Positions 1-64,000 of a DNA stretch of 64,000 nt are shown here, one piece after another (the stretch's first letter is position 1; every line of letters begins with the position of its first letter). The notes beneath the pieces are model-generated. The model did no database searches. It was not told where the DNA came from and worked only from the letters and a program-made list of their open reading frames with translations. Source of the stretch: Microvirga splendida (GTDB taxonomy: Bacteria > Pseudomonadota > Alphaproteobacteria > Rhizobiales > Beijerinckiaceae); NCBI RefSeq assembly GCF_016427565.1, contig NZ_JAELXT010000007.1, positions 124,001-188,000 of the forward strand, written 5' to 3'. The position numbers and the translations under genes are program-made.

Positions 1-246
1 GCCGGCTACTTCGTGCATCATGCCCATAGCGGTGCGCGGGGCATCGAGGCTCGCCAGAAATATGAAGCCCAGGTGGCTGAACTTTCCAGCGAGCTGACGG
101 GTTTGAAGACTCAGCGCTCCGACTGGGAGCGCCGTATCGCCCTGCTGCGCAGCGACCAGATCGACCGGGATCTGCTCGAAGAAAGAGCGCGCGTAATGTT
201 AGGACGTGTGCATAAGAACGATCTCGTCATCATCACGGGCCCATGA
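1..246 (+). CDS. Septum formation initiator family protein (FtsB/DivIC-like), 3' part
   Basis: The reading frame is already open at base 1, so this is the C-terminal part of a gene that starts upstream. The visible 81 residues contain a coiled-coil-like stretch (QKYEAQVAELSSEL) followed by RRIALLRSDQIDRDLLEERA and a HKNDLVII ending, the pattern of short FtsB/DivIC-type division proteins. In Rhizobiales such a gene typically lies just before the pyruvate dehydrogenase operon, which fits here. FtsB-like proteins are single-pass membrane proteins that join FtsL and FtsQ in the divisome. The membrane helix would lie before the window. The GTG at base 13 is internal, not a likely start. Confidence 0.8.
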   Translation, partial: AGYFVHHAHSGARGIEARQKYEAQVAELSSELTGLKTQRSDWERRIALLRSDQIDRDLLEERARVMLGRVHKNDLVIITGP

Positions 247-317
247 TTAAGCATAGCCCAAAAGTTCTGCTTAACTGAAATCGAGTTAACTGTTAATTTT
301 ATAGCGTAATCAGCGAC

Positions 318-337
318 TTGCACGTTTCATTGTGCAA
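318..337. promoter_or_regulatory. Inverted repeat TTGCAC-N8-GTGCAA upstream of pdhA
   Basis: A perfect 6-bp inverted repeat with an 8-base spacer lies about 80 bases before the pdhA start, in the AT-richer leader of the PDH operon (bases 247-418). It looks like a dimeric regulator operator, but I cannot name the regulator. It could also form a weak hairpin in the leader RNA. Confidence 0.3.
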
Positions 338-418
338 TGCAAAACGGCTTTTAGCCCACTCGATTTCCCCTTCCGTCTGCGCTACAACTTTCGTCGAGGA
401 AACCCTTCGGAGGACCCG

Positions 419-1480
419 ATGGCTGTTGCTGCCCGCAAGGCGGGCCGTGCTGGTTCAGGCGCGGCTAACAAGACCACTTCCACAAAAGGCTCCACACGCG
501 GAGCTGCTCCCAATTCACCACAATTCGACAAGAACCAGGACCTGTCCGCCTACAATGAGATGCTTCTGATCCGGCGCTTCGAGGAGAAGTCCGGCCAGAT
601 GTACGGCATGGGCCTGATCGGCGGTTTCTGCCATCTCTATATTGGTCAGGAAGCCGTCGTCGTCGGCATGCAGATGGCGACGAAAGAGGGCGACCAGGTG
701 ATCACCGGCTATCGGGATCATGGCCACATGCTTGCCTGCGGCATGGACGCGAAGGGCGTCATGGCCGAACTGACGGGACGCCGCGGCGGCCTGTCGAAGG
801 GCAAGGGCGGCTCCATGCACATGTTCTCCAAGGAGAAGCATTTCTATGGCGGCCACGGCATCGTCGGCGCCCAGGTGTCGCTCGGCACCGGCATCGCGTT
901 CGCCAACCATTACCGTGAGAACGGCAATGTCTGCCTGACCTATTTCGGCGACGGCGCCGCCAACCAGGGCCAGGTCTACGAGAGCTTCAACATGGCGCAG
1001 CTCTGGAAGCTGCCCGTGGTCTACGTGATCGAGAACAACCGCTACGCCATGGGCACGTCGGTGAGCCGGGCCTCGGCCCAGACCGACTTCTCGAAGCGGG
1101 GCGTGTCCTTCGGCATTCCGGGCGAGCAGGTGGACGGCATGGACATCCGGGCGGTCTACGCCGCCGGCCAGCGCGCCATCGAGCATGCCCGCTCCGGCAA
1201 GGGGCCGTACATCCTCGAGATGCAGACCTACCGCTATCGCGGCCACTCCATGTCCGACCCGGCGAAGTACCGCACGAAGGACGAGGTGACCCGCATGCGC
1301 GAGGAGCACGATCCCATCGAGCAGGTGCGCCGCCGTCTGCTGGAGAGCTGGAAGCTGTCGGAAGACGAGCTGAAGGCCATCGACAGCAAGGTGCGCGAGA
1401 TCGTCAACGAGGCGGCCGAGTTCGCCACGCACGATCCGGAGCCCGATCCGTCTGAGCTCTACACGGACATTCTGCTTTAA
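419..1480 (+). CDS. pdhA: Pyruvate dehydrogenase E1 component, alpha subunit
   Basis: ThDP-dependent alpha subunit of pyruvate dehydrogenase, which decarboxylates pyruvate and transfers the acetyl group to lipoyl-E2. The 353-residue product has the ThDP motif starting GDGAANQG and ending ENNRYAMGT, and the MYRYRGHSMSDP-like phosphorylation-loop region seen in E1-alpha proteins (here YRYRGHSMSDP). The frame stays open back to base 332, but the ATG at 419 has GGAGG at 409-413 with 5-base spacing and gives the usual family length, so I chose it. The N-terminus (Ala/Lys/Ser/Thr-rich, about 35 residues) is a flexible tail. It is the first gene of pdhA-pdhB-DUF5076-pdhC-tautomerase-lpdA. Confidence 0.96.
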   Translation: MAVAARKAGRAGSGAANKTTSTKGSTRGAAPNSPQFDKNQDLSAYNEMLLIRRFEEKSGQMYGMGLIGGFCHLYIGQEAVVVGMQMATKEGDQVITGYRDHGHMLACGMDAKGVMAELTGRRGGLSKGKGGSMHMFSKEKHFYGGHGIVGAQVSLGTGIAFANHYRENGNVCLTYFGDGAANQGQVYESFNMAQLWKLPVVYVIENNRYAMGTSVSRASAQTDFSKRGVSFGIPGEQVDGMDIRAVYAAGQRAIEHARSGKGPYILEMQTYRYRGHSMSDPAKYRTKDEVTRMREEHDPIEQVRRRLLESWKLSEDELKAIDSKVREIVNEAAEFATHDPEPDPSELYTDILL

Positions 1481-1500
1481 GTGGCGCGCTCGCGCCACTT
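1479..1500 (+). other. Perfect 10-bp inverted repeat between pdhA and pdhB
   Basis: Starting on the last two bases of the pdhA stop codon, the sequence AAGTGGCGCG is followed after two bases by its exact reverse complement. The practical hairpin is an 8-bp stem with a 6-base loop. There is no T-run after it, so it is not a classical terminator. It may protect or process the pdhA message, or tune the E1-alpha to E1-beta ratio. The structure is seen; the role is inferred. Confidence 0.55.
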
Positions 1501-1543
1501 CTCCCCACATCTCGCCGCTGCGACAATCGAAACAGGTCTATTA

Positions 1544-2989
1544 ATGGCGATCGATATTCTCATGCCTGCCCTCTCGCCCACCATGGAGCAGGGCAAACTG
1601 GCCAAGTGGCTGAAAAAAGAGGGCGATCAGGTCAAGCCCGGCGACGTGCTGGCCGAAATCGAGACCGACAAGGCGACCATGGAGGTCGAGGCGATCGACG
1701 AGGGCGTCCTGGCCAAGATCCTGGTCTCCGACGGCACCGACAATGTGGCCGTGAACACCCCCATCGCGATCCTCGCGGGCGAGGGCGAGGACGTATCCGC
1801 GGCAGCCTCTTCCGCGAAGGCCCCGGCTGCGTCTGCGCCGGCAGCCCAACCTGCACCGACGCCCGACATGCAGGCCGAAGGATTGGCCGACCGGCCCGCT
1901 CCGGCGGAGCGTCCGCAGCAGACGGATCTCTCGACTCCGGCAGCTCCGTCGGTGATCACGAACCGCACGAGCTACAACGCCATGGCGGAAATCCCCGAGG
2001 GCACGGAACTGGTCAACATGACCGTTCGCGAGGCCCTTCGCGATGCCATGGCCGAGGAAATGCGCAAGGACGAGGGCGTCTTCGTCATGGGCGAAGAGGT
2101 GGCCGAGTATCAGGGGGCCTACAAGGTCACGCAGGGCCTGCTGCAGGAATTCGGCGCCAAGCGCGTCATCGACACGCCGATCACCGAGCACGGCTTTGCC
2201 GGCGTCGGCGTCGGCGCGGCCTTCACGGGGCTGCGCCCCATCGTCGAGTTCATGACCTTCAACTTCGCCATGCAGGCGATCGACCAGATCATCAACTCGG
2301 CGGCCAAGACCCTCTACATGTCGGGCGGCCAGCTCGGCGCCCCCATCGTGTTCCGCGGTCCCAACGGCGCGGCGGCCCGCGTGGGCGCCCAGCACAGCCA
2401 CGACTATGCCGCCTGGTACTCCAACGTCCCGGGCCTCAAGGTGATCGCGCCCTACACGGCGTCCGACGCGAAGGGCCTCCTCAAGAGCGCCATCCGCGAT
2501 CCGAACCCCATCGTCTTCCTCGAGAACGAGATCCTCTACGGCCAGTCCTTCCCGGTGCCGAAGCTCGACGACTTCACTGTGCCGATCGGCAAGGCGCGCA
2601 TCCATCGCGAGGGCAAGGACGTGACCATCGTGTCCTTCTCCATCGGCATGACCTATGCGCTCAAGGCCGCCCAGGAGCTGGAGAAGGAAGGGATCGACGC
2701 CGAGGTGATCGACCTGCGCACGATCCGCCCGATGGATACCGATACCATCGTGGCCTCGGTCATGAAGACGGGCCGCTGCGTCACGGTGGAAGAGGGCTTC
2801 CCGCAATCGGGCATCGGCGCCGAGATCGCCATGCGCATCATGGAGAACGCATTCGACTACCTCGACGCGCCCGTGGCCCGCGTGACCGGCAAGGACGTAC
2901 CCATGCCGTATGCTGCCAACCTCGAGAAGCTCGCGCTCCCGTCCGTGGCCGAAGTGGTGCAGGCGGCGAAGGCCGTTTGCTACAGGTGA
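1544..2989 (+). CDS. pdhB: Pyruvate dehydrogenase E1 component, beta subunit with N-terminal lipoyl domain
   Basis: 481 residues. Residues 1-80 are a biotinyl/lipoyl domain with the lipoylated lysine in [10 protein letters not shown] (Lys43). An Ala/Pro-rich linker follows (about 85-150), then the E1-beta transketolase-like Pyr and C-terminal domains (from [21 protein letters not shown] onward, roughly 155-481). A lipoyl domain on E1-beta is a known alphaproteobacterial arrangement. The ORF is open from 1481, but the ATG at 1544 starts exactly at the lipoyl domain ([15 protein letters not shown]) and is chosen. With PdhA it forms the E1 heterotetramer. Lipoylation depends on lipA at 9896. Confidence 0.96.
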
Positions 2990-2993
2990 CATC

Positions 2994-3290
2994 ATGACTG
3001 AACGGAAATTCGAAGCCCTCAACGTTCCGCCTGACGTCCTCGAAAAGGGCGGCATCGAGATCCTGAGGGCTTCGGTGGTCGAAGGCGAGGTGAGCATCGC
3101 GCTGCGCCGCGCCTTCGACGATCCGTTCACCTGGGGCGTGCTCCTGGTGGACCTCGCCCGTCACGCCGCGCGCGTCTATGCCATGGAAACGGAGTTCTCC
3201 GAGGAGGAGGCTCTGGCCGAGATCGCGGCCGGCATTCAGGCCGAGCTGGACGATCCGAGCGATCCCGGCTCGACGCAGGCCATCAACTAG
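2994..3290 (+). CDS. DUF5076 domain-containing protein in the PDH operon
   Basis: A 98-residue acidic protein starting at ATG 2994, four bases after the pdhB stop. It has no signal peptide or membrane helix. The pattern (LNVPPDVLEKGGIEILRA, then DPFTWGVLLVDLARHAARVYA) matches the small DUF5076 proteins found in Rhizobiales, often beside pdhB and pdhC. The function is unknown. The conserved position between E1-beta and E2 suggests a small PDH-associated or regulatory factor, but that is inference. The longer ORF (from 2910) overlaps pdhB with an Arg/Ser-rich shadow tail and is rejected. Confidence 0.8.
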   Translation: MTERKFEALNVPPDVLEKGGIEILRASVVEGEVSIALRRAFDDPFTWGVLLVDLARHAARVYAMETEFSEEEALAEIAAGIQAELDDPSDPGSTQAIN

Positions 3291-3319
3291 ATTCTCTCAA
3301 GTCAGGATTCCAGAACGCC

Positions 3320-4750
3320 ATGCCCATCAATATCCTGATGCCCGCCCTGTCACCCACGATGGAAAAGGGCAACCTTGCCAAGTGGCTGAAGAAGGAAGGC
3401 GATACGGTGAAGTCCGGCGACGTGATCGCCGAGATCGAGACCGACAAGGCCACCATGGAAGTCGAGGCGGTGGATGAAGGCATCCTCGCCAAGATCGTGG
3501 TGCCGGAAGGAACCGCCGACGTTCCCGTCAACCAGCTCATCGCGCTGATCGCCGCCGAGGGCGAGGATCCGAAGAGCGTTTCGGCTCCCGCATCCGGCGG
3601 TGCCGCAGCGCCTGCCCCGAAGGCGGAAGCCGCTCCGGCTCCGGCGGCTCCCGCAGCCGCGCCCCAGCCTCAGGCCAACACCGTTCAGGGCGATCCCAAC
3701 GCCCACATGTCCTATGCCCGCGTCGATCAGGCTCCCGAAGGTCCTGCAACGGCCGCGAAGCCCAATGGGGCAGGGCAGCCGCAGGCGTCAGGCAGCCGTG
3801 TGTTCGCTTCGCCGCTCGCCAAGCGCATTGCCCGCGAAGCCGGAATCGACATCGCGTCGGTCCAGGGCTCCGGCCCCCATGGCCGTGTGGTCGAGAAGGA
3901 TGTGCGCGCAGCCCTCCAGGGTGGCGGCACGAAGCCTGCTCCGGCTCCTGCCGCTGCAGCAGCTCCCGCACCGGCTGCGAAGCCGGCGGCTCCCCAGCTC
4001 GCCCAGAGCATGGGCGCCGATCAGGTGAAGGCCATGTTCGAGGCCGGCACTTACGAGGAAGTGCCTCTCGACGGCATGCGCAAGACCATCGCCAAGCGCC
4101 TCGTCGAATCGAAGCAGACGGTGCCGCATTTCTACCTGTCGCTCGACTGCGAGCTCGATGCGCTCATGGCCCTGCGCGAGCAGATCAACGCGGCAGCCGG
4201 AAAGGACAAGGACGGCAAGCCGGCCTACAAGCTCTCGGTGAACGACTTCGTCATCAAGGCACTGGCCATCGCGCTCCAGCGCGTGCCCGCCGCCAACGCG
4301 GTCTGGGCCGAGGATCGCATCCTGAAGATGAAGCATTCGGATGTCGGGGTGGCGGTGGCCATTGAAGGCGGCCTGTTCACCCCAGTGGTGCGCAAGGCCG
4401 AGCAGAAGACGCTCACCGCCATCTCGGCCGAGGTGAAGGACATGGCGGGCCGCGCCCGCACCCGTCGCCTGAAGCCTGAGGAATACCAGGGCGGCTCCAC
4501 GGCGGTGTCGAATCTCGGCATGTTCGGCATCAAGAACTTCCAGGCCGTGATCAACCCGCCCCAGGGCACGATCCTGGCGGTCGGCGCCGGCGAGAGCCGG
4601 GTCGTTGTGAAGAACGGCGCTCCCGCCGTCGTGCAGGCCATGACCGTGACGCTCTCCTGCGACCACCGCGTGGTCGACGGCGCCCTCGGCGCGGAACTGC
4701 TGGCGGCGTTCAAGCAGCTCATCGAAAGCCCGATGGGGATGCTGGTTTAG
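3320..4750 (+). CDS. pdhC: Dihydrolipoamide acetyltransferase, E2 component of pyruvate dehydrogenase
   Basis: 476 residues in classical E2 order. One lipoyl domain (1-80, Lys43 in [10 protein letters not shown]) is followed by an Ala/Pro-rich linker, a peripheral subunit-binding domain (VFASPLAKRIAREAGID...GRVVEKDV, about 155-195), a second Ala/Pro linker, and a catalytic acetyltransferase domain from about 240. The active-site signature DHRVVDGALGAE is near the C-terminus. It transfers the acetyl group to CoA and forms the complex core. Its lipoyl domain is nearly identical to that of PdhB, suggesting domain duplication within the operon. Confidence 0.97.
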   Translation: MPINILMPALSPTMEKGNLAKWLKKEGDTVKSGDVIAEIETDKATMEVEAVDEGILAKIVVPEGTADVPVNQLIALIAAEGEDPKSVSAPASGGAAAPAPKAEAAPAPAAPAAAPQPQANTVQGDPNAHMSYARVDQAPEGPATAAKPNGAGQPQASGSRVFASPLAKRIAREAGIDIASVQGSGPHGRVVEKDVRAALQGGGTKPAPAPAAAAAPAPAAKPAAPQLAQSMGADQVKAMFEAGTYEEVPLDGMRKTIAKRLVESKQTVPHFYLSLDCELDALMALREQINAAAGKDKDGKPAYKLSVNDFVIKALAIALQRVPAANAVWAEDRILKMKHSDVGVAVAIEGGLFTPVVRKAEQKTLTAISAEVKDMAGRARTRRLKPEEYQGGSTAVSNLGMFGIKNFQAVINPPQGTILAVGAGESRVVVKNGAPAVVQAMTVTLSCDHRVVDGALGAELLAAFKQLIESPMGMLV

Positions 4751-4807
4751 TTGACATCAGGGCCGGGCGCGTCTCGGCCATTCACTGCTGGCCGATAGGG
4801 AGGCTTC

Positions 4808-5197
4808 ATGCCGCTCATCCGCATCTCGCTACGAAAGGGAAAGCCATCCGCCTATCGCAAGGCGCTGGCCGACGGGATCTATCTCGCTCTCCGTGAGACT
4901 TTCAACGTTCCAGAGGACGATCTCTTCGTCACCATCAGCGAGTATGAAGAGGATAACTTCTTCTATGGTGCGAACTATCTCGGCATTGAGCGAAGCGACG
5001 ATCTCATCATCGTTCAGATCACCGTCAGCAACACACGGACGGTCGATCAAAAGAAGGCGCTCTTCCAGCGGATCACTGAAAGATTGGGCACCGAGCCCGG
5101 CCTACGCCCCGAAGATGTGTTCATCAACCTGATCGAAGTCGAAAAGGAAAACTGGTCCTTCGGTCACGGCATCGCGCAGTACGCGCAAGGGAATTGA
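4808..5197 (+). CDS. Tautomerase-superfamily protein, MSAD-like, inside the PDH operon
   Basis: 129 residues, starting MPLIRISL, so Pro2 becomes the N-terminal catalytic proline of the tautomerase superfamily. The length and the ENWSFGHGIAQYAQG ending resemble malonate semialdehyde decarboxylase (MSAD, about 130 residues, ending DWSFGRGRAEF as I recall it). The Asp after VPE is kept (NVPEDDLF). In the MSAD RPR loop the first arginine appears replaced: here it reads SNTRTVDQ. Tautomerase or decarboxylase chemistry is therefore plausible, but the substrate is unknown. GGGAGG lies just before the ATG. The gene sits 57 bases after pdhC and 4 bases before lpdA, so it is co-transcribed with the complex. 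Confidence 0.85.
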   Translation: MPLIRISLRKGKPSAYRKALADGIYLALRETFNVPEDDLFVTISEYEEDNFFYGANYLGIERSDDLIIVQITVSNTRTVDQKKALFQRITERLGTEPGLRPEDVFINLIEVEKENWSFGHGIAQYAQGN

Positions 5198-5201
5198 CAC
5201 C

Positions 5202-6638
5202 ATGGCAAACCAATACGACATCATCGTCATCGGCGGCGGGCCGGGGGGCTATGTGGCGGCGATCCGTGCGGCGCAGCTCGGGTTCAAGACTGCGGTCGTG
5301 GAGCGCGAGCATCTGGGCGGCATCTGCCTCAACTGGGGCTGCATCCCGACCAAGGCGCTTCTGCGCTCGGCCGAGATCTATCACTACATGGAGCACGCCA
5401 AGGATTACGGCCTCTCCGCACAAGGCATCGGTTTCGATGCAGCGGCCATCGTGCAGCGCTCGCGCGGCGTGTCGGGGCGGCTCAACGGCGGCGTCGGCAT
5501 GCTGCTCAAGAAGAACAAGGTCGACGTGATCTGGGGCGAGGCCGCGATCTCCAAGCCCGGCGAGGTCGTGGTGTCGGCTCCCAAGAAGCCCGCCATGCAG
5601 CCGCAGAATCCGGTGCCGAAGGGCGTGCTGGAGCCCGGCACTTACTCCGCCAAGCACATTATCGTGGCCACCGGCGCGCGCCCGCGTGCGCTGCCCGGCA
5701 TCGAGCCGGACGGCAAGCTGATCTGGACCTATTTCGAGGCCATGGTGCCGCCCGCCATGCCGAAGTCCCTGATCGTCATGGGCTCGGGCGCCATCGGCAT
5801 CGAGTTCGCCTCCTTCTACCGCACCATGGGCGTGGAGGTGACGGTGGTCGAGGTGATGCCGCAGATCCTGCCCGTCGAAGATGCCGAGATTGCAGGTCTC
5901 GCCCGCAAGCGCTTCGAGAAGCAGGGGATGAAGATTCTCACCGGCGCCAAGGTGACGAAGGTGGAGAAGGGCGCGAACTCCATCACGGCCACCATCGACG
6001 ATGGCAAGACCACGCAGACGATTACGGCGGAGCGGATGATCTCGGCGGTCGGCGTCGTCGGCAACATCGAGAATCTCGGCCTCGAGAAGGTCGGGGTGAA
6101 GATCGAGCGCGGCATCGTCGTGACCGACGGCCTGGGGCGCACCAACGTGCCCGGCATCTATGCCATCGGCGACGTGGCCGGCCCGCCCATGCTGGCGCAC
6201 AAGGCCGAGCACGAGGGCGTGATCTGCGTCGAGACCATCAAGGGCCTGCACACCCATGCCATGGACAAGGCCAAGATCCCGGGCTGCACCTATTGCAACC
6301 CGCAGATTGCGTCGGTTGGCCTCACCGAGGCCAAGGCGAAGGAGCAGGGCTTCGACATCCGCGTCGGTCGCTTTCCCTTCATCGGCAACGGCAAGGCGAT
6401 TGCGCTGGGCGAGCCCGAAGGTCTCGTGAAGACGATCTTCGACAAGAAGACCGGCCAGTTGCTGGGCGCGCATATGATCGGCGCGGAGGTGACCGAGCTG
6501 ATCCAGGGCTATGTGATCGCCATGAACCTGGAGACCACGGAGGAGGAGCTGATCCACGCCGTGTTCCCCCATCCCACTCTCTCGGAGACCATGCACGAGA
6601 GCGTCATGGATGCGTATGGACGGGTGATCCATACCTGA
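5202..6638 (+). CDS. lpdA: Dihydrolipoyl dehydrogenase, E3 component
   Basis: 478-residue FAD-dependent pyridine nucleotide-disulfide oxidoreductase that reoxidises dihydrolipoamide and reduces NAD+. It has the N-terminal FAD motif (VIGGGPGGYVAA), the redox disulfide GGICLNWGCIPTK, the NAD-binding MGSGAIGIEFASFY, the second FAD motif YAIGDVAGPPMLAHKAEHEG, and the C-terminal His/Glu catalytic segment HPTLSETMHESV. Insertions around residues 115-145 (pro-rich, KPAMQPQNPVPKG) resemble rhizobial E3 proteins of PDH type. It is the last enzyme gene of the operon, four bases after the tautomerase gene. Confidence 0.96.
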   Translation: MANQYDIIVIGGGPGGYVAAIRAAQLGFKTAVVEREHLGGICLNWGCIPTKALLRSAEIYHYMEHAKDYGLSAQGIGFDAAAIVQRSRGVSGRLNGGVGMLLKKNKVDVIWGEAAISKPGEVVVSAPKKPAMQPQNPVPKGVLEPGTYSAKHIIVATGARPRALPGIEPDGKLIWTYFEAMVPPAMPKSLIVMGSGAIGIEFASFYRTMGVEVTVVEVMPQILPVEDAEIAGLARKRFEKQGMKILTGAKVTKVEKGANSITATIDDGKTTQTITAERMISAVGVVGNIENLGLEKVGVKIERGIVVTDGLGRTNVPGIYAIGDVAGPPMLAHKAEHEGVICVETIKGLHTHAMDKAKIPGCTYCNPQIASVGLTEAKAKEQGFDIRVGRFPFIGNGKAIALGEPEGLVKTIFDKKTGQLLGAHMIGAEVTELIQGYVIAMNLETTEEELIHAVFPHPTLSETMHESVMDAYGRVIHT

Positions 6639-6648
6639 GCAGGCGAGC

Positions 6649-7137
6649 ATGTGGGGCGGTCTCTTCCTTCTCTGCCTCGCTTCGGCCGTTGCGGTATTCC
6701 TGATCTCCCGCAGGCTCAGCCGGCCTTCTCGCCGGCTGGGCTTTTCTTTTGCCCTCCTTCTGTCCGCGCTCTGCCTCCCGCTTGGTCTCGTGGCCGCCTT
6801 CGATGCTACGATGTGCTCATCGGAGACGACCGCCGAGGGGACGATTCCCGGCCGCGATCTGGTCTGGTCGATCGAACGCCAGGGCTGCGGTGCGACGACC
6901 GCGGGTGTCTATACGGTCCGTCTCGGTCCCCGTGCCTGGTGGCGTTATACGATCCTCACGGCCGACGCCTTCCCTGTCCCGCGTTCCGTCGAAGCGGCGG
7001 GAGACGATGCCGTGCGCATCGTCATCGATCCCGACAGTGCAGGCGAGGGCGCGCCGGCCGAAGGCCTGATCGTTCCCGTCACCGCGTCAGGGAAGCCGGA
7101 AGGGCCCCTGTCGTTCGACAGAGGTGTCAAGCAATAG
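6649..7137 (+). CDS. Hypothetical membrane or exported protein
   Basis: 162 codons from ATG 6649, eleven bases after the lpdA stop. The N-terminus has two hydrophobic segments (about 3-20 and 30-50), followed by a hydrophilic domain with cysteines at MCSSETT and RQGCGATT. I recognise no family. The frame is plausible throughout. A strong intrinsic terminator (6717-6750) sits within codons 23-34, which would end most transcripts from the PDH operon before the rest of this gene. The true start may be internal (for example GTG at 6790), or the gene may rely on read-through or another promoter. Confidence 0.5.
   Translation: MWGGLFLLCLASAVAVFLISRRLSRPSRRLGFSFALLLSALCLPLGLVAAFDATMCSSETTAEGTIPGRDLVWSIERQGCGATTAGVYTVRLGPRAWWRYTILTADAFPVPRSVEAAGDDAVRIVIDPDSAGEGAPAEGLIVPVTASGKPEGPLSFDRGVKQ
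6717..6750 (+). terminator. Intrinsic terminator of the PDH operon, embedded in the next ORF
   Basis: An 8-bp GC-rich stem, CAGCCGGC (6717-6724) with GCCGGCTG (6731-6738), closes a CTTCTC loop. It is followed by GG and then CTTTTCTTTT (6741-6750). This is a textbook rho-independent terminator about 80 bases after the lpdA stop. It overlaps codons 23-34 of the predicted ORF at 6649. Confidence 0.85.
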
Positions 7138-7198
7138 ACCGGCTTGACAGGGGATGTGCCCTGCGGGAGCGTTCGCAGAACCAGCCGCGGAGGATGCG

Positions 7199-7654
7199 AT
7201 GGCAGATCGGGATCACGCACATAAAGGCGAATGCCGGTGTGGACGGGTGCGGTTTCAGGTCCGTGGCGCTCCCATTCTCACCATGGCGTGCCATTGCACG
7301 GGCTGCCAGCGCATGACCTCCAGCGCCTTTTCGCTGAGTTCCCTCTATCCGAGTTCCCACTTCGAGGTGACGGAGGGAGAGCCCGTGATCGGCGGCCTTC
7401 ACGGCGCCACCCGGCACTTCTTCTGCCCGCATTGCATGAGCTGGCTGTTCACACGTCCGGAGGGGCTCGACGACTTCGTGAATGTCCGAGCGACGATGCT
7501 CGACGATGCGAGGGGCTTCACGCCCTTCATCGAGACCTACACCAGCGAGGCGCTGCCCTGGGCCAAAACGCCGGCGGCCCACAGCTTCGAGAAGTTCCCG
7601 CCTATGGAGCGCTACGCCGAGTTCGTCGAGGAGTTTGCGCGCGCTTCGGGCTGA
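7199..7654 (+). CDS. GFA/CENP-V family protein (glutathione-dependent formaldehyde-activating-like)
   Basis: 151 residues from ATG 7199, which has GGAGG at 7189-7193. Earlier in-frame codons back to 7154 lack such support. The zinc-binding pattern of the GFA fold is present: [10 protein letters not shown], then [15 protein letters not shown], then FFCPHCMSW. Family members bind zinc through these cysteines. The name comes from Gfa, which speeds S-hydroxymethylglutathione formation, but most homologues have no proven activity. It stands alone between the PDH region and a convergent sensor kinase. Confidence 0.85.
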
Positions 7655-7682
7655 ACAAGCGCAGAGGATTAGCGGCCTCAGT

Positions 7683-9746
7683 TCAGTACTCGGGCACGAG
7701 CCGGTGCGAGATCAAAGGCACGTTGATCTCGCATTGAAGCCCTGTCGGGTCGAAGCTTAGATGGGCTCTTGCTTGACACTGGGCCGGCAGAATACGCTCG
7801 AGTAGGAACGAACCGAAGCCGCTGCGCTCCGGCTTTCCGACGGGAGGGCCATTCTGCTCCACCCACGTGAGATGGAGCTCCCTCTGGTCCTTCGCGGCAA
7901 CAAGCTCCCATTGGACCGTGACGCACCCTTTGCGCACGGACAGGGCACCATATTGCGCCGCGTTCGCCGTCAGCTCGTGAAAAGCCATGCTCAGCGGGAC
8001 CGCCAAGTCCGCCGAGAGACTCACATCGGGTCCCTCCAGCCTGAAGCGCTCATGCTGCTTCCCCCAGAAGGGCTGAAGCTCGCATTGCAGCATCTCCCTT
8101 AAGGGGGCCGTCTGCCAGTAATCCTCCGTCAGAAGGGTCTGCGTCTTGGCAAGGGCCGCAATCCGCGACGAGAAGGAACGGTTGAACTCCCGCGTGCTGG
8201 TTGTCGTGCGGGCCGTCGCGCCAGCCAGAGCCTGAACGACCGCAAGGGTGTTGCGCACCCGGTGGTGGAGCTCCCGAACCAGCAATGTCTGACGCTGCTC
8301 GAACCGTTTCCTCTCGTCGATATCCTGGATGACCCGGACGCTGTATCGAAATCCGCCCTGCTCGTCGAAAACCGCTGTCGACGATACGTTCAGCCAGACG
8401 CTCGAGCCATCCTTGCGGATCGAGCGCTTCTCCAGCGAATAGGTTTTCAGTTCGCCCGCGACCTGCCGGTCGTAGAGCGCACGCTCGGTATCGGAATCGT
8501 CGGGGTGCACCAGATCGAAGAGGCTCAGGTTCAGAAGCTCGCCTCGGGAGTATCCGGTAATGGCCAAGAGCCCCCTGTTGACGGTCAGAAACTGACCGGA
8601 CGCATTGGTTTCGGCGATGCCGACGCCGGCATGCTCATGGGTTGCCCAGAGCCGCTCGCGGCTTTCCCGCTCAGCTCTCGTCTGCACGGCGCTTTCGACG
8701 GAGACCGACACGATCTGGGCAAGCTGGACAAGGATGGACTCATCGTCGGCGGTGAATTCACCGTTCTGCTTGTCCAGCAGCATGAGCACGCCCAGAGTGC
8801 CGCCTTGCGGCCCGGTGATCGGAACGGCAAGCACACCCGGCATTGCCGGGGAGGCAGCATCCCCGAAGTGCATATCCTGCAGCTCCGGATAGGCCCCGAG
8901 TTCGGCTTCGGTCAACCGAAGCGGGCGTCCGAGCTGGACCACATGGGAGTATATGCCGGCCCCGCTCTGGGCCAGGAAGGGCGCGGGATGGCCGCGGTAC
9001 TTGTCCGAGACCGAGACCACCACAGGATCGCTCGGCCACAAGGCATAGGGCAGCGTGTGGGTCGCGGCCCAATGGGCGCCGATGATGAGGCGCGCCTGCT
9101 CCGTGATCTCATGAAAGATCGCCTCGGGAGCGTCCGTCGCGGCGATCCTCGTGGAAACCGCCGACAGTGCCTTCAACTGCTCCTGGTAGCGATGGGCCTT
9201 TGCCAAAAGGCCTTGCCGCTCCTGCTCGACCAGGATGCGGTCGGTGATGTCGTGGTGAGCCACGATGGCATAGGTATGGGCGTCATAATCGAGACGGGAA
9301 GCACGAAGCTGGAACCATCGCTTCTGCGTGGGGGAATGGCAGGGATACTCGAGCGAGAAGGCTGATTGACCCGCCAGCACGGATCGGATGCCGGTTGCCG
9401 CGGCCTTGGCGCAAGCCGCCTCGACCCCGACTGCGCGATCACAGATATCGAGGTAGTTCGTTCCCACATGCTGAACGTCCTCGCCGCTGCTGGCCCGGCC
9501 GAAATCACGCCAGGCCAGGTTGACGGCAATGATGGTGCCGGAGTGGTCGAGCACAGCCACCGGACCAGCCAAAGCATCCAGGACATGTTCAGCAGGCGGA
9601 ACCGCCACGAATCCGTTCCGCTTCGACGTCCGGTTCATACGCTTGGGTCCCAATAACTTCATGAACAGGCTGGTAACGGGCATCAGGGGTTTCGGTTCAG
9701 GCAGAAGCTCGGAAGTTGCTGGTCGCGATGCTCTCCTGGAGCCCAC
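7683..9746 (-). CDS. PAS-GAF-PAS sensor histidine kinase, HWE/HisKA_2 type
   Basis: Up to 687 residues. Order: a PAS domain (about 50-175, ending HHDITDRILVEQ), a GAF domain (about 200-355, with LAVPITGPQGGTLGVL), a second PAS with PAC (about 370-490, QDIDERKRFEQRQ), then an HWE-type kinase core. The phospho-acceptor is in LLVRELHHRVRNTLA, and the N-box is AFHELTANAAQYGALS. No membrane segments are seen, so it should be cytoplasmic. No response regulator gene is adjacent (orphan). HWE kinases often respond to light or general stress through PAS domains, but the signal is unknown here. The start is uncertain: in-frame ATGs also lie at 9683, 9662 and 9638, none with a clear ribosome binding site. 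Confidence 0.88.
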   Translation of the reverse strand: MGSRRASRPATSELLPEPKPLMPVTSLFMKLLGPKRMNRTSKRNGFVAVPPAEHVLDALAGPVAVLDHSGTIIAVNLAWRDFGRASSGEDVQHVGTNYLDICDRAVGVEAACAKAAATGIRSVLAGQSAFSLEYPCHSPTQKRWFQLRASRLDYDAHTYAIVAHHDITDRILVEQERQGLLAKAHRYQEQLKALSAVSTRIAATDAPEAIFHEITEQARLIIGAHWAATHTLPYALWPSDPVVVSVSDKYRGHPAPFLAQSGAGIYSHVVQLGRPLRLTEAELGAYPELQDMHFGDAASPAMPGVLAVPITGPQGGTLGVLMLLDKQNGEFTADDESILVQLAQIVSVSVESAVQTRAERESRERLWATHEHAGVGIAETNASGQFLTVNRGLLAITGYSRGELLNLSLFDLVHPDDSDTERALYDRQVAGELKTYSLEKRSIRKDGSSVWLNVSSTAVFDEQGGFRYSVRVIQDIDERKRFEQRQTLLVRELHHRVRNTLAVVQALAGATARTTTSTREFNRSFSSRIAALAKTQTLLTEDYWQTAPLREMLQCELQPFWGKQHERFRLEGPDVSLSADLAVPLSMAFHELTANAAQYGALSVRKGCVTVQWELVAAKDQRELHLTWVEQNGPPVGKPERSGFGSFLLERILPAQCQARAHLSFDPTGLQCEINVPLISHRLVPEY

Positions 9747-9861
9747 GCAGACCGGAAGGAGCGCAGGGCGGCGGACGGAAAGCCTGAAAGGAAATCCTGC
9801 CCCGCAATCTGAGCATTTGCGATTGAGCCCCGGAAGCCTTAAATCAGGCGCATGTCAGCAA

Positions 9862-9880
9862 GGGCGAGATCCCTTCGCCC
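9862..9880 (+). other. Hairpin in the lipA leader
   Basis: GGGCGA (9862-9867) pairs with TCGCCC (9875-9880) across a 7-base loop. It ends 15 bases before the lipA ATG and 2 bases before the AAGG ribosome-binding-site candidate (9883-9886). It may affect translation initiation. There is no sign of a known riboswitch. Confidence 0.3.
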
Positions 9881-9895
9881 CAAAGGTTTAGCTTC

Positions 9896-10855
9896 ATGGC
9901 CGTCGTTCTCGACCTTCTGAACAAGGATCAGCGCCCTCGCCACCCGGAAAAGGCGCATCGGCCGGACCAGCCGGTTCAGCAGCGCAAGCCCGAATGGATC
10001 CGCGTGAAGGCGCCCGGCTCGCCGAAATGGGCCGAGACGAACCGGATCGTGCGCGAGAACAAGCTCGTGACCGTCTGCGAGGAGGCCGGCTGCCCGAATA
10101 TCGGCGAGTGCTGGGAGAAGAAGCACGCCACCTTCATGATCATGGGCGACACCTGCACCCGGGCCTGCGCCTTCTGCAACGTGAAGACCGGCCTGCCGCA
10201 GGCGCTCGACCCGAACGAGCCCGAGAGCGTGGCCAAGGCGGTGGAAAAGCTCGGCCTCGAGCACGTGGTCATCACCTCGGTGGATCGCGACGACTTGGCC
10301 GACGGCGGCGCGCAGCACTTCGCCGACGTGATCCACGCCATCCGGGCCCGTTCGCCGAAGACCACCATCGAGATCCTCACCCCCGACTTCCTCAGGAAAC
10401 CGGGCGCGCTGGAGATCGTTGTCGCGGCCAAGCCCGATGTGTTCAACCACAATCTGGAAACGGTGCCGTCGAAGTACCTGAAGGTCCGGCCCGGCGCCCG
10501 CTATTTCCACTCCATCCGCCTGCTGCAGCAGGTCAAGGAGATGGACCCGACCATCTTCACCAAGTCCGGCATCATGGTGGGCCTCGGCGAGGAGCGGAAC
10601 GAAGTGCTCCAGCTCATGGACGACCTGCGCTCGGCGGAGGTGGATTTCATGACCATCGGCCAGTATCTCCAGCCCACGAAGAAGCACCACCCGGTGATCC
10701 GCTTCGTGACGCCGGACGAGTTCAAGGCCTATGAAACCACCGCCTACGCCAAGGGTTTCCTCCTCGTCTCCTCGACCCCGCTGACGCGTTCCTCGCATCA
10801 TGCAGGCGAGGATTTTGCCAAGCTGAAGGCGGCCCGTCTCGCGAAGCTCGGCTAA
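9896..10855 (+). CDS. lipA: Lipoyl synthase
   Basis: 319-residue radical SAM enzyme that inserts two sulfurs into octanoyl-lysine to make lipoyl groups. The radical SAM cluster motif CTRACAFC (CxxxCxxC) and the auxiliary cluster cysteines [12 protein letters not shown] are both present. The C-terminal [10 protein letters not shown] serine region is also typical. The gene lies close to the PDH operon, whose PdhB and PdhC products are its substrates. Confidence 0.97.
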
Positions 10856-10870
10856 CGAACCGGACGAGGC

Positions 10871-11401
10871 ATGCAGCGCATTCTGGTCATCGGCAGCCCG
10901 GGCGCGGGCAAGAGCACCTTGGCGAGCCGCCTTAGCGATCAGCTTGGCTTACCCCTGATCCATCTGGATCGGGAGCATTGGTCCGCGGGCTGGGTCTCTC
11001 TGCCGAATGATCAATGGGCCGCCAGGGTTGCGGAACTGGCGGCGCGTCCGAGCTGGATCATCGATGGAAATTACGCCAACACGCTGGATGTTCGGCTCAA
11101 CCGCGCGACGACCATCATTTGGCTCGACCTGCCGCGCTGGCTCTGCATGGCACGGATCATGAGGCGGGTTCTCACCTACCGGGGGCGGGTCCGCCCTGAC
11201 ATGGCGGAGGGATGTCCAGAGCGCCTGAACCTCGAATTCCTGCGCTATACATGGAATTTCTCCAGCCATAGCAGGCCGAAGAATGAGGGGCTCTTGAAGG
11301 GTCTGCGAAGTGATCAGGAACTCGTGGTTCTACGAACCCCGCGTGAGGTCGCAGACTTTCTGAACCGCCACCGTCAACGTGTTCTGGCTGTTTCAGCATG
11401 A
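10871..11401 (+). CDS. P-loop kinase-like protein (FlaR/topology-modulation type), copy 1
   Basis: 176 residues with a Walker A motif at the N-terminus (VIGSPGAGKSTLA). Then come IHLDREHW and WIIDGNYANTLDVRL, typical of small adenylate kinase-like proteins often labelled FlaR or DNA topology modulation protein. The real substrate of this family is not established, and nucleoside or small-molecule phosphorylation is a guess. It starts 15 bases after lipA and overlaps a second, clearly homologous copy by ATGA at 11398-11401. The two copies share motif order along the whole length. Confidence 0.8.
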   Translation: MQRILVIGSPGAGKSTLASRLSDQLGLPLIHLDREHWSAGWVSLPNDQWAARVAELAARPSWIIDGNYANTLDVRLNRATTIIWLDLPRWLCMARIMRRVLTYRGRVRPDMAEGCPERLNLEFLRYTWNFSSHSRPKNEGLLKGLRSDQELVVLRTPREVADFLNRHRQRVLAVSA

Positions 11402-11940
11402 CCGGCTGGAACAGCAGCGAACGTATCTTGGTGATCGGTTCTCCGGGCGCGGGTAAGAGCACCCTGGCGAGCAGCCTTGCCAAGCGTCTAAGTTTGCCGC
11501 TGATCCATCTCGACCGGGAATACTTTGGCCCCGGCTGGACCACGCCCACCAAGCCCGAATGGCGCGAGCATGTGAAGGCGCTCGCCGCTCGCCCGGCCTG
11601 GGTCATGGAGGGGAACTACGCCAGCACCTTCGACATCCGCGTGCCCCGCGCCACAGCCATCGTCTGGCTCGATCTGCCGCGCTGGCAGTGCCTGGCCAGT
11701 GCCCTGTGGCGGGTCGCCAGGAACTATGGGCGCACACGGCCGGACCTGGGGCCCGGCTGCATCGAGCGCTTCGACCTCTCCTTCCTGCGCTGGATCTGGT
11801 CCTACCCCGACAAGATGCGACCGAAGACCGCCCGCATGCTGGAGCGCCTGCGTCCGGACCAGCGCGTTTACATCCTGCGTTCCCGATCCGACATTCCGGC
11901 CCTGGAGGCCGAGCTTGCAACCTTCAGAGAGGCCGCCTGA
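11398..11940 (+). CDS. P-loop kinase-like protein (FlaR/topology-modulation type), copy 2
   Basis: 180 residues, a tandem paralogue of the preceding gene. It has Walker A VIGSPGAGKSTLA, then LPLIHLDREYFGPGW, WVMEGNYASTFDIR and WLDLPRWQCLA. It starts within the stop of copy 1 (ATGA overlap), so the two are translationally coupled. Divergence sits mainly in the basic, Trp-rich middle and the C-terminus, suggesting an old duplication and possibly different substrates or a heterodimer. The function is unproven. Confidence 0.8.
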   Translation: MTGWNSSERILVIGSPGAGKSTLASSLAKRLSLPLIHLDREYFGPGWTTPTKPEWREHVKALAARPAWVMEGNYASTFDIRVPRATAIVWLDLPRWQCLASALWRVARNYGRTRPDLGPGCIERFDLSFLRWIWSYPDKMRPKTARMLERLRPDQRVYILRSRSDIPALEAELATFREAA

Positions 11941-11943
11941 GCC

Positions 11944-12411
11944 ATGCCGACCTTCCGCACCACCCGGCCCGTGAAGCATACGCCCGCTCAGATGTTCGCC
12001 CTCGTGGCCGATGTGGAGCGCTATCCGGAGTTCCTGCCCCTGTGCGAGGATCTGCGGGTCATGCGCCGGGTCCAGAGCGGGGAGGGCATCGAGATGCTCG
12101 TGGCCACCATGGCGGTGGGCTACAAGGCTATCCGGGAGAGCTTCACCACCCGGGTGACCCTGGACGATCCGCGCCGGAAGATCACCGTCGAGTACGTCGA
12201 CGGGCCGTTCAAGTATCTGGAGAACCGCTGGACCTTCCGCGAAACCCCAGGCGGCTGCGATGTCGAGTTCTACATCAACTACGAGTTCAAGAGCTTCGCC
12301 CTCGGGCTCCTCATGGGCAGCGTCTTCGACAAGGCCTTCCGCAAGTTCACGGAGGCCTTCGAGGAGCGGGCGGACGAAATCTACGGCGTGCCCTCCCGGG
12401 CCCGCGCCTGA
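11944..12411 (+). CDS. Coq10/RatA-like START-domain protein
   Basis: 155 residues in the SRPBCC (START-like) fold: MPTFRTTRPVKHTPAQMFALVADVERYPEFLPLC at the start and FYINYEFKSFALGLLMG in the middle. Close relatives are annotated as Coq10 (ubiquinone-binding, aiding respiratory function) or RatA toxin. In alphaproteobacteria a Coq10-like role in quinone handling is more likely. It follows the P-loop pair by three bases. Its TGA stop abuts the stop of the convergent cinA gene with no spacer (TGATCA). Confidence 0.85.
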   Translation: MPTFRTTRPVKHTPAQMFALVADVERYPEFLPLCEDLRVMRRVQSGEGIEMLVATMAVGYKAIRESFTTRVTLDDPRRKITVEYVDGPFKYLENRWTFRETPGGCDVEFYINYEFKSFALGLLMGSVFDKAFRKFTEAFEERADEIYGVPSRARA

Positions 12412-12900
12412 TCAGCCGATCGCCCGTTCGAGAAGCGAGAGCGCATCCTCCACCGCCCGGCGGCGCACGCTCTCCCGCCCCAGATCGCCATAGCGGCGCT
12501 CCAGATGGATCGTCGGGGCCCCTTTTCGCGCCAGGCCGAAATGGACCAGCCCGACGGGCTTCGTGGCCGTTCCTCCGGTCGGCCCCGCAACGCCGGTAAT
12601 CCCCACCGCCACATCGGCCTGCGAATGGGTGAGCGCTCCCTCGGCCATGGCCCGGGCCACCGGCTCGCTCACCGCTCCATGGGTGGCGATCAGGTCGGCA
12701 GGCACGCCGATCAGCTCCGTCTTGGCCTCGTTCGAATAGGTGACGAACCCGCGTTCAACCACGGCCGAGGAACCGGAGATCTCGGTCAGCAGAGCGGCCA
12801 CCAGGCCGCCGGTGCAGGATTCGGCCGTGGCGATCTTCAGCCCTTTCTCGCGATAGGCATCGAGAAGGGCGGCAGCTCGGTCTCGCAGGTCCGGAATCAT
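12412..12900 (-). CDS. CinA-family nicotinamide-nucleotide amidase
   Basis: 162 residues covering the CinA C-terminal (PncC) domain only. Motifs include [45 protein letters not shown] and [11 protein letters not shown]. Family members deamidate NMN to nicotinic acid mononucleotide in pyridine nucleotide salvage. The competence-linked N-terminal MoaB-like domain is absent. The start overlaps the ispDF stop (ATGA, 12897-12900), an arrangement common in Rhizobiales. Confidence 0.92.
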
Positions 12901-14090
12901 GGGCTCGCCTCCGGCAGGCGGATGGTTGCCGCCGCCTGGGCGGCGATGCCCTCGCTGCGGCCGGTGAACCCGAGCTTCTCAGTAGTGGTCGCCTTGAGCG
13001 AGACCTGATCGAGGCGGAGCCCGGCGATCTCGGCGATGCGCTGGCGCATCGCCTCGCGGTGCGGCCCCAATCGCGGCGCCTCGCACAGAAGCGTGGCGTC
13101 GAGGTGGTCGACGATGCCGCCGCGCTCCCGCACCAGGCCGACCGCATGGGCCAGGAACCGGTCCGAAGAGGCGCCGCGCCATTGCGGATCGCTCGGCGGG
13201 AAATGCGTGCCGATATCGCCGTCGGCGAGGGCGCCCAGAATGGCGTCGGTGAGGGCGTGCAGGATCACGTCGCCGTCCGAGTGGGCGATCACACCGCGGT
13301 CATGGGGCACCTTGATGCCGCCGAGCCAGACATGGTCGCCATCCCCGAAGGCATGGACGTCGAAGCCGGTGCCGAGCTTGGTGATATGCGCCATCGATGA
13401 ACCTCTCAATCGCCGCTCGGCCTCCAGGAAGTCGGCCGGGTGTGTGAGCTTGATGTTGCCGCTCTCTCCCTCGAACACATGAACCGGCAGCCCGGCCCAT
13501 TCCGCAAGAGCGCCATCGTCGGTGAAGTCATGAAGTCGTGCGGCTGCCGCCTTGCGGTGGGCATCGAGCAGCAAGCGGAAACGGAAGGCCTGCGGCGTCT
13601 GCACAGCCCTCAGGCTGCCCCGGTCAGGCGTTGAGACAACTTCCAACCGGCTGCCGATCACCTTGATGGTATCGGTCACCGGGGTTCCGGGAACGGCCGC
13701 ATCCCGGACTCTCGCTGCCTCAATCGCCCTGTCGATGAGCTCCGGGCTCGCGAAGGGGCGGGCCGCATCGTGGACGAGGACGATCTCGGGCGCCGAAGCG
13801 GCCAGAGCCTCTAAGCCGTTCCGCACCGAATCCTGCCGCGTCTCACCGCCATTTACGCATGGCAGAAGTGCCGATTGGAGGGGTGCAAGGGCCGCGATGC
13901 TTGCCTCATAGAGGTCCCTGTCATCGGGATGGGTCACCACGAGGACATGGTCGATTCCGGGGTGCGAGAGAAAGCCGGCGAGCGTCCTGGCCAGGACCGG
14001 CCGGCCCTGGAGATCGCGGTACTGCTTCGGAATCCCTTCTCCCGCTCGCGATCCACGTCCTGCGGCAACGATGAGGGCGGCAACTGACAT
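12897..14090 (-). CDS. ispDF: Bifunctional IspD/IspF (MEP pathway)
   Basis: 397 residues. The N-terminal IspD cytidylyltransferase domain begins [20 protein letters not shown] (about 1-225). The C-terminal IspF cyclodiphosphate synthase domain begins [20 protein letters not shown] (about 235-397), with metal ligands in DVHAF and the HSDGD motif. The fused protein catalyses the third and fifth steps from DXP to isoprenoids. The frame is open to a TTG at 14147, but ATG 14090 begins directly at the IspD fold and has GGAGAG upstream. It is divergent from dusB. Confidence 0.95.
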
Positions 14091-14202
14091 ATCGGGAAGG
14101 CTCTCCGCAACAGGCACTCTCCTTAACGCGACAGGGAGGGAAGGCAAATACCCGCCCGGGAGAGCTTGCGCCTCGACGCGAATTGGCTATTAAATAGGCA
14201 CA

Positions 14203-15222
14203 ATGAGACTTGATCAAAAAATAGGCTGTTCTGGCTTCAGCATCGGGCCCGTGCAGGTTGAGTGCAATGCCGTGCTCGCCCCGCTGTCGGGTGTGACGGA
14301 TGTCGCGTTCCGGCGCATCGCCAAGCGCCTGGGCGCCGGCCTCGTTATTTCCGAGATGGTGGCTTCCGACGAGCTGGTTCAAGGGTCCGAGGAGGCGCAG
14401 CTGCGGGCCGAGGGCGCGGGAATCGAGCCGCATGTCGTCCAGCTTGCCGGCTGCGAGCCCCGCTGGGTGGCGGAAGCCGCCCGCGTGGCCGAAGGGGCAG
14501 GGGCCCGCATCATCGACATCAACATGGGGTGCCCGGCCAAGCGCGTCATCGGTGGCTTTGCCGGGTCCGCGCTCATGCGCGATCTGGATCATGCGGCCCG
14601 CCTGATCGAGGCGACGGTGCGGGCGGCCAGCGTTCCCGTGACCGTGAAGATGCGGCTCGGCTGGGACCATCAGAACATCAATGCGCCGGATCTCGCCCGC
14701 AGGGCCGAGGCGCTGGGCGTCAAGGCAGTGACGGTCCACGGCCGCACCCGCCAGCAGTTCTACAAGGGACAGGCCGACTGGAGCGCCATCGCGCCCGTCG
14801 CGGCGGCGGTGAGCATTCCGGTGATCGCCAACGGCGACATCGGCTCCCTGGAGGAGGCGCGGCGCTGTCTCGCTGATTCCGGAGCCACGGCTGTCATGAT
14901 CGGGCGCTCGGCCGTGGGACGCCCCTGGCTCGTCGGCCAGATCGGCGCGGCATTGCAAGGGCGCACGATTCCCGATCCGTCACCGGAAGAGATGACCGCC
15001 TTCGCCGTCGAGCATTACGAGGGGCTGCTCTCTCTCTACGGTGAGAGGACCGGCATCCGCCACGCGCGCAAGCATCTTGCGGCCTATGCGGATGTGGCGA
15101 TGGCCTCCGGGTTCCAGGTGGCTCCGGGCGTCCGCATGGGGCTCGTCACCTCTGAGGAGCCGGGAACCGTGATCGCGCTGTTGCGCTCGCTTTACAGCTG
15201 CCTGGAGCGAGACGCGGCATGA
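14203..15222 (+). CDS. dusB: tRNA-dihydrouridine synthase (NifR3 type)
   Basis: 339-residue FMN-dependent TIM-barrel enzyme that reduces uridines in the tRNA D-loop. Motifs: [13 protein letters not shown], the catalytic cysteine in [23 protein letters not shown] and VIANGDIGS. This is the gene called nifR3 ahead of ntrBC in Rhizobium and Rhodobacter. It overlaps ntrB by ATGA (15219-15222), so the nitrogen regulators are read from the same transcript. Confidence 0.96.
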
Positions 15223-16322
15223 CGGCTCTTCCCATCAACGACCTGATCATGAACGCCCTGCCGATCCCGGTTCTCACGGTGGGGCCGGAACACAGGATCG
15301 CGCACGCCAACGCGGCGGCCGAGTCGTTCTTCGAGATGAGCCTGCGCATGATGCAGCGCCAGAAGCTCAGCGACCTGCTACCCTTCGGTTCGCCAGTGAT
15401 GGCGCTGGTGGAGGACGTTCGCCACAGGGGCTCCAGCGTCAGCGAGCACCGGGTCGATATCGGCAGCCCGCGTCTGGGTGCCGAGCGCATCGTGGATGTC
15501 TCGGCCTGCCCCCTCGGAGACGACAGCGACAACGTGATCGTCATACTCCAGGAGCGGACGATCGCCGACAAGATGAACCGTCAGCTCACCCATCGCGGCG
15601 CGGCCCGGTCCATCACGGCCCTGGGGGCGCTTCTGGCGCACGAGATCAAGAATCCGCTCTCCGGCATCCGCGGCGCCGCCCAGTTGCTCGAGCAATCGGC
15701 GAACGAGGATGACCGGTTGCTGACGCGGCTCATCTGCGACGAGACCGACCGCATCGTGAAGCTCGTGGAGCGCATGGAGGTGTTCGGCGAGGAGCGGCCC
15801 GTGGAACGGGGACCCGTCAACATTCATGGCGTGCTCGACCATGTGAAGCGCCTGGCGCAGTCGGGGTTCGCCCGCCACATCCGCTTCGCCGAGAATTACG
15901 ACCCCTCGCTCCCGCCGGTGCTCGGCAGCCGGGACCAGCTCATCCAGGTCATCCTGAACCTCGTCAAGAACGCCGCCGAGGCCGTCGGCATCGACGCGCC
16001 GGACGGGGAAATCGTTCTGTCGACGGCGTTCCGCACCGGTGTCAGGCTCCAGGTCCCCGGCTCGCAGGAGCGGGTGAGCCTACCCATCGAGCTGAGTGTC
16101 ACGGATAACGGCCCCGGCATTCCGCCCGAGCTGATGAGCGACCTCTTCGACCCCTTCGTGACCACGAAGGTCCAGGGCAGCGGCCTCGGGCTCGCGCTGG
16201 TCGCCAAGATCGTGGGCGACCATGGCGGCATCGTCGAATGCGAGCCGGCGCCCCGGCGGACCACCTTTCGAATTCTCCTGCCCATGCACCGCGCCAACGA
16301 CGGCCGCGGGGCCGATTTATAA
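15219..16322 (+). CDS. ntrB: Nitrogen regulation sensor kinase/phosphatase NtrB
   Basis: 367 residues, no membrane segments. It has an N-terminal PAS domain (about 1-120), a HisKA dimerisation domain with phospho-accepting histidine in [20 protein letters not shown], and a HATPase domain with [22 protein letters not shown] and GSGLGLALV. It phosphorylates or dephosphorylates NtrC under control of PII proteins. Its position between dusB and ntrC is the classic alphaproteobacterial order. Confidence 0.96.
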
Positions 16323-16331
16323 GGCTGACCT

Positions 16332-17798
16332 ATGCCGAGCGGACAGATTCTTCTCGCCGATGACGATGCCGCCATCCGGACCGTCCTCAACCAGGCCCTT
16401 TCGCGGGCGGGCTACGAGGTCCGTTCGTCGAGCAATGCAGCCACCCTCTGGCGCTGGGTATCTCAAGGGGAAGGCGATCTCGTCATCACCGACGTGATGA
16501 TGCCTGACGAGAACGCCTTCGATCTCCTGCCGCGCATCAAGAAGATCCGACCGGAGCTGCCGATCATCGTCATGAGCGCGCAGAACACGTTCATGACCGC
16601 GATCAAGGCCTCGGAGCGCGGCGCCTACGAGTACCTGCCCAAGCCCTTCGACCTGAAAGAGCTGGTGGCGGTCGTCGGCCGGGCGCTCTCCCGCCCGCGC
16701 AGCGCACCCGGCGGCGCCCATGCGGTGCCGGAGAACGAGGACATCCCGCTGGTCGGACGCTCCCAGGCGATGCAGGAAATCTACCGCGCACTGGCCCGCC
16801 TCATGCCCACCGATCTTACCGTGATGATCACGGGCGAATCCGGCACGGGCAAGGAACTCGTCGCCAAGGCGCTCCACGATTACGGCAAGCGCCGGCAGGG
16901 TCCGTTCGTGGCCGTGAACATGGCCGCGATCCCGCGGGAGCTCATCGAATCCGAACTGTTCGGCCATGAGAAGGGCGCCTTTACCGGGGCGACCGCCCGC
17001 AGCACGGGTCGCTTCGAGCAGGCCGAAGGGGGCACGCTCTTCCTCGACGAGATCGGCGACATGCCCATGGAGGCGCAGACCCGTCTCCTGCGGGTTCTCC
17101 AACAGGGCGAATACACCACCGTCGGCGGGCGTGTGCCGATCAAGACCAATGTCCGCATCGTGGCGGCCACGAACAAGGACCTGCGCGTCCTCATCCAGCA
17201 GGGGCTCTTCCGGGAGGACCTGTATTTCCGCCTGAACGTGGTCCCGCTGCGGCTTCCTCCGCTTCGCGAACGCGTCGAGGACATTCCGGACCTTGTCCGC
17301 CACTTCTTCGTGTTGGTGGAGAAGGAGGGGCTCGGCCGCAAGCAGCTTGACGTGGAGGCCATGGACAGGCTGAAGCGCTACCGCTGGCCGGGCAATGTCC
17401 GCGAGCTGGAAAACCTGGTGCGGCGCCTCGCGGCACTCTACCCGCAGGACACCATCACCGGCGCCATCGTCGATGCGGAGCTCGATTCCCAGCCGCTCCT
17501 GCCGCCGCAGCCCGCCGGAAAGCCCGGTCAGACTGCGCTGCAGACGTCGGAAGGCTTGTCCGATGCCGTCGAGCGGCACCTGAGCGAGTACTTTTCCGGG
17601 TTCCGGGATTCGCTTCCGCCCCCCGGGCTCTATCACCGGATTCTGCGTGAGATCGAGGGGCCGCTGATCGGGGCCGCCTTGGCGGCGACACGGGGCAATC
17701 AGATCAGGGCGGCGGAACTCCTCGGGGTCAACCGCAATACCCTGCGCAAGAAGGTGCGGGACCTGGACCTCATGGTGGTGCGCTCGAACAGAGCCTGA
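16332..17798 (+). CDS. ntrC: Nitrogen regulation response regulator NtrC
   Basis: 488-residue sigma-54 activator. The receiver domain (1-125) has the phospho-aspartate in [12 protein letters not shown]. The AAA+ domain (about 140-385) has Walker A GESGTGKE, the sigma-54 contact loop GAFTGA and Walker [13 protein letters not shown] Fis-type helix-turn-helix at the C-terminus includes [18 protein letters not shown]. It starts nine bases after ntrB and activates nitrogen-assimilation genes. Confidence 0.97.
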
Positions 17799-17832
17799 CG
17801 GGGCTGAGCTGTAATAATTTGACCACAGTGTT

Positions 17833-20151
17833 GTGTTGGTGCATCACCCCACGACAGGGTGCCGTTTCCAGGGCGCCCGAACTCGCGGGGCTTCTGTCTT
17901 GAACAGCCAGGACACCATTGCACAGCGTCAGGCGGCCGAGCCGTCCCAGACCGGCCTCGGCTGGCTGGGCTACGGAGCCGTTCTGTCGGCTCTGGCGTCG
18001 GCTCTCGCCACGTTCCTGATCCTCGCCGGCGCCACGCCCATCCTGCCGACCCACAACGTCGTCGTGTGGGTGTTCACGCTCAACGGCGTTCTTATCGCCG
18101 TCCTCCTCGGCATCGTGGCCTGGCAGACGCGCAAGCTCGTGCGGGAGCGCAGGGCAGGGGCAGCGGCCGCGGGCCTGCATGTGCGAATCGTCGGGCTCTT
18201 CAGCCTGGTGGCGGTCCTGCCGGCCATTCTCGTCGCCGGCGTTGCGACGGTGACGCTGGAACGCGGGCTGGATCCCTGGTTCACAGGCGCGCTCAAGGAC
18301 CTCATGAACAACACGGTGTCTATTGCCCGCTCCTATCGGGAGATGCAGTGCCGGACACTCGCGCGCGAAACCCAGCTGATGGCAGCCGACCTCAACCGCG
18401 CCAAGGTTCTCTTCGATGCCGACCGCAACCTGTTCCGGGAGTTCATGAACTCCCGCGCGGTGTTCCTCGGTTTCCCGCTGGCCATGATCGTCGATCCGGA
18501 CGGGACGGTGATCGAGCGGATCGAGGTGAAGAAGGTCAACAACATTCCCCCTCCGTCCGAGGTAGACCTGCAGGAGGCAAGCTCCCAGGAGGCTCTGTGT
18601 CTCTTCAACCGGGCGGGCGGCAACATCTTCCGCTCCGCCCTGAAGCTCGACGCCCATGGCGGCAGGGTGCTGTATGTGGCGCGTGAAGTGGATCCGCGCG
18701 CCATCGAGTTCCCGCAGGTCGCCGAGACCGGGGTGGCTTTCTACGAAGCGCTCGACCAGAAGAAGGCGGGCATCCAGATCGCCTTCGCGTCCATGTTCAC
18801 GCTCATTGCTCTGATCGTTCTGCTCTCGGCAGTCTGGTTCGGGCTGAATTTCGCGAACCGCCTCGTGGCGCCGATCCGGCGCCTCATCCATGCGACGGAC
18901 CAGGTGGCGACCGGCAACTTCTACGTCCAGGTTCCCGTCAAGCGGGGCGAAGGGGATCTCGGCCACCTGGGCGAGACCTTCAACAAGATGACCTCCGAGC
19001 TGCGGCGCCAGCATGACGGCCTCACCACGGCCAGCGAGCTGATGGATCGCCGCCGTCGATTCACCGAAGCGGTGCTTGCCGGCGTTTCGGCCGGGGTGAT
19101 CGGCGTGAATGCCCGGGGGGTGATCACCATCGTCAATCCTTCGACGGAGGCCTTGCTTGGAGCCTCGCGGGAGGAGTTGCTCGGCAAGCCGATCACCTTG
19201 ATCCTGCCCGAGGTCACGTCGCTCGTGGAAGAGATGAGCCATGGACGCCAGCGGCTGATGCAGCAGCAGATCCATATCGCGCGCCGGGGCAAGGAGCGCA
19301 CGATCAACGTCCGGGTCACCAGCGAGCAGACGCGCAGCGAGAAGCGGGACCTCGTGATCACCCTCGACGACATCACGGATCTCGTCCTGGCGCAGCGGAC
19401 CTCCGCCTGGGCGGACGTGGCGCGACGGATTGCGCACGAGATCAAGAACCCTCTGACGCCGATCCAGCTCTCGGCCGAGCGCATCCGCCGGAAATACGGC
19501 AAGGTGATCACCACGGACCGGGAGGTGTTCGACCAGTGCACGGACACCATCGTGCGGCAGGTCGACGACATCAAGCGCATGGTCGACGAGTTCGCATCCT
19601 TCGCCCGCATGCCCAAGCCGACCATCGGCAGCGAGGATCTGGCTGAGACGATCCGGCAGGTGGTTTTCATGATGAAGATCGCCCACCCCGAGATCGAGTT
19701 TGTCGATCAGGTGCCGCAAGGATCGCTTATGGCGCCGTTCGACCGCCGGCTCGTGTCTCAGGCCGTGACCAACATCGTCAAGAATGCGACGGAAGCCATT
19801 TCGGCGGTGCCGGAGGAGGAGAGAGGGCAGGGGCGGATCGCCATTCTTCTCGACGACACGCACCCGGAGTATCTGATTTTGGCCGTGACCGACAACGGCA
19901 AGGGCTTCCCGGTCGAAGGGCGGCAGCGCCTACTGGAGCCCTACATGACGACCCGCGAGGGTGGAACCGGCCTGGGGTTGCCGATCGTCGCGAAGATCCT
20001 GGAAGACCATGGGGGTGGCATGGAGCTGGCCGATAATCCCGCCGGACGGGGAGGGCAGGTCCGCATGTGGATCCCGAAGACGAAGCAGATGGCATCGGAG
20101 GAGACATCGGTCGCTTCCAGCCGCAACGACACTCGCAGGGCAAGCCTATGA
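17833..20151 (+). CDS. ntrY: Membrane sensor kinase NtrY
   Basis: About 772 residues from GTG 17833. A TTG at 17899 is an alternative start closer to the conserved part. Three N-terminal hydrophobic segments (about 40-125) precede a periplasmic sensor region. Then come another helix (IAFASMFTLIALIVLLSAVW), HAMP, PAS, the HisKA histidine in [20 protein letters not shown], and a HATPase with GTGLGLPIV. It pairs with NtrX in redox, nitrogen and envelope control in alphaproteobacteria. It overlaps ntrX by ATGA. Confidence 0.94.
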   Translation: MLVHHPTTGCRFQGARTRGASVLNSQDTIAQRQAAEPSQTGLGWLGYGAVLSALASALATFLILAGATPILPTHNVVVWVFTLNGVLIAVLLGIVAWQTRKLVRERRAGAAAAGLHVRIVGLFSLVAVLPAILVAGVATVTLERGLDPWFTGALKDLMNNTVSIARSYREMQCRTLARETQLMAADLNRAKVLFDADRNLFREFMNSRAVFLGFPLAMIVDPDGTVIERIEVKKVNNIPPPSEVDLQEASSQEALCLFNRAGGNIFRSALKLDAHGGRVLYVAREVDPRAIEFPQVAETGVAFYEALDQKKAGIQIAFASMFTLIALIVLLSAVWFGLNFANRLVAPIRRLIHATDQVATGNFYVQVPVKRGEGDLGHLGETFNKMTSELRRQHDGLTTASELMDRRRRFTEAVLAGVSAGVIGVNARGVITIVNPSTEALLGASREELLGKPITLILPEVTSLVEEMSHGRQRLMQQQIHIARRGKERTINVRVTSEQTRSEKRDLVITLDDITDLVLAQRTSAWADVARRIAHEIKNPLTPIQLSAERIRRKYGKVITTDREVFDQCTDTIVRQVDDIKRMVDEFASFARMPKPTIGSEDLAETIRQVVFMMKIAHPEIEFVDQVPQGSLMAPFDRRLVSQAVTNIVKNATEAISAVPEEERGQGRIAILLDDTHPEYLILAVTDNGKGFPVEGRQRLLEPYMTTREGGTGLGLPIVAKILEDHGGGMELADNPAGRGGQVRMWIPKTKQMASEETSVASSRNDTRRASL

Positions 20152-21518
20152 GCGCTGATATTCTCGTCGTCGACGACGAAGTCGACATTCGCGAACTCGT
20201 GGCCGGCATCCTTGAGGATGAAGGGCACCGCACACGGACCGCCGGGACGTCGGACGACGCCCTTGCTGCTATCGAGACGCGGCGGCCCCACCTGGTTTTC
20301 CTCGATATTTGGCTGCAGGGAAGCCGCCTCGACGGCCTCCAGGTGCTGGAGATCATCAAGAGCCAGCATCCAGACTTGCCAGTCGTGATGATCTCGGGTC
20401 ACGGCAACATCGAAACCGCCGTCTCGGCCATCAAGGCCGGCGCCTATGACTTCATCGAAAAGCCGTTCAAGGCGGACCGGCTCGTGCTCGTGGCCGAGCG
20501 GGCTCTCGAGGCGTCGAGATTGAAGCGCGAGGTGCGCGATCTGCGCTCGCGTTCGGTTCAAGCCAGCCGCATTGCCGGCAAGTCGATCGTGATCAACCAG
20601 CTTCGGCAGGCCGTCGAGCGCGCGGGCCCGACGAATGCCCGGATTCTCATCACCGGCGCGCCCGGGTCCGGTAAGGAGCTCACGGCCCGGACCGTGCACA
20701 GCCTCTCCACTCGCGCCAACGGTCCCTTCGTGGTCCTCTCGGCCGCCACCATCACGCCGGACACCATGGAGGCCGAGCTGTTCGGCACGGAAGGCGGGGC
20801 GGATGGGGGGCGCCGCGTCGGCGCGCTCGAGGAGGCCCATGGCGGCACCCTCTACATCGATGAGATCGCCGACATGCCGCGGGAGACGCAGAACCGCATC
20901 CTGCGCGTTCTCGTCGATCAGAACTTCCAGCGCGTCGGCGGAACGACGCGGGTCCATGTGGATGTCCGTATCGTCTCGTCATCGAGCCGCGACCTGCCGG
21001 CCGAAATCGCCGCCGGCCGGTTCCGCGAGGATCTGTTCCACCGCCTCGGCGTCATTCCGATCCGAGTGCCGTCCCTGGCCGAGCGTCGGGAGGATGTGCC
21101 GGAACTCATCGAGTTCTTCATGGAGCAGATCTCGTCGACCACGGGCCTGCCGAAGAGGCGGATCGCCGAGGATGCCATGGCGGTGCTGCAGTCGCATGAC
21201 TGGCCCGGCAACGTGCGCCAGCTGAGGAACAACGTCGAGCGCCTGATGATCCTCGTCTCGGGAGATCCCGATGCAGAGATCACCGCCGACATGCTGCCTT
21301 CCGAGATCGGTGCGCTCGTTCCGAGCACGCCGGGCGGGGCAGGGGGCGAAAAGCTCATGAGCCTGCCGCTCCGCGACGCCCGCGAGATCTTTGAGCGGGA
21401 ATACCTTCTGGCGCAGATCGCCCGGTTCAGCGGCAACATCTCCCGCACGGCGGAGTTCATCGGCATGGAGCGTTCAGCCCTGCACCGGAAGCTGAAATCC
21501 CTCGGCATCGGCGGCTGA
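20148..21518 (+). CDS. ntrX: Response regulator NtrX
   Basis: 456 residues. Receiver domain with the phospho-aspartate in HLVFLDIWLQGSRLDG, AAA+ domain with Walker A GAPGSGKE and Walker B GGTLYIDEIAD, and a C-terminal Fis helix-turn-helix (ISRTAEFIGMERSALHRKLK). The GAFTGA loop needed for sigma-54 contact is missing: the segment between FGTEGG and VGALEEAHGG is short. As I recall, alphaproteobacterial NtrX proteins generally share this, so it probably works with other RNA polymerase forms. ATG 20148 gives the standard start (MSADILVVDDEVD). Confidence 0.95.
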   Translation: MSADILVVDDEVDIRELVAGILEDEGHRTRTAGTSDDALAAIETRRPHLVFLDIWLQGSRLDGLQVLEIIKSQHPDLPVVMISGHGNIETAVSAIKAGAYDFIEKPFKADRLVLVAERALEASRLKREVRDLRSRSVQASRIAGKSIVINQLRQAVERAGPTNARILITGAPGSGKELTARTVHSLSTRANGPFVVLSAATITPDTMEAELFGTEGGADGGRRVGALEEAHGGTLYIDEIADMPRETQNRILRVLVDQNFQRVGGTTRVHVDVRIVSSSSRDLPAEIAAGRFREDLFHRLGVIPIRVPSLAERREDVPELIEFFMEQISSTTGLPKRRIAEDAMAVLQSHDWPGNVRQLRNNVERLMILVSGDPDAEITADMLPSEIGALVPSTPGGAGGEKLMSLPLRDAREIFEREYLLAQIARFSGNISRTAEFIGMERSALHRKLKSLGIGG

Positions 21519-21752
21519 CACCCGCCGCAGATGCTCCTCAATCACCTGGCGCCTTCGCAAAGCCGGAACGAAAACCTACCAATCCACGGGAAAATGCACT
21601 CCGACGAGGTAGAACCGTTGCGTCCCCCTTGCCGAACGCGGCTGTTCGCCCTGTAATAAGAACGCCGGTCACCGACCGCACGAAAGCGGACAACCATATC
21701 CAGGCGGCCCCATAGCCAAGACCGGCGGCGATGGGCTGGCGAGGCAACTTCC

Positions 21753-22007
21753 ATGGCGGGCGATCGCGCGCAGAATCTTCAGGACACATTCCTCAACTAC
21801 GTCCGGAAGCAGAAAATACCCCTGACGATCTTTCTTGTGAACGGAGTGAAGCTCCAGGGCGTCGTCACCTGGTTCGACAATTTCTGCGTCCTGCTGCGCA
21901 GGGATGGTCACTCCCAGCTGGTTTACAAACACGCTATTTCCACCATCATGCCAGGCCAGCCCGTCCAGTTGTTCGATCAGATCGACGAGGCTGGTGAGAA
22001 GGCCTGA
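21753..22007 (+). CDS. hfq: RNA chaperone Hfq
   Basis: 84 residues with the Sm1 motif ([21 protein letters not shown]) and Sm2 motif ([11 protein letters not shown]) of Hfq, which forms a hexameric ring for sRNA-mRNA pairing. The N-terminus [15 protein letters not shown] is standard. It lies 234 bases after ntrX and directly before hflX, the usual hfq-hflX order. The gap 21519-21752 should hold its promoter, but I cannot assign one with confidence. Confidence 0.97.
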
Positions 22008-22008
22008 G

Positions 22009-23403
22009 GTGACCGAACCGCGTACTCCGGGGGAAGAACGTCTCGCACAGCTTGCCGAACCTGAGAAAGAGGTTGCGGCAGGGACACGGACGCTCGTTAT
22101 CGGGCCGTACCTGACGCGCAAGCGGCGCGTTTCGACAGACTCCGAAGGCGAGGGGAGCAACCCTCGCCCGCCCGAGGCGCGTCTCGACGAGATCGCCGGC
22201 CTCGCCCTTGCCATCGACCTGACCATCGTTCGCTCGCTCATCGCCCCCCTGTCCTCGCCCCGACCGGCCACCTTCGTCGGAAGCGGCAAGGTCGAGGAGC
22301 TCGCCGGGTTCATCCGCGCCGAGGAGATCGGGCTGGTCGTGATGGACTGCGCACTGAGCCCGGTGCAGCAGCGCAATCTCGAAAAGGCCTGGGGTGCCAA
22401 GGTCATCGACCGGACGGGCCTGATCCTCGAAATCTTCGGGCGGCGCGCCCGCACGAAGGAGGGCACTCTCCAGGTCGAGCTGGCGCACCTGTCCTACCAG
22501 AAGGGCCGGCTGGTGCGTTCCTGGACCCACCTCGAACGTCAGCGCGGCGGCTTCGGCTTCCTCGGCGGCCCCGGCGAGACGCAGATCGAAGCCGACCGGC
22601 GCATGATCCAGGAGCGGATGAACCGGATCGAGCGGGATCTTGAGGGCGTCGTGAAGACCCGGTCCCTGCACCGGACGAGCCGCCGCCGCGTGCCCTATCC
22701 GATCATCGCGCTCGTCGGCTACACCAACGCCGGCAAGTCCACGCTCTTCAACCGCATGACGCAGGCCGACGTTCTGGCCGAGAACATGCTGTTCGCCACC
22801 CTCGATCCCACATCCCGGGCCATCGAGCTGCCTCACGGCGAGAAAGCCATCCTGTCCGACACCGTCGGGTTCATCTCGGATCTGCCGACCATGCTGGTGG
22901 CGGCCTTCCGGGCCACCCTGGAGGACGTTGTCGAGGCCGACGTGCTGCTTCACGTGCGCGACGTCTCGCACGGCGAGACCGAGGCTCAGGCGGGCGACGT
23001 GGCCATCGTTCTGCGCGAGCTCGGGATCGATCCGGACGACACGCGGCGCATCGTCGAGGTCTGGAACAAGGCTGATCTGCTCTCGGCGGAAGACCGGGAG
23101 CGGCTTGCCGCGACCTCGCAGCGGACCGGCGAGGAGAGGCGGCCGATCCTCATCTCCGCCCTGACCGGAGACGGCATTCCCGAACTGCTCGCCACCATCG
23201 AGCAGCATTTGGCCTTGGGGCGTATGACCTATGAGGTCGATGTCGCGCCCGAGGACGGGCAGGGGCTTGCCTGGCTCCACGAGAACACGGAAATCCTGGA
23301 CCGCCAGTCGAAGGACAACGGGCATACCATCCTTCAGGTGCGCCTGGTCGCCGGCAAGGAACCCCGGTTCCTGAACCGCTTTCCCGACGCCCGCGTGCTA
23401 TGA
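22009..23403 (+). CDS. hflX: GTPase HflX
   Basis: 464 residues from GTG 22009, one base after the hfq stop. The N-terminal HflX domain contains [22 protein letters not shown] helical linker includes [15 protein letters not shown]. The G domain has G1 [13 protein letters not shown]3 [11 protein letters not shown] and G4 NKADLL. It is a ribosome-splitting GTPase involved in stress recovery. Its end overlaps the end of the convergent mazG by six bases. Confidence 0.95.
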
Positions 23404-24243
23404 GGACGGGCCGGGCTCGCGCTCGGCCGTCTTCGCTGCAACCCAAAGGCGCTCCATCTCTTCCAGGGACGCTTCGTCGAGGCTCCGCTCCTGTGCGGCA
23501 AGCGCCCCTTCGACGGCCCCGAAACGGCGCTCGAACTTGGCATTCGTACGCCGCAGCGCCTGCTCGGGATCGATTCCGAAATGCCGGGCGAGATTGGTGA
23601 CGGAAAAGAGAAGATCCCCGATCTCGTCTTCGATCTTATCTCGCTCACCGGTTGAGGAAGCTTCCTTAACCTCCTCCAGCTCCTCGTGAATCTTGTCGAT
23701 GACCTGGGCGGCGTCGGGCCAGTCGAAGCCGACCTTCGCGGCCTTGGCCGTCAGCTTCTGGGCTCGGGTCAAGGCGGGTAGGGCCGTCGGAATGCCACCG
23801 AGGAAACCGGCCTCGTGAGCCTCCGGGGCCAGGCCCAGCCTTTCGCGCTCCGCTCTGCGTTCAGTCTTCTCGTCGGCCTTGATCGAATCCCAGAGGCGCT
23901 TCACCTCCTCGGGCGAGAGATCCTTGATGCTGCCGAACACATGCGGATGGCGCCGGATGAGCTTTTTCGTGATCGCCCCGACCACGTCCCCGAAGGCGAA
24001 GGCACCCTGCTCCTCGGCCATTCGGGCGTGGAAAACGACCTGAAGCAGCAGATCGCCGAGCTCGTCCCGGAGATCCGCCAGATCGCCGCGCTCGATGGCG
24101 TCCACCACCTCGTAAGCCTCCTCGATCGTATACGGCGTAATCGATGCGAAATCCTGCTCCAGATCCCAAGGGCACCCGGTTCCGGGCGTGCGCAGGGCCG
24201 CCATGATCTCCAGGAGGCGTGCGATGTCGGTGGAAGGCTTCAT
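23398..24243 (-). CDS. mazG: Nucleoside triphosphate pyrophosphohydrolase MazG
   Basis: 281 residues with two MazG-type repeats. The first has EEAYEVVDAIERGDLADLRDELGDLLLQVVFHA. The second has IHEELEEVKEAS and KIEDEIGDLLFSVTNLARH, with the EExxE and ExxD metal-binding residues in both. It hydrolyses NTPs to NMPs and can lower ppGpp precursors. The frame is open to 24285, but ATG 24243 (MKPSTDIARLLEIMA) gives the family start. It is divergent from the OsmC-family gene. Confidence 0.94.
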   Translation of the reverse strand: MKPSTDIARLLEIMAALRTPGTGCPWDLEQDFASITPYTIEEAYEVVDAIERGDLADLRDELGDLLLQVVFHARMAEEQGAFAFGDVVGAITKKLIRRHPHVFGSIKDLSPEEVKRLWDSIKADEKTERRAERERLGLAPEAHEAGFLGGIPTALPALTRAQKLTAKAAKVGFDWPDAAQVIDKIHEELEEVKEASSTGERDKIEDEIGDLLFSVTNLARHFGIDPEQALRRTNAKFERRFGAVEGALAAQERSLDEASLEEMERLWVAAKTAEREPGPSS

Positions 24244-24375
24244 GGTTAATGTCCGCTCGTTCACTGTCTCATAGCCTGAGGACAAAACCGCGGGCTAGCT
24301 GGATTTGCGCCATTTCTCCCGAGTAGCGGTGTATGACGTGAGTGGAATCTTTTGAGGCGACTGAGGAAGAGAACG

Positions 24376-24819
24376 ATGAAAGCGCGGGTCAAACTGGTCG
24401 ACGGCATGATGTTTGTGGGCGAATCCGGCAGCGGCCATGCCGTCGTGATGGACGGCGCGCCTGAATACGGCGGACGCAATCTCGGGATTCGCCCCATGGA
24501 AATGCTGCTGCTGGGCCTGGGCGGCTGCACGGCGTTCGACGTGGTGCAAATCCTCAGAAAGGGCCGCGAGCAGGTCTCGGACTGCGAGGTCGATGTCACG
24601 GCCGAGCGGGCGGAGACCGATCCCAAGGTCTTCACCAGGATCCATCTCGAGTACCGCGTGGCAGGCAAGGATCTGGCGCCGGCCAAGGTGGAGCGGGCGA
24701 TCCAGCTCTCCAAGGAGAAGTACTGCTCGGCCTCGATCATGCTCGGCGCCGTGGCCGAGATCACCCACAGCTGGACGTCCGTGGACGAAGCGGCGGAACC
24801 TGCAGCGGCTGCTTCCTGA
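24376..24819 (+). CDS. OsmC family protein
   Basis: 147 residues of OsmC/YhfA type. MEMLLLGLGGCTAFDVVQIL carries the first redox cysteine, and EKYCSASIMLGAVAEITHSW carries the second. OsmC-like proteins reduce organic peroxides with these two cysteines, though the YhfA branch is less well defined. ATG 24376 is preceded by GAGGAAG. The 24352 start is not supported by a ribosome binding site. It stands alone, divergent from mazG. Confidence 0.9.
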   Translation: MKARVKLVDGMMFVGESGSGHAVVMDGAPEYGGRNLGIRPMEMLLLGLGGCTAFDVVQILRKGREQVSDCEVDVTAERAETDPKVFTRIHLEYRVAGKDLAPAKVERAIQLSKEKYCSASIMLGAVAEITHSWTSVDEAAEPAAAAS

Positions 24820-25045
24820 GCGACGCTGTATGGTCTTGGCGCGGCCCTGAACCTGCGCTGCACAGAACCTCAGAGATGGCGGCGATACCGTCGCCATCGC
24901 CACGTGCTCTTAAGTGAAAACACCGGCGAGCACAGGCCGGGATGAGCGGGGAGAGGTCTGAAACTCTCAAGATCTAATTCGCATAAGATATATTATGGAA
25001 CTTAAATTCCAGGGTGCTAGAGGGTTCTCATAGCTGTCTGTCGGA
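24820..25045. other. Intergenic region, nothing recognised
   Basis: 226 bases between two convergent genes. The middle is AT-richer (TTAAGT, AAGATATATTATGG), but I see no strong terminator hairpin, tRNA or ORF of note. Confidence 0.5.
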
Positions 25046-25384
25046 TTATGGCTTAGAGCCGAGTGAGCGGTACCACTCGGCATATGGCGTATCTCCTACC
25101 ATGCGCCGGTTGTAATCCGGTGCGCCATCGTTCCACCAGCCTGGACCGCGTTCACCCAGGGCTCGCTTGACAGCATCGATCCGAGCGCGGGTTTTTCTCA
25201 GAGCCTCTGGATCGTCCTTGGCGTTGCGAACGGCCCGCCGGGCGGCCATCAACTCCTTGACGAGACGCTCGCGCTCAACCGGATCGAGAGCCGGGTTGCT
25301 CAGGCGCCACAAGCGACCGCGGACGACGAAATAACGGCCGTCCGGGGTGTGCGGATACGGATCGGTTGATGGCGCGCGGCTCAT
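25046..25384 (-). CDS. Conserved hypothetical small protein
   Basis: 112 residues from ATG 25384 (upstream AGAGGAG supports it). Motifs: PDGRYFVVRGRLWRLSNP near the start, an Arg/Glu-rich helical middle (ERERLVKELMAARRAVRNA), and GPGWWNDGAPDYNRRM near the end. No signal peptide or membrane segment. Similar rhizobial proteins exist, sometimes labelled biopolymer transporter Tol, a name not supported by anything visible here. The helical middle may be a coiled coil. It is last in the run of minus-strand genes from rlpA. Confidence 0.75.
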   Translation of the reverse strand: MSRAPSTDPYPHTPDGRYFVVRGRLWRLSNPALDPVERERLVKELMAARRAVRNAKDDPEALRKTRARIDAVKRALGERGPGWWNDGAPDYNRRMVGDTPYAEWYRSLGSKP

Positions 25385-25449
25385 TGGCTCCTCTGGCAAG
25401 CCAGCCCTCTAAGGGCGGCCGGTCCCCATCACCTTGCCTGACCGCACCG

Positions 25450-26250
25450 TCAGTGGGCTTCGACCTGCATCCCGTCGAACGCCGGCTCGATATGCGGCGG
25501 CAACTCGCTCCGCAGCGCCTCGTAATCGAGATCGGTGTGGAGGTTCGTCAGGATGGCGCGCTTCGGCTTGACCTTGGCAATGAAGTCCAGGGCCTCGGAC
25601 ACGGAGAAATGGGTCGGATGCGGCGTGTAGCGCAAGGCATCGAGGATCAGGATGTCCAGGCCTTCCAGATACCGGAGGCTCTCGTCGGGCATCTCGCTCA
25701 CGTCGGGAGCATAGGCAATGTTCCCAAACCGAAACCCCAGGGTGTCGATATCCCCATGGACCATCCTGAACGGCATGGCCTCTATGGCTCCGCCCGACCC
25801 GGGAACGGAGGTCATCACGCCGGGCTGCAGGTGATGCATCTTCAGAATGGGCGGATAGCTGCTCCCGGCCGGCGTCTCGAAGCAATAGCCGAACCGCATC
25901 ATCAACAGTTCGCTCGTCATCCGGTCCGCATAGACCGGGATGCGCTGGCGCTGGACGATGGCGAGCGGGCGCAGGTCGTCGATCCCATGGATGTGGTCGG
26001 CATGCTCATGGGTGTAGAGAACCGCATCCAGGCGCCGGACATCGGCCCCGAGCAGCTGATCGCGCACATCGGGACCCGTATCGACCAGCACGGTCGTGAC
26101 GGCTCCGTCCGGGCCGAAGCGCTCCACCAGCACGGAGCAGCGCCGGCGCCGGTTCTTCGGGTTGGTGGGATCGCAGGCACCCCAGCCGACGCCCACGCGC
26201 GGCACGCCGGCGGATGATCCGCAGCCCAGGATCGTCAGGCGCAGCGTCAT
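25450..26250 (-). CDS. MBL-fold metallo-hydrolase (PhnP-like)
   Basis: 266 residues of the metallo-beta-lactamase fold. The di-metal motif is THEHADHIHGIDDL, with further ligands expected at MVHGDIDT and LTNLHTDLD. The start, LTILGCGSSAGVPRVG, is typical of PhnP/RNase Z-like hydrolases, some of which cleave cyclic phosphodiesters. The substrate is not known. It overlaps the tatD stop (ATGA, 26247-26250). The tatD-MBL pair is conserved in Rhizobiales downstream of metG. Confidence 0.9.
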   Translation of the reverse strand: MTLRLTILGCGSSAGVPRVGVGWGACDPTNPKNRRRRCSVLVERFGPDGAVTTVLVDTGPDVRDQLLGADVRRLDAVLYTHEHADHIHGIDDLRPLAIVQRQRIPVYADRMTSELLMMRFGYCFETPAGSSYPPILKMHHLQPGVMTSVPGSGGAIEAMPFRMVHGDIDTLGFRFGNIAYAPDVSEMPDESLRYLEGLDILILDALRYTPHPTHFSVSEALDFIAKVKPKRAILTNLHTDLDYEALRSELPPHIEPAFDGMQVEAH

Positions 26251-27056
26251 GATGCGAGCGCCTGCCTGTATTCGGCATCGGCAGCCGCTGCCTTGGCGAA
26301 GAGTCGGTAGAAATTGGCCGTGGTGAGCCCGGCAATCGTCTCGTCCGTCACGCCGATGACCTCGGAGAGCACATGGGCGGTGTGGGCCACGAAGGCGGGC
26401 TCGTTCGTCTTGCCGCGATACGGCACGGGGGCCAGGTAGGGCGCGTCCGTTTCGACCAGCAGCCGGTCATGGGGAACGGCGGTCGCGATCCGGCGGATCT
26501 CCTCCGAGTTCCGGAAGGTCAGGATCCCGGAAAACGAGACGTAAAGCCCCAGCTCGACGCCGACCTGGGCGAGCTTCTCGCCGGAGGAGAAGCAGTGGAG
26601 AACCGCATCGAAGCGCCCTCGCCCCATCTCCTCGGACAGGATCCGGATCATGTCCTCGTCGGCATTGCGCGCATGGATGACCAGCGGCAGCCCGGTTTCG
26701 CGAGCGGCTTCGATATGAGTGCGAAAGACCCGCTGCTGCACGCCGCGCGGGCTCTTGTCGTAGTGATAATCGAGGCCTGCCTCGCCAATGGCGACGCAGC
26801 GCGGATGATGCGACAGCTCGATGAGCCGCCCCGACGGGACATCCGGCTCCACGGCGGCATTGTGGGGATGAGTGCCGATTGTGCAGAAGATGCTCTCATG
26901 CGCCTCGGCCAGGGCACGATAGGTGTCGAAGCGGGCCACATGGGTCGAGATAGTCACCATCCGGCCGACGCCGGCCGCTGCGGCGGCAGACAGCACCTCG
27001 GGGAGGCGGCTCTGAAAGTCCGGAAAATCCAGGTGGCAATGGCTGTCGACCAACAT
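26247..27056 (-). CDS. tatD: TatD-family deoxyribonuclease/hydrolase
   Basis: 269 residues from ATG 27056 (MLVDSHCHLDF). Metal-binding motifs of the TatD TIM barrel are present: DSHCHLD, GEAGLDYHY, HARNAD, HCFSSG and VETDAPYLAP. TatD proteins act as metal-dependent exo-DNases or RNases and repair factors. The frame runs on to 27536, but that extension is a shadow of the adjacent glycosidase gene. Confidence 0.94.
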   Translation of the reverse strand: MLVDSHCHLDFPDFQSRLPEVLSAAAAAGVGRMVTISTHVARFDTYRALAEAHESIFCTIGTHPHNAAVEPDVPSGRLIELSHHPRCVAIGEAGLDYHYDKSPRGVQQRVFRTHIEAARETGLPLVIHARNADEDMIRILSEEMGRGRFDAVLHCFSSGEKLAQVGVELGLYVSFSGILTFRNSEEIRRIATAVPHDRLLVETDAPYLAPVPYRGKTNEPAFVAHTAHVLSEVIGVTDETIAGLTTANFYRLFAKAAAADAEYRQALAS

Positions 27057-27088
27057 GGGTGAAGGCGCCCTCCTCTGCGACGGCAACG

Positions 27089-27129
27089 GCATCGGGCCCA
27101 AAAGTAAGATCCACTTTTCCGCACGATGC
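27089..27129. repeat. REP-like extragenic palindrome, copy C
   Basis: An imperfect palindrome running from GCATCGGGCCCAAAAGT to a terminal GCACGATGC. It lies in the gap between the GH1-like gene and tatD. It shares the GCATCG core and the AAAAGTGG block with the two copies at 39490 and 39554. Confidence 0.75.
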
Positions 27130-27169
27130 GCTAGCGGCACGGTTGCATAGATCGGATCGGCGCCCTCGT

Positions 27170-28501
27170 CTACCGATGCCCGCCCTGGGCTGTCGCCTTG
27201 GGCTCGTCGTCCTCCTTCGACTCCTTGCGCCGCATCGTGCGCAGGCGCTCCTGGTGTCGGCGCACGGCAACCTCGTCGTGCTCCTGCGGCCGCACCACCG
27301 GGACCGTCAGGCAGACGCTCTGGGCCGGCAGGACATCGCACCAGTCCTGGATCAGCTGCTTGTAGCAGCGGCCCACGGGGCGGATATTGCGGTCGAGGTC
27401 GTAGAGACCCACGGGCGTCACCCGGTTGTTCTCCTCCCGCAATGCCACGTCCCAGTCCATCTGGTCGGTCAGCGAGTACCAGGTGAAGCCGACGATCGGC
27501 ACCCCGGTGTTGCGGACCCGGAGCACGTTGGCCCATTGCTTCCAGAGCCAGTCCACGGCCTCCTGGCCTGTGGGACCCTCCATGAGGTTCGTCTCGGTGT
27601 GCATTACCGGCAGCTTGTAGCGGTCGTAATATTGCCGGGTGATCTCGTCGTAGCCGAAGACGTCCCCGGCGGCTCGCGTCATCCCGTCCGCCCTCACCCG
27701 GTGCTCGTTGGTGACGTAATAGTCATTCCCCATGATGCAGTGGTGGCGCAGGGACGAGCGGTTCAGGAAGAAGCGGTATTCGTCCCGGGTCATCCCGTTA
27801 TCCATCAGAAACTCGTACATCTCCGAGTCCACCCGCCGACCATAGTTCAGGTCGAGGGACAGGAACCGCCGGGCATTCATGATCTCGGCCGGTTTGATGG
27901 CCGCCGGGTTCTCGGCATGGAAATACTCGGAGGACTCGCTCTGGATGAACAGCGCATCCGGGCGGACCTTCAGGATTCGCTCCATCGCCAGCACATTGGC
28001 CTTCACGATGTGCTTGAGGGCCGTGACGAAGGCCCGGTCGCTGCTCAACTGCTCGTTCCACCAGCCATAGGCGGCCGAGAACTGGGCGCAGATGAACATC
28101 TCGTTGATGGGCGTGTAGAGCTGAACCCAGGGAAAGCGGCGTGCGAAGTTTTCGGCGTAAACCGCGAACAGTTCAGGGAAATCCGGATTCTGGAAGTTCC
28201 CGATCCAGTCGGGGACGCCGAAATGGCAGAGGTCCACGATCGGGATGAGGTTGCGGCGCTGGATCTCGCCGAAGGTCATGTCTGCGAAGGACCAGTCGTA
28301 GCGGCCCGGCCCGAGAAAGGCCGTGTGGAGCGGCGGCCCGTAGCGCAGAACCTGGATGTCGAGATCCTCGAGGAGGTCGAAATCGGTGCGCCAGTGCTCG
28401 TAATGGCCGCACTTCTCCATCTGGTCGATGCGGGTGCGGCCGTTGTTGATCGTCGGGATGCTGTTCTCGATCCCGGTGGCGAACATGAAGCTTGTGTACA
28501 T
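27170..28501 (-). CDS. GH1-like (clan GH-A) glycosidase
   Basis: 443 residues of a GH1-type TIM barrel. The general acid/base motif appears as YTPINEMF (compare T-NEP), and the nucleophile region as VMHTETNLMEG (compare TENG). Conserved family pieces are LRYGPPLH, FGVPDWIGNFQNPDFP and GWWNEQ. Relatives I recall are often fused to a sugar-nucleotide reductase-like domain; here only the glycosidase is present, followed by a charged tail (about 40 residues, RRKESKEDDEP). No signal peptide is seen, so it is likely cytoplasmic. It sits between metG and tatD, which are usually close neighbours, and has a REP-like palindrome on its downstream side. The substrate is unknown. Confidence 0.8.
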   Translation of the reverse strand: MYTSFMFATGIENSIPTINNGRTRIDQMEKCGHYEHWRTDFDLLEDLDIQVLRYGPPLHTAFLGPGRYDWSFADMTFGEIQRRNLIPIVDLCHFGVPDWIGNFQNPDFPELFAVYAENFARRFPWVQLYTPINEMFICAQFSAAYGWWNEQLSSDRAFVTALKHIVKANVLAMERILKVRPDALFIQSESSEYFHAENPAAIKPAEIMNARRFLSLDLNYGRRVDSEMYEFLMDNGMTRDEYRFFLNRSSLRHHCIMGNDYYVTNEHRVRADGMTRAAGDVFGYDEITRQYYDRYKLPVMHTETNLMEGPTGQEAVDWLWKQWANVLRVRNTGVPIVGFTWYSLTDQMDWDVALREENNRVTPVGLYDLDRNIRPVGRCYKQLIQDWCDVLPAQSVCLTVPVVRPQEHDEVAVRRHQERLRTMRRKESKEDDEPKATAQGGHR

Positions 28502-28547
28502 CGAACGCTTCCGCTGAGGGCCCTCCCGGGCCGACCAAGCGGATGCG

Positions 28548-30098
28548 TCAGGACGCCTCCGCTTCGAGATAACGCGGGAAAATCGGGGCCGGTTGCGGCA
28601 GGGCCGTCCCGGCCGTCAGGCGATGCTCCGGCCCGACCGCGGCAAGCCCCCTGCCCTCCGGCGCGACCGCCAGCAGGTCGAGGAGCTTCGCGGCCGCCTC
28701 GGGCACGAAGGGCTGTGCCAGGATGCCGACTGCGCGCAGAACCTCGGCCGTCACGTACAGCACCGTGTTCATACGCGCCGGATCCGTCTTGCGCAGCAGC
28801 CAGGGCTCCTGGGAAGCGAAATACCGGTTCGCCTCGGCCACCACGGCCCAGATCTCGGCCAGCGTGGTATGGAGCGCGAAGTCCTTCATGGCCGCCCGTG
28901 TCTTGGCCGGCAGGGCATCGGCGAGCCAGAGCATGTCCTGGTCGGCCTGGGTGAACGCGCCCGGCTGCGGCACAGCGGCATCGCAGTTCTTGGCGATCAT
29001 GGAGAGCGAACGCTGCGCCAGGTTGCCGAGATCGTTCGCGAGATCGGCGTTGATGCGGTTGACGATGGCCTCGTGGGAGTAGTTGCCGTCCTGCCCGAAC
29101 GGGACCTCGCGCATGAAGAAATAGCGGATCTGATCGACCCCGTAGGTGTCGGCAAGGCCGAAGGGATCGACGACGTTGCCGACCGACTTCGACATCTTCT
29201 CGCCCTTGTTGAGCAGGAAGCCGTGGCCGAACACGCGCTTGGGCAGCGGCAGCTCGGCGGACATCAGGAAGGCAGGCCAGTAGACCGTGTGGAAGCGCAC
29301 GATGTCCTTGCCGATGATGTGCACATCCGCCGGCCAGTAGTTCCAGCGCGGATCGCTCTCGTTCGGGAAGCCGCAGCCCGTCACGTAGTTGTTCAGCGCG
29401 TCGATCCACACATACATGACGTGCTTCGGATCGCCCGGCACCGGCAGGCCCCAGTTGAAGGTGGTGCGGCTGATCGAGAGATCCTGCAGGCCCGAACGGA
29501 CGAAGCTGGTGATCTCGTTGCGGCGGGTTTCTGGGCTGATGAAGTCCGGATGATCCTTGTAATGGGCGAGCAGCCGGTCCTGATAGGCCGAGAGCCTGAA
29601 GAAGTAGCTCTCCTCCTCGATCCACTCGACCGGCGTACCCGTGGGCGCGCGCCAGCTTCCGTCGGGCTGTTTGGTCAGCTCGGCCTCGTCGTAATAGGCC
29701 TCGTCGCGAACCGAGTACCAGCCGGAATATTTCGAGAGATAGATGTCCCCCTTCTCCTGCATCCGGCGCCAGAGTTCCTGGGTCGAGGGCAGGTGATCCG
29801 CATCGGTGGTGCGGATGAACCGGTCGTAGGAGCAGTTCAGGCGGTCGGCCATGGCCTGGAACTTGGCCGCCATGTCGTCGACGAAGGCCTTGGGCGACGT
29901 GCCGCTCTTGTCGGCGGTCTGCTGGATCTTGAGGCCGTGCTCGTCCGTGCCGGTCATGAAGAACACGTCATAGCCGTCGATGCGCTTGAACCGCGCAATC
30001 GCGTCGGAGGCGACAACCTCGTAGGCATGGCCGATATGGGGAGCCCCATTCGGGTACGAGATAGCCGTGGTGATGTAGAATTTCTGCTTGTCGGCCAT
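28548..30098 (-). CDS. metG: Methionyl-tRNA synthetase
   Basis: 516 residues. Class I signatures: HIGH-type PHIGHAYE at the N-terminus and [12 protein letters not shown] 30098 starts [14 protein letters not shown]. The frame extends to 30185, but the extension overlaps holB and is not supported. The product lacks the C-terminal tRNA-binding (Arc1p-like) domain found in E. coli MetG, a common alphaproteobacterial form. It lies after holB. Confidence 0.96.
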
Positions 30099-30156
30099 GT
30101 CGAATCCCTGATCCTGAACTTCTAGAACCCTTCGGCTCCTGCGGACGGCGGAGGCT

Positions 30157-31221
30157 TCAGGCCGCTCGCCGAACAGCGTCGGCAAGATCGTCGAACATCG
30201 TCAGGATGAAGGGCCGGCGGTCGAGGTTGAACACGTCGATCTCGCGCGCCGAACGGCCGATCTTCTCACACACCTCCACCAAAGGTGCAAGGCGGGAGGC
30301 GCCGAGCCCTGCCCGTTCGTGAAGCCGCTCGGAAACCCAGCGCTGCACCGTCTCGAGAGCCAGTTCGTATGTGTCGTCCGCATCCCGCCGCGCCAAGGCC
30401 TCGGCCAGGGCGAGAACCTGCTTCGTGTCGGTCCGTGGCAAGCCGTTCAGCAGCTTCGTGACCTGATCGATGAAGGCGACCTTTTCGGCATCCAGCAGTT
30501 CGAGCGTTCGGCGGACCGAACCTTCGCCGTATCGGAGAGCCTGGTCGAGCACATCTCCAGGCGTGTCGGACCAGGGGGAGCCGAGCGAGGCAATGGCCGC
30601 CCGGATCTCCTGGTCTTCCAGAGGCCGCAGCAGCAGGCGCCGGCACCGGGAGCGGATGGTCGGGAGGACCCGCTGGGGCGCATGGCTCACGATGAGGAAC
30701 AGCGAGCGCGGCGGCGGCTCCTCGATCACTTTCAGCAGGGCATTGGCGCTCGAGATGGTGAGATCCTCGGCGCTGTCAACGATGCAGACCCGGTAGCCCC
30801 CATTGGCGGCCGTGGAGCCGAACATGGTGAGCGCCCGGCGCACCGCATCCACGGGAATGGTCGTCGAGGCCGCCTTCTTGTCCGTGGGCGGGGACCGCCT
30901 CAGCACGGCCAGATTAGGGTGGGACAGGGCCGCGACCTGGCGAGCGACCTGGGAATCCTCCGGCACGTCCAGGCTGGACAGGGACCGGTCGCCTGCTGTT
31001 CGAGGATCGAGGACGGCACGGGCAACCCGGTAGGCCAGGGTCGCCTTGCCGATGCCCTGCGCCCCGCCGATCAGCCAGGCATGATGCAGGCGGCCGCTCC
31101 GGAGCCCCTCCAGAAAGGCGTCCTCGCCCTCCCGGTGGCCGAAGAAAGCGAACTGCTCCCGCGGATGAGGCGCTCCCTCGAACCCGTCCGGTTCGATCAC
31201 GTCCTGAGCGTCACGCGACAT
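30157..31221 (-). CDS. holB: DNA polymerase III subunit delta'
   Basis: 354 residues of clamp-loader AAA+ type. It has Walker A-like [13 protein letters not shown], the SRC-like motif [11 protein letters not shown], and the conserved [15 protein letters not shown]. It assists loading of the beta clamp with HolA and DnaX. Its start overlaps the tmk stop (11 bases). The tmk-holB-metG order is typical. Confidence 0.93.
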
Positions 31222-31900
31222 CGAGCGGCCTCAAGGCTTCGTCCGGTGCGCGGCTCTGGGCGAGCTGGGGCAGCCTTTCGCGCAACGAAGCCCATATCGC
31301 GGCCTCGACCTCGTCGGGCTCCTGGTCGGCGTTGATGACCACGCACCGTTTCGGCTCGTCGCGGGCAATGGAGAGGAATGCCCGACGCAGGGAGTGATGG
31401 AAGGAGGCCGCCTCCCCTTCGAACCGGTCCGCACTTTCTCCCCTGCCGGCCTGGCGTTCACGGGCTCTGGCAAGGCCGGTTTCAGCCGGCAGGTCGAGGA
31501 TGAAGGTCAGGTCGGGCTTGGAACCCCGCAGCGTCACCCGCTCGAGCTGGTCGATGAGCGCCTTGTCGATGTTCCCGGCGGAGCCCTGGTAAGCCCTGGT
31601 CGAATCCGCGAACCGGTCGCAGAGAACGTGGGTGCCGCGCTCGAGGGCCGGCACGATCGTCTTGTCCAGATGGTCGATACGGGCAGCGGCGAAGAGAAGG
31701 GCCTCCGCAAAGGGCCCGAGATGCTTCGCGTGCCCGCCCAGGATGAACGCACGGATCTCCTCCGCACGAGTGGACCCGCCCGGTTCCCGGGTCACGAGGA
31801 CCGGCTGGTCCAATGCCTCCAGCCGCCGCTTGAGCCTCTCGATCTGGGTCGACTTGCCGGCGCCCTCCCCGCCTTCGAAGGTGATGAAGCAGCCTGCCAT
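31211..31900 (-). CDS. tmk: Thymidylate kinase
   Basis: 229 residues from ATG 31900. P-loop FEGGEGAGKSTQ, the dTMP-binding VTREPGGSTRAEEIR, DR motif CDRFADSTRAYQG, and a LID region with RARERQAGRGE. It phosphorylates dTMP to dTDP. It overlaps the dacC-like stop by one base (TGATG), so translation is likely coupled. A TTG one codon earlier is the alternative start. Confidence 0.95.
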   Translation of the reverse strand: MAGCFITFEGGEGAGKSTQIERLKRRLEALDQPVLVTREPGGSTRAEEIRAFILGGHAKHLGPFAEALLFAAARIDHLDKTIVPALERGTHVLCDRFADSTRAYQGSAGNIDKALIDQLERVTLRGSKPDLTFILDLPAETGLARARERQAGRGESADRFEGEAASFHHSLRRAFLSIARDEPKRCVVINADQEPDEVEAAIWASLRERLPQLAQSRAPDEALRPLDVA

Positions 31901-33111
31901 CAAATGCTTTCGACGAGGCTCGTGAAGGCGCGGCGGACCCAGCCGGTGCTGAACTCCAGCAGGCCGTCGAAGGCCCGCTGGCTCAGCGTGCCCTGCTGGA
32001 CATCCTCATTGGCGTAGAGCGGGATATCGAGAGCCTGCATGTCACCCCGGTTGACCTGAAGCCGGGCCACCTCGGCCCCCTTCTGGATGGGAGCCTTTAG
32101 AGGGCCGGTATAGACGATGCGCGCGGTCACCCGCTCACCGTCGCCACGGGGCACAAGTACACGAACAGGCTTCTTCGCCACAAGTGGCAGCGACCGCATG
32201 TTCCCACCGAAAACCTGGGCCTCGCCGACGACCTGCCCCTCTGCAAAGAGCTGCTGGGACTCGAAAGCCCGGAAGCCCCAGTCCAGGAGCTTCCTGGACT
32301 CGTTTGCCCGGTCCCTGGCCGTCTTCAGGCCGTTCACGACCACGATCAGGCGCTGGTCGTTCTGCACGGCGGAGCCGATGAGCCCGTAGCCGGATTCGTC
32401 GATGTTGCCGGTCTTCAACCCGTCCGCGCCGATATCGGCGAACAGGAGTGGGTTGCGGTTCTGCTGGCGGATCTTGTTCCAGGTGAATTCGCGCTCGCCG
32501 AAAATCTTGTAAAGATCCGGGTAGGTCTCGATCATGTGCAGGGCGAGCTTGGCAAGGTCACGGACCGTCACCTTCTGGTCGGGATGTCCATAGCCCGTCG
32601 AATTGGCGAAGGTGGACTGGGTGAGGCCGATCTGCTTGGCCCGCTCGTTCATCATGCGAGCGAAGTTTTCCTCGGTGCCGGCAATGCCTTCCGCAAGGGC
32701 AATGGCGGCATCGTTGCCCGACTGCACGATCAGGCCGCGCAGCAGGTCCTCAAGACGGACGGAGGTGTTCACCTTGGCGAACATGGAAGAGCCGCCCGAG
32801 CCGCCTCCACCCTTCCGCCAGGCGTTCTCCGAGATCGTGAACTCGCTGTCGAAATTCAGGCGGCCGTTCTTGATCTCGTTGAAGACGACCTCTGCCGTCA
32901 TGACCTTCGCCATGCTGGCCGGTGCCGTTGGCTCATCCGCGTTCTTCTCGAAGAGAACCGCGTGGCTGCCGGCATCCATCAGAATGGCCGTGGGGGCCGT
33001 AGTCTGAAACTCCTGGGCTCGCGCCTCCTGCGTCCCTGCAGGCGCAAGGAATAAAGCACTGGCCAAAAAAGCAAGGGCCGCAAGAATTCGGGCGGCTTGA
33101 CGCTGACGCAT
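31900..33111 (-). CDS. D-alanyl-D-alanine carboxypeptidase (penicillin-binding protein 5/6 type)
   Basis: 403 residues. The signal peptide is at residues 1-33 (AARILAALAFLASALFLAPA). Serine active site SMAK (SxxK), SGN (SxN) in LIVQSGNDAA, and KTG in GLKTGNIDESG are all present. A C-terminal PBP5_C domain (about 300-385, RIVYTGPLKAPIQKGAEV) and a possible amphipathic anchor helix follow. It trims pentapeptides in peptidoglycan. ATG 33111 is chosen because it directly precedes the signal peptide. Confidence 0.94.
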   Translation of the reverse strand: MRQRQAARILAALAFLASALFLAPAGTQEARAQEFQTTAPTAILMDAGSHAVLFEKNADEPTAPASMAKVMTAEVVFNEIKNGRLNFDSEFTISENAWRKGGGGSGGSSMFAKVNTSVRLEDLLRGLIVQSGNDAAIALAEGIAGTEENFARMMNERAKQIGLTQSTFANSTGYGHPDQKVTVRDLAKLALHMIETYPDLYKIFGEREFTWNKIRQQNRNPLLFADIGADGLKTGNIDESGYGLIGSAVQNDQRLIVVVNGLKTARDRANESRKLLDWGFRAFESQQLFAEGQVVGEAQVFGGNMRSLPLVAKKPVRVLVPRGDGERVTARIVYTGPLKAPIQKGAEVARLQVNRGDMQALDIPLYANEDVQQGTLSQRAFDGLLEFSTGWVRRAFTSLVESI

Positions 33112-33226
33112 AGCTGGCAATCTCCGGGCTCTTCCCCTAGGAGACCCGAATCTGTGGCGCGTCAACAGCAAATCAACATTCGGTCACGCTGGAGTGTACG
33201 CGGAAGCACACAGCTTGAAAGGCGCC

Positions 33227-34243
33227 TTAGCGGAGCACGAACCTCTGCGCCGCGGGAGCAACGGCTGAGCCGCTCCTCTGGAACCCGGACGAATCCGTGC
33301 TCGCAGGTGTCTCGTAGAGGCTGGCGACGACCGGGCGAGAGGCCGGCGCCTTGCCCGGATCAAACGAGCTGATTCTCGCCACCGGGCTTGCCGCACCGGG
33401 AATCGTGCCGAGGTCGAAGGGACGCTCGGGAGGAAGCGGCACATTGTCGGCCACGGCCCGCGGCATCGCCGCAGGCTGGGAGGCCGGCGCAGAAGCCTGA
33501 TAAGTCTGGCCGGCAGGCTGGTAGCTGCGCAGGGCAATCGCCTGGCGCGGGGCACTCGGCTGCGGATCGGCCTGTGCAATCATGGTCGGAGCCGTGTTGG
33601 TGAGGCTGGCGGGCTGGCCGTCCGTCCGGAGGCTCGCCATCAGGATACGGTCGTCGCTTCCGTTGGTGGAGGCGCGGCCCACATACTCCACCCTCACCCG
33701 GGCGGTCCCCTGCTGCTTGAAGCCGAGAGCCATGGCTGCGCGCTCGGAGACGTCGATTACCCGGTTGCCATGGAACGGCCCGCGGTCGTTGACGCGAACG
33801 ATCATCGAATGGCCGTTCTGGAGATTCGTGACCCGGGCATAGCTCGGCAGCGGCATCGTCGTATGGGCAGCTGCGATCGAGGCACGGTCGAACACCTCGC
33901 CATTGGCCGTCATGCGCCCATGGAAGCTCGGCCCATACCAGGAAGCCAGTCCTTCGGTCGGCCGCTGGGCGGCACTGGGAACGTAGGTGCGGCCGGCAAC
34001 CGTGTAGGGCTTGCCGACCATCTCCCGCCCGCCGCCCTTCGGAACAGGCTGGCCGTCGGCGACCACCTTCGGGCTCGGAGCAACGCCATACTTGGGATCG
34101 ATCCCGCCCCTGACGTTCGAGGAGCAGTTGGCAGCCATCAGGGCGATGGCCGTGACGCCTGCAACGCGGAGCAGAGTTCGTTGATTGAGGGACAGGGTCG
34201 CTCCCCTCAGCCTCGTGTGCCCTTCAGCGCGGTTGCAACGCAT
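33227..34243 (-). CDS. rlpA: RlpA-family septal ring lytic transglycosylase-like lipoprotein
   Basis: About 338 residues. A lipobox (LMAANC) follows a hydrophobic stretch. The RlpA double-psi beta-barrel runs from TEGLASWYGPSFHGRMTANG through VNDRGPFHGNRVIDVS. The C-terminal third is Pro/Ala/Ser-rich with no SPOR domain that I can see. RlpA cleaves denuded glycan strands at the septum. The start is uncertain: ATG 34276, ATG 34243, or a CTG at 34195 that has AGGGGAG upstream and would give a signal peptide of normal length. Confidence 0.88.
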   Translation of the reverse strand: MRCNRAEGHTRLRGATLSLNQRTLLRVAGVTAIALMAANCSSNVRGGIDPKYGVAPSPKVVADGQPVPKGGGREMVGKPYTVAGRTYVPSAAQRPTEGLASWYGPSFHGRMTANGEVFDRASIAAAHTTMPLPSYARVTNLQNGHSMIVRVNDRGPFHGNRVIDVSERAAMALGFKQQGTARVRVEYVGRASTNGSDDRILMASLRTDGQPASLTNTAPTMIAQADPQPSAPRQAIALRSYQPAGQTYQASAPASQPAAMPRAVADNVPLPPERPFDLGTIPGAASPVARISSFDPGKAPASRPVVASLYETPASTDSSGFQRSGSAVAPAAQRFVLR

Positions 34244-34276
34244 GTCTTCTCTAATCCTGTTGTCGGCACATAGCAT

Positions 34277-34765
34277 GGCTCAGTCCATGCCGGCCCCGGA
34301 CATTAAGCCAAAGTGCTTTTTCAGCCCTTAAGGGAAGGTTAAACGGCCGCGCTTGTCAATGGCAAAGCTGACATTTCTGATACTAAGTATCAATCCGATG
34401 GTTAATGGCAACAGTTTCGACATGCTGCAGAATTCGACGGCCCTGGATTGCGAGTTTCGCCATCCGCGCGACTGAGAGGCTTTCGAGGTGAAGTACGTCC
34501 TCATTTGAAGAGAAATCCTGGTATCGCAATCTCTTACGTCGGTCCTATGCTCTCAGGCGTCACCTGGCCTTAGGGTCGCCGGTGATCATCCGTGCCAGCC
34601 CTGCGACCCTGGGTTCTCATCGGGCGATACAGTTAAGCAGGCGGGTGTGGCGCCTGTCCCGTGCGTGAACCCTGCGCCACCCCAAAAAGCATGCTATTCG
34701 AGTTGACGACCTCGGGTCCGCAGCCTTAGACATTGGCTCGCTTCCGAGCCTGCCTCGGGCGATCT
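34277..34765. other. Long intergenic region with two hairpins, possible small RNA
   Basis: No ORF with coding character. Two stem-loops are seen on the + strand. One is AGGGTCGC (34572-34579) pairing with GCGACCCT (34603-34610). The other is GTGGCGC (34647-34653) pairing with GCGCCAC (34674-34680), just before CCCCAAAAAG. I cannot match this to 6S, SRP or tmRNA consensus from memory. It also holds the divergent promoters for rlpA and tRNA-Ser. Confidence 0.3.
34703..34731 (+). promoter_or_regulatory. Candidate promoter for tRNA-Ser
   Basis: A TTGACG -35 box (34703-34708) is followed after about 17-18 bases by a weak -10 (TTAGAC/TAGACA, around 34726-34732). That would start transcription roughly 25 bases before the tRNA. 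The -35 is good, the -10 poor. Confidence 0.4.
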
Positions 34766-34855
34766 GGAGGGGTGGCCGAGTGGTTTAAGGCAGCGGTCTT
34801 GAAAACCGCCGTGGGTGCAAGCCCACCGTGGGTTCGAATCCCACCCCCTCCGCCA
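34766..34855 (+). tRNA. tRNA-Ser (anticodon UGA)
   Basis: A class II tRNA of 90 bases with encoded CCA. The acceptor stem GGAGGGG pairs with the 3' CCCCTCC region, the discriminator is G and CCA ends at 34855. The D-loop is TGGCCGAGTGG. The anticodon loop is CTTGAAA with stem GCGGT/ACCGC, so the anticodon is TGA, reading UCA and related UCN codons. A long variable arm (GTGGG...CCCAC type) and the TTCGAAT T-loop fit serine tRNA. Confidence 0.96.
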
Positions 34856-34983
34856 AGAGCTTCCGTCAGACGGAATAGGTCCTTTCGTTCGGTATTGCCT
34901 CGTCCTGGAACCGAAGGCCATTCGATGAATTCGCCCACTGACGCCTCTTCCGGTGATCGCGATTCAGCAGCGGAGCGACCTTC

Positions 34984-36576
34984 ATGCCTGAGACCACGTG
35001 GTGGAAACGCGGCATCGTCTACCAGATCTATCCCCGCTCCTTCCAGGACAGCAACGGGGATGGCATCGGCGATCTGAACGGCATCCGCCGGCGGCTCGAC
35101 TATCTGGCATCGCTCGGCGTGGATGCGATCTGGATCTCGCCGATCTATCCCTCGCCCATGGCCGATTTCGGCTACGACGTGGCCGACTACTGCGGCGTCG
35201 ACCCGATCTTCGGCACGCTGGAGGATTTCGACCGCCTGGTCGAGGAGACGCACGCCGAGGGCCTCAAGCTCATCCTCGACTTCGTGCCCAACCACACCTC
35301 GGACCAGCACCCTTGGTTCAAGGAAAGCCGCTCGTCGCGCACCAATTCCAAGCGCGACTGGTACATCTGGCGCGACCCCGGTCCCAATGGCGGGCCGCCC
35401 AACAACTGGATCAGCAATTTCGGCGGATCGGCCTGGGAATGGGACGAGGCCACGGGCCAGTACTACTACCACGCCTTCCTGAGGGAGCAGCCGGATCTCA
35501 ACTGGCGCAATCCGGACGTGCGCAAGGCCATGTACGACGCCCTGCGGTTCTGGCTCGACCGCGGCGTCGACGGCTTCAGGGTCGATGTGATCTGGCACCT
35601 GATCAAGGATGCGGAATTCCGCGACAACCCGCCCAACCCCGCCTATCAGCCCGGCCAACCGGAGATCAACCGCTTCCTCCAGGTCTACTCCGCCGACCAG
35701 CCCGAGGTGCACGAGGTGGTGAGCGAGATGCGCGACGTGCTGGAGGAGTACCGGGAGCGGGTGCTCATCGGGGAAATCTACCTGCCGCTGGAGCGCCTCG
35801 TCACCTATTACGGCAAGGATTTGTCCGGCGCCCACCTGCCCTTCAACTTCCAGCTCATTCAGACGGCCTGGGACGCCCAGAAGATTGCAGCCCTCATCAA
35901 GGAATACGAGTCCGCCCTTCCCGAAGGCGGATGGCCCAACTGGGTGCTCGGCAACCACGATCAGCCGCGGATCGGCGCGCGGGTCGGCGCGGCGCAGGCC
36001 CGGGTGGCCGCCATGCTGCTCCTGACGCTCAGGGGCACGCCGACCATGTATTACGGCGACGAGCTCGGGATCGGCAAGGTCGAGATCCCGCCGGAGGCGG
36101 TGCAGGATCCCTGGGAGAAGAACGAGCCGGGCCTGAGCCTCGGCCGCGACCCCGCGCGGACTCCCATGCAATGGGACAGCTCGGCCCACGGGGGCTTCAC
36201 CGACGGCAGCCCGTGGCTGCCGCTCGATCCGGGGTTCCGGTCGCGCGACGTGGAGGGCCTGTCCAAGGATCCGGACTCCATCCTGATGCTCTACCGGCGC
36301 CTGATCGAGCTGCGGCGGCGTCACCTGCCCCTGAGCGTCGGCCCCTACGAGCCTTTCACCGCGGAAGGCAGCGTCCTGGCCTATGAGCGGCGGCATGGAG
36401 CGGAGCGCCTTCTGGTCGCGCTGAACCTGGGGCACCAGCCGCATTCCCTGCCGCTTCCCGACGGCACGAGCGGCCGGGTGCTGCTGTCGACCCACCTGGA
36501 TCGCGAGGGCGACCTGCTGGAGACGAAAATCAGCCTCAGGCCCGACGAGGGGCTCATCATCGCATTGCGCGATTGA
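34984..36576 (+). CDS. GH13 alpha-glucosidase (oligo-1,6-glucosidase type)
   Basis: 530 residues. Amylase-family motifs: region I DFVPNH, region II with nucleophile GFRVDVIWH, acid/base region III GEIYLPLE, region IV VLGNHDQPR, and the substrate region QPDLNWRNPDVR. A DUF3459-type C-terminal domain follows. It hydrolyses terminal alpha-glucosides such as maltose, isomaltose or trehalose-derived sugars in the cytoplasm (no signal peptide). It converges on a TreS-like gene 15 bases away, suggesting an alpha-glucan/trehalose theme. Confidence 0.9.
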   Translation: MPETTWWKRGIVYQIYPRSFQDSNGDGIGDLNGIRRRLDYLASLGVDAIWISPIYPSPMADFGYDVADYCGVDPIFGTLEDFDRLVEETHAEGLKLILDFVPNHTSDQHPWFKESRSSRTNSKRDWYIWRDPGPNGGPPNNWISNFGGSAWEWDEATGQYYYHAFLREQPDLNWRNPDVRKAMYDALRFWLDRGVDGFRVDVIWHLIKDAEFRDNPPNPAYQPGQPEINRFLQVYSADQPEVHEVVSEMRDVLEEYRERVLIGEIYLPLERLVTYYGKDLSGAHLPFNFQLIQTAWDAQKIAALIKEYESALPEGGWPNWVLGNHDQPRIGARVGAAQARVAAMLLLTLRGTPTMYYGDELGIGKVEIPPEAVQDPWEKNEPGLSLGRDPARTPMQWDSSAHGGFTDGSPWLPLDPGFRSRDVEGLSKDPDSILMLYRRLIELRRRHLPLSVGPYEPFTAEGSVLAYERRHGAERLLVALNLGHQPHSLPLPDGTSGRVLLSTHLDREGDLLETKISLRPDEGLIIALRD

Positions 36577-36591
36577 CGAGAGGCCGCGCCG

Positions 36592-38232
36592 TTACCGGCG
36601 CTCGCCCTTGCCCCGGAACCAGCGGAACCCGTATGGATCCAGCAGCACCGGAGCGGATGAATCCTGCATGGTCCTGTCGTCGCGGTTGCAGAACAGCGGG
36701 CGCAGTTGCCCGATGCCTTCGAGATCCACCTGCACTTCCACGGCATGATCGGCAAGGTTGTGGAAGGCCAGCACCGTTCCCTCGCGCCAGTCGTAGCGCA
36801 GCGCAAGAACGGTCGTCTCGCCGGTGTCCAGGATCCGGCACTCCCCCCAGCCGATCTCGGGACAGGCCCGGCGCGTGCGAATGAGCCGCTGCAGGTCGTT
36901 CATCAGCGAGCCGTCGCGGTCGCGCTGCGCCGCGACGTTCACGCGCCGGAAATCGAACGGACCCTCGGCGACGACCGGGCGGACGAGACACTCCGCGGGA
37001 GCGGTCGAGAAGCCTGCATTGGGCTCGTCGGCCCATTGCATGGGCGTTCGCACGGAGTTGCGCTCCCGCAGGGAAAGATCCTCGCCCATGCCGATCTCGT
37101 CGCCATACCAGAGCACCGGCGTTCCCGGCAGGGCGAACATCAGGCTGAAGGCGAGCTTAAGCCGCCGGTCGTCTCCGTCGAGCATGGGCGCGAGGCGCCG
37201 CCGGATGCCGCGCTCATAGAGCTGCATGTTGGGCTCGGGGCCGAAGGCTGCGAAGACCTCGCTTCTCTCTTCATCCGACAGGCGGCCGAGATCGAGCTCG
37301 TCGTGGTTGCGCAGGAAGCTCGCCCACTGGGACTTGTCGGGAATGGCCGGCGTCTTCTCCATGATGCGCCGGATCGGCTCCGCATCGTTGCGCGCCAGCG
37401 CCAGGAACGCATGCTGGTTCAGCATGAAGTTGAAGATCATGTGCAGCCGGTCGCCCGTGGCCCCGAAATATTCGTCCACCTTGTCCATGGCGATATTGGC
37501 TTCCGCCAGCAGCGTCGCCTCCGCCCGGCGCCAGGAGGCGAACGTGCGCAGCTCCGTGAGATAGCGATGCGGATCGGCCTTGGGCCGCTCGTTCTCCGGC
37601 AGGCCCCGGTACTCGATCAGGAAGGGAACGGCATCGAGCCGGAACCCGGAGACCCCGAGCTGCAGCCAGAAGCCCATGATCTTTTCCAGCTCCTCCCGCA
37701 CTTGGGGGTTTGCAATGTTGAGATCGGCCTGGTGCTTGTAGAAGCGGTGCATGTACCAGGCCTGCGCAACCTCGTCGTAAGTCCAGGTCGCATCCTGCAC
37801 GCCGGGAAAGATGACGCCTTCGTGGATGTTGTCCGGCTTCTCCTTCGACCAGACATACCAGTCGCGATAGCGCGAGTCCGGATCGCGCCGGGCCTCCTGG
37901 AACCATGGATGATCGATGGAGGTGTGGTTGGCCACGAGATCGACGATGACGCGCAATCCCCGATCATGGGCGGCGCGGGTGAAGGCCACGAAGTCGCCCA
38001 GGGTGCCAAGACGCGGATCGACGGCATAGAAGTCCGTCACGTCATAGCCGTTGTCGCGGTTCGGAGTCGGATAGAACGGCAGGAGCCAGATGCAGGTTGC
38101 GCCGAGCGCTTCGATGTGATCGAGCCGGTCCGTCAGCCCGCCGAAATCGCCGACGCCGTCACCGTTCGAATCCATGAAGGTTTCAACGTCGGTGCAGTAG
38201 ATGACGGCGTTCTTGTACCACAAATCAAGCAT
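36592..38232 (-). CDS. GH13 trehalose synthase-like alpha-amylase family protein
   Basis: 546 residues from ATG 38232. It starts LWYKNAVIYCTDVETFMDSN, like TreS but with CTDV in place of the common QLDV. Catalytic regions: DLVANHTS, nucleophile GFRLDAVPF, acid/base LLAEANIAMD, and FLRNHDELDLG. Relatives interconvert maltose and trehalose (TreS) or act as plain alpha-glucosidases, and I cannot decide between them. The frame continues to 38718, but the extra N-terminus is a shadow of the SDR gene. It lies 11 bases after the SDR stop, probably one operon. Confidence 0.85.
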   Translation of the reverse strand: MLDLWYKNAVIYCTDVETFMDSNGDGVGDFGGLTDRLDHIEALGATCIWLLPFYPTPNRDNGYDVTDFYAVDPRLGTLGDFVAFTRAAHDRGLRVIVDLVANHTSIDHPWFQEARRDPDSRYRDWYVWSKEKPDNIHEGVIFPGVQDATWTYDEVAQAWYMHRFYKHQADLNIANPQVREELEKIMGFWLQLGVSGFRLDAVPFLIEYRGLPENERPKADPHRYLTELRTFASWRRAEATLLAEANIAMDKVDEYFGATGDRLHMIFNFMLNQHAFLALARNDAEPIRRIMEKTPAIPDKSQWASFLRNHDELDLGRLSDEERSEVFAAFGPEPNMQLYERGIRRRLAPMLDGDDRRLKLAFSLMFALPGTPVLWYGDEIGMGEDLSLRERNSVRTPMQWADEPNAGFSTAPAECLVRPVVAEGPFDFRRVNVAAQRDRDGSLMNDLQRLIRTRRACPEIGWGECRILDTGETTVLALRYDWREGTVLAFHNLADHAVEVQVDLEGIGQLRPLFCNRDDRTMQDSSAPVLLDPYGFRWFRGKGERR

Positions 38233-38243
38233 GTCGATCCAAT

Positions 38244-39383
38244 CTAGCTGACCATGCGGGCGGCGCGTTCCCTGTCCGACAGGCGGCGGCGATCCGGTTC
38301 GTTGCCTTTCGCCCCCAGGTGCCATGCTGCCGTCACCGCGCCGGCGACGCAGCCGAGTGCGACGGCCGCCAGGATGCCCCGGGCCGTCGTGCCGGAGACC
38401 GACATCACACGCTCGCGGGCGCGTGAGCCGAACCGTCCGTCGGCTCCGGGGTCGCCGGGCGGCGGCTCGAAGAGGTTGCCGTCGCGCGGCTGCGCGGGCC
38501 TTCCCGTCATCTGGCCTTCCCAGGCCTGGCGCGCCATCATGCGGTCGAGGAGACCCGGAGCCACCATGGTGCCGAGGATCGCCTGGATCGTGGGGCTGCC
38601 GATCCACATTTCGCGGGGCGCCGTGCGGACGGCCTGCACGATGGCCTCGGCCACGGCCTCCGGCGCGTGGATCGGCGGAACCGGCTGCAATTGCTGCGGC
38701 AGATGACTGCGCACCCAATCGAATTGCGGAGTGTCGACGGCGGGCAGCTGCAGCATCGTGATCCTGATGCGGCTGCCCTCATGATGCAGCTCGCTGCGAA
38801 GCGAATCCGTGAAGCCGCGCACGGCGAACTTCGCGGCGCAATAGGCTGATTGCAGCGGAATGGACCGGTAGCTCAGGGCCGAGCCGATCTGCACGATGGT
38901 TCCTTCGTCCCGCTTGCGCATGTGGTGCAGGGCCGCCAGCGTTCCATGGACCTGTCCGAGATAGGTGACCTCGGTGACCCGGCGCACCTCGTCGGGGCTC
39001 AAGGACGTGACGGGCCCGAAGACCGACGCCATGGCGTTGTTGATCCAGACGTCGATGCGTCCCCAGGCGGCGACCACCTGCGCGGCCGCGGCGTCGATTG
39101 CGCCCGCATCGGCAACGTCGGCCGGAATCGCAAGGGCGGTGCCGCCCGCCTCCTCCACCTCACGGGCGGCGCTTTCGAGCCGCTCGCGGCCGCGGGCGAT
39201 CAGGGCTACGCGCCAGCCTTCCCGCCCGAAGGCCACGGCCACCGCGCGGCCGACGCCGGCCGATGCTCCCGTGACCACCACGACCTGGGACTCGAACCGC
39301 CTGTTCCGGGCTTTGGCGCCGACCCGACGCTCGTCGTTACGATTTCCAATCACATCGGGCCCTTGGCTAAGGTTAGAGAACAA
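38244..39383 (-). CDS. SDR family oxidoreductase with C-terminal membrane helix
   Basis: About 379 residues. Rossmann motif VVVTGASAGVGRA, NNAMAS, and the catalytic YCAAK with an upstream serine (IGSALSYRS) are those of a classical short-chain dehydrogenase. The C-terminal 100 residues are an addition, including a hydrophobic helix (GILAAVALGCVAGAVTAAWHL) that probably tethers the protein to the membrane. The substrate is unknown. The start is uncertain: TTG at 39383 or GTG at 39353. It is co-oriented with the TreS-like gene. Confidence 0.85.
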   Translation of the reverse strand: MFSNLSQGPDVIGNRNDERRVGAKARNRRFESQVVVVTGASAGVGRAVAVAFGREGWRVALIARGRERLESAAREVEEAGGTALAIPADVADAGAIDAAAAQVVAAWGRIDVWINNAMASVFGPVTSLSPDEVRRVTEVTYLGQVHGTLAALHHMRKRDEGTIVQIGSALSYRSIPLQSAYCAAKFAVRGFTDSLRSELHHEGSRIRITMLQLPAVDTPQFDWVRSHLPQQLQPVPPIHAPEAVAEAIVQAVRTAPREMWIGSPTIQAILGTMVAPGLLDRMMARQAWEGQMTGRPAQPRDGNLFEPPPGDPGADGRFGSRARERVMSVSGTTARGILAAVALGCVAGAVTAAWHLGAKGNEPDRRRLSDRERAARMVS

Positions 39384-39489
39384 TTCCTAGATATAAGAGC
39401 CGCTCAACGGGCGGGTTCCATGCGCAAAGGAGCAGCCTCCCGGATCGGCGCAGCACCGGAACGAAGAAATTCTTCCAATAGTTGGCCCT

Positions 39490-39542
39490 GAAGCATCGGA
39501 CCCAAAAGTGGATTTGCACTTTTGGGGTCAATCCGATGCTTC
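39490..39542. repeat. REP-like extragenic palindrome, copy A
   Basis: GAAGCATCGG at 39490-39499 is exactly mirrored by CCGATGCTTC at 39533-39542. The inner arms ACCCAAAAGTG and CACTTTTGGGGT also pair, giving a long hairpin in the gap between the SDR gene and the respiratory island. Confidence 0.85.
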
Positions 39543-39553
39543 CTCCATCAGTG

Positions 39554-39603
39554 AGAGCATCGTTTAGCGAAAAACCGGGCCCACTTTTTTCGCACGATGC
39601 TCT
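39554..39603. repeat. REP-like extragenic palindrome, copy B
   Basis: AGAGCATCGT (39554-39563) is exactly mirrored by ACGATGCTCT (39594-39603). The inner arms CGAAAAA and TTTTTTCG flank CCGGGCCC. It overlaps the TAG stop codon (39602-39604) of the adjacent minus-strand gene, and its hairpin with T-rich arm could end that transcript. Confidence 0.85.
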
Positions 39604-39961
39604 AGGCGCAGGCCGGAAGGATGAAGGCCGGGACGCCGTTCCAGAGGATGGCCACGAGCGAGAGACCGTTGATCAGCATGCCCGCGTGGCTCAGGAATCT
39701 GTCCGTGGCCGAGGCCGGCCGATCCCGCGATTGCCGCTCCGCGCGAACGCACACGACCAGCAGGATGGCAGCCGCCGCCAGGGCTGCAAGGGTGGTCGTG
39801 AGGATGGTGAAGGGAACGACGCCGAGGCCGAAAAGCGTCGCGTCCGCCCAGCCGCGGGCGCACAGGGTCGATGTCGCTCCATAGACGACCGTGAACTGCA
39901 CCGCCCAGGCCAGCATGCCGCCGAGCGTCAGCAGAACCTGAAGGGTCCGAGTTCCGCTCAT
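39602..39961 (-). CDS. Small membrane protein at the end of the cytochrome oxidase operon
   Basis: 119 residues with three predicted helices (about 8-28, 43-70 and 88-112) and Cys in STLCARGW and at the extreme C-terminus. No recognised domain. Its ATG overlaps the coxAC stop by one base (TGATG), so it is translated with the oxidase. It may be an extra small oxidase subunit or assembly factor in place of a classical subunit IV. This is inference from position only. Confidence 0.75.
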   Translation of the reverse strand: MSGTRTLQVLLTLGGMLAWAVQFTVVYGATSTLCARGWADATLFGLGVVPFTILTTTLAALAAAAILLVVCVRAERQSRDRPASATDRFLSHAGMLINGLSLVAILWNGVPAFILPACA

Positions 39962-42528
39962 CAGACGCCTCCGGTCAGGCGCGGGAAGCCATGGACCACG
40001 AGAAGGGCGACGAGCCCCTGGCCTGCCGTGTAGTACCAGAACAGCATGGTGTTATCGAACGTCGTCCGGCGCACCGTGTCGAGCTTGCCGGCGAGCCAGC
40101 GGGCGATGGTGTAGAGGCCCATGACGAGCGTGGTCAGGACAAGGAAGATCTGCAGGGACATGATGGCATAGACCGCTGCCCCGTAGGCATGGGCCGACGG
40201 GCTCAAGGCCGTCTGCCACTGTGCCCAGAGATCCACGGCCGCCGCGCCGCCCACGAGCAGGAGCGCGACGCCGATCAGGATCGGCACCGAGCGCGGCTTG
40301 CGCCGATCCTCGCCGCGCAGTTGGCGGCTGGCCACGGCAACGAGCGCCACGCTGGCGCAGTAAAGGAATGCCGAGAGAGCGGGCCAGATCCAGTCCGGGA
40401 TCCGAACGCCCTGCGGCGGCCATGCGCCCGGGTTCACGAGCCAGAGGAAGAGATAGGAGAAGATCAGGCAGGTGAAGACCATGCCCATCACCACCATGAG
40501 GACGATCATCGCCCACCAGGAATGGTTCATCGGACCCGTGGCGTAGACCGGAAGCACGATGCCGCCGCCGATATCGGCAGGCGGGCGGATCGGGCCGGGA
40601 TCGGTTTCCCACAGCCACCAGATCACGCATCCGAGGGCAAGAACGCCGCAGATCGCCGCGGGGAAGACGAACTTCACCGTCAGAAGCAGAAAGAAAGCGG
40701 CCGTGAACACGGCAGCCAGGAGAGGCTGCCACCCCGGTCCCGGGATCTGGAGGATGTACTGGGGCCGGGCGTCGAAGGGGCTCGTGACCAGTGCTTCGCG
40801 CCCGCCGGTCACCGTTCCGGGCATGTAGTAGCGGCCGTCCTCGACGTCCTTCGACAGGTTGGGCTGATCCCACAGGGGTTCGCGGCTCACGACGGCCGGA
40901 ATGCTGCGGGTGGCATAGTTGCCGTTCGGCAGCCATTCCAGCGTGCCCGCGTTCCAGACGTTGCCGGCATTGTCCTCCGACGCAAGACGGAAGTTGCGCG
41001 CCATGTCGAACACGAAGAGCGCAACGCCCGCCGCCAGCATGAAGGCCCCGATCGTGGACACCAAGTTCAGCTCGTCCCATCCCATGCCGACCGGATAGGT
41101 GTAGACGCGCCGGGGCATTCCGATCAGGCCGGTGATGTGCATGGGCAGGAACGTCACGTTCATGCCGAGGAACATGAGGCCGAAGACCCAGCGCCCGAGC
41201 CGCTCCGAGAGCGCCCGCTTGCTCGCCACCGGAACCCAGTAGTAGATGGCAGCAAAAAGCGGAAACACCATGCCGCCGATGAGCACGTAGTGCAGGTGCG
41301 CGACCACGAAGTAGCTGTCATGCGCCTGCCAGTCGAACGGCGCCATGGCGACCATCACGCCGGTCAGGCCGCCGAGGGTGAAGACGAACAGGAAGCCGAT
41401 GATGAAGAGCGACGGCGTCGTGAGCTTCATGCGGCCGGACGCGATAGTGGCGATCCAGGCAAAGACCTGGATGCCGCTCGGCACCGCCACGGCCGTGCTG
41501 GCCGCCGAGAAGAAGCCCAGCGACATCTTCGGCAGGCCCGTGGCGAACATGTGGTGCACCCACAGGCCGAAGGAGAGGAAGCCCGTGGCGATGAGGGCGA
41601 GCACCACGAGGCGGTAGCCCACCAGCGGCGTCTGCGCCATGGTCGGCACGATCATCGACACCATGCCGGTGGCCGGCAGGAAGATGATGTAGACCTCCGG
41701 GTGGCCGAAGAACCAGAACAGGTGCTGCCACAGCAGCGGGTCCCCGCCCCTCTCGGCGATGAAGAACGGCCAGTCGAAGGCGCGCTCCATCTCCAGCAGC
41801 AGCGTGCCCAGGATGATCGCCGGAAAGCCGATGACGATCATGACGGCGAAGACCAGCATGGCCCAGGAATAGACCGGCAGCTTGTCGAGGCTCATGCCGA
41901 CCGCGCGGGTCTTCATGACGCCCACGATGATCTCGATGGCACCCGCGATGGCGGAGATCTCGATGAAGCCGATGCCGAGGAGCCACCAGTCGGCGTTCTC
42001 GGCGGGCGAGTATTTGGTGCTGGTGAGCGGCGGATACATGAACCAGCCGCCGTTGGGCGCCAGCCCGAAGAAGATCGTGCCGAAGAACACGAGGCCGCCG
42101 ACGAAGTAGGCCCAGAAGGCATAGGCCGACAGGCGCGGGAACGGCAGGTCGCGCGCCGCCTGCATGTTGGGCAGCAGATAGACGCTCGCCGCCTCCACGG
42201 CCGGCACGGCGAAGAGGAACATCATCACCGTGCCGTGCATGGTGAAGAGCTGGTTGTAGAGATCGTGGCTGACGAAATCGCTTTCCGGCGACGCGAGCTG
42301 GACGCGCATGATCAGCGCGAGGATTCCGGCCAGGACGAAGAACAGGAGGGCCGTGCCCACATACCACAGGCCCACATAGGTGTTGTTCACCGCCGTGATG
42401 AAGCTCAAGCCCCGCGGCGCCTTCCATGGCCTCTTGAGCGCCTCGAGCTCGCCCTCGGGACGAGGCACCGGGTTGGGGAACTCCGCGTCCGGGCGCTCGA
42501 AGGATTTCGGGAGCTCGGGGACGTTCAT
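39961..42528 (-). CDS. Cytochrome c oxidase subunit I-subunit III fusion
   Basis: 855 residues from ATG 42528. The subunit I part (about 1-560) has the heme a ligand in LFTMHGTVMMF, CuB ligand and cross-linked Tyr in FGHPEVYI, the HHMFATG pair, and the heme pair in FVVAHLHYV. After a soluble linker (about 560-640), a subunit III-like part follows, with NHSWWAMIVLMVVMGMVFTC and a final FDNTMLFWYY segment. Such I-III fusions occur in some heme-copper oxidases. The start overlaps coxB by ATGA (42525-42528). It should form the catalytic core of a caa3-like oxidase. Confidence 0.93.
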   Translation of the reverse strand: MNVPELPKSFERPDAEFPNPVPRPEGELEALKRPWKAPRGLSFITAVNNTYVGLWYVGTALLFFVLAGILALIMRVQLASPESDFVSHDLYNQLFTMHGTVMMFLFAVPAVEAASVYLLPNMQAARDLPFPRLSAYAFWAYFVGGLVFFGTIFFGLAPNGGWFMYPPLTSTKYSPAENADWWLLGIGFIEISAIAGAIEIIVGVMKTRAVGMSLDKLPVYSWAMLVFAVMIVIGFPAIILGTLLLEMERAFDWPFFIAERGGDPLLWQHLFWFFGHPEVYIIFLPATGMVSMIVPTMAQTPLVGYRLVVLALIATGFLSFGLWVHHMFATGLPKMSLGFFSAASTAVAVPSGIQVFAWIATIASGRMKLTTPSLFIIGFLFVFTLGGLTGVMVAMAPFDWQAHDSYFVVAHLHYVLIGGMVFPLFAAIYYWVPVASKRALSERLGRWVFGLMFLGMNVTFLPMHITGLIGMPRRVYTYPVGMGWDELNLVSTIGAFMLAAGVALFVFDMARNFRLASEDNAGNVWNAGTLEWLPNGNYATRSIPAVVSREPLWDQPNLSKDVEDGRYYMPGTVTGGREALVTSPFDARPQYILQIPGPGWQPLLAAVFTAAFFLLLTVKFVFPAAICGVLALGCVIWWLWETDPGPIRPPADIGGGIVLPVYATGPMNHSWWAMIVLMVVMGMVFTCLIFSYLFLWLVNPGAWPPQGVRIPDWIWPALSAFLYCASVALVAVASRQLRGEDRRKPRSVPILIGVALLLVGGAAAVDLWAQWQTALSPSAHAYGAAVYAIMSLQIFLVLTTLVMGLYTIARWLAGKLDTVRRTTFDNTMLFWYYTAGQGLVALLVVHGFPRLTGGV

Positions 42529-43553
42529 TTCAAGCTCTCCAGGTAGCCGGCCAGCGCCCGCAGGTCCTCGCCGGTGAGCGAACCGTAGGAAGGCATCCTG
42601 GCTCCCGGCTTGATGTGCTGCACGTTGGCGATCCAGCCGGCCAGCGTGCCGATGTTGTTCGGGAACTGGCCCGCCCCGATGGTCCGCCGGCTGCCCACAT
42701 GGGTGAGATCGGGACCGACCCGGCCGTCGGCATCGGTGCCCCGCACCACGTGGCAGGAGCCGCATCCGCCGCTGCGGAACAGCTGACGGCCTCGCTCCAG
42801 GAACGGGGTCGCCGGCTCCCGGGCGGGTTGGGCCTGTGCCCTGCGCCAGGCCTCGAACGCGGCGGGTTCGAGCGCCATCACGTCGAAGGCCATGCGGGCA
42901 TGCTGGGCGCCGCAGAACTCGGCGCACACGCCGCGATAGATGCCGGGCCGATCCGCGGTGAAGTTGAAGGTGTTGATCCGCCCCGGGATCATGTCGATCT
43001 TGCCGCCGAAGTTGGGAATCCAGAAGCTGTGGATCACGTCGAATGACGTGACGGTCACTGCGATCGGCCGGCCGATGGGAACCACGAGCTCGTTTGCGGT
43101 CGAGAACTCGCCCTGTTCGCCCTCGGCCGGGTAGCGCACGCGCCACCAGTACTGCTCGCCGACCGCCTCGATCTGCAGCGCACCGGCTTGCGGCACATCG
43201 GTATTGCGCATGACCACGAGGCCGTAGGGAAGAAGCAGGGAGAGGGTCACGATGGGAAAGGCCAGTCCGCCATACACGATGGTCCTGCGGGTTCCGAGCC
43301 ACGCGCGGCTCTCAGGCGGGGCGAAGATCGCGTAGAGCAGCAGCGCGGTCACGAAGATGAAGATGACGGTGGCCCCCACGGTCATGACGATGGTGAGCCA
43401 ATAGAGGTCCCAGGCGTCGCCCCCGGCCGGATCCAGGGCCGACTGCACGCCGCTGCATCCTGCGAGCGGAACAGCCCACACAAGCCCGCCTGCGCACCTC
43501 GCAGCGGGGTTCAGCCGCCCTCGGAGGCGCTTCAGGGTCGTTTCGTGGTCCAT
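42525..43553 (-). CDS. Cytochrome c oxidase subunit II with fused cytochrome c domain
   Basis: 342 residues. An N-terminal lipobox-like AVPLAGC suggests a lipoprotein signal. Two helices (about 50-75 and 90-110) anchor the protein. The CuA centre has HSFWIPNFGG and GVCAEFCGAQHARM. A C-terminal class I cytochrome c domain (about 245-342) has heme motif CGSCH and a Met ligand near ARMPSYG. This is the layout of caa3-type oxidases, where electrons can enter directly through the fused heme. It is divergent from the ctaG-like gene with only 39 bases between. Confidence 0.94.
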   Translation of the reverse strand: MDHETTLKRLRGRLNPAARCAGGLVWAVPLAGCSGVQSALDPAGGDAWDLYWLTIVMTVGATVIFIFVTALLLYAIFAPPESRAWLGTRRTIVYGGLAFPIVTLSLLLPYGLVVMRNTDVPQAGALQIEAVGEQYWWRVRYPAEGEQGEFSTANELVVPIGRPIAVTVTSFDVIHSFWIPNFGGKIDMIPGRINTFNFTADRPGIYRGVCAEFCGAQHARMAFDVMALEPAAFEAWRRAQAQPAREPATPFLERGRQLFRSGGCGSCHVVRGTDADGRVGPDLTHVGSRRTIGAGQFPNNIGTLAGWIANVQHIKPGARMPSYGSLTGEDLRALAGYLESLK

Positions 43554-43592
43554 CCGCCCTAGGTCATTTCTTCGTGCATTGAACGGAAAAGC

Positions 43593-44582
43593 TTGGCCGT
43601 GAGAGTTGGTTCCCGAAAGGCATCTCCGAACAGGTCCCTCAGGACCGAACTAGGACTCGCGGCCGGTTTTGCCACCGTGCCGTTCGGGCAGCCTGCGTTT
43701 GCCCATGGGGCGGCACCTCACGGCGAGGGCGATCTCTGGCACGCGTGGCATGCGGACCCGCTGATCACGGTTCCCCTACTGGCCTCGTGCCTGCTCTTCA
43801 CGCGGGGCGTCCTGCATCTGCGGCGGGACCTCGGGCGGTTCCCTCCCGGCTTCGGCCGGCGGCAGATCGCCTGCTTCGTCCTGGGAGCGGCGCTTCTCGT
43901 CGTCGCCCTCCTGTCGCCGCTCGAGGCGCTGTCCGCGACCCTGCTCTCGGCCCACATGGTGCAGCACATCCTGCTGATCGCCCTCGCCCCGCCGCTTCTC
44001 GTCCTCGGCAAGCCCGAGGTCGCATGGGTGTGGGCGCTCCCGGTGCATTGGCGGCGCGGCATGGCCCGCCACGGTCCGCTGCGATCCGGGCTCGCGCTCC
44101 TGTCGCCCTGCGCGAGACCCGTCCCGGCAGCCCTGATCCACATGGCCACCCTGTGGATCTGGCACAGCCCGATGCTGTTCGACGCCGCGGTCGCCTCGGA
44201 CACGCTGCACTGGCTCGAGCACGTCCTGTTCTTCGGCACGGCGCTGCTGTTCTGGCGGGCCGTGATCAAGGCTCATTCCGGCCGGGAGGCTGCGGCGGCC
44301 GCCCTCATCGCCTCCTTCATCACCCTGCTTCAGAGCGGCCTGCTCAGCGCCCTCCTCAGCTTCGCGCGCGAGGCCCTGTATCATGCGCCCGACACGATGG
44401 ACTGGGGTCTGACAGCTCTGGAAGATCAGCAACTGGCAGGAGCTATCATGTCCCTACCGATGTGCGCGATCTATCTTGCGGCCGGGCTCGTCATGGCGTT
44501 TCGCCTCCTGACGCCACGCGGATCGGAACGGGCGCGGCCCTCGCCGGTTGCCACACCAGATGTCCTGAAGCCGAGCCGATGA
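43593..44582 (+). CDS. CtaG-type cytochrome c oxidase assembly protein
   Basis: About 329 residues of the caa3_CtaG family (distinct from Cox11). A signal-like N-terminus is followed by GEGDLWHAWHADPLITVPL, then about seven membrane helices with conserved histidines (HMVQHILLIALAPPLL, HMATLWIWHSP, LHWLEHVLFF). It is thought to help metal insertion into caa3-type oxidase. The start is uncertain (TTG 43593 or GTG 43599). It overlaps the following cytochrome c gene by ATGA. Confidence 0.88.
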   Translation: MAVRVGSRKASPNRSLRTELGLAAGFATVPFGQPAFAHGAAPHGEGDLWHAWHADPLITVPLLASCLLFTRGVLHLRRDLGRFPPGFGRRQIACFVLGAALLVVALLSPLEALSATLLSAHMVQHILLIALAPPLLVLGKPEVAWVWALPVHWRRGMARHGPLRSGLALLSPCARPVPAALIHMATLWIWHSPMLFDAAVASDTLHWLEHVLFFGTALLFWRAVIKAHSGREAAAAALIASFITLLQSGLLSALLSFAREALYHAPDTMDWGLTALEDQQLAGAIMSLPMCAIYLAAGLVMAFRLLTPRGSERARPSPVATPDVLKPSR

Positions 44583-45121
44583 TCCTCAGTCCTTTCCGCC
44601 TGATCCTGATACCCACTATCCTGATGGGGCTTGCCGCCTGCAGCGACAGCGAAGGCCAATCCTCGCGCCTGACGATTGCGGGCGGCGAGCCGGAGCAGGG
44701 ACGCGCGCTGATTCAGGCCTATGGCTGCGGCACCTGCCACACCATCGAGGATGTGCGCGGCGCGAGGGGCAAGGTGGGGCCGCGCCTGGAAAACTACGCC
44801 CAGCAGCACCTCCTCGCCGGCTTCCTGCCGAACACGCCGCTGAACCTGATCGCCTGGCTGATGGATCCCCCAGCCCTGAAGCCCAACACCGGCATGCCCG
44901 CGCAAGGGGTGAGCGAGGCGGAAGCCCGGCACATCGCCGCCTATCTCTATTCCCTGGGGCGAGAAGGGATGCGCGTCTATCCGCAGGGCCCCCCGCTCCA
45001 GCTCCGCGCCGAGGAGGAAGTGACCGCCGACATCCCGAACCCGCCTGCGGTTCCCGAGGGAACCGACGTCCGCACCCGCCGCATCGTGCCCAATCCCGAT
45101 GGGAGCGCACCGAAGAGCTAA
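44579..45121 (+). CDS. Lipoprotein cytochrome c
   Basis: 180 residues from ATG 44579. A lipoprotein signal with lipobox MGLAAC, then a class I cytochrome c domain with heme site CGTCH and a candidate Met ligand in NTGMPAQG. A proline-rich C-terminus without domain follows. It starts inside the stop of the ctaG-like gene, so both are one unit. It could carry electrons between alternative complex III and the caa3-like oxidase from a membrane tether. It converges on actF with a 4-base overlap (45118-45121). Confidence 0.88.
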   Translation: MILSPFRLILIPTILMGLAACSDSEGQSSRLTIAGGEPEQGRALIQAYGCGTCHTIEDVRGARGKVGPRLENYAQQHLLAGFLPNTPLNLIAWLMDPPALKPNTGMPAQGVSEAEARHIAAYLYSLGREGMRVYPQGPPLQLRAEEEVTADIPNPPAVPEGTDVRTRRIVPNPDGSAPKS

Positions 45122-46068
45122 GGCTCCTCCGTCGCCTCCTCGACATAGGTCGGACGCACGCGCATGACTGCCACATAGACGCCGGTCCAGAGAGCGACAA
45201 CCGCAAGGATCAGCCCGAGAGCGAACCAGGAAAAGTCGCCGCGCGGCTGCAGAACCCAGATCATGTGCGTGCCATGATGCAGAAGAGCGAGCGCACTGCC
45301 CACGAGCATCCCCTTGCGGCTCACGCCGGAGGGCACGAGGAGGACGATGGCCGTGAGCATCAGGGCATAGGACGCCCCGAGAAGCGCAAGGTTTCCGTCA
45401 TCCGAGCGATCCAGATACCACGCGACCTCGTGCGGCAGGTTCGCCAGCCATACGATCAGGAACTGCGCGAACCATGTCCACGCCGTCAGCAGCAGCAGGA
45501 TCAGCAGCGCACGCTCCAGGCTCGCCATCCGTTTGGGCGATGCGGGCTCCGTCTTGAGAAGGGTGATCAGGATCGCGCTCGCAAGGGCCGCGAGAACCTG
45601 CCCCAATGCGAAGGCGAACCCGAACAGGCTCGACCACCAATACGGCTCCCGCGACAGCACCCAATCATAGGCCGAGAAGGTCATGACCGGGGTCAGCAGC
45701 GCGAGACCGATGGCGCTGGCGCGCCGCAGATGACGGGTATGCGTCAGCCAATAGGCCAACCCTATGCAGATCAGAAGATAGGCGGCGCTGCGGACCATAA
45801 AAAAGCCCGGGCTCAGATAGCTCGCCCGTGCCGGCGGAAGATCGGCCCGACTGCCGACCCAGGGGAAAAGTTCGCCGAGACCGAAGGCCAGCACGAGGCC
45901 CAAAAGCAGGAGCAGAGGCAGCGTCAGGGCAGCCGCCTCCACCTCGGCCCGCACCGGCGCGAGCCAATGCTCGTTCATGAGATGGCCGATCATCAGCACG
46001 ACCAGACTGCCCATCGCAACTCCTGCCAGGAGGACGAAGACGATGTAGAGGGCCTCCATGGCACTCAT
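45118..46068 (-). CDS. actF: Alternative complex III subunit ActF
   Basis: 316 residues, mostly hydrophobic with about 8-10 helices (for example LYIVFVLLAGVAMGSLVVLM, ALTLPLLLLLGLVLAFGLG and TAWTWFAQFLIVWLANLP). It is the ActF membrane subunit related to the C-subunit fold, acting with ActC in quinol binding or scaffolding. ATG 46068 overlaps the actE stop (46065-46068). It is the last gene of the act operon. Confidence 0.88.
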   Translation of the reverse strand: MSAMEALYIVFVLLAGVAMGSLVVLMIGHLMNEHWLAPVRAEVEAAALTLPLLLLLGLVLAFGLGELFPWVGSRADLPPARASYLSPGFFMVRSAAYLLICIGLAYWLTHTRHLRRASAIGLALLTPVMTFSAYDWVLSREPYWWSSLFGFAFALGQVLAALASAILITLLKTEPASPKRMASLERALLILLLLTAWTWFAQFLIVWLANLPHEVAWYLDRSDDGNLALLGASYALMLTAIVLLVPSGVSRKGMLVGSALALLHHGTHMIWVLQPRGDFSWFALGLILAVVALWTGVYVAVMRVRPTYVEEATEEP

Positions 46069-46562
46069 GGGGTTGCGCTCCCCTGCCCTGACGCAGCTCC
46101 GGCGCCACGGGCCTGCAGTTCCTTCACGTAGTGGGCAATCGCCCAACGATCCTCCGGCGGGACACGGTCGGCATAGGGGAACATCCGCCCTTTGCCATGG
46201 GTGATGACCTGCACGATCTGCGCGGGCTCCAGGGCCCGCACACGCTCCTCGTAATACGAAGGTGGCGGGGCAAAGCCCCGCGAGACGACGGGGCCGTCCC
46301 CGCGCCCGCTCACGCCGTGGCAGGGGCTGCAGAAGGCGTTGAACCGCTCCTGTCCACGGGCGAGCAGAGCCGGCGTAAGCTCGGGCCCCGGAGGCGCCAG
46401 TGCTGCGGCGTATGCAGACGCTCCCCTCGGGACCGCGCCGGGAGGCACGGGCACGTAGGCCCGCTGCACGGCGCGGGTCGAAGCGACGGGATCCCGCTCC
46501 TCCGTCCCGCTGTCGCAGGCGGCAAGCAGGGCGAGGCTGGCGATGGCTGCGGCTAGTCGCAC
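46065..46562 (-). CDS. actE: Alternative complex III monoheme cytochrome c subunit ActE
   Basis: 165 residues from GTG 46562, which lies within the actD stop region and has a perfect AGGAGG (46575-46570 on the minus strand) seven bases upstream. The signal VRLAAAIASLALLAACDSG is a lipoprotein signal. One heme motif CSPCHG and a candidate Met ligand in KGRMFPYA. ActE is the monoheme subunit that passes electrons out of the complex. The longer open frame (to 46868) is a shadow of actD. Confidence 0.9.
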   Translation of the reverse strand: MRLAAAIASLALLAACDSGTEERDPVASTRAVQRAYVPVPPGAVPRGASAYAAALAPPGPELTPALLARGQERFNAFCSPCHGVSGRGDGPVVSRGFAPPPSYYEERVRALEPAQIVQVITHGKGRMFPYADRVPPEDRWAIAHYVKELQARGAGAASGQGSATP

Positions 46563-47092
46563 GCCGGAACCTCCTGTACGGCCAGGGGCGAGAGCGCTCC
46601 GAAGAACGCGTGGACGGCTGCATCGTCGTAGAGGGGATCGTCCTGCAGGATGCAGAGGAAGAACCGATCCTCGGATGCACGTGCGAAACCCGGCGTGGCG
46701 AAGACCGGATGGTGCAGGCGCGGCAGCCGCAGGATCAGGAGCAGACCGATCAGGGTTGCCGCGCCCGCCCAGAGGATCGCGACGATCAACGAGGCAGGAA
46801 TGAAGGCCGGCCAGCTGTGAAGGGGCCGTCCGCCGACATTGAGCGGATAATCGATGGCATTCATCCAATACTGCGAGGCGTATTGAATGACCCCTCCCGT
46901 GAGTCCGGCGACGAGCGCGATCCAGGGGATCACCGACGTGCGAACGCCGAGTTCCTTGGCGAGGTCGGAGAGAGGGAAAGGACTGAACGCATCGAGCCTC
47001 GTGTAGCCGGCGCGCTTGGCCGCCCTGACAGCCTCCATGAGGGCCTCAGGGGTCTTGAACTCCGCCATGATGCCATAGGAGTGCTGCGTCAT
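46553..47092 (-). CDS. actD: Alternative complex III subunit ActD (DUF3341)
   Basis: 179 residues. The N-terminal soluble part starts YGIMAEFKTPEALMEAVRAA, typical of DUF3341. Two helices follow (about 58-80 and 100-122). The C-terminal soluble tail includes DRFFLCILQDDP. ActD is a peripheral or anchoring subunit without cofactors. It overlaps actC (ATGA, 47089-47092) and actE (by ten bases). Confidence 0.9.
   Translation of the reverse strand: MTQHSYGIMAEFKTPEALMEAVRAAKRAGYTRLDAFSPFPLSDLAKELGVRTSVIPWIALVAGLTGGVIQYASQYWMNAIDYPLNVGGRPLHSWPAFIPASLIVAILWAGAATLIGLLLILRLPRLHHPVFATPGFARASEDRFFLCILQDDPLYDDAAVHAFFGALSPLAVQEVPACD
46570..46575 (-). promoter_or_regulatory. Ribosome binding site that fixes the actE GTG start
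   Basis: AGGAGG on the minus strand, seven bases before the GTG at 46562. It lies inside the 3' end of actD and decides the actE start. Confidence 0.8.
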
Positions 47093-48402
47093 GAGGATTT
47101 CTCCTCGTGCTCGTCATGGCGGGTTTCGAACATGGAGACAACGGGAAGGAAGCGGACGAAGAGCAGCAGCAGAGCCACGAACAGCCCGACGGTTCCCAGG
47201 AACAGACCCGTTTCCGGCAGCGTCGGGCTGTAGGTGCGACCGACGGAGGGAAGGTAATCGGTCTGCAGACCGCCGACGATGATGGAGAAGCGGTCGAACC
47301 AGATGCCGACGCCGATGGAAAAGCCGACGAAGACTCCACCCACGGTGCTCAGCCGGGCGACTCTGAACCAGAACAGCTGCGGGATCAGGACCGAGTAGAC
47401 GATCGCAGTCCAATAGAGCCCCGCATACTGGCCAGTCATGCGGGTAAAGGTTGCCTCCTGCGCCAGTCCTCCCGACAGGAGGGCTGCGGCGATCTCGTCG
47501 ATGTAGAGATAGCCGGAGACCAGCGCGCTTGTGAGAACCAGCTTGCCCAGCAGGTCGATATCGCCCTCGTCGATGTAACGCCCGAGCCGCAGGCTCCAAC
47601 GGAGGAGCACCGCCACGAGGAGCACGATGGACAGGCCCTGCGCCAGGCCCGTCGCCACGAAATGAAGCGGCTGGCGCGTTTCATGCCAGTCGGGCACCAG
47701 GGTCACGGCGAACTCGAAGGCAACCGTGCTCTGCATGATGAGGATCAGGGGCAGAACCAGGATGGCGACGAGGCGATAGGCGCGCTGATGATAAGCCCAA
47801 TGGCGCACGGAGCCGCGCCAGCCGAGGGCCAGGACTCCATAGACCTGCTGTACGACCTTCCGCCGGGCGCGGTCGCGCAGGGTCGCCAGATCGGGGATCA
47901 GGCCTACGTACCAGAGCAGGCTCGTGACGATGACGTGGGTGCTGATGGCCCAGAAATCCCAGGTCAGGGTGCTGCGGAACTGCGGCCAGACCTCGAAGGT
48001 CGCCGGATAGGGAAAGGTCCAGTAGAACAGCCAGGGACGCCCGAGGTGAAAGATCGGGAAGATGCCTGCGCAGATGACAGCGAAGAGCGCGACACCCTCC
48101 GCGAAGCGGTTGACCGCCGTGCGCAGATCGTGCCGGCGCAGGACCAGGATGGCGGCAAAGAGGCTCGCGCCGTTGGCGATGCCGATCCACCACGCATAGT
48201 TGATGAGATCGAAGCCCCACACATACGGGATGTTCACGCCCCAGACGCCGACGCCGATGATCGTGACGGAGATCAGCGTGTAGCCGAGGAGCGCGACAAG
48301 CCCGCCGGAGGCCAGGAGCGCGAGCCACCACACCCAGCCGAAATGCGGGGAGAGTGGGACATCGGCGACCCGGCTCGTCGCTGCGTGGGCGTCGCTGCTC
48401 AT
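47089..48402 (-). CDS. actC: Alternative complex III subunit ActC (NrfD/PsrC-like)
   Basis: 437 residues with about ten hydrophobic segments in the NrfD/PsrC family pattern (WLALLASGGLVALLGYTLI, then FDLINYAWWIGIANGASLF). Family members hold the quinone site of complex-iron-sulfur enzymes. Here it should take electrons from quinol and hand them to the ActB iron-sulfur centres. It begins four bases after actB. Confidence 0.92.
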   Translation of the reverse strand: MSSDAHAATSRVADVPLSPHFGWVWWLALLASGGLVALLGYTLISVTIIGVGVWGVNIPYVWGFDLINYAWWIGIANGASLFAAILVLRRHDLRTAVNRFAEGVALFAVICAGIFPIFHLGRPWLFYWTFPYPATFEVWPQFRSTLTWDFWAISTHVIVTSLLWYVGLIPDLATLRDRARRKVVQQVYGVLALGWRGSVRHWAYHQRAYRLVAILVLPLILIMQSTVAFEFAVTLVPDWHETRQPLHFVATGLAQGLSIVLLVAVLLRWSLRLGRYIDEGDIDLLGKLVLTSALVSGYLYIDEIAAALLSGGLAQEATFTRMTGQYAGLYWTAIVYSVLIPQLFWFRVARLSTVGGVFVGFSIGVGIWFDRFSIIVGGLQTDYLPSVGRTYSPTLPETGLFLGTVGLFVALLLLFVRFLPVVSMFETRHDEHEEKSS

Positions 48403-48406
48403 GGGC

Positions 48407-51307
48407 CTATCCGTTCTCCTTCGGGTCCTCGACGCGGGCGAGATAGGTGGTGCGCGGCTGCGTGTTCAGCGATCCCAGGAGGGCGTAGTTGCGCGGGCTC
48501 CGCTTGAGGCGGCTGACGGCGCTGTCGGAATCATTGGTGTCGCCGAACACGATGGCCCTGGTCGGGCAGACCTGCTGGCAGGCGGTCATCACCTCGCCGT
48601 CGTTCACAGGCCGCTCCTCGACGCGCGCATTCGCGCGGGCCGTCGCGATCCGCTGGACGCAGAAGGTGCACTTTTCCATCACGCCGCGGTCGCGGACCGT
48701 CACCTGCGGGTTCGTGGCTTCGAACGGGGCCGAGACGTTCGTGTCCTGATAATCGAGGAAGTTGAAGCGGCGCACCTTGTAGGGGCAGTTGTTCGAGCAG
48801 GTCCGCGTGCCGACGCAGCGGTTGTAGACCATGTCGTTGAGCCCCTCCGAGGAATGCACCGTCGCATTGACGGGGCACACGACCTCGCAGGGCGCCTTCT
48901 CGCAATGCATGCAGAGGACCGGCTGGAAATAGGTCTCGGGCGCGGCCGGATCGCCCGCATAATACCGGTCCACGCGGAGCCAGTGCATCTCGCGCCCGCG
49001 CGCGACCTCCTCGGGACCGACGACCGCGATGTTGTTCTCAGCCTGGCAGGCGATCACGCAGGCATTGCAGCCGATGCAGGCGTCGAGATCGATGGCCATG
49101 CCCCAGGCATGATCCCGGTAGGGCCATTCGGGATAGATGGATGGGTGAACCGGCTCGGGAGGCACGGCCTCTCCGGGCGCCACCACGCGCACGATGTCGC
49201 GCCCCTGCAGCGAATGGTGCTGCTGCGTGGAGATGACGGGGATTTTTTCGCCGACGCGCCGCATCTCGCCGGCGGCCATCCATCGGGAATCCGAGGGGCG
49301 GACGGAATAGGCGTCGAAGCCGATCCCGGTGCCGATCCGGCCGGCCGAGCGGCGGCCGTAGCCGAGGGGCAGGGTCACGGCCCCAGGGGCATGGCCGGGC
49401 AGCAGCCATACGGGCGCCCGCACGACGCGTCCATTGACGGACAGGTCGACGGCATCGCCCGAAGCGAGGCCGAACACCTCCGCGGTTTCCGGCGCGATCA
49501 GGGCGGCATTGCCCCAGACCTGCTTCGTGAGAGGCTTGGGCAGCTCCTGCAGCCAGCCGTTGTTGGCGTAGGAGCCGTCCCACACGGACGGATCGGGGGA
49601 GAACTGAACATCGATCCCGGCAGACGGAGCTGGCGCTGCGGGCTCGGGGCTCCAACCGGACTGGAGGGCAATATCGACTGCGGGGGCCGCAGAGTCCTCG
49701 ATCACGCCGTCCTCGAGGGCTCGCACCCAGCGCTCTTCGAAGGCATCGCCCCAGGCCTCGCGCCATGTGGCCTGGACTAATCCGCGGCCATCCGCGTTCT
49801 GGCCCGCCATGAGGCCGAGGAACTCCTCGGCGCTCAGGCCCGACTTCAGCCGCACCGTGGTCGGCTGACGCAAGCCGACCGTGCCGTTGAAGGCCCTCAG
49901 GTCGCCCCAGCTTTCGAGCGGGTGGCTCTCGGGGATGTGCCAGTGGCAGACAGCGCCCGTCTCGTCCCGGTGCTGGCCGATATGCAGGGAGAGCGGCACG
50001 CGCGGCACGAGCGCGGCCAGTTCAATGTCGGCCGGGGCCGTGTAGACGGGGTTGCCGCCGAGGATGACAAGGCGCGAGACCTGTCCGGCCCGAATGGCTT
50101 CCGCCAAGTCGGCGAGGGTCCGAACCTCACCCGGCAGAGCCCGCAGCGGCTCGATGGCGCGCATCGTCGTGCCGAAGGCGCCGAGGCGGGCATTGATGGC
50201 GAGGGCTAGCGCATGGACGCGGGCGGATTGCTCGAGGCCCGCCGCGACGAGGGCCCGGGTTCCGGCGCCGCGCAGCGCATCGGCCAGGCGGGGGACAGCG
50301 GGATGGGAACCGGGTGGCACGGTGCCTGTCTCGACAGCCGCCGCGAGCGCCTCCGCGAAGGTCTCGAACTCCCTCGGACGGAGCGGGATCCGCTCATCCG
50401 CGCGGGCCCCCACGAGACTCGTGCGCGTTTCGACGGCAACAAGCTGGGGAAGCTCCCGGTCCGGTGCGCGGCGTCGCGCCTGGTAATCGGCCGCGTAGCG
50501 GATGTGGCCCGGCTCTTCGGCAAAGAGGTCGCCGCCCAGGGTCACAATGGTGTCGGCCTGGGTCAGATCGTAGACCAGATCCACGTCGCGCCCGAACGCC
50601 GCCCTGGCTGCCGTCTGGCGATTGACGTCGTCGACGGGCGAGAACACATGCCATTGCGCATGCGGGAAAAGTTGCCGCGCCTGCCCGATCAGCCGATGCA
50701 GCGTCGGCGAGGAGGTCGGCGGCATCAGGACATGGAGCCCCCGGCCCTCATCGAAAACGAGTTCGTTGCGCACGGGGCGGATGAACGCCGTGAGTTCCTC
50801 CCACGACCTCGGCTCGCCATTCTGGAGGGGAGCCTCGGACCGGTCCGGATCATAGAGCGAGAGGATCTCGGCCTGTGCGAACACGTCCGTCGCGCCGAGA
50901 CTCGCCGGATGAAGCGGGTTTCCCTCGATCTTGATCGGGCGCCCTTCCTGCACCTTGGCGAGCACGCCCCTGCCATAGCCGTTCAGCGGCAGGGAGGTGG
51001 CGATCAACACCGGCACGCCAGGCACATAGCCCGGCATGTTGTGGCTCTGCGACAGGAGCGGCTCTCCGGCATCGCTGCCGTTGCAGGCCGCCAGGCCCCC
51101 CAATGCCAGCGAGGCGCCCATCAGCCGAAGCAAGGTGCGCCGGTCGATCTGGGAGGCCTGCGCGATGTCGGGGAACTCGGCCTCGATGTGCCGGCGCACC
51201 TCCGGCAGATCGGCGAGCTCCTCCAGGCTGCGCCAGAGACGCAGCCCCTCCTCCGTCGCGAGACGGGCCCTCAGGGCTTCGAGATCGATTGTCGTTCCCT
51301 CACCCAT
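48407..51307 (-). CDS. actB: Alternative complex III subunit ActB (molybdopterin-like/iron-sulfur fusion)
   Basis: About 966 residues. The N-terminus has a twin-arginine-like signal with lipobox (DRRTLLRLMGASLALGGLAAC). A large molybdopterin oxidoreductase-like B1 domain (about 90-700) follows, expected to lack cofactor as in known ActB. A B2 ferredoxin-like domain (about 730-930) carries cysteine sets CIGCNACVIAC, CMHCEKAPCEVVC, CVGTRTCSNNC and CTFCVQ with CQQVCPT. It relays electrons from ActC to cytochromes. ATG 51307 is chosen; an in-frame start at 51325 would overlap actA. Confidence 0.92.
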   Translation of the reverse strand: MGEGTTIDLEALRARLATEEGLRLWRSLEELADLPEVRRHIEAEFPDIAQASQIDRRTLLRLMGASLALGGLAACNGSDAGEPLLSQSHNMPGYVPGVPVLIATSLPLNGYGRGVLAKVQEGRPIKIEGNPLHPASLGATDVFAQAEILSLYDPDRSEAPLQNGEPRSWEELTAFIRPVRNELVFDEGRGLHVLMPPTSSPTLHRLIGQARQLFPHAQWHVFSPVDDVNRQTAARAAFGRDVDLVYDLTQADTIVTLGGDLFAEEPGHIRYAADYQARRRAPDRELPQLVAVETRTSLVGARADERIPLRPREFETFAEALAAAVETGTVPPGSHPAVPRLADALRGAGTRALVAAGLEQSARVHALALAINARLGAFGTTMRAIEPLRALPGEVRTLADLAEAIRAGQVSRLVILGGNPVYTAPADIELAALVPRVPLSLHIGQHRDETGAVCHWHIPESHPLESWGDLRAFNGTVGLRQPTTVRLKSGLSAEEFLGLMAGQNADGRGLVQATWREAWGDAFEERWVRALEDGVIEDSAAPAVDIALQSGWSPEPAAPAPSAGIDVQFSPDPSVWDGSYANNGWLQELPKPLTKQVWGNAALIAPETAEVFGLASGDAVDLSVNGRVVRAPVWLLPGHAPGAVTLPLGYGRRSAGRIGTGIGFDAYSVRPSDSRWMAAGEMRRVGEKIPVISTQQHHSLQGRDIVRVVAPGEAVPPEPVHPSIYPEWPYRDHAWGMAIDLDACIGCNACVIACQAENNIAVVGPEEVARGREMHWLRVDRYYAGDPAAPETYFQPVLCMHCEKAPCEVVCPVNATVHSSEGLNDMVYNRCVGTRTCSNNCPYKVRRFNFLDYQDTNVSAPFEATNPQVTVRDRGVMEKCTFCVQRIATARANARVEERPVNDGEVMTACQQVCPTRAIVFGDTNDSDSAVSRLKRSPRNYALLGSLNTQPRTTYLARVEDPKENG

Positions 51308-51312
51308 CGGAC

Positions 51313-51963
51313 CTACCTGTGACACGTGTTGCAGCTGGTGAGACGCCGCGAAGCCTCCCGGTAGAACTCGCGGACATCCTCCGGCAGCTCATCGCCATGA
51401 GGCTCGTAGCCCATGGCGAACACCGCCTCGCGGGGACGAAGGTTCGGCACCGGATCGCGGTGGCAGTCCAGGCACCAGCCCATGGAGAGAGTCTCGGTCT
51501 TCACCGTCTCCGCCATCTGGTCCACACGGCCGTGGCAGGTTTCGCAGGCGACGCCCTTCGTCACATGGGCCGCGTGATGGAAATAGGCGTATTCCGGCAG
51601 GCGGTGAACGGAGGTCCACCGGATCGGCTGGCCGAGCGTGAAGCTCGATCGGACGGGGTCGAGAACGCTTGCGCCCACCCAGACCTGGGAGTGGCAGGAC
51701 ATGCAGGTCTGTGCCGAGGGCATGCCCGCATCGGCCGCTCGCTCGACGGTCGAATGGCAGTAGCGGCAATCGATGCTGAGCTGGCCCGCGTGAAGATCGT
51801 GCCGGAACGGCACCGGCTGCGGCGCGGGCTTGCCGACGTTCCAGGTGCTGTCCGCGCGGGCCCACAGATAGGCGGTCACGCCTGCGCCCACGAGCCCAAG
51901 GCCCGTGAGCACGATAACCACCCGGAACAGGGTGGTTGCTGCCGGTGTGAAAAGCTGCGCCAT
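51313..51963 (-). CDS. actA: Alternative complex III pentaheme cytochrome c subunit ActA
   Basis: 216 residues from ATG 51963 (MAQLFTPAATTLFR). A single N-terminal helix (VVIVLTGLGLVGAGVTAYLW) is followed by five CxxCH sites: CRYCH, CMSCH, CETCH, CLDCH and CNTCH. This is the pentaheme subunit of ACIII. It is the first gene of actABCDEF, with the promoter expected in 51964-52318. The open frame to 52107 has no support. Confidence 0.93.
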   Translation of the reverse strand: MAQLFTPAATTLFRVVIVLTGLGLVGAGVTAYLWARADSTWNVGKPAPQPVPFRHDLHAGQLSIDCRYCHSTVERAADAGMPSAQTCMSCHSQVWVGASVLDPVRSSFTLGQPIRWTSVHRLPEYAYFHHAAHVTKGVACETCHGRVDQMAETVKTETLSMGWCLDCHRDPVPNLRPREAVFAMGYEPHGDELPEDVREFYREASRRLTSCNTCHR

Positions 51964-52318
51964 CGCCTGTGCCGCGCACCCTTCTTTGTTTTGTGTCAGG
52001 CTCGGCGCCCGAAGTGAAGCTTCGCTATTGGACAATCGCCTCGACGCCCGATCGTTCCCTGGTGCCGCGCGTCTCCTTCCAGCCAAGATCAGGGGCGCTG
52101 AGTGCACCTAAGGACGGGCGAAGACCTGACCACTAGCCCCTCGGGCGCGCATTTTGCTCCCCGGCCAGGCTGTAAAATGCTCTGAGCGCTTGCGGGAACC
52201 CTCCGGCCGCTAGCCCGGGTGGCGACCGGTGAATAGGACACTACCGGAATGTCGATAGACGGGGTGCTGATGTCGCGTTCTGGCAATCCGGCTCTTGGCC
52301 GCAGCAACAGCCTTCGTC
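51964..52318. other. Intergenic region upstream of the act operon
   Basis: 355 bases between the end of fhuF and the start of actA. No ORF with coding character. A near-palindrome AGTGAAGCTTCGCT at 52013-52026 lies about 50 bases before actA and may be an operator. I could not assign clear -35/-10 boxes. Confidence 0.35.
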
Positions 52319-53053
52319 CTAGCTTCCGGCGGTCGCGATGTTTGCTGGTGGTGAAGGGCAGATGCTTCCGCAGCAGGCAACGCCGGGCAGAAGATACCGA
52401 AGGCAGCAGAGCTTTCGCTGCCTGACCGTTCCATCGCCCTGATCCACGTGCCGGACCAAACCGTACATGGGGTTCGGCTGGCCATTTCTGGCGAGGCGGC
52501 TGCACAGAAGCGAACGACCCTCTTGGAGGGCGTCCGGACGGACAGCCCCTATCGCTTCAGCCTGATCCAGGGCCCACTCGAAGATGTCGGCGGCGTTGTT
52601 CCAGAGGAGGCGGGGCGAAACTCTGAACTGTCCGGCGAAGCTTCGGATCAGAGGCTCCACATGGTTCTGAAAAAGACCCGAGAAGCAGCCTTCAGGGTCA
52701 GAACCTTCAGAGGGCTCTGCATCGGGAAGAATGATGGCCGCCGTCTTGCCGCTGCCATCGATTGCGAGGTCGATTCGTTCCAGTTGAACCTGCAGCTCGC
52801 GCCCGAGCAACAGCAGCGCGGCCGTGGTCGGAATGATGAGAGCGCCAAAATGCCATTGCGTCCACATGGAAACCACCGCTCTGCGGTCGCCTCCGGCGTG
52901 AACTTCAGCAAAACGGGCCAAAAGGGTTTCGGAGATCCCCCTGTCGAGCAGGTCGCAGCCTGCGATGACAGGGTCGTGCTCCCCTGGAAGAGCCAAGGCA
53001 TCCTTGTAATGGGCGAAGATCCCGGTGAAGCAAGGCGCGAGCGAGGGAATCAT
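52319..53053 (-). CDS. FhuF-like siderophore-iron reductase
   Basis: 244 residues from ATG 53053. An alpha-helical N-terminal part includes SMWTQWHFGALIIPTTAALLL. The C-terminus carries the FhuF cysteine cluster CCLRYLLPGVACCGSIC. In E. coli FhuF the [2Fe-2S] ligands follow CC-x10-C-x2-C; here the last spacing is x3 after the second cysteine of the later pair. It should reduce ferric siderophore in the cytoplasm to release Fe(II). It starts inside the stop of the MFS gene (53050-53053), last in a receptor-permease-reductase operon. Confidence 0.85.
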   Translation of the reverse strand: MIPSLAPCFTGIFAHYKDALALPGEHDPVIAGCDLLDRGISETLLARFAEVHAGGDRRAVVSMWTQWHFGALIIPTTAALLLLGRELQVQLERIDLAIDGSGKTAAIILPDAEPSEGSDPEGCFSGLFQNHVEPLIRSFAGQFRVSPRLLWNNAADIFEWALDQAEAIGAVRPDALQEGRSLLCSRLARNGQPNPMYGLVRHVDQGDGTVRQRKLCCLRYLLPGVACCGSICPSPPANIATAGS

Positions 53054-54336
53054 GCCTGCTGCACCGCAGCACTCGGGGAGAGGGTCTTCCCAGTTCCCGT
53101 GACAAGAGAAGGAGAGCGCCGGCACAGAAGAGCAACAATCGGCAGCGCCAGCGCCGTAAAGGCTGCGGCGGTTCCAAAGCAGGCGCCATAGCCAAAATGC
53201 TGGGCGATCCACCCCGATCCCAAGCCGCCGATCATGCTGACGAGCGCATCCGTACATTGCAGGAGCGTAAAGTCGATACCTGCCTGGCGTGGGTCGGAGA
53301 GTTCCATGAACTTGGCGTAGAGCGCCACGAAGCCGAGCGCCATGATCCCCGATGAACTCGCCAGGGCCAGCGGAACCAGCAGCGAGGGCGCCGTGCCGCC
53401 GGTCCAGGCGGCCAAACCCAGCCCCGCCAATGCGGCGGTCTGTAGGACCAGGGCCAGGATCATGATCGGCCGGGAACCCCACGCCCGCACGCAGGCGCCT
53501 CCCAGGAGCGCACAAGCGAAGCCGACAATCACTCCCCCTGCCCCGTTGAGCATCCCAAGCGATGCCAGGTCGAGCCCCGCATCGACCAGGAAGGGACCGA
53601 GCATGGCGAGGCCCCATTTCTGGGATGCGGCATAGAAGGCGGCAAGGACGAGACCTTTGCGCATCTCTGCACGCCCGAGGGCCTGCCGAATCGAAGGTCG
53701 GTGCAGGCGCACGGCGTTCGACTTCGATGCCGGCACGAGCAGGAATGGCACGCCGAGCAGGCAGAGGAGCAGCGCCATGGCGGTCGTCGCCCAGGTCCAG
53801 TCCACCTGAGCGACGAGCAGGAGGAACAATCCCGATCCGATCGCCGCACCCAGATAGGCGCCTCCAACCTGTGCGGCATTGCCCCACCCCTGGTGCTCCT
53901 GACGGAGGCTTTCGACGGCATGCCCGTCACAGGCGATGTCGACCGTGGCTGCCGCGAAGGCGATGACCATGAAGGCCGCCAGGATGGGCCAGAAATCCGT
54001 CGGACCGACCCAACCGGCCAGGATCAGGCCAAAGGCGGAGATCAGGCCGCCGGTCACCACAATCGGCCGCGAACGGCTCGGGCCGGTTTGCGGCAGCCGG
54101 AACCGTTCAAGAGCCGGGGCCCAGAGAAATTTCAGAACCCAGGGCAGGACCGCTAGATAGGTCAGGCCGATGTAGTCGAGGGAGAGGCCGCGGTCACGAA
54201 GAACGCTAGGGAGAGCGCTGAACGTGATTCCACTAATGACGCTCTGCCCTACATACAGGCCACCGATAGCCAGGATGAGTGCCGCGGGCGATCCGAGGCC
54301 CCATCCCGTTATCTCCCGAGATGTCACAGCGCTCAC
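53050..54336 (-). CDS. MFS siderophore permease (RhtX/FptX-like)
   Basis: About 428 residues with twelve predicted membrane helices. GGLYVGQSVISGITFSALPS and LTYLAVLPWVLKFLWAPAL near the start resemble the RhtX/FptX family, which moves ferric siderophores across the inner membrane without an ABC transporter. Two adjacent GTG codons (54339 and 54336) could start it. The second overlaps the receptor stop as GTGA and is preferred. It sits between the TonB receptor and fhuF-like genes, supporting the role. Confidence 0.85.
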   Translation of the reverse strand: MSAVTSREITGWGLGSPAALILAIGGLYVGQSVISGITFSALPSVLRDRGLSLDYIGLTYLAVLPWVLKFLWAPALERFRLPQTGPSRSRPIVVTGGLISAFGLILAGWVGPTDFWPILAAFMVIAFAAATVDIACDGHAVESLRQEHQGWGNAAQVGGAYLGAAIGSGLFLLLVAQVDWTWATTAMALLLCLLGVPFLLVPASKSNAVRLHRPSIRQALGRAEMRKGLVLAAFYAASQKWGLAMLGPFLVDAGLDLASLGMLNGAGGVIVGFACALLGGACVRAWGSRPIMILALVLQTAALAGLGLAAWTGGTAPSLLVPLALASSSGIMALGFVALYAKFMELSDPRQAGIDFTLLQCTDALVSMIGGLGSGWIAQHFGYGACFGTAAAFTALALPIVALLCRRSPSLVTGTGKTLSPSAAVQQA

Positions 54337-56432
54337 CACCGGTAACGCAGGCTTGCAAGGATCTTCCGGCCTTCATCGAAGTAGCAGTAGTTCGATGTGC
54401 AGACCTGTCCGTCCTCATCGAGAAGGTTGGTGGCATTGACCTGGAAACGGAGGCCTTTGAGGCTCGGGTTGATGTTCTCCAGATCGTAGCGGATTGCCGC
54501 ATCGAGATAGGCGCGGGGATCGTTCTCGATCACGGGGCGGTTGAGATTGTCGCCGAAGCTTGCACCGACATAACGGACGCCGCCGGCGACACCGAGGCCC
54601 CTCGCAGGTCCGGACTGGACCGTGTAGTCGAGCCAGAGCGAGGCCATGTGGTAAGGCACGCTCGTCAGCTGTTTGCCTTCCGTTTCAGGGGTCAGCTTCA
54701 GGATGCGCGCATCCGTATAGGAATACGAGGCTTGGACGCTCAGGCCTTCTGCAAGAGAGGCAACGCCTTCCAGTTCGAAGCCGCGCGAACGCAGATCGAG
54801 CTGGACCTGCTGGTTGGTCGCATCGACGACCTGGTAGATCACCGCATTATCCTGGCGCAGATCGAAGACCGCAGCGCGAAGGGATGCGTTCATGCCTGGG
54901 ATATCGTATTTCACGCCGGCTTCGATCTGCTCGCCCGATGTGGGCTCGGCAACGCCGCCGTTGAGAACGGTGCCGGGATTGGGCGTGAACGAGGTGCCAT
55001 AGCTCACGTAGGGAGCAAGGCCGAAATCGGTCACGTAGCCAAGGGCTGCACGGCCGGTGAATTTCGTGTCGCTGCGGTCGAACGTGAAGCCGGCGGTGTC
55101 ATACTCGCTCGTCAGCCAATCGTGGCGACCGCCGAGGGTCAGGCGCCAGTTCCGCCATTTGAGCTGATCCTGAAGGTAGATCCCTGTCAGGGTTTGAGTC
55201 TGCTCCTCCCGGTAGGAGAGAGCCGGATCCGTTCCGATCGGTATGGCGGCATCGAAGCCCTGCTTCGAGACATAGTTCAGGCGGCTGATGTCCAGGCCGG
55301 TCAGGATCGTGTGCCCGACCTCCCCTGTGGAGAGACGGCTTTCGAGATGGGTGTCGCTCGCAATTCCCCAGTTGTTCTCGCGGGTCAGGCCCGAGCCCGC
55401 ATAGACGTATTCCTGGTTGGTGCCGAGCGCAGAAAACCGGGTGCGCTGGCGCAGGGTGAACATGTCGTTGAAGCGGTGCTCGAACTCATAGCCGATCCGC
55501 CCCTGCTGCTGCCTGTAGTCGTTATAGCGCGGGTCGCCGGCATAAACTCTGGTCGCCCCGATGGAGAGACTGGTGGGATTGCCGGCCGCATCCGTCGCAT
55601 AGTTGTTGATGTAGGCTGCCGTTCCGCCCGTGGTCGAGTCCATGTACTCGCCGAGGATGGTCAGGGTCGTCGCGTCCGTCGGCCTCCAGGTAAAGGCCGG
55701 AGCGATGAAAATGCGGTCATCGGGAACAGCGTCGATGTCAGTTCCTGCCTGCCGAACGAGGCCGGTCAGCCGGTATAGAAGGGTATTGTCGGGAGTGACC
55801 GGGCCGGAAAAATCGAAGTTTCCCTGCAGGCGTCCATAGGATCCGGTCTGAACCTCGACTTCCCGGAACGGCAGGAAGGTCGGTCGCTTCGAGATCAGAT
55901 CGACAAAACCGCCCGTGCTGCTCGCTCCATAGATCGAAGCGGCGGGACCTCTCAGAATCGAGATCCCTTCCAGGCCGTAGGGCTCGAGGCGGAACAGGCC
56001 GTTGGGGCTGTTGACCTGCCGCAGGCCATCGCGAAACACGCCCGTATAGGTGACATCGATTCCGCGGATGGAGAAAGCATCGTAGCGCGGATCGAAGCCG
56101 TAACCGCCGACGCGAGCCCCTGGCGTGTAGGATACGGCATCCAGCAGCGCCTGCGGCTTCCGATCCTCGATCTGCTGCCGGGTGACGGTCGAGATGGATT
56201 GGGGGGTCTCCAGAAGGGCGGTATCGGTTTTCGTCGCGCTGCGGGATGAAGTGGCGACGTAGCCGCTGGCCGTAATGGGGCCACTCTGCCCTTCCCGCGT
56301 TGCGTCGACCGTGACCTCATCGAGTTGGACGACACCCTGCTCCCTGACCTGGGCGAAGGTTTTTCCGGGAATGAAAGCAAGAGCAGTCGATGCAAGGAGC
56401 ACAAAGGGGAACTTCACAGCGGAGACCTTCAT
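54333..56432 (-). CDS. TonB-dependent siderophore receptor
   Basis: 699 residues. The signal peptide is at residues 1-28 (PFVLLASTALAFIPGKTFAQ). The TonB-box region is near VVQLDEVTVDA. The plug domain has TPQSISTVTRQQIEDRKPQAL, SIRGIDVTYTG and ILRGPAASIYGASSTGG. A 22-strand barrel ends in the classical aromatic residue (SLRYRW). It resembles FhuA/FpvA-type receptors for hydroxamate or mixed siderophores, but the ligand is unknown. An Irr-box-like site lies about 110 bases upstream. Confidence 0.93.
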   Translation of the reverse strand: MKVSAVKFPFVLLASTALAFIPGKTFAQVREQGVVQLDEVTVDATREGQSGPITASGYVATSSRSATKTDTALLETPQSISTVTRQQIEDRKPQALLDAVSYTPGARVGGYGFDPRYDAFSIRGIDVTYTGVFRDGLRQVNSPNGLFRLEPYGLEGISILRGPAASIYGASSTGGFVDLISKRPTFLPFREVEVQTGSYGRLQGNFDFSGPVTPDNTLLYRLTGLVRQAGTDIDAVPDDRIFIAPAFTWRPTDATTLTILGEYMDSTTGGTAAYINNYATDAAGNPTSLSIGATRVYAGDPRYNDYRQQQGRIGYEFEHRFNDMFTLRQRTRFSALGTNQEYVYAGSGLTRENNWGIASDTHLESRLSTGEVGHTILTGLDISRLNYVSKQGFDAAIPIGTDPALSYREEQTQTLTGIYLQDQLKWRNWRLTLGGRHDWLTSEYDTAGFTFDRSDTKFTGRAALGYVTDFGLAPYVSYGTSFTPNPGTVLNGGVAEPTSGEQIEAGVKYDIPGMNASLRAAVFDLRQDNAVIYQVVDATNQQVQLDLRSRGFELEGVASLAEGLSVQASYSYTDARILKLTPETEGKQLTSVPYHMASLWLDYTVQSGPARGLGVAGGVRYVGASFGDNLNRPVIENDPRAYLDAAIRYDLENINPSLKGLRFQVNATNLLDEDGQVCTSNYCYFDEGRKILASLRYRW

Positions 56433-56482
56433 TAAACAACGATGGTTTTCCGCCTATCAGAGGCCTCGCTAACGAGTCAAAT

Positions 56483-56511
56483 ACTATAGTTTTTAATTAT
56501 TTTAACTTAAA
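56483..56511 (-). promoter_or_regulatory. Candidate promoter of the siderophore operon
   Basis: On the minus strand TTTAAG (56511-56506) and TATAGT (56488-56483) are separated by 17 bases, about 50 bases before the receptor ATG. The region is far richer in AT than its surroundings. Confidence 0.45.
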
Positions 56512-56540
56512 ATCTCAATGGGTGTCTTCTAAACATTTTA

Positions 56541-56557
56541 ATTAGAACAATTCTATA
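56541..56557. promoter_or_regulatory. Irr-box-like iron control element (ICE)
   Basis: The site TTAGAA-CAA-TTCTA (56542-56555), flanked by A/T, matches the TTTAGAA-N3-TTCTAAA pattern described for Irr-bound iron control elements in Rhizobiales. It lies about 30 bases upstream of the candidate -35 box, a position more typical of activation than of repression. Irr is the iron-responsive Fur-family regulator of this order. Confidence 0.6.
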
Positions 56558-56605
56558 TTTTATGAATTCTAATTACGCTCTCAAATGGTGGGATGCCAAA
56601 GGCAT

Positions 56606-57931
<1,326 letters not shown>

Positions 57932-57942
57932 TTACACTCCTG

Positions 57943-57948
57943 AGGAGG
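57943..57948 (+). promoter_or_regulatory. Strong ribosome binding site for the 55-residue zinc-ribbon gene
   Basis: AGGAGG five bases before ATG 57954. It supports the short ORF being translated. Confidence 0.75.
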
Positions 57949-57953
57949 CGCCT

Positions 57954-58121
57954 ATGTCGGACACAGATCGAAAGAACCCAGGTGATGAAGATGCGCCGGG
58001 CACGAAGCAGACCGGCGAGAACACCTGCCCGACCTGCAGCGGATCCGGACGCCTCGGCGAGAAGCCCTGCCCGGATTGCGGCGGCACGGGCCTGATCACG
58101 GCCATTGTGGGAGATGCATGA
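57954..58121 (+). CDS. Small DnaJ-type CxxCxGxG zinc-ribbon protein (55 aa)
   Basis: A 55-codon ORF that starts MSDTDRKNPGDEDAPG and contains two zinc-binding repeats, CPTCSGSGR and CPDCGGTGL, as in DnaJ's cysteine-rich domain but without a J domain. The AGGAGG site five bases upstream supports translation. It is divergent from pobA and convergent with pcaB (the stops lie 11 bases apart). It may bind zinc and act in protein or RNA binding, but nothing shows a role in aromatic degradation. Confidence 0.8.
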   Translation: MSDTDRKNPGDEDAPGTKQTGENTCPTCSGSGRLGEKPCPDCGGTGLITAIVGDA

Positions 58122-58132
58122 AGGGGAGTATC

Positions 58133-59191
58133 TTACGTTCTCAAGGGCGAGAAGGTCATGCTGCCGATCAGCGCCTGAGCGCTTCTCAGGCCTGCCGCTG
58201 TCGCGACAACCATCTGCGGCAGTACCATCCACTCGAGGGTCCAAGCCGCGCCGGATCGCTCATTCTCATGCACCAGGGCATGATGGAGGGTGCCGAGAAG
58301 GCCGGCGTTGAACCGGGCCAGGGTCACCAGGATCTCGGCAGGCACGGGGTTCGACTTGTGCGGCATGGCCGAGGAGCCGCCGCCCTTCGCGAGCTTTACC
58401 TCGCCCACTTCGTTCTGCGCCATCAGGGCGATATCCTGGCCCATCTTCCCCAAGGTTCCGGAAAGAAGCGAGAGAAAGGCGGCGAACTCACCGATCCGGT
58501 CCCGTTGAGAGTGCCAGGACGGCGCATAACCAAGGCCCAGGATCTCTGCCATGGCGCCGGCAACGGCATCGCCCTGTCCCTTCAGCTCTCCCCGCGTTCC
58601 AATGGGGCCGCCGAGTTGCACCACGAGCAGGCGCGCGGCGAGTGCCGCTAGGGCCTCCCTATGCCGCTCCAGCGGCTGAATCCAGGTGTCGATCTTGTCG
58701 GCGGCCGTGAAGGGGAGCGCCTGCTGCATCCGGGTATGCGCCATCAGGGGCGTCGATCCCTCGCGCTCCCTCATAAGACGGAGGGCGTGGGTCAGTGCAT
58801 CGAGCCGCCGCCCATAGATCCCGACCACGTCCTTCAACCGCAACACGAGAGCCGTGTCGGTGATGTCCTGGCTCGTAGCTCCCAAATGCACGGACTTGCC
58901 GTGAGCTTCGCCGACGGCAGCACGCAACTGCTTCACGAGTTCAGGGACGATCACGCCGTCCTGGGCAAGCCCTGAGGCCAGCCTGCCCCAATCGGCCTGG
59001 AACGAGGCGCAGGCCTCGCCGATCCGGGTCGCCGCCTCGTCGCCGATCAACCCGACCCGAGCCTCGGCCTGAGCCAGGGCGGACTCGATGCGCAGCAGGG
59101 CCGACAGCTCGGCCTCGTTGGAAAAGAACGCCCCCACCTCCTCGTCGCCGACGAGGGCCTGCAGCAGGGGATTTGGGGGCGTCTGGGTCAT
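58133..59191 (-). CDS. pcaB: 3-carboxy-cis,cis-muconate cycloisomerase
   Basis: 352 residues from ATG 59191 (59194 is equally possible). Fumarase/aspartase superfamily signature GGSSAMPHKSNPVPAE. Others are VHLGATSQDITDTA and HTRMQQALPFTAADK. It lactonises 3-carboxymuconate from protocatechuate cleavage. At about 350 residues it is shorter than the roughly 450-residue pseudomonad enzyme, a length usual in rhizobia. It is the last pca gene, 14 bases after pcaF. Confidence 0.93.
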   Translation of the reverse strand: MTQTPPNPLLQALVGDEEVGAFFSNEAELSALLRIESALAQAEARVGLIGDEAATRIGEACASFQADWGRLASGLAQDGVIVPELVKQLRAAVGEAHGKSVHLGATSQDITDTALVLRLKDVVGIYGRRLDALTHALRLMREREGSTPLMAHTRMQQALPFTAADKIDTWIQPLERHREALAALAARLLVVQLGGPIGTRGELKGQGDAVAGAMAEILGLGYAPSWHSQRDRIGEFAAFLSLLSGTLGKMGQDIALMAQNEVGEVKLAKGGGSSAMPHKSNPVPAEILVTLARFNAGLLGTLHHALVHENERSGAAWTLEWMVLPQMVVATAAGLRSAQALIGSMTFSPLRT

Positions 59192-59205
59192 CATGCCTAA
59201 GCAGC

Positions 59206-60414
59206 TTAGACAGCCTCGAGGGCGATGGAAATGCCCTGCCCCACGCCGACGCACATGGTCGCCAGGGCACGATTCCCACCCGTGAGCTTCAGCTGCAGAG
59301 CGGCGGTGCCGGTGATGCGGGCGCCGGACATGCCGAGCGGGTGTCCGAGGGCAATGGCGCCGCCGTTCGGGTTCACGTGCTCGGCATCCTCCGGGATTCC
59401 GAGTTCGCGCAGAACGGCGATGCCCTGGCTTGCAAAGGCCTCGTTCAGTTCAATCACGTCGAAATCCGCTGGCTTGAGGCCGAGGCGGGCACAGAGCTTC
59501 TTCGTGGACGGCGCCGGGCCGATGCCCATGATCCGCGGCGGCACGCCGGCCGTCGCCCCGCCGACAACACGGGCAATCGGCTCGAGGCCATATTTCCTGA
59601 CCGCGTCCTCGGAGGCGATGATCAGGGCAGCCGAGCCGTCATTGACGCCGGAGGCGTTGCCGGCCGTCACCGTACCCCCTTCCTTTCGGAACGGCGTGGG
59701 GAGCTTCGCCAACTGCTCCAGGGTAGTGTCGCCGCGGGGGTGCTCGTCCTTGTCGACCACGACCGGGTCGCCCTTGCGCTTCGGGATCGTGACCGCCACG
59801 ATCTCCTGTGCCAGGCGCCCATTGGCCTGAGCGGCGGCGGCCTTCTTCTGCGAGCGCAGGGCGAAGGCATCCTGATCCTCACGGGAGACGCCGAAATCGG
59901 CTGCCACGTTCTCGCCGGTCTCGGGCATGGAATCGATGCCGTACTGGCTCTTCATCAGCGGGTTGACGAAGCGCCAGCCGATGGTGGTGTCGAAGATCTC
60001 GGCATTGCGGGAAAAGGCCGTATCCGCCTTGGGCATGACGAACGGCGCCCGCGACATGGACTCGACGCCGCCGGCAATCATGATCTCCGCCTCTCCCGCC
60101 TTGATGGCGCGGGCCGCGGCAATGACGGCATCCATGCCGGAGCCGCACAGGCGGTTCATGGTCGTTCCGCCGATGGAGCCGGGCAGGCCTGCCAGCAGCA
60201 CCGCCATGCGGGCGACGTTGCGGTTGTCCTCACCGGCCTGGTTGGCGCAGCCGTAGATCACATCATCGACAGCCTCGAAGTCGATGTTCGGATGACGCTC
60301 CAGGAGAGCCTTCAGCGGCACCGCGGCGAGATCGTCGGTGCGTACGCCCGACAGGGAGCCGCCGTAGCGGCCGATGGGAGTCCGCACATAGGAGCAGATA
60401 TAAGCTTCACGCAT
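59206..60414 (-). CDS. pcaF: Beta-ketoadipyl-CoA thiolase
   Basis: 402 residues from ATG 60414 (MREAYICSYVRTPIGRYGG). Active-site cysteine in NRLCGSGMDAV, then NPNGGAIALGHPLGMSGAR with His, and the C-terminal Cys in ALATMCVGVGQG. It cleaves 3-oxoadipyl-CoA into succinyl-CoA and acetyl-CoA, the last step. It follows pcaJ with one base between. Confidence 0.95.
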   Translation of the reverse strand: MREAYICSYVRTPIGRYGGSLSGVRTDDLAAVPLKALLERHPNIDFEAVDDVIYGCANQAGEDNRNVARMAVLLAGLPGSIGGTTMNRLCGSGMDAVIAAARAIKAGEAEIMIAGGVESMSRAPFVMPKADTAFSRNAEIFDTTIGWRFVNPLMKSQYGIDSMPETGENVAADFGVSREDQDAFALRSQKKAAAAQANGRLAQEIVAVTIPKRKGDPVVVDKDEHPRGDTTLEQLAKLPTPFRKEGGTVTAGNASGVNDGSAALIIASEDAVRKYGLEPIARVVGGATAGVPPRIMGIGPAPSTKKLCARLGLKPADFDVIELNEAFASQGIAVLRELGIPEDAEHVNPNGGAIALGHPLGMSGARITGTAALQLKLTGGNRALATMCVGVGQGISIALEAV

Positions 60415-60415
60415 C

Positions 60416-61204
60416 TTAAGTTCCCTTCTTGCCGCCATGCGCCCGCTCGGTTCTGGCCTGGAGCTCGCGCAGGGTGGTGAGTTCGAGTTCGGACGGCGGA
60501 GGCGTTTCCTCCAGCCGGTCGGAGAAGCGCACCTTCCAGCCGCAGGTGTCCTGGATCCTGTCTCTTGTCACGCCGCAGTGCATGGAGACAACCGTGAACT
60601 CCTTCGTCTCCGGGTCCGGCTTCCAGATGGCAAGATCGGTGATCAGGAGCGTCGGTCCCTTGGTGGTGATGCCGAGGCGCTCGCGGTGATTGCCGCCCTC
60701 GCCGTGACCGAAGGAGGTGTAGAAGTCGATCTTGTCGACCATGCCGCGGGTCGTCTGCTTCATGGTGATGAACACTTGCCTGCAGGAGGTGGCGATCTCC
60801 GGCGCGCCGCCGCCGCCTGGCAGGCGCACCTTCGGCTTGTGGTAGTCGCCAATCACCGTGGTGTTGATGTTGCCGAAGCGGTCGAGCTGGGCGGCCCCCA
60901 GGAAGCCGATGGAAATCCGCCCGCCCTGGAGCCAGTACCGGAACATCTCGGGCACCGACACGGTGGTGACCGCCGTCTCGCACAGTTCGCCGTCGCCGAT
61001 GGAGAGCGGCAGCACGCTCGGGGCTGTGCCGATGGTGCCGCTTTCATAGATCAGCGTGATGTCAGGAGCGTGGGTCAGGCGGGCCACATTGCAGGCGGCC
61101 GAGGGAGCCCCGATGCCGACGAAGCAGACATCGTCGTTGGACAGGGCGCGCGCCGCCGCGATCGTCATCATGTCGCTCGGAGTGAAGTCGGAGAGGTCCG
61201 TCAT
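60416..61204 (-). CDS. pcaJ: 3-oxoadipate CoA-transferase, beta subunit
   Basis: 262 residues. The catalytic glutamate motif appears as LIYESGTIG, and GGGGAPEIATSC is present. It pairs with PcaI to move CoA from succinyl-CoA to 3-oxoadipate. At 262 residues it is of the longer pcaJ type. It starts two bases after the pcaI stop. Confidence 0.92.
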   Translation of the reverse strand: MTDLSDFTPSDMMTIAAARALSNDDVCFVGIGAPSAACNVARLTHAPDITLIYESGTIGTAPSVLPLSIGDGELCETAVTTVSVPEMFRYWLQGGRISIGFLGAAQLDRFGNINTTVIGDYHKPKVRLPGGGGAPEIATSCRQVFITMKQTTRGMVDKIDFYTSFGHGEGGNHRERLGITTKGPTLLITDLAIWKPDPETKEFTVVSMHCGVTRDRIQDTCGWKVRFSDRLEETPPPSELELTTLRELQARTERAHGGKKGT

Positions 61205-61206
61205 TC

Positions 61207-62052
61207 TTACAATCCCTTCACCCGGCCGGCGAAGGCCTCGGGCCCTGCCTCCAGCACGTTCTCCCTCATCCAGGCCGTGAAGAGGTCACGGTCGGCGGAG
61301 ATCTTGTCCCATTCGAGATAGGCCGCGTTGTCGCGGTCGTAATAGCCGTGCGTGTAGGACGGGTGAGCCCCGCCCGGAACATGGGCGATGGACGTGACGG
61401 TCCAGTGCGGCAGCACGCAGAGGTTCGGGTGGAGGTCGTCGAAATCCTCGACGATCTCCTCGACCGTGACCACCGAGCGTTTGGAGGCGAGCACGGCCTC
61501 CTTCTGCACGCCGATGATGCCCTCGACCAGCACGTCGCCGCGCCGGTTGGCCTTCTGGGCGTGGATGACGGCGACGTCCGGGCGATGGGCGGGCACCGCC
61601 GCGAGTTCCTCGCCTGTGAACGGGCAGGTGATGGTCTTTATCGACGGGTTGACCTCCTTCAGGCCCGCACCGCGATAGCCGCGGAAGATGGCGCAAGGCA
61701 ATCCAGCCGCGCCAGCCTCATAGGCGTTGGCCATAGCGGCGTGGCTGTGTTCCTCGGTTTCGATGGCGCGGGGCCAGTCGTTCTCGATGGCATCGCGCAT
61801 GCGGCGCAGGAGGCCGACGCCCGGATTGCCCGCATAGGAGAAGATCACCTTCTTCACCAGACCCATGCCGATCAGCTGGTCATAGATGATGTCAGGGGTC
61901 ATGCGGATCAGGGTGAGATCCTTGATCCCTTGGCGGATCACCTCATGGGCGGCCGCATGGGGGATGAGATGGGTGAAACCTTCGAACGCGACGGTGTCGC
62001 CGTCGCGCAGGTTGTCTGCAACAGCCTCCTTGAGGCTCTGGAACTTGGCCAT
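61207..62052 (-). CDS. pcaI: 3-oxoadipate CoA-transferase, alpha subunit
   Basis: 281 residues. N-terminal DNLRDGDTVAFEGFTHLIPH, then FSYAGNPGVGLLRRMRDAIEN. It forms the heterodimer with PcaJ. Its arrangement between pcaG and pcaJ is that of the operon, with 21 bases to the pcaG stop. Confidence 0.92.
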   Translation of the reverse strand: MAKFQSLKEAVADNLRDGDTVAFEGFTHLIPHAAAHEVIRQGIKDLTLIRMTPDIIYDQLIGMGLVKKVIFSYAGNPGVGLLRRMRDAIENDWPRAIETEEHSHAAMANAYEAGAAGLPCAIFRGYRGAGLKEVNPSIKTITCPFTGEELAAVPAHRPDVAVIHAQKANRRGDVLVEGIIGVQKEAVLASKRSVVTVEEIVEDFDDLHPNLCVLPHWTVTSIAHVPGGAHPSYTHGYYDRDNAAYLEWDKISADRDLFTAWMRENVLEAGPEAFAGRVKGL

Positions 62053-62073
62053 GATGCGCTTTCAGGTCGATGA

Positions 62074-62700
62074 TCAGATATCGAAGAACACGGTTTCCTT
62101 CTCACCCTGGATATGGATGTCGAAGGTGTAGGTCGGCAGCCCGTTCTCCTCAGCCCTGGTGGCGATCAGGGTCGGAACCCGCGCCTTGTGGGCGATCCGG
62201 GCGAGAACCGGGCACTCGGCGTTGGCTGCCTCCTCGTCGCTGAAGTACAGGCGGGTGTGCAGGCCGGTATTGATGCCGCGGGCCACGATCCAGACCGTGA
62301 TGTGCGGCGCCATCAGGCGGCCGTCCTTGTAGGGCACGCGGCCGGGCTTGATGGTCTCGAACCGATACTCTCCGGTCGTGCCATCGGCGGGCTGGCGCCC
62401 CCAGCCGACGAAGTTCGGATCGGCCTTGCCGCGCTTCTCCTGCGGGCTGTTGTAGAGCCCCTCGGCGTCCGCCTGCCAGATCTCGAGCAGGGCATCCTTC
62501 AGCGGATCGCCCGCGCCGTCGAAGACGCGGCCCTTGATGACGATGCGCTCGCCCTTGGTCTCGGGGCCGACCAGGACAAGCCCGAGATCCTCTTTCCAGA
62601 CGCCGGTGATCTCGACCCAGTTCGGGTTCGTGCCGATATGGACATAGGGACCCGCCGTCTGGGACGGGGATTCCTTCAGGAACGGCAGCTTCTGGACCAT
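62074..62700 (-). CDS. pcaG: Protocatechuate 3,4-dioxygenase, alpha subunit
   Basis: 208 residues from ATG 62700. Intradiol dioxygenase fold: TAGPYVHIGTNP near the start, ALLEIWQADAEG, and APHITVWIVARG where the iron histidines of the beta subunit are partly missing, as expected for PcaG. It overlaps the pcaH stop by one base (TGATG). An ORF start one codon earlier (TTG) is less likely. Confidence 0.94.
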   Translation of the reverse strand: MVQKLPFLKESPSQTAGPYVHIGTNPNWVEITGVWKEDLGLVLVGPETKGERIVIKGRVFDGAGDPLKDALLEIWQADAEGLYNSPQEKRGKADPNFVGWGRQPADGTTGEYRFETIKPGRVPYKDGRLMAPHITVWIVARGINTGLHTRLYFSDEEAANAECPVLARIAHKARVPTLIATRAEENGLPTYTFDIHIQGEKETVFFDI

Positions 62701-63425
62701 CAATTCCCCTCCATGCGGTTCTCGAACATGGTCGAGCGGCGGCCGCGCAGCACGATGTCGAACTTGTAGGCGAGCGCATCCATCGGCAGGGTGTTCTGCC
62801 GGTCGAGGGCGGCGACAAGCTGCTCGATGGCAGACTTGTCGGGAATCGTCGCCACGATGGGATCCTGCCAGATCATCGGATCGCCCTCGAAATACATCTG
62901 CGTGATCAGCCGCTGCGCGAAGGCATGGCCGAACACCGAGAAGTGGATATGGGCGGGACGCCAGTCGTTGACGCCGTTCGGCCAGGGGTATGCGCCGGGC
63001 TTGATGGTCCGGAACCAGTAGCGCCCTTCCTCGTCGGTGATCGCGCGTCCGCAGCCGCCGAAGTTCGGGTCGATGGCCGCGAGATAGGTTTCCTTCTTGT
63101 GGCGGTAGCGCCCGCCCGCATTAGCCTGCCAGAACTCCAGGAGAGCGCCGGGCACGGGTCTGGCGTTCTCGTCGAGGACGCGACCGTAGACGACGATCCT
63201 CTGGCCGATGGGGTCGCCGGTCTTGGCGAAGTTGCGGAGCAGGTCGTTGTCGAGCGGCCCGAGCTTGTCATGGCCGAAGACCGGGCCGGTCAGTTCCGAG
63301 ATCGTGTTCTCCAGGGACAGGAGCGGCTGCTGCGGGGAACGCAGGACCGAGGTCTTATAGGAGGGCGTGAAGGCCGGCGGGTGCCAGCTCCGATCCCGCT
63401 GATAGAATGATCCCTGATCCGACAT
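62700..63425 (-). CDS. pcaH: Protocatechuate 3,4-dioxygenase, beta subunit
   Basis: 241 residues. Iron(III) ligands are visible: Tyr in [12 protein letters not shown], Tyr in [14 protein letters not shown], and His pair in [12 protein letters not shown]. It opens the protocatechuate ring between the hydroxyls to 3-carboxy-cis,cis-muconate. The start lies 52 bases after the pcaC stop. Confidence 0.95.
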
Positions 63426-63477
63426 CTTGTCTCTCCCTGGCAGCCCCTGTCAGGAGCTGCGCCAGCAATCCACCCTG

Positions 63478-63885
63478 CTACTTCTGAGGCTCGGGGTTGG
63501 CGTCCATTTCGGCAAAAGTCTTCTTGACGATCTTGATGGCGTGGTTGGCCGCAGGCACGCCCGCATAGACGGCGACATGCATCAGCGCTTCCCGGATGTC
63601 TTCCTTCGTGGCGCCCGTATTGCGCGTGGCGCGCACGTGCATCGCCACCTCGTCGTCCTGGCCCAAGGCGGCGAGGAGCGCGATGGTCACGATGGAGCGC
63701 TCCCGCTTGGTGAAATGCGGCCGCGACCATACCGAACCCCAGGCTCCCTCGGTGATGAAGGTCTGGAAGTCGGCGTCGAACTCCGTCATCTGGGCGGTCG
63801 CCCGGTCCACATGGGCGTCGCCCAGCACCTGGCGGCGAACCGCCATGCCCGCCTTGTAGCGCTCGCTCTCGTTCTCGTCAGACAA
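63478..63885 (-). CDS. pcaC: 4-carboxymuconolactone decarboxylase
   Basis: 135 residues from TTG 63885, supported by AAGGAGG (63898-63892, minus strand) with six-base spacing. Family motifs: WSRPHFTKRERSIVTIALLAALGQDDEVAMH and GATKEDIREALMHVAVYAGVPAANH. It makes 3-oxoadipate enol-lactone. The start overlaps the pcaD stop by eight bases, so the two are coupled. The open frame to 63978 has no such support. Confidence 0.93.
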   Translation of the reverse strand: MSDENESERYKAGMAVRRQVLGDAHVDRATAQMTEFDADFQTFITEGAWGSVWSRPHFTKRERSIVTIALLAALGQDDEVAMHVRATRNTGATKEDIREALMHVAVYAGVPAANHAIKIVKKTFAEMDANPEPQK

Positions 63886-64000
63886 GTCCCGCCTCCTTGA
63901 GATGCCGCTTGATGAGCCCCGACAGTTCGGCGGGCTTCTCGACACAGGGAATGTGCCCTGCCCCTTCGATGAGTTCAAACCGGGCGCCCGGGATGAGGTC
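63878..64000 (-). CDS. pcaD: 3-oxoadipate enol-lactonase, 3' end
   Basis: The last 40 residues of an alpha/beta hydrolase run to the right edge on the minus strand and end at the TGA at 63880. The reading GARFELIEGAGHIPCVEKP has the catalytic His in the GHIP motif of PcaD/3-oxoadipate enol-lactonases. The location directly before pcaC supports the call. The gene starts beyond the window. Confidence 0.9.
   Translation of the reverse strand, partial: DLIPGARFELIEGAGHIPCVEKPAELSGLIKRHLKEAGLV

Follow-up and report, generated by a model that had tools for sequence, protein, structure and literature searches.

A published model for the coupling of quinol oxidation and proton transport in alternative complex III (ACIII) depends on three residues that are conserved. 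Glu122 of ActD, Ser245 of ActC and Tyr284 of ActF are hypothesized to connect quinol oxidation with proton pumping, and the part of the source covered here reports a conservation of 98-100% for this triad and no mutation of its residues (PMC5928083). The triad is not a formal defining feature of ACIII. In F. johnsoniae, whose act genes are amenable to deletion and complementation, removal of actA was reported to result in loss of aa3 activity (PMC8552683). ACIII together with a COX operon, termed type a-I, has been described for alphaproteobacteria (PMC4013037, PMC6431628), a subtype that is also named A2-type (PMC10715153), and ActC/F have been counted in 46 alphaproteobacterial species (6%) (PMC8076601). 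Microvirga is named once in the part of PMC4013037 covered here, in a table row on nitrogen metabolism.

This work analyzes an ACIII-caa3 cluster in a 64,000-nucleotide stretch of DNA from the soil bacterium Microvirga splendida (the whole stretch is hereafter called the window). Two features that were missed by the original prediction for this DNA stand out, namely that the oxidase partner falls into the other A subtype and that the proposed membrane coupling residues have been replaced. The literature matches listed and the passages covered, which come largely from openly available main texts, contain no account of A1 pairing in an ACIII clade or of triad loss.

Gene content and distribution of the cluster

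The window carries a complete actABCDEF set adjoining a caa3 oxidase module:

51313..51963, minus strand: actA, membrane-anchored pentaheme cytochrome c (216 aa; 5 CxxCH; phmmer 6lod_A, E 5.6e-55, and 6f0k_A, 3.1e-54)
48407..51325, minus strand: actB, MoCo-like domain and four-cluster Fe-S domain (972 aa; TIGR04519 above cut-off; Fer4 matches)
47089..48402, minus strand: actC, NrfD-like quinol-oxidizing membrane subunit (437 aa; PF03916; 6lod_C, E 6.1e-108)
46553..47092, minus strand: actD (179 aa; PF11821, 185.7 bits; 8k9e_D, E 3.5e-49)
46065..46562, minus strand: actE, monoheme cytochrome c (165 aa; one CxxCH; PF13442 and PF00034; lipobox-like Cys16)
45118..46068, minus strand: actF, second NrfD-like membrane subunit (316 aa; phmmer 6lod_F, E 5.4e-19)
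44579..45121, plus strand: lipoprotein monoheme cytochrome c (180 aa; PF00034; lipobox-like Cys21)
43593..44582, plus strand: ctaG, caa3-type copper assembly factor (329 aa from a TTG start; PF09678 (Caa3_CtaG), 159 bits)
42525..43553, minus strand: oxidase subunit II-cytochrome c fusion (342 aa; TIGR02866 above cut-off; COX2 and Cytochrom_C; 2yev_B, E 1.9e-52)
39961..42528, minus strand: oxidase subunit I-III fusion (855 aa; PF00115 (COX1), 473 bits; A1 motif GHPEVY)
39602..39961, minus strand: small membrane protein travelling with the I-III module (119 aa)

The open reading frames agree with the coordinates and gene order of the original prediction, and the cluster is confirmed: the six act genes lie in the order actA to actF, each with family or solved-chain matches, and all the oxidase neighbors that had been named are borne out by domain matches. 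ActF has no Pfam or NCBIfam match; its predicted fold (pLDDT 89.7) retrieves five ActF chains at the top of the PDB, and phmmer also ranks solved ActF chains first. The ctaG and lipoprotein cytochrome c genes are located on the plus strand in a tail-to-tail arrangement with actF, overlapping by 4 bases, so that ACIII and oxidase form two neighboring modules and not a single operon.

The five CxxCH of ActA and all 15 cluster Cys of ActB, as the original prediction had them (a pentaheme ActA and four cysteine clusters), are kept in 27/27 members of the window's ACIII clade, and the 15 Cys are invariant in an alignment of 10 sequences. The ligands expected for three [4Fe-4S] clusters and one [3Fe-4S] cluster are thereby present behind a Tat/MoCo-like N-terminal domain, with a putative assignment of each Cys to its cluster. 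ActE adds one c-heme site. The lipobox-like Cys residues of ActE and of the extra cytochrome lie in what we take to be lipoboxes. As all cytochromes are predicted to be anchored or fused, the direct electron transfer that had been suggested is plausible, and it equals the R. marinus model as given in the part of that source covered here (PMC5928083).

In the relatives search that had been suggested, the nearest named relatives are Microvirga; in the ActB+ActC gene tree (FastTree), the clade makes up a single set of 27 rows with local support 100. In 20 congener loci (L148-L167), the six act genes, the lipoprotein cytochrome c, the II-cytochrome c and I-III fusions and the small membrane protein are present in 20/20 and CtaG in 15/20, a conservation which argues that the cluster is not due to chance. 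Both ACIII and I-III parts occur in 31/48 Microvirga genomes, and the cluster is present in the laboratory species M. calopogonii (L049). Where a full-length window-type ActB is encoded (n = 32), the I-III gene is found on the same contig in 31 genomes, with 7.6-10.6 kb between match starts. Linkage extends to two further genera (L173, L174, L176), with an inverted oxidase module in L176. The claim that ACIII is less usual in Rhizobiales is weakened by this frequency within the genus and by the prior description of type a-I. The genome also contains a cytochrome c1 gene, which leaves the suggested independence from bc1 putative; with ACIII and oxidase known in Alphaproteobacteria and bc1 also encoded, the taxon is no surprise.

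The genome encodes seven other COX1-family genes, and no YSHPAVY motif was found in the frames scanned at these loci. The ubiquinone marker UbiG scores above cut-off; of the menaquinone genes searched, the menD family gave 3 matches, none above cut-off, and the MqnA/D family no match. Low-oxygen control by an FNR/FixK-type box (presumed consensus TTGAT-N4-ATCAA) found no support, since the 12 matches with ≤ 2 mismatches in the window compare with 9.96 expected and none is located upstream of actA.

The exchanged oxidase partner

For trees and tallies, 10 of 134 loci were dropped, being duplicates (L047, L048), incomplete (L036, L037) or with an ActB or ActC that was too short or missing (L050, L056, L084, L091, L101, L104). 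Among other ACIII loci with 10 kb downstream (n = 73), 67 adjoin an A2-type oxidase (YSHP), one an A1-type oxidase and five none. The caa3 partner of R. marinus is A2-type (YS motif), and a Rhodothermales MAG (L106) also has an A2-type oxidase. In the window's clade, 25/27 members lie beside an A1-type (GHPEVY) I-III fusion, none beside an A2-type oxidase, and two have no oxidase next door. The usual A2 oxidase of ACIII has thus been exchanged for an A1-type I-III caa3 module in this clade. In a quick tree that carries long-branch warnings, the I-III oxidases linked to ACIII group together as a single set (25 rows, SH-aLRT 99) among the stand-alone caa3 modules.

Residues 43-842 of the 855-aa I-III fusion of the window align to subunit I+III of Thermus caa3 (2yev_A), and the fusion displays GHPEVY with no SHP motif nearby. 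Subunit II aligns to 2yev_B through the CAEFCGAQHARM stretch, which contains what we take to be the CuA ligands. The helix VI Glu and the heme/CuB histidines are present, with the roles that we assume for them. The position of the K-channel lysine (presumably Lys354 in P. denitrificans numbering) is occupied by Gln in 26/26 ACIII-linked and 20/20 stand-alone I-III fusions, aligned without a gap opposite the Lys of 6koc, which makes proton pumping by the oxidase itself uncertain. The small membrane protein has no Pfam match, and its predicted fold, a helical bundle (pLDDT 87.8), finds no counterpart in the PDB at E ≤ 0.001. It adjoins the I-III gene in the 20/20 congener loci and in 6/20 stand-alone loci at the sensitivity used.

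The rebuilt membrane arm

The quinol-site residues His119, Ser144 and Asp149 are kept in the ActC of the window, and H139, S164 and D169 (R. marinus numbers) in 27/27 clade members; the quinol-site position Asp253 is Glu in 27/27. The coupling triad is replaced: in the window, ActD Glu122 corresponds to Ile (about residue 105), ActC Ser245 to Ile222 and ActF Tyr284 to Trp197. Pairwise alignments to the solved ActC, ActD and ActF chains set these residues opposite each other with no adjacent gap. Across the clade (n = 27), the ActD/ActC/ActF combination is IIW in 20, IVW in five and IMW in two members, with the original residue in 0/27 at each position. Outside Proteobacteria, Glu122 is found in 55/56, Ser245 in 60/60 and Tyr284 in 58/58 loci, and the full ESY triad in 54/60; of the other six, five have gaps or unassigned residues and one has ASY. 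ESY is also present in 24/32 other alphaproteobacterial and 2/5 beta/gamma loci, and four more alphaproteobacterial loci have ESY and an A2 partner. Glu122 is missing in 7/32 of the other alphaproteobacterial and 3/5 of the beta/gamma loci.

Several charged path residues (R114, R119, E122, D191, R196 and D197, this E122 not being the triad Glu122 of ActD) are kept in 27/27 clade members, and a new His stands at the Tyr176 position in 27/27 and at the Tyr270 position in 25/27, so protons might still move via a changed path. Proton-path columns of ActC are not significantly enriched among the replaced conserved columns (10/19 versus 36/103, p 0.12), which indicates that ActC is divergent overall and that replacement of the triad may reflect this general divergence. 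Per sequence, a mean of 0.386 of the conserved ActC columns is replaced in the clade versus 0.180 in other alphaproteobacterial loci; the group-level count (47/126 versus 3/126) is an unfair comparison because the latter group mixes several lineages. That rebuilding follows the A1 partner was rejected as a rule, since ActC is rebuilt to the same extent (0.34-0.43 of conserved columns) in a separate A2-paired alphaproteobacterial group of six loci. A shortened ActF was likewise rejected as a clade peculiarity: under the same start rule, seven outside loci give 275-344 aa and 25 clade loci 315-366 aa. Purifying selection acts on ActC, ActF and CoxI-III in the seven close relatives measured (mean dN/dS 0.069, 0.127 and 0.099, respectively; own Nei-Gojobori script).

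Interpretation and comparison with known systems

Judging from these sequences, the cluster probably encodes a membrane-bound ubiquinol-to-oxygen branch in which a rebuilt, re-paired ACIII has a different coupling or none. One ACIII clade was paired with an A1-type I-III caa3 module instead of the usual A2 oxidase, its membrane arm was rebuilt and its Glu/Ser/Tyr triad lost, with the redox wire and quinol-site core retained. Quinol would be oxidized at the periplasmic ActC site (His119, Ser144, Asp149) and electrons would still be transferred, presumably within a supercomplex; the additional lipoprotein cytochrome c may act as a bridge in this path or as a branch point. Coupling to proton movement would follow a different route or be absent, in keeping with a voltage drop that is smaller when ubiquinol rather than menaquinol is the donor.

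It is possible, if rather doubtful, that this is an ordinary pumping ACIII-caa3 in which the triad is non-essential and its substitutions arose by neutral drift or as the membrane arm adapted to ubiquinone. The kept charged path residues and new histidines, the strong purifying selection on ActC, the lack of significant path enrichment and the absence of Glu122 from further proteobacterial loci all agree with unchanged pumping. However, the Ile, Ile/Val/Met and Trp side chains found in all 27 members would not be expected to pass protons on or to stand in for the original hydrogen bonds, and the triad is almost fully conserved outside Proteobacteria. We regard it as improbable that the caa3 oxidase is a chance neighbor fed by bc1, with ACIII feeding soluble or other cytochromes and other oxidases, given the linkage in 31/32 congeners and two further genera, even with an inverted module, and the predicted anchors on all cytochromes. 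The two-module layout with ctaG and cytochrome c between on the opposite strand, the inversion in one relative and absence in two, and the cytochrome c1 and seven other COX1-family genes would nevertheless suit such a chance arrangement.

Returning to the altered-coupling reading, an unlikely but more far-reaching version is that the clade abandoned the proposed redox-driven pump and, either without pumping or with a new coupling, now serves as ubiquinol reductase to a caa3 oxidase lacking the K-channel lysine, the two making up a high-flux, low-yield branch beside bc1. Loss of the coupling residues in the sampled loci is concentrated in Proteobacteria, the expected ubiquinone users, and almost absent elsewhere, which would link proton pumping by ACIII to the redox gap of menaquinol. 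The 27 natural enzymes, in which the electron wire is complete and no triad residue is left, offer a natural test of ACIII energy storage: whether they pump or not would directly support or damage the triad model. As the partner exchange shows, evolution can re-pair ACIII and oxidase modules, a point relevant to the specificity of the ACIII-oxidase supercomplex contact.

The R. marinus ACIII-caa3 (6f0k), in the part of its description covered here, shares ActABCDEF, a five-heme ActA with one anchor, a caa3 partner and an ActE next to the subunit II-cytochrome c domain (PMC5928083); in the window, Glu122/Ser245/Tyr284 are replaced and the expected donor is ubiquinol instead of menaquinol. Subtype a-I, as far as its sources were covered, shares the attached Act cluster and the II-cytochrome c fusion (PMC4013037, PMC6431628). 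It combines the Act cluster with an A2-type oxidase (YS motif), whereas the window carries an A1-type I-III fusion (COX1-3) with CtaG and thus falls outside it. A stand-alone locus of the same genome (L041), with a subunit I-III 69% identical to that of the window, also groups lipoprotein cytochrome c, II-cytochrome c, I-III, small membrane protein and CtaG. Such stand-alone COX1-3 caa3 modules in this bacterial order have a different gene order, and no act operon was found beside them in 20 stretches of 11.5-19 kb each. In the F. johnsoniae ACIII-aa3 supercomplex (6btm), too, ACIII feeds an A-family oxidase without a soluble carrier; that system differs, in the part of the source covered, by a sixth heme in ActA, an oxidase not fused to cytochrome c and menaquinol as donor (PMC8552683).

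Composition and spread of the gene cluster

The window (G000:C60:124001-188000) lies on a 204-kb contig of the 5.2-Mb genome of Microvirga splendida. A complete actA-F set beside a subunit II-cytochrome c fusion, a subunit I-III fusion, ctaG and a lipoprotein cytochrome c, as in the original prediction, was borne out by family scans and solved structures, through which each named part was assigned. ActF has no Pfam match and was identified by its fold, the top five PDB matches all being ActF chains. For the 119-aa membrane protein, neither Pfam nor a fold comparison with the PDB at E ≤ 0.001 gave a match. The cluster (window positions 39602-51963) is arranged as follows:

actA, actB, actC, actD, actE and actF: minus strand; six genes with intergenic gaps of -13 to +4 bases
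Lipoprotein cytochrome c and ctaG: plus strand; 4-base tail-to-tail overlap with the act gene set
Subunit II-cytochrome c, subunit I-III and a 119-aa membrane protein: minus strand; beyond the plus-strand ctaG/cytochrome c pair

A tRNA-Ser (tga) gene is located about 4.7 kb from the cluster (34766-34855, plus strand).

A scan of GTDB genomes returned at least 587 stretches. Among the best 80, whose retention biases the named loci towards the window's ActB, the nearest named ones were Microvirga sp. BT688 (ActB 87%), Microvirga sp. KLBC 81 (78%) and M. calopogonii (77%); two loci (L047 and L048) were excluded as duplicates. Full-length window-type ActB (59-100% identity) occurs in 32/48 genomes of the genus, and a 33rd (G331) carries it as a contig-end fragment. 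Four genus genomes (G319, G327, G335 and G314) encode ActB of another type (45-49% identity), G314 carrying both. An intact I-III gene (≥ 62%) was found in 31 genus genomes, always on the same contig as ActB and with 7.6-10.6 kb between match starts. One genome (G321) has ActB and no I-III gene, and another (G341), in which ActB was not detected, has a broken I-III copy with one in-frame TAA (G341:C246:7333-7830). CtaG is present in 15 of 20 fully read congener loci, in 14 of them opposite the actB strand as in the window.

At family level, 26/199 genomes have ActB at E ≤ 1e-30. ActD (PF11821) is present in 15/297 genomes of the order, of which 12 hold the full act set (the window and loci L025-L035); the other three loci (L036, L037 and L038, in G272, G174 and G212) miss parts of it, and their ActC- and ActD-like genes possibly belong to other NrfD-type complexes. 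In the class sample, ActB at E ≤ 1e-100 was found in 6/385 genomes. One of these (G591), from another family, carries ActB only on a 3690-base contig (L249, G591:C91) that shares 87% identity with the window and may reflect misbinning or a transfer.

The act and I-III genes show no decay: dN/dS, averaged over comparisons with seven close relatives, is 0.077 (ActA), 0.128 (ActB), 0.069 (ActC), 0.155 (ActD), 0.147 (ActE), 0.127 (ActF) and 0.099 (I-III).

The oxidase partner

At 124 loci, oxidases were typed by the subunit I motif in helix VI, GHPEVY for A1 and YSHP/YSHPAVY for A2, over a stretch reaching from 6.5 kb ahead of ActB to 10.5 kb beyond it. Partners were tallied at the 100 loci with 10 kb of downstream sequence; the other 24, interrupted by contig ends, showed A2 in five and no oxidase in 19. 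In the window's clade, which forms one set of 27 loci with a local support of 100 in the ActB+ActC tree (124 loci, FastTree), A1 was found in 25 and no oxidase in two. A2 adjoins all 30 other alphaproteobacterial loci, all four beta/gamma loci and 33 of the 39 loci of other phyla, the last group also comprising five without oxidase and one A1, the taxon groups being drawn from record titles and kinship rather than from a species tree. The other alphaproteobacterial group was defined as the loci outside the clade, and oxidase type played no part in this. The single A1 pairing outside the clade (L118, Myxococcales) has GHPEVY in a 647-aa frame. Two loci (L025 and L172) carry an extra A1 oxidase besides A2, outside the tally.

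In the subunit I-III tree, the 25 ACIII-linked proteins group as a single set (SH-aLRT 99) lying among stand-alone modules, with a long-branch warning from the program. As the 27 ACIII loci likewise form one set, a single partner change rather than 25 is the best reading; the L025 protein is placed elsewhere, so its linkage is separate. The act operon was not found in 20 stand-alone I-III stretches (11.5-19 kb each), which gave just weak ActE-like cytochrome matches. The window's own genome holds eight COX1-family genes, five of them on the window's contig, and YSHPAVY was not seen at the seven other COX1 loci in the frames scanned.

In the window oxidase (39961-42528; P. denitrificans numbers), the D-channel residues Asp124 and Glu278 are kept, and Asn113 is replaced by Val, Asn131 by Ser and Lys354, of the K-channel, by Gln. 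Position 354 is Gln in 46/46 I-III fusions (26/26 ACIII-linked, 20/20 stand-alone) and Lys in five A2 rows; position 131 is Ser in 43/46 fusions. Family A oxidases with a variant or lost K-channel have been described before (PMC8239418).

Redox wire, membrane arm and coupling

The cofactor-binding residues of ActA and ActB, expected to be intact, were indeed retained in a wider alignment, with five CxxCH motifs in ActA and all 15 cluster cysteines in ActB in 27/27 clade members. Divergence was measured as the mean share differing per sequence at columns ≥ 95% conserved outside Proteobacteria.

Mean share of conserved columns differing (clade; other alphaproteobacterial; other phyla)
ActA, 25 columns: 0.001; 0.008; 0.001
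ActB Fe-S domain, 84 columns: 0.023; 0.057; 0.010
ActB MoCo-like domain, 73 columns: 0.097; 0.102; 0.015
ActC, 126 columns: 0.386; 0.180; 0.009 (beta/gamma, 5 loci: 0.133)

According to PMC5928083, ActD Glu122, ActC Ser245 and ActF Tyr284 (R. marinus numbers), reported as 98-100% conserved, are proposed to couple quinol oxidation at ActC Asp169 to proton half-channels. At the three positions, clade members carry Ile (27/27), Ile/Val/Met (20/5/2) and Trp (27/27), respectively. Outside Proteobacteria, Glu122 is kept in 55/56, Ser245 in 60/60 and Tyr284 in 58/58 readable sequences; the counts are 25, 31 and 26 in other alphaproteobacterial loci (n = 32) and 2, 3 and 4 in beta/gamma loci (n = 5). 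Minimum state changes on the tree are seven for Glu122, four for Ser245 and five for Tyr284. For ActF, Tyr284 alone was used, since conservation at the ActF channel positions is low in the other groups too, where the ActF alignment is also less certain. L168 and L175, the two clade members that lack an adjoining oxidase, have lost the triad as well, so this loss is independent of the neighbour.

ActC further shows His97Asn, Ser103Ala, Tyr176His, His247Gln, Asp253Glu and Glu394Asp in 27/27 clade members, and Glu338 gives way to varied residues, none acidic among the 25/27 listed. His139, Ser164, Asp169, Arg114, Arg119, ActC Glu122, Asp191, Arg196, Asp197 and Arg395 are kept in all 27. Two observations speak against a simple reading of the membrane-arm change. 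Proton-path columns of ActC are not significantly enriched among those replaced (10/19 versus 36/103 other conserved columns, p = 0.12), and in an A2-paired alphaproteobacterial group (L035, L080, L095, L178, L179 and L181) ActC is equally rebuilt (0.34-0.43 of conserved columns), with Ser at the ActD Glu122 position.

The window's organism is expected to use ubiquinone, since UbiG scores above cut-off in its genome, three menD-family matches all fall below and the MqnA/D family gave no match. The non-proteobacterial phyla of the comparison presumably use menaquinone. The potential of ubiquinol is about +90 mV. That of menaquinol is -70 mV according to PMC5928083. Pumping might thus have been lost owing to the smaller voltage drop from ubiquinol to cytochrome c.

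The sequence facts on partner and membrane arm are firm, and from them we infer a changed coupling in the clade's ACIII, which is testable. ACIII adjoining a caa3 oxidase is already known; what is new in the window's clade, judging by the loci compared, is the oxidase partner together with the membrane arm.
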